Assembly: GCA_030611945.1 (NCBI GenBank)
Contig: JAUWOV010000015.1
Coordinates: forward strand, 1 to 25,125
Reading direction: 5' to 3'
DNA length: 25,125 bases
Origin: a bacterium
Lineage (GTDB): Bacteria > JAHJDO01
The position numbers were made by a program, and so were the translations under genes. The notes under the pieces were generated by a model that had not been told where the DNA came from, did no database searches, and saw nothing but the letters and a program-made list of their open reading frames with translations. This document shows positions 1-25,125 of the stretch, piece after piece. Numbering within the stretch: the first letter of the stretch is position 1; each line of letters begins with the position of its first letter.

Positions 1-44
1 CAGAAACAGATTACAAGCACCGTCATCACTATCGCCATATACAT
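1..44 (-). CDS. 5' end of an unidentified gene (partial)
   Basis: The minus strand shows a strong ribosome binding site (AGGAGGG, positions 51-57) about 7 nt before an ATG at 44. The ATG opens a frame reading MYMAIVMTVLVICF to the window edge. The hydrophobic residues suggest a signal anchor or first membrane segment. A second ATG at 48 sits only a few nt from the ribosome binding site and gives a polar peptide, so the start at 44 is preferred. Only 14 residues are visible and no family can be named. The gene points away from ilvD's 3' end in the same direction, so it could be distal in the same transcript unless the palindromes between them terminate transcription. Confidence 0.45.
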   Translation of the reverse strand, partial: MYMAIVMTVLVICF

Positions 45-100
45 ACATCGCCCTCCTCTATTTAGATTTACCCTTACTTAAAATTACTTAAAACCAAAAA

Positions 101-136
101 CACTGGATTCCCCGATCAAGTCGGAGAATGACAGTG
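101..136. repeat. imperfect palindromic repeat element
   Basis: The outer arms CACTG (101-105) and CAGTG (132-136) and the inner arms ATTCCCCGA / TCGGAGAAT form an interrupted inverted repeat around a TCAAG centre. It has the look of the short 'GGATTCC...GAATGACA' intergenic repeats found in many bacterial genomes (from memory, not searched). It abuts the next palindrome and lies outside any plausible gene. Confidence 0.6.
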
Positions 137-185
137 TAGGGGTCGGATTTATCCGACCCGCGGGCTTGATTTATCAAGCCCCTAC
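136..185. repeat. double-hairpin palindromic element downstream of ilvD
   Basis: A 50-bp element is bounded by GTAGGGG and CCCCTAC. It contains two perfect 9-bp hairpins with TT loops: GGGTCGGAT/ATCCGACCC at 140-159 and GGGCTTGAT/ATCAAGCCC at 162-181. The whole element can also fold end to end as a cruciform. It begins 16 bp past the ilvD stop codon, where it could stabilise the mRNA 3' end or act as a weak terminator, but no T-run follows it on the minus strand. It looks like a MITE- or REP-type mobile repeat. Confidence 0.75.
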
Positions 186-200
186 AATACGCTTTGAAAT

Positions 201-1865
201 TCATGAACTTTTAAATATTGCTCCGGAACTTGCTGAAGATACCATCTGTGAATATCTATACATATATCCGGATTTTATCTTTGGTTCAGGTTTCTTCCAT
301 TTACTCAATCTGTTTTTAATCTCTTCATCAGTTAGCTTAACATTTAATTCTCTCGCAGGTATATCTATTTCAACAGTATCTCCATCTTTCACTATAGCCA
401 ATGGACCGCCTTCAGCCGCTTCAGGAGATATATGTCCAATAGCTGCCCCGCGCGTGCCGCCTGAAAACCTGCCGTCAGTCAAAAGGGCTACACTATCCGC
501 AAGTCCAATTCCTGCAAGCGCTGCAGTAGGAGAAAGCCCTTCTCTCATTCCAGGACCACCCTTCGGTCCTTCATAACGAAGAACAATAACATCTCCCTTC
601 CTGATTTTTTTATTCATTATAGCTTCCATTGCTTCTTCTTCAGAGCCAAAAACCCTTGCAGGACCTGAATGCTTCATCATATTAGGGCTAACAGCAGACT
701 GCTTAACAACAGCTCCATCAGACGCTAGATTCCCTCTTAGTATTGCAATTCCTCCCTCTTTAGAATAAGGGCTACTTATTGGTCTAATAACTTCTTTGTT
801 TAGAATTTTACATCCTGCAATATTATCAGAAACTTTCTTGGTCGTTACTGTTAAACATTTCTTATTTATTACTCCCAGCTTGCTGATCTCTGCCATTACT
901 GCATGTACTCCACCAGCTTCATCAAGATCTTCAAGGTGATGCTTGCCTGCCGGTGATAATCTGCATAAGTTGGGTGCTTTTTTACTTATCTTATCAAAAA
1001 GACTAAGATCAAATTCTATTCCAGCTTCATTTGCAATAGCCGGCAGATGAAGGACTGTATTAGTTGAACTGCCAAGCGCCATTTCCACAGCTATCGCATT
1101 TTTAAAAGCGTCAAGTGTCGCAATATCCCTTGGCTTAATATTCTTCTTTATGATATCAATTATTTTCTCGCCAGCTTCTTTGGCAAGTCTTATTCTTCTG
1201 GCATCAATAGCAGGTATTGTGCCGTTTCCCGGCAACCCCAAACCTAACGCTTCGCTAAGACAGTTCATTGAATTTGCAGTAAACATGCCGGCGCAGGAAC
1301 CACATCCAGGACATGCCTTCTCTTCTATTTCGAGAAGCTCTTTTTCTTTCATCTTGCCGCCTGCCACAGCTCCAACCGCCTCAAAGACACTTATTAAATC
1401 TATTGCCTCTTTTCCAATTTTACCAGCCATCATAGGTCCACCGCTTATTGTGATTGCTGGAATATTTACTCTGAGCGCTGCCATAAGCATACCGGGAACG
1501 ATCTTGTCACAATTCGGAACAAGCACAAGCCCGTCAAAAGGATGCGCTCTTGCCATAACTTCTATGGAGTCCGCAATTAGTTCTCTTGAACCAAGAGAAT
1601 ATTTCATGCCTTCATGATTCATTGCAAGACCGTCACATACGCCAATCACACCAAACTCCATAGGCGTTCCGCCAGCCATATAAATCCCAGCCTTAACCGC
1701 TTTAACTATTTGATTAAGATGGATATGTCCGGGAATGATCTCATTAAATGAATTTGCTATCCCTATAATAGGTCTTGAAAGCTCTCTGTCGCTGTAGCCG
1801 CTGGCTTTCAAAAGAGAGCGATGAGGAGCTCTTGAGATTCCCTTTTTCATCAAATCACTACGCAT
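201..1865 (-). CDS. ilvD: dihydroxy-acid dehydratase
   Basis: A 554-residue protein matching the usual length of IlvD, which dehydrates 2,3-dihydroxy acids to 2-oxo acids in cytoplasmic isoleucine, valine and pantothenate precursor synthesis. Visible family motifs are [16 protein letters not shown] near residue 33, the NCDK cysteine near residue 118 ([13 protein letters not shown]) and the [17 protein letters not shown] segment near 185; these cysteines bind the iron-sulfur cluster. The C-terminal [23 protein letters not shown] motif region is intact. The ATG at 1865 is preceded by AGAGG. Only 28 nt separate the start codon from the 3' end of tRNA-Asp, leaving no room for a separate promoter, so expression from the tRNA transcript is inferred. 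Confidence 0.97.
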
Positions 1866-1893
1866 TCCTATGCCTCTGTAATTTTTAATCCGG

Positions 1894-1967
1894 CGGGAGC
1901 GACGGGACTCGAACCCGCAACACCCAGATCGACAATCTGGTACTCTAACCAGTTGAGCTACGCCCCC
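1894..1967 (-). tRNA. tRNA-Asp(GTC)
   Basis: A 74-nt minus-strand cloverleaf. The acceptor stem GGGGGCG pairs with CGCTCCC (one G-T pair). The D stem is GCTC/GAGT. The anticodon stem CCAGA/TCTGG holds the loop TTGTCGA, giving anticodon GTC. The T arm is CGGGT-TCGAGT-CCCG. The discriminator base is G and CCA is not fully encoded (CCG follows). It lies between tRNA-Val and ilvD, all on the same strand. Confidence 0.95.
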
Positions 1968-1992
1968 TTAGAAAAGCTACAATCATCTCCGG

Positions 1993-2066
1993 TGGGCGAT
2001 ACTGGGTTTGAACCAGTGACATCCTGCTTGTAAGGCAGGCGCTCTCCCAGACTGAGCTAACCGCCC
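1993..2066 (-). tRNA. tRNA-Val(TAC)
   Basis: A 74-nt minus-strand cloverleaf. The acceptor stem is GGGCGGT/ATCGCCC and the D stem GCTC/GAGC. The anticodon stem CCTGC/GCAGG holds the loop CTTACAA, giving anticodon TAC. The T arm is ACTGG-TTCAAAC-CCAGT and the discriminator is A. Its 3' part is the same as that of the second valine tRNA at 16966-17037. It is transcribed toward tRNA-Asp and the valine-biosynthesis gene ilvD. Confidence 0.95.
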
Positions 2067-2075
2067 GAAAAGGCT

Positions 2076-2104
2076 AGTATATAAAAAGCTAATATGCTTA
2101 GCAA
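2076..2104 (-). promoter_or_regulatory. candidate sigma70-type promoter of tRNA-Val/tRNA-Asp/ilvD
   Basis: On the minus strand, TTGCTA (2099-2104) and TATACT (2076-2081) are separated by 17 bp, about 10 nt before tRNA-Val. The -10 matches consensus at 5 of 6 positions and the -35 at 4 of 6. It is the only convincing promoter upstream of the two tRNAs and ilvD. Confidence 0.5.
2083..2102 (-). terminator. weak hairpin plus T-run after asnB
   Basis: Read on the minus strand, GCTAA-GCATA-TTAGC is followed by TTTTT, a short intrinsic-terminator shape 22 nt past the asnB stop. The stem has only five pairs, so it is weak. It overlaps the candidate tRNA promoter, so the same bases could close the glycan transcript and start the tRNA transcript. 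Confidence 0.3.
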
Positions 2105-2123
2105 GCAAAAAAACCTCTGAAAG

Positions 2124-4043
2124 CTATGTTTTGTTATCGGGAATTTTATCAATAAACATTTGCTGCCAGAGCTCCAGATTAAGAAGAGCCCAGAGCCTGT
2201 ATCCATGATCATAACGTCCGCTAATGTGTTCATCAATAATTAACTTCAGGTATTTTGTCTGAAAATATCCTCTCTCCAGACAGTGCCTTGAAAGAAGCTC
2301 GTCCCGAAGATAATCCTTAAGCTCATTTCTGAACCAATGACTGATAGGCACTCCAAACCCCATTTTTTTTCGCCTGAGTATCGACGCGGGAATAAGTTTT
2401 GAAAACGCTTTTTTTAGAATATACTTACTGGTAAGCCCTTTTAATTTGAGATTGGACGGAATAGATGCAGCAAACTCCATGAATTTGTGGTCAAGAAAAG
2501 GAGAACGCGCTTCCAGAGAGTTTGCCATTGCGGCTATATCAACCTTCACAAGCAGATCCCCCGGAAGATATGTCATAATATCAACAAAAAGTGTGCCGTC
2601 CAGAAAATCATTGTATTTATTATTGTTATAATAATCTTCCGCATAACCAAATGAGTCAATTCCTTGAACCGCTTCTCTAAAAGACGGAGCGTAAAGCTCT
2701 TCTTTTCTTTCATTGTCAAATATGGATATCCAGCGGATATACCGTCTTTCAGGAGAATAATTCATTGATTCAGCAAATCTTCTGAAACGGCGGAAAATTG
2801 TTTTTTGCTCAGGAGAATAGGGAAGTTTTCTTGCAATGCCGTTAGCCATATTACGCATACACTGCGGAAATTTCTCATAATACTCAGCTAATTTTACAGC
2901 TTTATAGCGCGGATATCCTGCAAAGTTCTCATCCCCTCCGTCTCCATTCAATGCAACCGTTACGTCACGGCTTGTCATTTTTGAAACATAATAAGTAGGA
3001 AGAGCGGACGAATCCGCAAAAGGCTCATTATAATGCCATATGAGCTTAGACAGAATATCAAGAGCGTCCGGCTTTACAATATATTCATGATGATCAGTTT
3101 TAAAATGATTCGCAGTGATCCGCGCGTAGTTAAGTTCGTTGTATTTCTCTTCCTGAAATCCTATTGAAAAAGTTTTGACCGGTTCTCTCATCAATTTACT
3201 CATAACACCAACCACAATACTTGAGTCGAGACCGCCGCTCAAAAAAGCGCCCAAGGGCACATCGCTAACAAGTCTAAGCTTTACAGACTCTTCAAACAAG
3301 TCTCTAATACGCGAGCAATATTCATCCTCTGACATTTTAATCTTATTTACTGCATTTAAACTCCAGTACTGCTCAATTGAAATTTTCCCGTTTTCCCACA
3401 ACAGATAATGAGCAGGAGGCAATTTGAAGATGCCTTTAAAAGCAGTCAGGGGAGAGGGAACGTATTGATAAGTAAGATAATTGTGAATGGCTTCTATGTT
3501 TACTTGTCTGGGAACTTGTTTTACCCGCAGAATTGATTTTATCTCGGAAGCGAAAACCAGTTCCTTGCCAATCTCCGCATAGCACAAAGGCTTCTGCCCT
3601 ATTCTGTCTCTTGCTAAAAGAAGACTCTTCTTTGCGTCATCCCACACAGCAAGAGCAAACATACCACGCAGAAATTGTAAACATTCAGCACCATATTCCT
3701 CATATAAATGAACAATAACCTCAGCGTCGCTGTGTGTATAAAAGCAATGCCCTTTAGCTTCTAAATCTTTTCTTAGTTCACGGAAATTATAAATCTCTCC
3801 GTTACACACAATCCATACTGTTCTCTCTTCATTATGAATCGGCTGATGTCCTGTATCCAGATCAATAATGGCAAGCCGCCTTATACCAAGCCCTATATTC
3901 TTTCTGCCATCTTTTCCCCACCCAAGATATATTCCCTCATCATCAGGTCCCCTATGTTTTAGCACAGAGCACATGTTTCGTATTATTTCTTCTTTAATAT
4001 TGCTTTCAGACCTTGTATTTAAAATTCCACAAATTCCGCACAT
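2124..4043 (-). CDS. asnB: asparagine synthase-type glutamine amidotransferase
   Basis: A 639-residue protein with the AsnB architecture. An N-terminal Ntn glutaminase domain starts MCGICGI, with Cys2 as the nucleophile after Met removal. The C-terminal ATP-pyrophosphatase domain carries the LSGGLDSS loop near residue 268. The family makes asparagine from aspartate, ATP and glutamine in the cytoplasm. Paralogues in polysaccharide loci amidate sugar carboxyl groups or other acceptors. Because it sits at the distal end of a same-strand glycan run, a role in modifying the glycan is possible but cannot be told from sequence; true asparagine synthesis is equally possible. The ATG at 4043 is preceded at 7-nt spacing by GGGGTGAG, which belongs to a repeat element. 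Confidence 0.93.
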   Translation of the reverse strand: MCGICGILNTRSESNIKEEIIRNMCSVLKHRGPDDEGIYLGWGKDGRKNIGLGIRRLAIIDLDTGHQPIHNEERTVWIVCNGEIYNFRELRKDLEAKGHCFYTHSDAEVIVHLYEEYGAECLQFLRGMFALAVWDDAKKSLLLARDRIGQKPLCYAEIGKELVFASEIKSILRVKQVPRQVNIEAIHNYLTYQYVPSPLTAFKGIFKLPPAHYLLWENGKISIEQYWSLNAVNKIKMSEDEYCSRIRDLFEESVKLRLVSDVPLGAFLSGGLDSSIVVGVMSKLMREPVKTFSIGFQEEKYNELNYARITANHFKTDHHEYIVKPDALDILSKLIWHYNEPFADSSALPTYYVSKMTSRDVTVALNGDGGDENFAGYPRYKAVKLAEYYEKFPQCMRNMANGIARKLPYSPEQKTIFRRFRRFAESMNYSPERRYIRWISIFDNERKEELYAPSFREAVQGIDSFGYAEDYYNNNKYNDFLDGTLFVDIMTYLPGDLLVKVDIAAMANSLEARSPFLDHKFMEFAASIPSNLKLKGLTSKYILKKAFSKLIPASILRRKKMGFGVPISHWFRNELKDYLRDELLSRHCLERGYFQTKYLKLIIDEHISGRYDHGYRLWALLNLELWQQMFIDKIPDNKT

Positions 4044-4050
4044 AAATTAA

Positions 4051-4081
4051 ACTCACCCCGACCCTCTCTTGACAGAGAGGG
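4051..4081. repeat. short palindromic repeat supplying the asnB ribosome binding site
   Basis: The sequence CTCACCCCGACC is followed by a perfect 8-bp inverted repeat, CCCTCTCT-TGAC-AGAGAGGG, at 4062-4081. It resembles the 'CTCACCCC...CCCTCTC' intergenic repeats common in bacterial genomes (recollection only). In the minus-strand mRNA it forms a hairpin followed by GGGGTGAG, 7 nt before the asnB start. Confidence 0.65.
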
Positions 4082-4115
4082 AAAATGGAAATTCCTATAC
4101 TATTAAATTATGTTC

Positions 4116-5990
4116 TTATATTTTTTTAAACACGAATTGATTACATCCTATTGACTTTGTTTTAATACTATTAGTAAGAGTAAAACCCCTCTTTTTCAAA
4201 AAAGAAACAATCTCATCAAACTTCGCATATTCATAAGGAAACCCACCAGCCCAATCAACTGCGTCATGATAGATTGACATACTGCGCTTTTCCCGAAGAG
4301 GATGTTTTAACTTCATTAATCTTGCTAAAACTCGTGGAAGAAAAATAGAGAGCACCGTTATCTTTTGGATAATCTTTTCTCTCTTATTGTAAAACCGCTT
4401 AAATCCAAGCCAAAACCCGGATGACCAATGACGATTATAAATTGCCAAAGCAAATAAGCCTTCTTTCTTCACCAGCTTAGCGCTATTGTCTATGGCTTTC
4501 CACATATCGACCGTATGATGAAGCACTCCCCACGCATAAACAATATCTGCCTTCCCAAGATTATTGAGAAAATCCTTGTCTAATATTGACCCCTGCAATA
4601 TGGACCAGCGTTTTGCATTATTTCTACGTTTAATTATGCTGCAGGCTTTCACGCTCTTGGGATCACTATCTAAACTTATTACTTCCTGCGCATCCATATC
4701 CATAGCAGCCAAAGAAAAAATCCCACTTCCGCACCCAATATCTATGAAGGACTTCCCTTTTAAACTTTTTACTCCCAGCAATTCCTGCAAAGAAAGCCTG
4801 ACTTCTCTTAGGTTATCTTTATTAAAAGTCTTAATGTACCTCAACCAGTTCTCTCCAAACGAAAAAGGTGCGGATTTTTCATGAAAGAGGCGTTCGTAAA
4901 TTTGCTCTGTTTTTTCTACTGTGAAATTAATATCAAAATATTGCTCCACTCGTCTTCTTCCTGCAAGCCCCATTCTTCTTGCTTCTTTCTTATTTTTCAA
5001 TAATCTAATAATGCCATCTGCTAATGCCTCTGGATTTCCCACAGGCACAAGTATGCCAGTCTTGCCATTAACAACCACCTGAGTGTTGCTTTCTATATTC
5101 GTAGTCACTACAGGTTTAGCCATTGCCATTCCTTCTAAAAGCACATTGGATAGTCCTTCGGATAATGATGGAATTACCAGGATATCTATAACAGAGAGGA
5201 TTTCTACCAGATATTGATAATAACCCACAAATAATACCTCATTAGAAATGCCCAATTCATTAATCATCTTTTCTAATTTATCTCGTAGCGGTCCATCTCC
5301 GATGATAAGAAATTTCGCCGAGCTAGATTGGAGAACCTGTTCCACCGATTCCAGAAAATATTCAAGCCCTTTACCCTTTACAAGGCGGCTAACTACTCCG
5401 ATTACCGGCAAAGAATTCTCTATATCAAGCAATTCTTTTTGCTTCTTTGCATTTATCATTTGAGGATTAAATTTTTGTGTATCCACTCCATTAGAAATGG
5501 CAATAACTTTATCTGAGATAATTTTCTCTTCTTTTATATGAGAACTCCTTACTGATTCACTGTTGGCAATAATAACATCACTACATCCGGACAATATTCT
5601 ATCAATCAATCTTTGGATACGTCCTTTCCAAGGGGTTACTAGACAGCGTTCTGCAGAAATAACAACTGAAACATTAACAAATTTTGCCGCTATTCTACCC
5701 CATGTATTGGAAGTAAACATCCATGTATGAACTAAATCTATTTTCTTCCGCCTGATTAAGCAAATTAATCTAAAAATAACAGTAAAATCAAACTTAAATT
5801 TTTTATAGAGAATATAATATTCAATACCAAGCCTTTTCAAGTCATCCTCCAGAGGTCCCCCTCGTGTTATACAACAAACTGTAATATTGTATTTGTTCTT
5901 ATCTAGCCTTTTCACCAGCTCTACAAGCTGTCTTTCCGCTCCGCCAATATCCAGAGTCGCGATGATTTGGAGAATGTTAGTTTTACTCAT
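4116..5990 (-). CDS. glycosyltransferase (GT4) - class I methyltransferase fusion
   Basis: A 624-residue two-domain protein. Residues about 1-375 are a GT-B fold, group 1 (GT4) glycosyltransferase: the N-terminal donor/acceptor motif IIATLDIGGAERQ, VSRLVKGKG near 205, and the C-terminal PSLSEGLSNVLLEGMAMAKPVV motif region that binds the nucleotide sugar. After a short linker (FSFGENWLRYIK, near 385), residues about 400-624 form a SAM-dependent methyltransferase with FIDIGCGSGIFSL (motif I), SLDSDP and an AWGVLHHT motif. Family members of this length are usually single-domain, so this is a true fusion; the reading frame is uninterrupted. It probably transfers a hexose and methylates a sugar on the same growing glycan. 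Which sugar is unknown. Confidence 0.9.
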   Translation of the reverse strand: MSKTNILQIIATLDIGGAERQLVELVKRLDKNKYNITVCCITRGGPLEDDLKRLGIEYYILYKKFKFDFTVIFRLICLIRRKKIDLVHTWMFTSNTWGRIAAKFVNVSVVISAERCLVTPWKGRIQRLIDRILSGCSDVIIANSESVRSSHIKEEKIISDKVIAISNGVDTQKFNPQMINAKKQKELLDIENSLPVIGVVSRLVKGKGLEYFLESVEQVLQSSSAKFLIIGDGPLRDKLEKMINELGISNEVLFVGYYQYLVEILSVIDILVIPSLSEGLSNVLLEGMAMAKPVVTTNIESNTQVVVNGKTGILVPVGNPEALADGIIRLLKNKKEARRMGLAGRRRVEQYFDINFTVEKTEQIYERLFHEKSAPFSFGENWLRYIKTFNKDNLREVRLSLQELLGVKSLKGKSFIDIGCGSGIFSLAAMDMDAQEVISLDSDPKSVKACSIIKRRNNAKRWSILQGSILDKDFLNNLGKADIVYAWGVLHHTVDMWKAIDNSAKLVKKEGLFALAIYNRHWSSGFWLGFKRFYNKREKIIQKITVLSIFLPRVLARLMKLKHPLREKRSMSIYHDAVDWAGGFPYEYAKFDEIVSFLKKRGFTLTNSIKTKSIGCNQFVFKKI

Positions 5991-6006
5991 TTTTAAGTTT
6001 TAATAA

Positions 6007-6939
6007 TTATTTATAGTATGTAGTTAGTCTTCTTTTTGCTAATAACAGATTTCTGGAAAAATTTACTCCAAGAAAGGAAACTAACAGGTTAATATAGCTC
6101 TTAGCATAATAAGGGTAAGCTGTTATTGCCTTTATAAAAAATTTCCGAGCCCTTTTAATATTCCTATCTAAAACATAGTATGTGCCTATAACTCTTAATT
6201 GCTCACTATAAATCTTAGAAAATTTATTGTAGTAAGATTGATGCTTTTCAACAACATAACCTAAATCATGAATCTTGCTCATGTAATCAATAGTTTGAGT
6301 AATGCTTTTTCTGTGAATATAAAACTTAAACAGTGACTCATCAACAAAATCAAAGTTATATATTTGAAGTATTCTTATTCGCATTTCCCAATCCTGACCA
6401 CTCTTAAGATTTTCGTCAAATAAGCCGATTTTATCAAAAACTGATCTTTTATACATCATTCCGCTGCCACTTCCCATATAATCACTTATTAAGATATTCC
6501 TAAAATGGTCTTTATAAAAAGGAATCCTGTGTATATCAAGAGTTTCTCCATTTTCTTCTACTATGATTGAATTACAACCAATGAATTCTAAGTTTGGTTT
6601 TTTGGAACTTTCGGATAGATTGACCTGTCTCTCTAACTTTTCCGGCAGCCATTCATCATCAGAATCAAGAATGGCAATATATTTGCCTTTTGCATTCTTT
6701 ATCCCTGTATTTTTGGGCTTTGCTGCACCTCCAGAATGCTCCCGCCTAATGTATTGTATGTTTTTATATTTCGTCTGAAATTCGTTAACAACTTTTCCGG
6801 TATTATCTGTTGAACCATCATCCACTACAATCAACTCAAAATCCCTGAATGTCTGATTCAATACACTCCCAATTGCCCGAGAAAGCAAATCAGCGCGATT
6901 ATAGGTTGAAATAATTACTGAAATTTTAGGGATTGTCAT
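6007..6939 (-). CDS. family 2 glycosyltransferase
   Basis: A 310-residue GT-A fold enzyme. It opens MTIPKISVIISTYNRADLLSRAI, with VVDDGSTDNT near residue 43 and the metal-binding ILDSDDEW motif near 90. GT2 enzymes transfer a sugar from a nucleotide donor at the inner face of the membrane during glycan assembly. The start at 6939 is preferred over an upstream start at 6990 because the upstream 17 residues are unrelated to the family and lie inside the methyltransferase gene. With this start the gene overlaps the preceding gene by 14 bp, indicating translational coupling. Acceptor and donor cannot be deduced. Confidence 0.9.
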   Translation of the reverse strand: MTIPKISVIISTYNRADLLSRAIGSVLNQTFRDFELIVVDDGSTDNTGKVVNEFQTKYKNIQYIRREHSGGAAKPKNTGIKNAKGKYIAILDSDDEWLPEKLERQVNLSESSKKPNLEFIGCNSIIVEENGETLDIHRIPFYKDHFRNILISDYMGSGSGMMYKRSVFDKIGLFDENLKSGQDWEMRIRILQIYNFDFVDESLFKFYIHRKSITQTIDYMSKIHDLGYVVEKHQSYYNKFSKIYSEQLRVIGTYYVLDRNIKRARKFFIKAITAYPYYAKSYINLLVSFLGVNFSRNLLLAKRRLTTYYK

Positions 6940-7594
6940 GATGTGCTTTTCTAAAAAGAGCCCAGATATTACCGCTCCATAAGCTGTCAATGTCTACATC
7001 TTTGTGTGCGATAATTTTAAATATCGCTCTATAAATCTTGTCTTTAAGACGCAGCGGAGGAAACTCTCTATCTATCTGAATAACCTCCATACCATTCATT
7101 CCGCCTCTTTTAATAAGAAACTCTTCGGCTTCGCGTGCGCTGTAAAACCATTTATGACGATCTTTTTGTGGATGGACCTGCAGATTGTAGAATTTCATTG
7201 GTAGTTTCCTGCGCTCGTAATAGCCATTCATTAGCATGTTCATAAAACCTCTCCATGAATTAGGCATTGAAACAATAAGATGCCTCTTACTCACACGACA
7301 AAGTTCATCAAAAACTTCATGCAGATTATCTATGTGTTCTAGTACATCCAAGCATAAAACACAATCAAAACTGTTTTCATTATAAGGCAGTTTTCCCTTC
7401 TCAATATCTATTTTTATATCTACCGAACCGCTAAGTCCGATACCTACATATTCTGTCCCTTCAGGTAAAAACTTTTTTAATCCGCACTCGTCAGCACCAA
7501 CATCTAGAATTCTTCCCGTAAGTATCTCTTTGTATTTACGCCATACATATTCGGGTTTATCTTTTCGCGATGTATATTTGAAATTGGTAATCAT
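6926..7594 (-). CDS. class I SAM-dependent methyltransferase
   Basis: A 222-residue protein of the Methyltransf_11 type. A degenerate SAM-binding motif I (RILDVGADECGLKKFL, near residue 30) is followed by FDCVLCLDVLEHIDN near 80-93, the typical acidic/aromatic motif of this family. It overlaps the upstream methyltransferase by 4 bp (ATGA) and the downstream GT2 by 14 bp, so the three are translated together. Motif I has acidic residues (ADE) where most paralogues have the GCGxG loop, so cofactor binding may be altered. A sugar O-methyltransferase role is inferred only from context. Confidence 0.82.
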   Translation of the reverse strand: MITNFKYTSRKDKPEYVWRKYKEILTGRILDVGADECGLKKFLPEGTEYVGIGLSGSVDIKIDIEKGKLPYNENSFDCVLCLDVLEHIDNLHEVFDELCRVSKRHLIVSMPNSWRGFMNMLMNGYYERRKLPMKFYNLQVHPQKDRHKWFYSAREAEEFLIKRGGMNGMEVIQIDREFPPLRLKDKIYRAIFKIIAHKDVDIDSLWSGNIWALFRKAHHDNP

Positions 7595-8256
7595 TTGTGT
7601 GCCTCTACAATAAACACTGAACCGAACAACATTCCAAGCATTCTACTCTTAGAGAACCTCTTTTTGCTCAACTTTGGTATCTTAACTATAGAATATATGT
7701 GATAAGGAGACAAGCTCGCTTCGTTTAGCATATATTCAAGCAACTCTAAGCTAAACATAGTGTGATGCTTACATTGATTTAATGCCCTATAAATACCAGA
7801 TTGTGGCGACTTTCCTGTAATAAAAATATAAGTCCTTTTAATTAAATTCATATCATTAGGTACAGTTAGTAGTATTTTTCCCGTAGGTTTTACCACCCTC
7901 CCCATTTCTTTTAGTAAGAATATAGGATCAAATACATGTTCAACAACATCACCTGCCCAAACAACATTAAAATAATTGTCTTCAAATGGAATCCCATCTT
8001 TATCAACATTACATTCTATCGCATTAATGCCTTTCCTCTTTGCCTTTTGAGTGGCTACGGAAGAAAAGTCAATTCCATAAACTTCAAAACTCCGTTTCTT
8101 GAGTTCAAGCGAAATTGTGCCCACGCCACAACCAACATCTAATAGCTTGCCCTTGTCGTGCTTCGGCAGAAGAGAAAACAGGACATTTTCCTCAATGTCT
8201 ATAGGATTGCCGCTTCCAGTAGAATATCTCCAATTTTCACGATCCTGTGGTCTCAT
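7591..8256 (-). CDS. class I SAM-dependent methyltransferase
   Basis: A 221-residue single-domain enzyme. Motif I is LLDVGCGVGTISLEL near residue 38, then VYGIDFSS, and VVWAGDVVEHVFDP near 107. These are the hallmarks of the UbiE/Methyltransf_11 superfamily. The start at 8256 follows GGAGTAAG at good spacing. It ends in an ATGA overlap with the next methyltransferase gene. Several such enzymes in one glycan run suggest successive methylations of different sugar positions; the target is unknown. Confidence 0.88.
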   Translation of the reverse strand: MRPQDRENWRYSTGSGNPIDIEENVLFSLLPKHDKGKLLDVGCGVGTISLELKKRSFEVYGIDFSSVATQKAKRKGINAIECNVDKDGIPFEDNYFNVVWAGDVVEHVFDPIFLLKEMGRVVKPTGKILLTVPNDMNLIKRTYIFITGKSPQSGIYRALNQCKHHTMFSLELLEYMLNEASLSPYHIYSIVKIPKLSKKRFSKSRMLGMLFGSVFIVEAHK

Positions 8257-8279
8257 ATCTTACTCCATTTGAGTGATTT

Positions 8280-8402
8280 TTACTTCTTTTCTCTCATTTT
8301 TAGGAATTTTATTTTGGGAAAAGAAACGACCAATCTAAAAAAATCTTCGTAGCTTGCTATAGAGAGACTCGTTTGTTCTCCAGCTTTTTTACTACTATAC
8401 AT
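8280..8402 (-). CDS. 40-aa hypothetical ORF, possible gene fragment
   Basis: This short frame begins at an ATG (8402) preceded by AAGGGG and encodes 40 residues, including the stretch SLSIASYEDFFRLVVSFPK, before a TAA. It fills most of the gap between the FkbM gene and the next methyltransferase, on the operon strand and with an acceptable ribosome binding site. I do not recognise the peptide. It is amphipathic and ends in a lysine-rich tail. It may be the C-terminal scrap of a lost operon gene rather than a working small protein. Confidence 0.35.
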   Translation of the reverse strand: MYSSKKAGEQTSLSIASYEDFFRLVVSFPKIKFLKMREKK

Positions 8403-8409
8403 ATTCCCC

Positions 8410-9354
8410 TTATGCCCTGCTCTTTTTTATCATCATTATAGCGCGGACAATCTTTTTAGTATGCAGGTTTTTATGTTTGATAAATTGTTCCTGTTCGTAG
8501 CAAGCTGCCATCAACATATGCTCATTAGATATGTCAGTATATATACCACGACACCATCCGTCAGTATGAAAAATTTCTACAGGCTCATAACCATGTTTGT
8601 AAAAAAAATCAGGCTTTGCAATTCCAGCTGATACAACATACTTGGCATCGAAGCCAATATCTATTAGTCTTCTCAATTGTTTTTCTAGGCTATGATTTTT
8701 CGAATAATACATTGGATGAACTTCCATGAGTATTTTCACAGAAGACTTGATGCTTTTTAATGTGTTGTACATGCCTTCCAACACTTCAACCTCGTGTCCC
8801 TCAATATCCATCTTGATGAAATCAGGGAACCCCTTGTCTTTTAGAAAGTCATCAAGGGTTGAAACAGTTATGTCAATTGAGGATTTACTATGTTTAGTAG
8901 GAATTATACTACAGAGATTTGACTTATCAGAGACATAAAATTTTGATATGCCGCTTATATTTGAAATACCCATTTGATAAGGAAATACGAAGTTAGCATA
9001 CCCATTTGCTTCAATATTTTTTGAAAGTATTTTAAAATTCCGAGGATCCGGCTCAATTGCGTAAATCCTACCAGAGCTTCCTACCAACTCAGCCATTATT
9101 AATGTAACATATCCAATATTTGCTCCTATATCTATGCCCGTCATGCCTTCCTTCACCTCCTGCCTCAAGATTTTCATAAAAGCTGCTTCGCGGTCCGAAC
9201 TTTCACGTTTCTTTCTTATCAATGTGGCAGACAATCCGGAATCTTTTAAGTCTAGGTACATTATATGATTACCGATTTGTTTTTTAACTAAACTATTTTT
9301 GCTCTTTAATAGATATCCTGCTCTTATAATAAAGTTAAAAAGTAATCTAAACAT
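8410..9354 (-). CDS. FkbM family methyltransferase
   Basis: A 314-residue protein with the FkbM signature: GIDIGANIGYVTLIMAEL near residue 75 (SAM motif I), YAIEPDPRNFKIL near 98, and DFIKMDIEGHEVEVLEG near 174. FkbM enzymes O-methylate sugars or polyketides and are common in surface-glycan loci. The start has a GAGGAG ribosome binding site 8 nt upstream. It lies between the flippase and the other methyltransferases on the same strand. The C-terminal 80 residues, with several His and Cys, are a variable substrate region. The methylated sugar cannot be assigned. Confidence 0.92.
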   Translation of the reverse strand: MFRLLFNFIIRAGYLLKSKNSLVKKQIGNHIMYLDLKDSGLSATLIRKKRESSDREAAFMKILRQEVKEGMTGIDIGANIGYVTLIMAELVGSSGRIYAIEPDPRNFKILSKNIEANGYANFVFPYQMGISNISGISKFYVSDKSNLCSIIPTKHSKSSIDITVSTLDDFLKDKGFPDFIKMDIEGHEVEVLEGMYNTLKSIKSSVKILMEVHPMYYSKNHSLEKQLRRLIDIGFDAKYVVSAGIAKPDFFYKHGYEPVEIFHTDGWCRGIYTDISNEHMLMAACYEQEQFIKHKNLHTKKIVRAIMMIKKSRA

Positions 9355-9412
9355 GAAATTTTCTCCTCATCATAGAATAGTTAAATTCGTTTAAGTCCTC
9401 ACGTTATAATTA

Positions 9413-10654
9413 TTATATCCACGTAGCTAACTTTAAAGAGTAAAACATTGCAAATATATCTCCTAATAGTCTCGCCAAAACCACACCCAAAAGTCCGAAC
9501 TTTGGTACAAGAACAAAAAGAAGTATTAATACTACAATAGAATATATTATTCTGTATCTGTATAGTTTGCCAGTTTCTCTCTGTGAGGCGAACAAAGCTT
9601 TTCCAACCATTTGGGTTGGTATCGTAAAAATAAGCCCTACGAACAAAAATTGGGCATAAAAAACAGAATCAACATATTTTTGTGAGTAGAGCAAAGTAAA
9701 AATATAGGGGCAAAAGAAGATCATAATTCCTGAAACACCAGCAGCGAGAAGCACCAAGTAAAAGTATCTTTTTTTAACTGCAGAATATGCCTCCTTTTTA
9801 TTCATTGTCGATAGTTTTGGAAAAGCCACACGAGAAATAGGGCTTATTGTAGTTCTTATGCTACTGGAAACTGCTGATGCGATTGAATAAACGGCAAGAT
9901 CGGAAAACCCAAGTAGTACTCCTATAATTATCTTGTCGGCTTGATCCGCAATAGTATTAATACCATTCATCAGCGATAAATGCTTTCCGAAAGATATCGC
10001 ACTCCTATCATCACTTTGGTTTTTCATTTTTCTTAATCCTAATGTAAAAAAATATCCTCCAAGTAAGGAACTAGCAAGCAAAGAAGTGATGAGTATGTAT
10101 ATTAAATCTCTTGATAAGAAAATTACGATGGATACTGATAGAAGGAAAATGACCTTGGTGATATTTTGATATTTGGCTACCTTGTTAAATTGCTTTTTCC
10201 CAGCAAAGAAAGCCTGAAAAGTTTGAAAATTGTAGATAAACGGGAAGAATAGCGAGGAAATCATAAAACATTTTCCTAACAAGAGAGACTCCGTTGAGAA
10301 ATAGTAAATTCCCACTCCGAATACCACAACGCTACCAAGAATACTCCATTTAAATTTCTCTTTTGTGCCTGTAATTAAAACATGGTCATGTCCATTGGCA
10401 ACTGCTTGTGTTATAGCAGCACCCATCCCGCTCAAGGTAAATAGGGACAGAATACCTAATATGGCAAATATAAAGCTGTACTGCCCATACATCTCTTTGG
10501 ACAAGAACCTAGCGAAGAGAATAGAGAGGAAAAGAGAACACCCAATATCGATTCCCCGAGCTATGACTAAATAGGTGGTGTTTTTCATGTAATATCTAAT
10601 GTCCAACTGTAAGCAATTACCTATTCTATCTACGAATTTATTTAGAGTAATCAT
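9413..10654 (-). CDS. polysaccharide flippase (Wzx/PST-like)
   Basis: A 413-residue multi-spanning membrane protein with about a dozen hydrophobic segments. It begins YLVIARGIDIGCSLFLSILFARFLSKEMYG near residue 25, a typical N-terminal helix and motif for the MOP/PST superfamily of lipid-linked oligosaccharide flippases. Such proteins move undecaprenyl-linked repeat units across the inner membrane. I place the start at 10654 because AAGGAAG lies 6 nt before that ATG. A longer frame to 10711 runs through a duplicated glycosyltransferase tail and adds 19 residues unlike the family. No polymerase is seen nearby. Confidence 0.88.
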   Translation of the reverse strand: MITLNKFVDRIGNCLQLDIRYYMKNTTYLVIARGIDIGCSLFLSILFARFLSKEMYGQYSFIFAILGILSLFTLSGMGAAITQAVANGHDHVLITGTKEKFKWSILGSVVVFGVGIYYFSTESLLLGKCFMISSLFFPFIYNFQTFQAFFAGKKQFNKVAKYQNITKVIFLLSVSIVIFLSRDLIYILITSLLASSLLGGYFFTLGLRKMKNQSDDRSAISFGKHLSLMNGINTIADQADKIIIGVLLGFSDLAVYSIASAVSSSIRTTISPISRVAFPKLSTMNKKEAYSAVKKRYFYLVLLAAGVSGIMIFFCPYIFTLLYSQKYVDSVFYAQFLFVGLIFTIPTQMVGKALFASQRETGKLYRYRIIYSIVVLILLFVLVPKFGLLGVVLARLLGDIFAMFYSLKLATWI

Positions 10655-10697
10655 GCTTAACTTCCTTAAATAAGTATTAATCTTTTGGAAAGCGATG

Positions 10698-10760
10698 TCA
10701 TAGCAGCCCATCCATTAATTTTAATTCCTTATCAGCCAAATAATCCAAACTGTAATTCTC
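10698..10760 (-). pseudogene. duplicated C-terminal scrap of a GT4 glycosyltransferase
   Basis: This 63-bp stretch matches the last 21 codons (stop included) of the intact glycosyltransferase gene (11510-11572) with only two mismatches. It reads ENYSLDYLADKELKL then MDGLL and a TGA stop; the intact copy ends MEGLL. It lies between the 235-residue methyltransferase and the flippase. The bases just upstream share no similarity with the intact gene. It is an unambiguous remnant of duplication or recombination. Confidence 0.85.
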
Positions 10761-10805
10761 AAAATCATCTTCAATGCAAAGAGTGTTAGTTTTTACCACG
10801 CGAGT

Positions 10806-11513
10806 TCATAATAACCCTTTCTTTTTAAGAACAATTGCATAGCCTCCCTCTAACAAACAGAATGTTTTGTCAATGGATAGTGAAAGCTTTTCTAGTTTGG
10901 CAATCAAATCCATTAGAAATTCACTCTTCTTATAAAATTCCCATATTCCAATCTTAAGAAGAACGGCTGGAATTGTCCACAATACAAAATGAAGGATAAA
11001 ACTTGTTAATCCACCTAATTTAATTGCTTCTACAACATAAACTCCATTTTTGTTAGCTAATCGCTTAATTTTAGGGATGCTATATCTCCTGTATCCGTGA
11101 AAACCATACAGAAAAAAACTGTATCTACTCGGAATGGTCAACATCATGTATCCATCATCTTTTAAGCACATCTTCATGCCTTTTATTGCTTTCCCATCGT
11201 TTTTTATATGTTCAAAGGACTGAATTGCTATTATAAAATCAAATTTGTGATTAAGATTTTGCAACTCTTCCGCATCATAAACTAAAAAAGAGATGTGCAT
11301 GCCATTTTCTTCTTTTTCCGTTTGCCAAGCTTCATGTGCTTTTATATCAATACCCAAATAAGACCCCTTTATGGCATGTGAAGTAAAATATTGATGGTAA
11401 TTCCCTTTTCCACAACCAACGTCTAATATTGTAGCATTATTTTTTTGACAGTATTTGTCTATCAAATGTTTAATGGTATTATCTGTGCAAAATCTTGCAG
11501 GGCTCTCGATCAT
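10806..11513 (-). CDS. class I SAM-dependent methyltransferase
   Basis: A 235-residue enzyme. Motif I is TILDVGCGKGNYHQYF near residue 29. The segment FDFIIAIQSFEHIKNDGKAIKGM near 92 and LTIPSRYS near 124 fit the Methyltransf_11 family. The C-terminal half contains a hydrophobic stretch (TSFILHFVLWTIPAVLLKIGI, near 170) that may contact the membrane. Its ATG overlaps the stop of the upstream GT4 gene (ATGA), so the two are coupled. The gene is bracketed by two copies of a 63-bp glycosyltransferase tail, which suggests it entered or was copied as a unit. Confidence 0.87.
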   Translation of the reverse strand: MIESPARFCTDNTIKHLIDKYCQKNNATILDVGCGKGNYHQYFTSHAIKGSYLGIDIKAHEAWQTEKEENGMHISFLVYDAEELQNLNHKFDFIIAIQSFEHIKNDGKAIKGMKMCLKDDGYMMLTIPSRYSFFLYGFHGYRRYSIPKIKRLANKNGVYVVEAIKLGGLTSFILHFVLWTIPAVLLKIGIWEFYKKSEFLMDLIAKLEKLSLSIDKTFCLLEGGYAIVLKKKGLL

Positions 11514-11572
11514 AGCAACCCCTCCATTAATTTTAATTCCTTATCAGCCAAATAATCCAAACTGTAATTCTC
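11510..11572 (-). repeat. intact-gene copy of the 63-bp direct repeat
   Basis: These are the last 21 codons of the GT4 gene, stop codon included. They are repeated in the same orientation 812 bp away at 10698-10760 with 61 of 63 identical bases by eye. The two copies enclose the 235-residue methyltransferase gene. Confidence 0.9.
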
Positions 11573-12643
11573 TACAATAGTTTTTCTTGCATTCTCTCCC
11601 AATCGCTTCTTCATCGCTTCGTCTTCCATAAGATTTATAATAGCCTCCCTGATTGAATTTGAATCAGCATTACATAAAATACCATTCCTGCCGTGTTCAA
11701 TTACCTCTTTTGTTCCATTTATTCTTGTTCCAATCACAGGCATAGCACACGCCATTGCTTCCAGTAATGTTTTTGGCATACCTTCCCATAAGGATGGCAG
11801 GATAAAAATTTCATGCTGATTTAAAATTTTTGGCAACTCATGGTTTGAAATATTCCCTAAAAAATTCACCTTAACCCCATTTTTATTAGCGAGATCCTTT
11901 AACTGCTCTTCTTGTTGTCCTGAGCCAATAATGCTGAGAGAATATGGCAATGCTTTTAAAGCTTCTAACAATGCTAAGAGATTTTTTTGTTTCGTTAATC
12001 TTCCTATAAAGCAAATTGAATTTTTCTCCCTTATTGAATTAAGTGGTTTAAAGACTTCCGTTTGAACATAATTTGGGATCAAAACATGGATGCCAGTTGG
12101 CTTATAATTTTTCTTTACATATCCAAAATTAGTTTGAGAAGTTGTGATAATCCCATCTGCAGCTTTATAACTAAGCATTTCAATAAATTTTATTATTCGC
12201 TTTTTAATTCTGTTTCTTGGCTTTTCTTTTGCAAAATTAATGGATAGCACATAACCAGTTCTAATAATCAATTTTTTTCTATAAATAAGTTTTGTTAAAA
12301 CCGCGCTCCACGCTCCATACATCTGGTTTGTTTTTAGAATTTCAACATCTCTAAGTATCTTACGATGAATAAACGGCAGCATAAGCGAGTATAAAAGATT
12401 ACGCGAAATGTATTTTTTGGGAACTATTGTAATATTGTCTGCAAGGTAACTTTGAAATTTTAAATCTTCTTTTTCTCCGTAAGTAAAGAAATATATGCGT
12501 TTAAAGCGCTTGCTCAGTTCGTTATATAATGCAACCTCTCTGTCTATTATTCCTGCATCACGCCATGTTTTTAAAGATATTCCTTCTGAGAAAAAGAATG
12601 CGAGAGATTTTTCTTTTAGCTTCGCTTTTGTATTGTTCTGCAT
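11510..12643 (-). CDS. group 1 (GT4) glycosyltransferase
   Basis: A 377-residue GT-B glycosyltransferase. The N-terminal half is variable. The C-terminal donor-binding domain shows ICFIGRLTKQKNL near residue 215 and ILPSLWEGMPKTLLEAMACAMPVIGT near 280, including the E-x7-E-type motif. It sits directly after the regulator gene (9-bp gap) and its stop overlaps the start of the methyltransferase. It probably adds one sugar to the lipid-linked glycan at the cytoplasmic face; donor and linkage are unknown. No strong ribosome binding site precedes the ATG, consistent with coupling to the regulator. Confidence 0.92.
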   Translation of the reverse strand: MQNNTKAKLKEKSLAFFFSEGISLKTWRDAGIIDREVALYNELSKRFKRIYFFTYGEKEDLKFQSYLADNITIVPKKYISRNLLYSLMLPFIHRKILRDVEILKTNQMYGAWSAVLTKLIYRKKLIIRTGYVLSINFAKEKPRNRIKKRIIKFIEMLSYKAADGIITTSQTNFGYVKKNYKPTGIHVLIPNYVQTEVFKPLNSIREKNSICFIGRLTKQKNLLALLEALKALPYSLSIIGSGQQEEQLKDLANKNGVKVNFLGNISNHELPKILNQHEIFILPSLWEGMPKTLLEAMACAMPVIGTRINGTKEVIEHGRNGILCNADSNSIREAIINLMEDEAMKKRLGENARKTIVENYSLDYLADKELKLMEGLL

Positions 12644-12652
12644 AATATTTTG

Positions 12653-13135
12653 TCAAATAATCCTCAACAATCCTTCTACCTTCGCAGATAATTTTTTTAT
12701 ATCTGCGATCTTTTGTTTATATACATCTGTGATTTTTTTATCCTCTTTATTAAGCTGCTTCCCTGCGCTTTGAAGCATTTCCTCTGCTCTGGATAATTCA
12801 CTGTCTATCTCTTTTGTTCTCTTTGTTATTCCTTCTTTAATGCGGTTTTTAATTATTTCTAAAATATCTTCATTCGCTTTATAGAAATTACGCCTGCTTC
12901 CTTTTACCCATACCTTTTTTACTGCGCCCCATCTTTCAAGCACGCGAATATTCACGCTTACGTTACCTTTGCTTACTTTCAGGATATCTGTGATTTCATC
13001 CAGCGAAACTGGTTCACTGGAGATATATAGAAGCGCATACATCTGACCGGCAATTGAATTCAATCCAAGATTCCCTGCCATGCTTCCAGCAATTTCAATA
13101 AAATAGTCGCGTATCTTTTCTATCTCTGAATTCAT
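12653..13135 (-). CDS. GbsR/MarR-type transcriptional regulator
   Basis: A 160-residue protein with a winged helix-turn-helix of the GbsR/MarR group. The segment AGQMYALLYISSEPVSLDEITDILKVSKGNVSVNIRVLERWGAVKKV (residues about 28-75) gives the recognition helix and wing, followed by KGSRRNFYKA. The C-terminal third is a charged coiled-coil region likely to dimerise. The ATG at 13135 is chosen because AAAGGG precedes it; the longer frame to a TTG at 13210 runs through the promoter and operator. It is the first gene of the glycan run, and a perfect palindrome lies at its inferred transcription start, so it is probably an autoregulated repressor of the locus. Confidence 0.88.
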   Translation of the reverse strand: MNSEIEKIRDYFIEIAGSMAGNLGLNSIAGQMYALLYISSEPVSLDEITDILKVSKGNVSVNIRVLERWGAVKKVWVKGSRRNFYKANEDILEIIKNRIKEGITKRTKEIDSELSRAEEMLQSAGKQLNKEDKKITDVYKQKIADIKKLSAKVEGLLRII

Positions 13136-13161
13136 AATAAAACACCCTTTTGTTTCTTTGC

Positions 13162-13179
13162 GTTTAGAATGTTCTAAAC
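13162..13179 (-). promoter_or_regulatory. palindromic operator at the head of the glycan operon
   Basis: The minus strand reads GTTTAGAACATTCTAAAC, an 8-bp perfect inverted repeat around a 2-bp centre, the size expected of a dimeric MarR-family binding site. It lies just after the -10 box and covers the likely transcription start, where a bound repressor would block initiation. Coordinates may be off by one base. Confidence 0.65.
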
Positions 13180-13181
13180 AT

Positions 13182-13210
13182 AGAATAAGATAGAAATTAA
13201 TAAATGTCAA
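13182..13210 (-). promoter_or_regulatory. sigma70-type promoter of the regulator/glycan operon
   Basis: A perfect -35 box TTGACA (13205-13210) and a -10 box TATTCT (13182-13187) are separated by 17 bp on the minus strand, about 50 bp before the regulator start codon. The adjoining palindrome suggests repression. No other strong promoter was found along the roughly 9 kb down to asnB. Confidence 0.7.
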
Positions 13211-13303
13211 GAATTGATTTAAAGACTCCGTTCTCTTAATTCTTTATTTATTTAAAACAGAATTTATGATATTCTTGCGCTATTAAAAATGAGGGACATG
13301 GTT

Positions 13304-14419
13304 ATGTTGAATGTTGTTATTATGGCAGGTGGGAGCGGGGAAAGATTTTGGCCAAAGAGCAGAGAAAAAAGTCCTAAGCAGTTATTGCCAATAGGTTCTA
13401 AGAATACCATGCTTCAGGAAACAGTAAAAAGAGCGCAAGCTTTAACTTCTTCAGAAAATATTTTTATAGTTACACGGGTTGGGTTAGAAAAAGAGATATA
13501 TAAACAAATTCCTCATATTCCAAAAGAAAATATTATAAATGAGCCGTTTGCAAGAAATACTGCAGCAGCAATAGGGCTTGCCAATTTAATTATTCAGAAA
13601 AGAGACAATGTCTCAAGAGATTATATCTCAAAAGATAAAAATTCCATTACGGTTGTATTGCCAGCAGACCATATTATTAAAAATTTAAAACAATTTAAAA
13701 AGACAATAGCTGCTGCCTCTAAAGCGGCTGAAGAAGGGCGTCTTGTTACAATAGGCATAAAACCAAGTTATCCGGAGACTGGTTATGGATATATTCACAG
13801 AGGGGATAAGATATTTACTGAGTATGGCAGCGATACACCGTGTATTTATAAAGTAAAAGAATTCAGAGAAAAGCCTGATTTGAAAACTGCAAGAGAGTAT
13901 TTTAAGAAAAGTGAGTATTATTGGAATAGCGGTATGTTTGTGTGGACAACCAATTATATAGAAGAAGCGTTTAAGGAATATATGCCTGAACTTTATAAGG
14001 CACTAAAGGTTATAGGAAATTCAATTTCATCACCGCTTAGGGATGAAATTATAAAAGTGGAGTATGCGAAGCTAGAAAAGATATCAATTGATTACGGAGT
14101 TATGGAGAGGGCAGAAAATGTAAGCGTTATAGAAGGTCTCTTTGACTGGAATGATGTAGGCTCATGGCTCGCTTTGGAGAAAGTTTATAAAAAAGATGAT
14201 GATGGCAATATCGTTGTAGGAGATCATATAGGCATTGATACAAAAGATTGTATATTAATAGGGGATGAGAGTTCAATAACCACTATAGGCATTTCGGATT
14301 TAATCGTTGTAAATACGGGTGATGTTGTATTGGTCTGTAAAAAAGCAGAGGCTCAGAAAGTGAAGGAATTATTAAAACAAATTAAGAAGAATAAGAAACT
14401 TTCCAAATTGGTTAAATAA
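13304..14419 (+). CDS. manC: mannose-1-phosphate guanylyltransferase
   Basis: A 371-residue nucleotidyltransferase that makes GDP-mannose from GTP and mannose-1-phosphate. The opening VVIMAGGSGERFWPKSREKSPKQ is the pyrophosphorylase signature. VLPADHII, FREKPD near residue 190 and WNSGMFVW near 207 are typical sugar-nucleotidyltransferase motifs. FDWNDVGSW near 283 is characteristic of the mannose enzymes. It lacks the C-terminal phosphomannose isomerase domain of long ManC/AlgA proteins, fitting the shorter monofunctional class. The ATG at 13304 follows GAGGG at suitable spacing; an in-frame ATG at 13289 precedes that site and is less likely. It is divergent from the glycan operon and could feed it with GDP-mannose or derivatives. 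Confidence 0.93.
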   Translation: MLNVVIMAGGSGERFWPKSREKSPKQLLPIGSKNTMLQETVKRAQALTSSENIFIVTRVGLEKEIYKQIPHIPKENIINEPFARNTAAAIGLANLIIQKRDNVSRDYISKDKNSITVVLPADHIIKNLKQFKKTIAAASKAAEEGRLVTIGIKPSYPETGYGYIHRGDKIFTEYGSDTPCIYKVKEFREKPDLKTAREYFKKSEYYWNSGMFVWTTNYIEEAFKEYMPELYKALKVIGNSISSPLRDEIIKVEYAKLEKISIDYGVMERAENVSVIEGLFDWNDVGSWLALEKVYKKDDDGNIVVGDHIGIDTKDCILIGDESSITTIGISDLIVVNTGDVVLVCKKAEAQKVKELLKQIKKNKKLSKLVK

Positions 14420-15466
14420 ATGCTAAATATCTGGATTCAATTCTCAATAGGCGCAATTATAATTATTCTTGCCGGTTTTAAGTTAGCTAAGTATGGGGAT
14501 ATAATTGCTGAAAAGACAGGGATTGGCAGGGCATGGATAGGAATGATATTTCTTGCCGGCGCAACAGCGCTTCCTGAATTTTTTACCACGTGCAATTCCA
14601 TAGTTATTGAGAAAGCTCCTAATTTAGCTGTAGGCAATGTCCTTGGAAGTATCATGTTTAATCTTTTTATAATTGCGATACTTGACATTATTCAAGGTCA
14701 TGGACCGATTTTAAGGAAAGTAAATCTTGGGCTGATTTTACTCGGAGCAATTTCTGTGATCCTCTCAGTAGCGGCGGTTTTGGGGATGTTATTGAAAGAT
14801 GCAATGTCAGTCTTTTCTATAGGTACTGCAAGTTTCTTGATAATAGGAATATATTTAGTAGGTATGCGGCTTTCCTTTAGATATCAATATCGGGAAGTGA
14901 GCCCCGTTAGAAGTAATCCCGAAAGTTTTCGCGGTGTTGCACATCTGGTACGGACTTCTAACGGGGTAAATGAAGAAAAAAAATATGAGAATGTTTCCGT
15001 TGCAAAAACAGTTTTTGGCTATTTGCTTTGTGCTGCATCTATTTTTGGCGGAAGCGTCTGGGTTGCTCATACTGCTAAAATTATAGCTGTAGGAACTGGT
15101 TTAGGGGAAACTTTTGTTGGCAGTCTTTTCCTTGCTATAGTAACATCTCTTCCAGAGCTTATGGCAACAATAGGAGCAGTTAAACTGGGTCTTTTTGATA
15201 TGGCGATTGGAAATATATTTGGAAGTAACATGCTCAATATAGTGCTGATGCCAATCAGCGATATCCTATACAGAACAGGTTCTATATATGCCTATCTATC
15301 TTCTACTCATATCCTGACAGCAGTTGCAGGAATCCTTTTAACAATGATTGTAATAATCGGGATCATTTATCGCTCAAAAAAATCATTTCTTAAACTTGGC
15401 TGGGACGCAATAGCTATAATTATAGTATATATTGCTAGTACGTATATGATATTTAGGTTGAGGTGA
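14420..15466 (+). CDS. Ca2+/cation antiporter (CaCA family)
   Basis: A 348-residue inner-membrane protein built from two homologous halves. Each half carries the alpha-repeat motif of sodium/calcium exchangers: AGATALPEFFTT with NLAVGNVLGSIMFNLF (residues about 46-80), and VTSLPELMATIGAVK with MAIGNIFGSNMLNI (about 240-275). The conserved glutamates bind the cation. The gene starts on the base after the manC stop, so they are cotranscribed. Between the halves, residues about 160-183 (SPVRSNPESFRG and following) are encoded by a palindromic DNA element and are probably an unstructured cytoplasmic loop. Exact ion specificity is uncertain. Confidence 0.92.
   Translation: MLNIWIQFSIGAIIIILAGFKLAKYGDIIAEKTGIGRAWIGMIFLAGATALPEFFTTCNSIVIEKAPNLAVGNVLGSIMFNLFIIAILDIIQGHGPILRKVNLGLILLGAISVILSVAAVLGMLLKDAMSVFSIGTASFLIIGIYLVGMRLSFRYQYREVSPVRSNPESFRGVAHLVRTSNGVNEEKKYENVSVAKTVFGYLLCAASIFGGSVWVAHTAKIIAVGTGLGETFVGSLFLAIVTSLPELMATIGAVKLGLFDMAIGNIFGSNMLNIVLMPISDILYRTGSIYAYLSSTHILTAVAGILLTMIVIIGIIYRSKKSFLKLGWDAIAIIIVYIASTYMIFRLR
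14902..14966 (+). repeat. palindromic element inside the antiporter gene
   Basis: Perfect 13-bp terminal inverted repeats, CCCCGTTAGAAGT at 14902-14914 and ACTTCTAACGGGG at 14954-14966, bound a 65-bp segment. A smaller inner hairpin (CGAAA/TTTCG) is also present. The reading frame stays open across it and adds about 22 residues between the two exchanger halves. It resembles MITE-like protein-coding palindromes. Confidence 0.75.
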
Positions 15467-15500
15467 TAAATATTTACAAAATAACAAAGGGGGATGTAAG

Positions 15501-16013
15501 ATGGACTTAAAAGATCTGATTCGGGATGTGCCTGATTTTCCAAAGAAGGGTATAATCTTCAAAGATATAACTACATTGCTTAAGGATAAAGATGCGTTTA
15601 GAGAGGCGGTTGATAAACTTGCGGAAGAATGCAATGGGAAAAAGATTGATACAGTAGTTGCTGTAGAGGCAAGAGGTTTTATATTCGGCGGAGTGTTAGC
15701 GTACAAACTCGGAGCAGGATTTGTGCCGCTCAGAAAACCAGGAAAACTTCCATCTAAAACAATAAAGGAAACTTACGAATTGGAGTACGGTACTGATACA
15801 CTAGAAATACATGAAGATGCAATAAAACCAGGAGATAATGTCTTGGTTATAGATGACCTTCTTGCAACAGGCGGAACGAGTTTAGCAACAGTTAAACTTG
15901 TTGAGAAACTTGGCGGGAATATATCAAAGATCGTGTTTCTTATAGATCTTACATTTTTGAAAGGCGCTGAGAAACTTGAAGGATACGATGTAAGTTCGTT
16001 GATAGAATATTAA
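15501..16013 (+). CDS. apt: adenine phosphoribosyltransferase
   Basis: A 170-residue protein of normal length for Apt, which salvages adenine to AMP using PRPP in the cytoplasm. It opens DLKDLIRDVPDFPKKGIIFKDIT, the family N-terminus. AVEARGFIFGG near residue 54 and the PRPP-binding VLVIDDLLATGGTSLA loop near 117 are intact. The ATG at 15501 follows AAAGGGGG. It lies 34 bp after the antiporter with no visible promoter between them, so manC, the antiporter and apt probably form one transcript. Confidence 0.96.
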   Translation: MDLKDLIRDVPDFPKKGIIFKDITTLLKDKDAFREAVDKLAEECNGKKIDTVVAVEARGFIFGGVLAYKLGAGFVPLRKPGKLPSKTIKETYELEYGTDTLEIHEDAIKPGDNVLVIDDLLATGGTSLATVKLVEKLGGNISKIVFLIDLTFLKGAEKLEGYDVSSLIEY

Positions 16014-16066
16014 TAGAAAGGGAAAAGAAAAAAATTATGACATTAAAACAGAAGCCTGCGAAGGGC

Positions 16067-16094
16067 TTGACAAAAAACATACAATGTATACACT
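16067..16094 (+). promoter_or_regulatory. promoter with embedded palindromic operator
   Basis: A perfect -35 TTGACA (16067-16072) is followed after 16 bp by TACACT (16089-16094). The palindrome ATACAATGTAT (16079-16089) fills the spacer next to the -10 box, where a bound repressor would block RNA polymerase. Transcription would begin near 16101, at the start of the two-hairpin leader. The promoter lies beyond apt and so begins a new unit. Confidence 0.6.
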
Positions 16095-16100
16095 GAAGAG

Positions 16101-16182
16101 ACAATTAACTCCCTATTATTGCAAAAGCAATAGTAGGCTAATTAACTCCCCGCCTTTGCTACGGCAACGGCGGGATTTTTTT
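16101..16182 (+). ncRNA. candidate two-hairpin leader or small RNA
   Basis: From the predicted start the transcript has AATTAACTCCC (16103-16113), then an 11-bp hairpin CCTATTATTGC-AAAA-GCAATAGTAGG (16112-16137, one G-U pair), then AATTAACTCCC again (16140-16150), then a strong terminator hairpin. An about 80-nt RNA of this shape could be a small regulatory RNA with two identical C-rich seeds able to pair with ribosome binding sites, or an attenuator leader for the NYN gene. I do not recognise a known family. No Rfam search was possible. Confidence 0.4.
16149..16182 (+). terminator. intrinsic terminator before the NYN gene
   Basis: The stem CCCGCC-T-TTGC / GCAA-C-GGCGGG with a TACG loop is followed directly by ATTTTTTT. 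This is a strong rho-independent terminator. It ends 14 bp before the next start codon, so it is either the end of the short upstream RNA or an attenuator controlling the gene behind it. Confidence 0.85.
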
Positions 16183-16196
16183 ATATAGGAGACACC

Positions 16197-16820
16197 ATGG
16201 AAAGAGTAATGATTTTTATTGATGGTAGTAATTTTTATCATGGATTCAAAGATTGCCTAAAGAACACTAAATTAGAAAAAGCCAAAATAGATATTGAAAA
16301 ATTTTGTAATATTTTAACTGGCAGACAGAGAAGGTTGATTCAGGTATATTATTATAACGTTTCTCTAAAACAAAAAGATGACCCTCCAAAATATTCAAAA
16401 CAACAAAGATTTATACAAGCAATAAAAAAAATACCCCATCTTACTGTGAAATTAGGAAGAAGAGTAAAAAGAGACAAGATAATTAAATGTCATAAATGCG
16501 AGAAGAGTTTTACTGTCATTAAATGTCCTAATTGTAAGGCAGATTTAGAACCATTTACTTATACTGAAAAAGGAGTAGATATATCAATTGCTGTTGATAT
16601 GATAGTAAATGCGATTGATAATACCTATGATACTGCAATACTTGTAAGCGGCGATGGAGATTTTGTCCCTGTTGTTCAAGAAGTAAAAAGAATTAAAAAT
16701 GTTGAAAATGCCTATTTTTTAAACGAAGTTGGCAAAAGATATTATGTTTCTAAAACGTGTAAATTTATAGAATTAACAAAAGAGTATCTCAAGAATTGTT
16801 TGCTTCATTCATCATCTTAA
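16197..16820 (+). CDS. NYN-domain (LabA/DUF88-like) putative RNase with zinc ribbon
   Basis: A 207-residue protein of the NYN/PIN-like nuclease group. It opens VMIFIDGSNFYHGF (Asp9), has KGVDISIAVDMIV (Asp128, Asp134) and SGDGDFVPVV (Asp153, Asp155). These acidic residues form the usual metal-binding active site of this fold, suggesting RNA cleavage. An inserted zinc ribbon with Cys98, Cys101, Cys110 and Cys113 lies between the first and second acidic motifs. The ATG at 16197 follows AGGAG. The gene sits behind a terminator hairpin and just before a tRNA gene (12-bp gap). Its RNA target is unknown. Confidence 0.88.
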   Translation: MERVMIFIDGSNFYHGFKDCLKNTKLEKAKIDIEKFCNILTGRQRRLIQVYYYNVSLKQKDDPPKYSKQQRFIQAIKKIPHLTVKLGRRVKRDKIIKCHKCEKSFTVIKCPNCKADLEPFTYTEKGVDISIAVDMIVNAIDNTYDTAILVSGDGDFVPVVQEVKRIKNVENAYFLNEVGKRYYVSKTCKFIELTKEYLKNCLLHSSS

Positions 16821-16832
16821 AAATGATAACCT

Positions 16833-16908
16833 GCGCCTGTAGCTCAGTAATGGATAGAGCAAGGGATTCCTAATCCCTGTGTCGGAGGTTCGAATCCTCT
16901 CAGGCGTA
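16833..16908 (+). tRNA. tRNA-Arg(CCT)
   Basis: A 76-nt cloverleaf. The acceptor stem is GCGCCTG/CAGGCGT (first pair G-T) and the D stem GCTC/GAGC. The anticodon stem AGGGA/TCCCT holds the loop TTCCTAA, giving anticodon CCT, which reads AGG. The T arm is GAGGT-TCGAAT-CCTC and the discriminator is A. CCA is not fully encoded (ACA). It starts 12 bp after the NYN stop codon. Confidence 0.95.
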
Positions 16909-16922
16909 CAAGATTTAGCAAG

Positions 16923-16951
16923 TTGAAAATATATATTTTTTGTGATATAAA
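16923..16951 (+). promoter_or_regulatory. promoter of tRNA-Val(CAC) and downstream genes
   Basis: TTGAAA (16923-16928), a 17-bp spacer and TATAAA (16946-16951), with an extended -10 TG at 16943-16944, lie 14 bp before the tRNA. This is the best promoter for the tRNA-Val, zinc protein, coiled-coil protein, RNase HI and possibly rnpB unit. Confidence 0.65.
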
Positions 16952-16965
16952 TTTTTGTGAATTCG

Positions 16966-17037
16966 GGGCGATTAACTCAGCGGTAGAGTGCTACTTTCAC
17001 AGAGTAGAAGTCACTGGTTCAAACCCAGTATCGCCCA
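16966..17037 (+). tRNA. tRNA-Val(CAC)
   Basis: A 72-nt cloverleaf. The acceptor stem is GGGCGAT/ATCGCCC and the D stem ACTC/GAGT. The anticodon stem CTACT/AGTAG (five pairs) holds the loop TTCACAG, giving anticodon CAC, which reads GUG. The T arm is ACTGG-TTCAAAC-CCAGT. A glutamate reading (TTC) is ruled out because it would break the anticodon stem. Its 3' end is 22 bp before the next start codon. Confidence 0.92.
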
Positions 17038-17059
17038 CTAAACTGGGAGGATATTGAAT

Positions 17060-17239
17060 ATGAAATGCGATACGTGTGGTAAAGATGTTACTAAGGTAAA
17101 AAGGATTGTTCTTGAGAAAGGCTATGATAGGACACAAGCAAGAGCAATTTATAATTGTGAGGAGTGTTATAAGAAGAAGGAAGCTAATATAGAGAAGAGC
17201 GTTCATGGTAAAGTGAAAGAGAAAGGTGAAAGCAAATGA
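17060..17239 (+). CDS. small zinc-binding protein
   Basis: A 59-residue protein with two CxxC pairs, KCDTCGK at the N-terminus and NCEECYK near residue 34, forming a probable single zinc knuckle, then a charged lysine-rich tail. I cannot name a family with confidence. The ATG at 17060 is preceded by GGGAGG with 9-nt spacing. A TTG six bases upstream is less likely. The gene follows tRNA-Val(CAC) by only 22 bp and overlaps the next gene by 4 bp, so it is part of a tRNA-led transcript. It may bind nucleic acid or a partner protein. Confidence 0.75.
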   Translation: MKCDTCGKDVTKVKRIVLEKGYDRTQARAIYNCEECYKKKEANIEKSVHGKVKEKGESK

Positions 17240-17955
17240 CAGGGCTGGAGAATGATATTAAGTTATTGATTCAGGTTCAAGAGCTGGATGCGCAGATACA
17301 AAATTTAGATACCGAGATAAAAAGAATACCCGAAGAAATGGACGCTCATTATAGGAGTTTTAAGGCAAAGAAAGACGAGTTAACAGTTTTAGAGTCAGAG
17401 CTTGTTGAAATTCAGAAGAATAGAAAGTTGAAAGAGGTTGAACTTGACAGTGGGACAGAGGAAATAAAAAAATATAAAACACAACAGACTTCTGTTAAGA
17501 CGAATAAAGAATATACTTCTCTTCAGCATGAGATTGAACAAATACAAGAGAAAAATTCTATATTAGAAGATGAGATACTCTCATTAATGGAGCAATCAGA
17601 TACAGCGCATGAAAATATAGAAAAAAAGGCGGAGGAGATTAAGCTGGAGAATGGAAAACTTGAACGGGAGGAGCAAGAGAATAAGAAGAAAATAGCGCGG
17701 TTTGAACAGGAACTTCAAAAAAGACAAAAGGAGCGCAAGAATTTAGTTATTACTGTAGATAGCGCTATTGTAGCCAAATATGAAAGAATTAGAGATTTGA
17801 AGAATGGAATAGGTATTGTAAATATCAGCGATGGAACATGCGGAGGCTGTCATATGGAATTACCTCCGCAGATTATAAATGATGCAAAGACAGGTAATGG
17901 AATTACTGTATGTGAAAGATGTTCGCGTATATTGTATGTAGCGGAAAGTGATTAG
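17236..17955 (+). CDS. coiled-coil zinc-ribbon protein (COG1579, FlgZ/CdsZ-like)
   Basis: A 239-residue protein. Residues about 10-180 form a long antiparallel coiled coil rich in Glu and Lys (LLIQVQELDAQIQNLDTEIK and following). A C-terminal C4 zinc ribbon has CGGCHMELPP near residue 196 and CERCSRILY near 222. This is the COG1579 architecture, which includes Helicobacter FlgZ and Chlamydia CdsZ, adaptor proteins tied to secretion or sigma-factor control. The function here is unknown. It overlaps the preceding small zinc gene by 4 bp and abuts the RNase HI gene, so all three are cotranscribed. The full length and both cysteine pairs are intact. Confidence 0.9.
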   Translation: MTGLENDIKLLIQVQELDAQIQNLDTEIKRIPEEMDAHYRSFKAKKDELTVLESELVEIQKNRKLKEVELDSGTEEIKKYKTQQTSVKTNKEYTSLQHEIEQIQEKNSILEDEILSLMEQSDTAHENIEKKAEEIKLENGKLEREEQENKKKIARFEQELQKRQKERKNLVITVDSAIVAKYERIRDLKNGIGIVNISDGTCGGCHMELPPQIINDAKTGNGITVCERCSRILYVAESD

Positions 17956-18345
17956 ATGGATGAGTTAACTATATATGTTGACGGGGCATCAGCGGGTAAT
18001 CCTGGAAAAGCGGGCATTGGCATTGTGTTCTTTTGCGGAGGAAAGAAGATAAAGGAATATTCTCAATGCATAGGAGTTACAACAAATAATGTGGCTGAGT
18101 ATATGGCTGTAGTTTTTGCCATGCAGGAAGCTTTGATCGTAAATGTGAGAAACATTACTGTATTTTCAGATAGTGAACTTATTGTAAATCAAATAAACGG
18201 CGTTTACAAAGTCAAAGATAATAACTTGTTTCGCCTGTATAAACAGGTTCAGCATCTAAAAAACGGCTTTAAAAAGTTTAGTATTACACATATAAAACGA
18301 GCTGGTAATAAAGAAGCCGATAAATTAGCTAAGCAGGTCGGTTGA
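17956..18345 (+). CDS. rnhA: RNase HI family protein
   Basis: A 129-residue protein of the short RNase HI type, which cuts the RNA strand of RNA-DNA hybrids. Active-site residues are visible: Asp9 (IYVDGASAGNPG), Glu48 (NNVAEYMAV), Asp72 (FSDSELIVNQI) and Asp122 (NKEADKLA). The basic handle region of the E. coli enzyme is absent, as in many short homologues. The start ATG directly follows the stop of the preceding gene. The last five codons (stop included) overlap the 5' strand of the RNase P RNA P1 helix, so the coding and RNA constraints share about 15 bp. Confidence 0.93.
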   Translation: MDELTIYVDGASAGNPGKAGIGIVFFCGGKKIKEYSQCIGVTTNNVAEYMAVVFAMQEALIVNVRNITVFSDSELIVNQINGVYKVKDNNLFRLYKQVQHLKNGFKKFSITHIKRAGNKEADKLAKQVG

Positions 18346-18678
18346 CCGTTCCGACACATGTCGGAAAGGAAAGTCCGGGCTCCGGAGAGCAAGATGTCCC
18401 ATAACCTGGGATGGAAGCGATTCCAAGGAAAGTGCAGCAGAAAGCAAACTTCCAAGTGTCTGATTAGGTGCTTGGTAAAGTTGAAATGGCGTGGTAAGAG
18501 CACACCGGTCTGATAGCGATATCAGGCGCAAGGCAAACCCCATCTGGAGAAAGGCTAAGTAAGAGGGAAGAGACTGCTCGTCTCAATTTAACCCTTGGGT
18601 AAGCCGCTAGATGTCGATGGCAACATCGGTGCAAGATAGATGGTCAACTATTACAGAACCCGGCTTATAGACCTGCTT
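18331..18678 (+). ncRNA. rnpB: RNase P RNA, bacterial type A
   Basis: The catalytic RNA that trims tRNA 5' leaders. The 5' and 3' ends pair as P1 (AAGCAGGTC with GACCTGCTT), followed by P2 (GGTTGACC with GGTCAACT) and a short P3 (CCGAC/GTCGG). The conserved core GGAAAGTCCGGGCTCC follows, with GGTAAGAGCACACCG and GGCAAACCCCATC in the middle and ACAGAACCCGGCTTAT near the 3' end. A T-rich stretch (ATTTTTATTCTTT) after P1 may end transcription. It points toward ispG (convergent). No clear own promoter was found inside rnhA, so it may be processed from the upstream transcript. Confidence 0.96.
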
Positions 18679-18724
18679 ATTTTTATTCTTTGCTCAAGAT
18701 AATCTTTCAGTTCGTTATATCCAT

Positions 18725-19819
18725 TTATCTCCATAATTTCCTGATTCCGCATATCAGTTCTTCAACAAGTTTTTCTTTTTTGACTCCTTTGACGATTTTT
18801 CCATTACAGAATAGAATCCCTGAGGTTTTTCCTCCTGCAACTCCAATATCAGCTTCCTTGGCTTCACCCGGGCCGTTTACTTCGCAGCCCATGACAGCGA
18901 TTTTTATACACGGGAGTGGTGGAATAATAGTCTCAAGCTGTTTTTTTAGTTCTGTTACAGCCGCTATAACATCTATCCTACATCTGCCGCATGTGGGACA
19001 GGAAATAATTTCAGGACCGTATTCTCTGAGTTTTATAGATTGTAATATCTGAAAGCCTGCTTTTACTTCTTCTTCAGGAGGTGCAGTCAATGAAACCCTG
19101 AGAGTATCTCCAATGCCTTCTGAGAGTAGTATGCCTAGTCCAACAGATGATTTAATAAGCCCTTCGGGCAATGGTCCAGCCTCTGTAATCCCAAGGTGAA
19201 ACGGATAATCGCATTTACCTGCCATTTGCCTGTAAGCTTCTACGGTGGAGAGTACGTTTGAAGATTTTAGTGATATGATAATATTGTAAAATTTATGCTT
19301 TTCAAAAATCTTTAGATACTTGAGACATTCATCTACCATTAGTTTCGGATTTCGGATTTCGGATTTCGGATTTTTCTTTATTGAGCCACTATTTACCCCT
19401 ACTCTGATTGCTGTGCCTTTTTCCGATGCTGCAGAGATGATCATACCAAGATGCTTTTGGCTGGAAATATTTCCCGGGTTAAGTCTTAATTTATCAACAC
19501 CCTGTTTTACTGCTTCCAATGCAAGTTTGTATGAAAAATGTATATCTGCAACAAGAGGGATGTTAATCTGTTTTTTTATCTCTCCTAAACATTTTGCCGT
19601 TTTGATATCAGGAACTGCAACCCTTATAATTTCACAGCCTGTTTTCTCCAGACTTCTTATTTGAGAAACCGTCCCATCAATATCCCTTGTATCTGTTTTT
19701 GCCATAGACTGAACAGATATCGGAGCATCTCCGCCTATTATAATATTCCCAACTTTAACAGGTCTGGTTTTACGGCGTTTGATTGGATAATTGATTGTTT
19801 TGTGAGGTATTTTTTCCAT
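18725..19819 (-). CDS. ispG: 4-hydroxy-3-methylbut-2-enyl diphosphate synthase (MEP pathway)
   Basis: A 364-residue iron-sulfur enzyme (GcpE) converting MEcPP to HMBPP. It opens with RRKTRPVKVGNIIIGGDAPI, has the barrel motif VADIHFSYKLA near residue 91, and LRLNPGNI. The C-terminal cluster domain has CPTCGRCRIDV near 270 and CEVNGPGEAKEADIGVAGG near 310, supplying the three cysteines and the conserved glutamate. Residues about 150-161 (KKNPKSEIRNPK) are encoded by a heptamer array and lie where the family has a variable loop. The start overlaps the rseP end by 50 bp; no other start precedes the conserved N-terminus. It is the last gene of the rpmA-dxr-rseP-ispG operon. Confidence 0.95.
   Translation of the reverse strand: MEKIPHKTINYPIKRRKTRPVKVGNIIIGGDAPISVQSMAKTDTRDIDGTVSQIRSLEKTGCEIIRVAVPDIKTAKCLGEIKKQINIPLVADIHFSYKLALEAVKQGVDKLRLNPGNISSQKHLGMIISAASEKGTAIRVGVNSGSIKKNPKSEIRNPKLMVDECLKYLKIFEKHKFYNIIISLKSSNVLSTVEAYRQMAGKCDYPFHLGITEAGPLPEGLIKSSVGLGILLSEGIGDTLRVSLTAPPEEEVKAGFQILQSIKLREYGPEIISCPTCGRCRIDVIAAVTELKKQLETIIPPLPCIKIAVMGCEVNGPGEAKEADIGVAGGKTSGILFCNGKIVKGVKKEKLVEELICGIRKLWR
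19343..19370 (-). repeat. heptanucleotide tandem array inside ispG
   Basis: Four perfect copies of TTTCGGA on the plus strand (TCCGAAA on the coding strand) give the peptide NPKSEIRNPK. Since 7 is not a multiple of 3, gain or loss of one unit would shift the frame of this essential enzyme. The same peptide is familiar from other metagenome-derived proteins (recollection). Confidence 0.9.
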
Positions 19820-21140
19820 GGAAGATATTTTTTATTTTTTCAACATTTCTCATAATATCATTAAACGATATGTATATCATTAAGGTTAGAAGAAACGCAA
19901 TGCCGAATTTTGTTGTCCATTCAAGCCATTTCTCGCTGACTGGTTTGCCTTTTATGGCTTCTATTAGAAAAAAAAGCGCATGTCCGCCATCCAGCACGGG
20001 GATTGGAAGCATATTAAGTACAGCAAGACTTATACTTAGCATAGCAATGAAATAAAATAGGTTCATAAGTCCTTCTTTTGCCTGTTTGTCTGCAAGCTGC
20101 GCAATCATTATGGGCCCGCCAAGTGTTTTAATAGATATTTCCCTTTTTATAAGCATCCATATGTGTCTGTATGTAAGGACTGTCAAACTTATGGTTTGAC
20201 TGCATCCTTGAACAAGCGCTCCGATTGGACCATACTTACGCGTTATTGTTTTAAATTCAGGAATTATTCCTATGAGTCCAATGTCCAGCGTTTTATTAAG
20301 TTTAGGTACAACGTTTATTTTCAATTGCTCCTTTTCACGCTTTATTGTAAGTGAAATTTTCTCTCCAGCGCTGTTATGAATGATTTCTGTCATATCATTC
20401 CATGACGATATTTTTTTATCATTAATAAATAAAACAACGTCTCCTTTTCTGATGCCGGCTTTGTATGCAGGGCTTTCAGTATCAACAACGTCTATTACAG
20501 GTGGAATAAATGGAGATACTCCCAGATATCCGCCGCCTTTTTCTTTGTTAAGCTCTGTTTTAATCTGAATGTTTTTTCTTTCCCCGTTTCTGTCAATGAG
20601 TATAGATATTGTGGAATTTGGATGAGTCAGGACAATATGTTTAAACTTAATCCAATCTTTGATCTGCTTGCCATTTGCTTTGAGTATTATATCTCCCTTT
20701 TTCAGGTCAGCTTTAGAACCGGGCGAGCCTTCAGCTATTTCTCCGATTTTAGCCTCAAAATATGGGACTTCTATGCCTGTAAAGAAGATGCAGGAAAAGA
20801 TAAAAACTGCCAGCAGTATATTCATAAAGGGACCTGCAAGTATCACAAGTGTTCTCTGAAAAGGACTCTTGGAATAGAACTCCCATACAGCGCCTGTTTT
20901 TTCTTCAGCAGATTCTCCAGCAAGTTTTACATATCCTCCCAAAGGCGCGGCAGAGATTAAATATTCCGTATCTCCTTTCTTAAAGCCAATAAGCTTAGGA
21001 CCAAATCCCAAAGAGAATTTTTCTACTTTAATGCCAAGCCATTTAGCTACAAGAAAATGTCCCATTTCATGTACGAAAACCAGAATACTTATTACAATAA
21101 TGAATGGAAGTATATGAATCAGCCAATTTATAGCAAACAT
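19770..21140 (-). CDS. rseP: RIP zinc metalloprotease (site-2 protease family)
   Basis: A 456-residue inner-membrane protease of the RseP/YaeL family. The active-site HEMGH lies in the first membrane helix (His24, Glu25, His28) and the second zinc motif LDGGH in a late helix near residue 392. Two PDZ-like domains lie between them (around GSPGSKADLKKGDII and ESPAYKAGIRKGDVVL). The family cleaves anti-sigma factors and signal-peptide remnants inside the membrane. It overlaps dxr by 13 bp and ispG by 50 bp. The long C-terminal tail past the last helix is polar. It is full length with all motifs present. Confidence 0.95.
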   Translation of the reverse strand: MFAINWLIHILPFIIVISILVFVHEMGHFLVAKWLGIKVEKFSLGFGPKLIGFKKGDTEYLISAAPLGGYVKLAGESAEEKTGAVWEFYSKSPFQRTLVILAGPFMNILLAVFIFSCIFFTGIEVPYFEAKIGEIAEGSPGSKADLKKGDIILKANGKQIKDWIKFKHIVLTHPNSTISILIDRNGERKNIQIKTELNKEKGGGYLGVSPFIPPVIDVVDTESPAYKAGIRKGDVVLFINDKKISSWNDMTEIIHNSAGEKISLTIKREKEQLKINVVPKLNKTLDIGLIGIIPEFKTITRKYGPIGALVQGCSQTISLTVLTYRHIWMLIKREISIKTLGGPIMIAQLADKQAKEGLMNLFYFIAMLSISLAVLNMLPIPVLDGGHALFFLIEAIKGKPVSEKWLEWTTKFGIAFLLTLMIYISFNDIMRNVEKIKNIFHGKNTSQNNQLSNQTP

Positions 21141-22261
21141 GTTTTCCTAGCCCAAGCATCAGATGCAAGGATATTATCAAGACGTGGATTTTGAATAACA
21201 TTATGCTTATTCATAACCTTTTCTATTATTTGAGGAATATCTGAAAATTTTATTTTTTTCTTGAGAAACAGATTAACAGCAGCGTCATTTGCGCTATTAA
21301 GAACAGCCGGCATAGTTCCGCCAATTGCGCCTGCTTTATAAGCAAGTTTCAGGCATGGAAATTTATCAAAGTTTGGAGTTGAAAAATTAAACTGAGATAT
21401 TTTTGCTAAATCTAAAGGTTCTAGTTGCGTAGGCATTCGCTCCGGATACGTTAATGCGTACTGAATAGGCATCTTCATATCAGGAATTCCAAGCAGGGCA
21501 AATACTGAGCCATCAATAAATTCTACCATGGAATGAATAATACATTCAGGATGTATTATAACCTCAATTTTTGAGATATCTATTCCAAACAGCCAATGCG
21601 CCTCTATAACCTCCAGCCCCTTATTCATGAGCGTTGCAGAATCTATGCTTATTTTTCTTCCCATTTTCCACACAGGGTGAGCCAGTGCCTGCTCAGGACT
21701 GATATTATGCAAGCTTTTTTCTTTGTAAAACGGACCTCCTGAAGCTGTAAGAATAATTCTCTTTATATCCTTTTTATCTTTTCCGTCAAGGCACTGAAAA
21801 ACAGCATTATGTTCACTATCCACAGGAAGGAGTTTCGCTCCTTTTCTCTTAGCATCTTTTAACATAATTTCACCTGCAGCAACCAGCAGTTCCTTAGCCG
21901 CAATTGCAATATGCTTGCCTTTCTTTATTGCTTCCAGAGTTGGTATCAGTCCGGTTATACCTGTAATTGCAGATACTACAATATCAACTTCGTCAAGTGT
22001 TGATATTTTGACGAGACTTTCACGCCCGCATTCTATTTTTACATTTTTATCATTGATAGAATTGCGAAGCTGATCTCGTATCTTTTCATCCATTACTACA
22101 ACAAATTTGGGATGAAACCGGTTTATCTGTTTCTCTAAAAGGTTGATATTAGCTTTGCCTGATATGGCTGTAACTTTGAATTTGTCCGGAAAGGATTTTA
22201 CAATCTCAAGAGTATTTCTGCCAATTGAACCTGTTGCTCCAAGAACAGCAATATTTTTCAT
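21128..22261 (-). CDS. dxr: 1-deoxy-D-xylulose 5-phosphate reductoisomerase (MEP pathway)
   Basis: A 377-residue NADPH enzyme that converts DXP to MEP, the first committed step. [14 protein letters not shown] at the N-terminus is the NADPH-binding loop. [13 protein letters not shown] near residue 147 and ASGGPF near 173 contribute metal and substrate binding. [19 protein letters not shown] near 203 is the flexible-loop/substrate region. Its ATG overlaps the rpmA stop by 4 bp and its 3' end overlaps rseP by 13 bp, so translation is coupled along the operon. With ispG it places two steps of the same pathway in one unit. Confidence 0.96.
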
Positions 22262-22518
22262 TTTGTATTTGACTCATAAACACTCACGCATTTTCTAGCG
22301 CTGATATTTTCAAAACAGACCACCCCATTTATTTTGGCAAATAATGTCCAATCCCTTCCACAGCCAACGTTTCTTCCCGGAGAGAATTTTGTTCCGCGCT
22401 GACGAACAATAATACTACCAGCTTTTACAGTCTGCCCACCAGAACACTTTATGCCAAGTCTCCGCCCTGCACTATCTCTCCCATTCCTAGAACTTCCCAG
22501 CCCTTTTTTATGCGCCAT
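22258..22518 (-). CDS. rpmA: 50S ribosomal protein L27
   Basis: An 86-residue protein with the L27 signature [16 protein letters not shown] at the N-terminus, which reaches the peptidyl-transferase centre, and [21 protein letters not shown] in the core. Four cysteines (25, 53, 68, 77) are present; position 53 is common in the family and the others are unusual. There is no N-terminal extension needing cleavage. AGGAG precedes the ATG. It is separated from the usual L21-L27-Obg group: no rplU or obg is adjacent, and instead dxr overlaps it by 4 bp. Confidence 0.95.
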
Positions 22519-22550
22519 AATATATCTCCTGACTTTTTAATGTATTGGGG

Positions 22551-22579
22551 AGTATATTGATTTTCCAATCTGTTGTCAA
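22551..22579 (-). promoter_or_regulatory. near-consensus promoter of rpmA-dxr-rseP-ispG
   Basis: On the minus strand a perfect TTGACA (22574-22579), a 17-bp spacer and TATACT (22551-22556) lie 33 bp before the rpmA start codon. No operator-like palindrome is seen, consistent with steady strong expression of a ribosomal-protein-led operon. Confidence 0.75.
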
Positions 22580-22610
22580 CTGGATTAGCCAATTCAGGAA
22601 TTTTGTATTT

Positions 22611-23855
22611 TTAAAGTTTATTGACATACAGTGGGAATTGATTACAGAGACTAGTCACCATTGATAAGGTCTGTTTAAGATTATCTATATCATTAATATT
22701 CGTAAGCACCTTTGTTATCATTTCTGCGATGAGTTTCATTGCAGGTTCTTTCATGCCTCTTGTAGTTACAGCAGGAGTTCCTATTCTTATGCCGCTTGTA
22801 ATAAATGGGCTTTGCTTATCAAATGGAATAGCATTTTTGTTTACTGTTATTCCGGCAACATCCAATGCCTTCTCTGCATCCTTGCCTGAGATCCCCTTAT
22901 TAGTTAAATCCAGTAGTATAAGATGGGTATCTGTTCCACCGGAAACAAGCCGAAAGTCTCTTTTATTCAGTTCTGAGGCAAGTGCCTTAGCATTTTTTAT
23001 AATCTGTTTCTGATAATCATTAAATCCTTTTGCCATAGCTTCCTTGAATGCAACAGCTTTAGCAGCTATAACATGCATCAGTGGTCCTCCCTGAATACCG
23101 GGAAAAATCATTTTATCTATCTGTTTTGCATATTTTTCCCTGCAAAGAATCATACCCCCGCGTGGTCCTCTTAATGTTTTATGTGTAGTGGTAGTAACAA
23201 AATCAGCGTATGGAATAGGGCTTGGATAAATTTTTGCTGCAACAAGTCCTGCGAAATGAGCCATATCTACCATAAGGTATGCATTTACTTTATCTGCAAT
23301 CTTTCTAAATGCTTGGAAATCTATTATCCGCGAATAAGCGCTGCCACCAGCAATAATCAGTTTGGGTTTTTGTTTCAGGGCTAGTTGTTCTATCTCATTG
23401 TAGTCTATTATTTCTGTTTTTCTGTCTACGCCATACTGAACAATATTGAAATATTTGCCTGAAAAGTTTACTTGACTGCCGTGTGTTAAATGTCCGCCAT
23501 GACTTAGGTTCATACCAAGGATTGTATCTCCCACATCCAACATGGAAAAATAAACCGCCATATTTGCCTGTGAACCGGAATGCGGCTGCACATTTGCATG
23601 GTCAGCTCCAAAAATCTCTTTTGCTCTATTTATAGCCAGGTCTTCAACAACATCAACAAATTCGCATCCACCATAGTATCTTTTGCGAGGATAACCTTCT
23701 GCGTATTTATTGGTCATTACTGAGCTCTGAGCCTCAAGCACAGCATCGCTTACGAAATTCTCTGACGCAATAAGCTCAAGGTTTGAAGATTGTCTTTTTG
23801 TTTCGTTATAGATTGCTTTTGCTACTTCCGGATCAGTTGTTTTTAAATTACTCAT
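22611..23855 (-). CDS. glyA: serine hydroxymethyltransferase
   Basis: A 414-residue PLP enzyme interconverting serine and glycine with tetrahydrofolate, giving one-carbon units in the cytoplasm. [11 protein letters not shown] near residue 26 and [16 protein letters not shown] near 53 are family signatures. [12 protein letters not shown] near 196 and the PLP-lysine motif [14 protein letters not shown] near 222 are intact. The start is one base beyond the rpiB stop region, so the two are cotranscribed. The cluster phosphatase-rpiB-glyA resembles the ywlE-ywlF-ywlG-glyA region of Bacillus. Confidence 0.97.
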
Positions 23856-23856
23856 A

Positions 23857-24333
23857 TTACTTTTTTAAAGTCCTCATGTATTTGCTTTCAATTTCTTTGA
23901 TTTTTTTTATTCTCTGCTTATGACGAGGCGCATTACTGAATTTCGTCCGGAGCCATACTTTAACTATTTCTTTTGCTAAATTTTCTTTAACCACTCGTCC
24001 GCCAATTGTTAAAATATTTGCATCATTATGTTCCATGCTCATCTTTGCTGTGAATACATCATTGCACAAAGCTGCTCTAATACCAGGAAACTTGTTGGCT
24101 GACATACACATACCCAAACCAGTTCCGCATATCAATATACCCTTTTTATATTTACCCGCTCTCACCGCTTCAGCCAGCGCTAATGCAAAATCCGGATAGT
24201 CAACGGCTTTTTCAGATGATGTGCCAAAATCAGTATATTTATAGCCTAAGTCTTTTAAAAATGACTTAAGAGTTTCTTTTAAATGCCATCCACCGTGATC
24301 AGCAGCTATTGCGACCTTATCTTTGTTATCCAT
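23857..24333 (-). CDS. rpiB: ribose 5-phosphate isomerase B
   Basis: A 158-residue protein of the RpiB/LacAB family, interconverting ribose 5-phosphate and ribulose 5-phosphate. It opens [15 protein letters not shown]. It has [16 protein letters not shown] near residue 36, the catalytic-cysteine segment [14 protein letters not shown] near 68, and [15 protein letters not shown] near 98. I choose the ATG at 24333, with AGGA upstream, over a TTG at 24336. It overlaps the phosphatase gene by 8 bp and precedes glyA by one base. Full length. Confidence 0.95.
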
Positions 24334-24850
24334 CAATTTTTCCTATAACCTTTATTAAACATTTCTCTATTTCTTCAAGACAATATTTATATGCATCATA
24401 AGATAATCCGATAGGATCTGCTATATCCTGATTCTTATCCTTGATTTCTGCAAACTCTTTAAGCAGAAGGACATTGTCCCTTTCTTTTTTGGCAATATGC
24501 GATACTTCATCTTTGTGTTTTTGAGTCATTACCAGAACAAGGTCAGCTTTATTTACTGTTTCCTCGGTTAGTCTGTTTGACCTGTATGAAGATACATCTA
24601 TGCCTTGCTCAGTCATAATCTTCTGTGTCATGTGAACCGGAGGGAATCCTTCATATGTATGAGTTCCAGCAGAGATAATTTTATACTTACTGGATTCCTT
24701 AATTCCTTTTTCAGAAAGCATCTTTTTAAGTAATCCCTCAGCCATAATACTGCGACAGCTGTTCCCAGTACAAACAAAAAGGATAATTTTTTGCGTATTT
24801 TTTCTTTGTGCCTGTGTGCCTTTGTCACTTTGTGCCTTCTCTTTATCCAT
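24326..24850 (-). CDS. low-molecular-weight protein phosphatase (YwlE/Wzb-like)
   Basis: A 174-residue phosphatase. The C-x5-R loop is FVCTGNSCRS (Cys27 nucleophile, Arg33) and the late acid motif is ADPIGL near residue 148. Low-molecular-weight phosphatases act on phosphotyrosine or, in YwlE, on phosphoarginine. The residue after CTGN is Ser here: YwlE has Thr and tyrosine phosphatases have Ile or Leu, so the substrate is open. The neighbouring rpiB and glyA match the YwlE context. The first 20 residues (MDKEKAQSDKGTQAQRKN) are an extension encoded by a repeat tract. No other start codon lies between this ATG and the core. Confidence 0.87.
   Translation of the reverse strand: MDKEKAQSDKGTQAQRKNTQKIILFVCTGNSCRSIMAEGLLKKMLSEKGIKESSKYKIISAGTHTYEGFPPVHMTQKIMTEQGIDVSSYRSNRLTEETVNKADLVLVMTQKHKDEVSHIAKKERDNVLLLKEFAEIKDKNQDIADPIGLSYDAYKYCLEEIEKCLIKVIGKIDG
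24804..24836 (-). repeat. GGCACAAAG-like repeat tract at the phosphatase N-terminus
   Basis: On the coding strand, GGCACAAAG-type units recur (GGCACAAAGTGACAAAG, GGCACACAG, GGCACAAAG) within 33 bp. They encode AQSDKGTQAQR ahead of the conserved phosphatase core. Such tracts are familiar as repetitive DNA in genomes of uncultivated bacteria (recollection). Confidence 0.7.
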
Positions 24851-24898
24851 GTGCCAAATCTTAGCATGAGATATAGAGTTAAGTCAAGAAATCCATCT

Positions 24899-25125
24899 TT
24901 ATTGCTCTTCAAAGGAGAGTATATATTTTTTTGAGGGAACGGTCAACACATCATTACCCCCCTGGGCAGAAAAAGACTGATCTAATCTAATCGCAGTATC
25001 AAGGTCAATAGGAGGAATCATAAGCAAGCGCTTGTCCAGATTCGGCACCTTATCTTTAGCTAATTGCCAAGGCGTTTTGTTCTCTTTGTAAGTATTGGGT
25101 CTATGGAGATTAAAGAATAGCTGGT
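24899..25125 (-). CDS. C-terminal fragment of an integrase-type transposase (partial)
   Basis: An open frame enters from the window edge and ends at a TAA (24899-24901). It reads LFFNLHRPNTYKENKTPWQLAKDK, then KRLLMIPPIDLDTAIRL, ending KKYILSFEEQ. The pattern (F/Y)FNLHRPN-Y---KTP-QL is the usual end of DDE integrase-core transposases, just after the catalytic Glu. Only about 75 residues are visible, so it cannot be told whether the gene is whole or a fragment, and no inverted repeat end was identified. The phosphatase operon starts 48 bp beyond its stop. Confidence 0.7.
   Translation of the reverse strand, partial: QLFFNLHRPNTYKENKTPWQLAKDKVPNLDKRLLMIPPIDLDTAIRLDQSFSAQGGNDVLTVPSKKYILSFEEQ
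24918..24946 (-). promoter_or_regulatory. promoter of the phosphatase-rpiB-glyA operon, inside the transposase 3' end
   Basis: On the minus strand TTGACC (24941-24946), a 17-bp spacer and TATACT (24918-24923) form a good sigma70-type promoter. It overlaps the last codons of the transposase frame and points at the phosphatase gene. A second weaker pair (TTGACT 24882-24887, TAAGAT 24858-24863, 18-bp spacer) would give an almost leaderless mRNA and is less likely. Confidence 0.6.

Follow-up and report, generated by a model that had tools for sequence, protein, structure and literature searches.

Papers citing the original work describe some restriction-modification (RM) systems as flanked by long, variable target duplications of the order of 100 bp (PMC3874152, PMC1643837, PMC3031569). 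Under the name "insertion with long target duplication" the process is described in these papers for restriction-modification genes of Helicobacter pylori and others (Nobusato et al. 2000, Gene 259:99; Furuta et al. 2010; as cited in PMC1643837, PMC3031569 and PMC3874152). On the descriptions given there, it would be the closest known process to what we find in a glycan locus of the window, which is the whole stretch of DNA analysed here (25,125 nucleotides, the entire contig 83 of a draft genome of 1.66 Mb in 119 contigs with an estimated contamination of 3%). As far as these citing papers describe it, the likeness would lie in a small unit without a transposase, in long direct repeats that are copies of the target and vary in length and sequence, and in a target gene that stays intact. 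The cases in this genome differ in their cargo (a methyltransferase of a sugar locus, pairs of toxin-antitoxin type, AbiE and a DUF4143 ATPase), in coming from a sparsely sampled phylum and in repeats of 35-105 nt.

Three other processes leave partly similar traces. In homology-facilitated illegitimate recombination (PMC3240628) a partial copy of a gene end can likewise remain beside newly joined DNA, but this process requires an anchoring homologous stretch and not direct repeats at both ends. Integrative elements at the 3' ends of genes also show the gene end directly repeated at both edges of the insert (attL/attR), whereas here an insert of 749 bp lacks an integrase, the target sequence differs per locus and the modules hold one or two genes. 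The gene cassettes of integrons (attC) resemble our case as single-gene units beside a short repeated element; in contrast to them, the 63-nt repeat does not fold (z about +1) and there is no repeated recombination site.

Organization of the locus and of the repeat

Read along the minus strand, the locus comprises in turn a GT4 glycosyltransferase gene, a methyltransferase (MTase) gene, 45 nt, an orphan copy of the GT4 tail ("scrap"), 43 nt and a flippase gene (Table 1). The MTase is a generic class I enzyme according to Pfam and NCBIfam and is sited within the glycan locus.

Table 1. Features of the repeat-bracketed region, in minus-strand order
Feature	Coordinates	Strand	Evidence or remark
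GT4 glycosyltransferase gene, 377 aa	11510..12643	-	Pfam Glycos_transf_1 1.3e-39; repeat formed by the final 63 nt
Repeat copy 1, intact GT4 3' tail ending in the ATGA that starts the MTase	11510..11572	-	
Class I SAM-dependent MTase, 235 aa, bracketed gene	10806..11513	-	Pfam Methyltransf_23 2.8e-16; Azospirillum brasilense homologue beside GT4
45-nt spacer, MTase stop to scrap	10761..10805	-	weak, non-significant likeness to flippase leader
Repeat copy 2, the scrap (orphan tail of GT4); 61/63 nt identical and non-coding where it stands	10698..10760	-	
Flippase leader, 43 nt, Shine-Dalgarno-like AAGGAAG	10655..10697	-	sequence
MOP-type flippase, 413 aa from likely true start	9413..10654	-	Pfam Polysacc_synt 8.9e-22

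The repeat comprises the final 20 codons of the GT4 gene and its stop. Its two direct copies lie exactly where the earlier note had placed them and agree in 61 of 63 positions (97%). Both mismatches (10706, G/A; 10710, A/C) fall within the last 13 nt, one being silent (TTG/CTG) and the other a Glu/Asp exchange, and the longest run without a mismatch is 50 nt. By chance the longest exact repeat has 13-19 nt (200 order-2 Markov simulations of the window), and the runner-up direct repeats in the window are 18-32 nt long with 71-89% identity. A third copy was not found in the 1.66 Mb of the genome, even at E<=10; the next-best match has 20 nt (E 0.04). These are long, non-dispersed direct repeats in two copies, and with only two copies in the genome a dispersed repeat is ruled out. 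The previous proposal of a footprint of a recent duplication or recombination is supported, recent being understood on the scale of the repeat with its 97% identity.

The ATGA that overlaps the GT4 stop (11510-11513) supplies the start codon of the MTase, and because of this overlap copy 1 contains that start codon. It probably contains the MTase ribosome-binding site as well, and the MTase is probably translationally coupled to GT4. The repeats enclose the MTase gene, as the earlier note had said, and owing to the overlap the repeat also shares four nucleotides with it. On the other side, the flippase ORF as called has 432 aa from 10711; its first 19 residues come from the scrap, which it reads in a frame other than that of GT4. 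To judge from the good Shine-Dalgarno sequence AAGGAAG, the true start is likely at 10654, and the suspicion of a false 19-residue N-terminus is supported.

The operon is tightly packed save for the 151-nt gap containing the scrap and a second gap of 153 nt (8257-8409). It also harbours, besides the separate GT4-MTase pair, a 624-aa gene (4116-5990, minus strand) with a GT4 domain fused in frame to a methyltransferase domain. Elsewhere in the window an RNase H-like gene has a complete class A RNase P RNA (18330-18683, plus strand; Rfam score of 291 bits) downstream of it, and tRNAs lie at 1892-2066 and 16833-17038.

Contents of the putative insert

The MTase is the sole ORF of the 749-bp insert, which carries neither a transposase nor an integrase and, compared end to end, no terminal inverted repeats. 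Neither the two tails nor the intergenic region fold, as DNA, more strongly than shuffled sequences do, and no Rfam match was found at the repeat. Since the insert is without terminal inverted repeats, recombinase or repeat hairpin, a mobile element was ruled out. An integrative element with att sites was rejected as well, because no site-specific recombinase is encoded beside the MTase, and so was an integron cassette, the folds showing no attC-like hairpin. A viral or plasmid source was also dismissed: the locus has no DNA match in plasmids, the tail has no exact match in viral contigs, and relatives of the MTase were found neither in phages nor in viral contigs. Among the window genes examined there is no restriction enzyme, and in this respect the cargo is not of the restriction-modification kind.

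Bracketing repeats elsewhere in the genome

We searched 1.21 Mb of the 1.66 Mb genome for direct and inverted repeat pairs of 28-200 nt with an identity of at least 84% and a spacing of up to 4 kb. In total 11 direct and two inverted two-copy pairs were obtained. Seven of the direct pairs enclose a module of one or two genes, "module-like" being assigned by eye, while neither of the two inverted pairs in this 1.21 Mb does so. Six of the seven carry the duplicated edge of an adjoining intact gene and one has an intergenic target; the bracketing repeats are 35-105 nt long and their sequence differs at every locus. Apart from the MTase, the cargo (assigned by Pfam/PADLOC) consists of a zeta-toxin pair at mcsA, a Phd/YoeB-like pair (PhdYefM and YoeB/ParE-like) at lolA, a HicBA-like module (HicA) at coaX, AbiEi/AbiEii at dnaJ, a DUF4143 ATPase (AAA_14/DUF4143) at a VanZ gene and DUF4160/DUF2442 at the intergenic site. 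The coaX site is laid out as in the window, with the intact gene tail, the cargo and then a 38-codon tail scrap interrupted by a stop. In the congener sample (424 kb) there is one two-copy direct pair, and it lies between response-regulator paralogues.

Several further repeat pairs were set aside as dispersed, lying within one ORF or lying between paralogues. Different in kind from the two-copy pairs is a dispersed 39-nt repeat (GAGAGGGTTAGGGTGAG) which brackets an ORF in L100 (G000:C44; 1054-1092 and 1508-1546); we take this ORF to be DUF559-like. The genome also contains two DUF5661 genes with about 90% protein identity in different contexts (L139, 16543-16815; L155, 3410-3676).

The earlier note had interpreted the repeat as a trace of cassette shuffling in the glycan locus. 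Such a specificity is not supported, because six unrelated loci, mostly with toxin-antitoxin modules, share the same anatomy. Taken alone, the window shows an ordinary recombination scar, and its interest comes from being one of seven similar scars in the genome. The series suggests that small genes enter this genome by some process in which part of the target site is copied, although each locus may also have an unrelated explanation of its own.

The same sites in congeners

The phylum sample consists of five genomes of one genus, the source genome and four congeners. In all four congeners the mcsA target is single-copy and the toxin module is absent. Every distance between the scrap and a congener equals the distance between the gene and that congener plus 3, as would be expected if the scrap had been copied from the gene of its own genome after the split from the congeners. 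At lolA the module is absent in three congeners. In the fourth (G003) the module is present, the upstream copy is missing and a further gene intervenes, so the history of this site is more complex; in addition, the duplicated lolA piece is found about 100 nt inside the junction between module and gene and therefore not all seven cases fit one simple scheme. At the VanZ site of G001 a glycosyltransferase gene and VanZ are adjacent, with no DUF4143 ATPase gene between them. The observations at mcsA, lolA and VanZ fit insertion with target duplication, but the left flanks of mcsA and lolA are not syntenic with the congeners. For the GspF-like neighbours of the DUF4160 site the congeners have distant paralogues only, and the comparison covers mcsA, lolA and the VanZ site, with no coaX or dnaJ counterpart among the congener sequences.

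An attC-like hairpin (TAACAAATCACTGCACTGG...CCAGTGAGTTCAGGCGTTATGC; DNA fold -10 kcal/mol, z -2.9) was noticed in L076 (G000:C14, about 19047-19115, minus strand). It follows an HNH endonuclease gene and ends where the duplicated lolA piece begins, possibly an integron-type junction.

These sites also bear on whether the layout in the window could be an assembly artefact, that is a chimera of strain variants, as might be feared of a draft in 119 contigs with 3% estimated contamination. We consider this very improbable, the least probable of the readings weighed here: the junction of MTase, spacer and scrap is unique sequence, which reads must have covered, usual reads are longer than the repeat, and the layout recurs at independent loci, with two such target sites unoccupied in congeners.

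Relatives of the locus and origin of the repeat

The GT4, MTase and flippase genes are absent from all four congeners, in which none of the glycan locus is present; manC is kept in all four, and mostly its downstream genes too (79-95% protein identity). On three Rhizobium plasmids only a few bases separate a GT4 homologue from the flippase-type gene behind it (annotated as flippase in R. phaseoli), and there is no MTase. This order speaks for the insertion proposed below; against it, the Rhizobium flippase has no detectable homology to that of the window.

Our preferred reading, to which we give about an even chance, is that the two 63-nt tails are target copies left by one insertion. The ancestral order would have been GT4, tail, 43-nt leader and flippase. 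The 749-bp segment bearing the MTase would have entered at the GT4 stop, and 63 nt of the target would have been copied; because of this copying the GT4 end would be intact and an orphan tail would stand before the flippase. The MTase would take its start codon from the ATGA of the duplicated tail. We infer a single event in this direction, with capture of DNA at a staggered break and subsequent fill-in.

What speaks most against the MTase having simply been inserted by itself is a plasmid of Azospirillum brasilense, where the best plasmid homologue of the MTase (29% identity, with the motif GxHGYRRY in common) directly follows a GT4 homologue in the same order and strand as in the window, each of the two being among the best plasmid matches. 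The pair may therefore be old rather than a new insertion, and the DNA that arrived may have been not the MTase alone but an allele of GT4-MTase, placed by an illegitimate join upstream of a GT4 tail and flippase. This leads to the main rival explanation, which we regard as rather unlikely: an old GT4-MTase pair would have recombined by homology into a resident GT4-flippase operon, while an illegitimate join of its right end fell within the resident GT4, 63 nt short of the gene end, and the scrap would be the end of the resident allele. In Magnetospirillum, too, a GT4 homologue precedes a methyltransferase, albeit a different one; the two mismatches, close together in the last 13 nt, could be differences between alleles; and homology-facilitated illegitimate recombination is known in several bacteria (PMC3240628). 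However, a second, 97% identical GT4 allele without MTase would be required, and the genomes examined contain neither such a recipient allele nor the donor allele; this recombination alone also leaves the six similar cases with unrelated cargo unexplained.

The exact end of the homology between the tails at the GT4 stop, within ATGA, could also be read as templated repair. If the order GT4-MTase-flippase were ancestral, a break after the MTase stop could have been repaired by copying about 63 nt of the GT4 tail 812 bp away, with a return via the TATGA common to both gene ends (GT4 GGGTTGCTATGA, MTase GGGTTATTATGA, scrap GGGCTGCTATGA). To the flippase leader the 45-nt spacer shows a weak, anchored likeness, which would agree with this but is not significant, being matched by 12% of operon windows (3% for the anchored 25 nt), and the spacer itself is left unexplained. 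We judge such a repair improbable. Still more doubtful is the reduction of an arrangement GT4-MTase-GT4'-flippase to the tail of GT4'. Although tandem GT4 homologues exist (three in a row in L014), no further GT4' sequence is found upstream of the scrap, and a recent full duplication followed by a near-complete deletion would be required.

Whatever its origin, the 50-nt identical run could, from its sequence, support deletion or amplification by recombination, and excision of an 812-bp unit is possible in principle. This deletion would leave the GT4 gene intact 43 nt before the flippase, with a junction of the GT4 tail and then CATCGCTTTCC.

Implications

The findings bear on how toxin-antitoxin modules and other small units move where no transposon is visible. 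Our tentative suggestion, which we hold to be plausible rather than probable, is that this lineage has a transposase-free insertion process which places one- or two-gene modules at gene edges and duplicates 35-105 bp of the target. The target gene would survive, and the module could later be excised or amplified via the repeats. Its cargo would consist for the most part of toxin-antitoxin and abortive-infection pairs, with metabolic genes such as the MTase among the rest. For annotation the orphan pieces matter, as gene callers will extend genes over them or invent new ones. With seven footprints in one genome, nearly all consisting of an intact gene edge and an orphan copy, there is a concrete series in which junctions, empty sites and the responsible enzyme can be sought.
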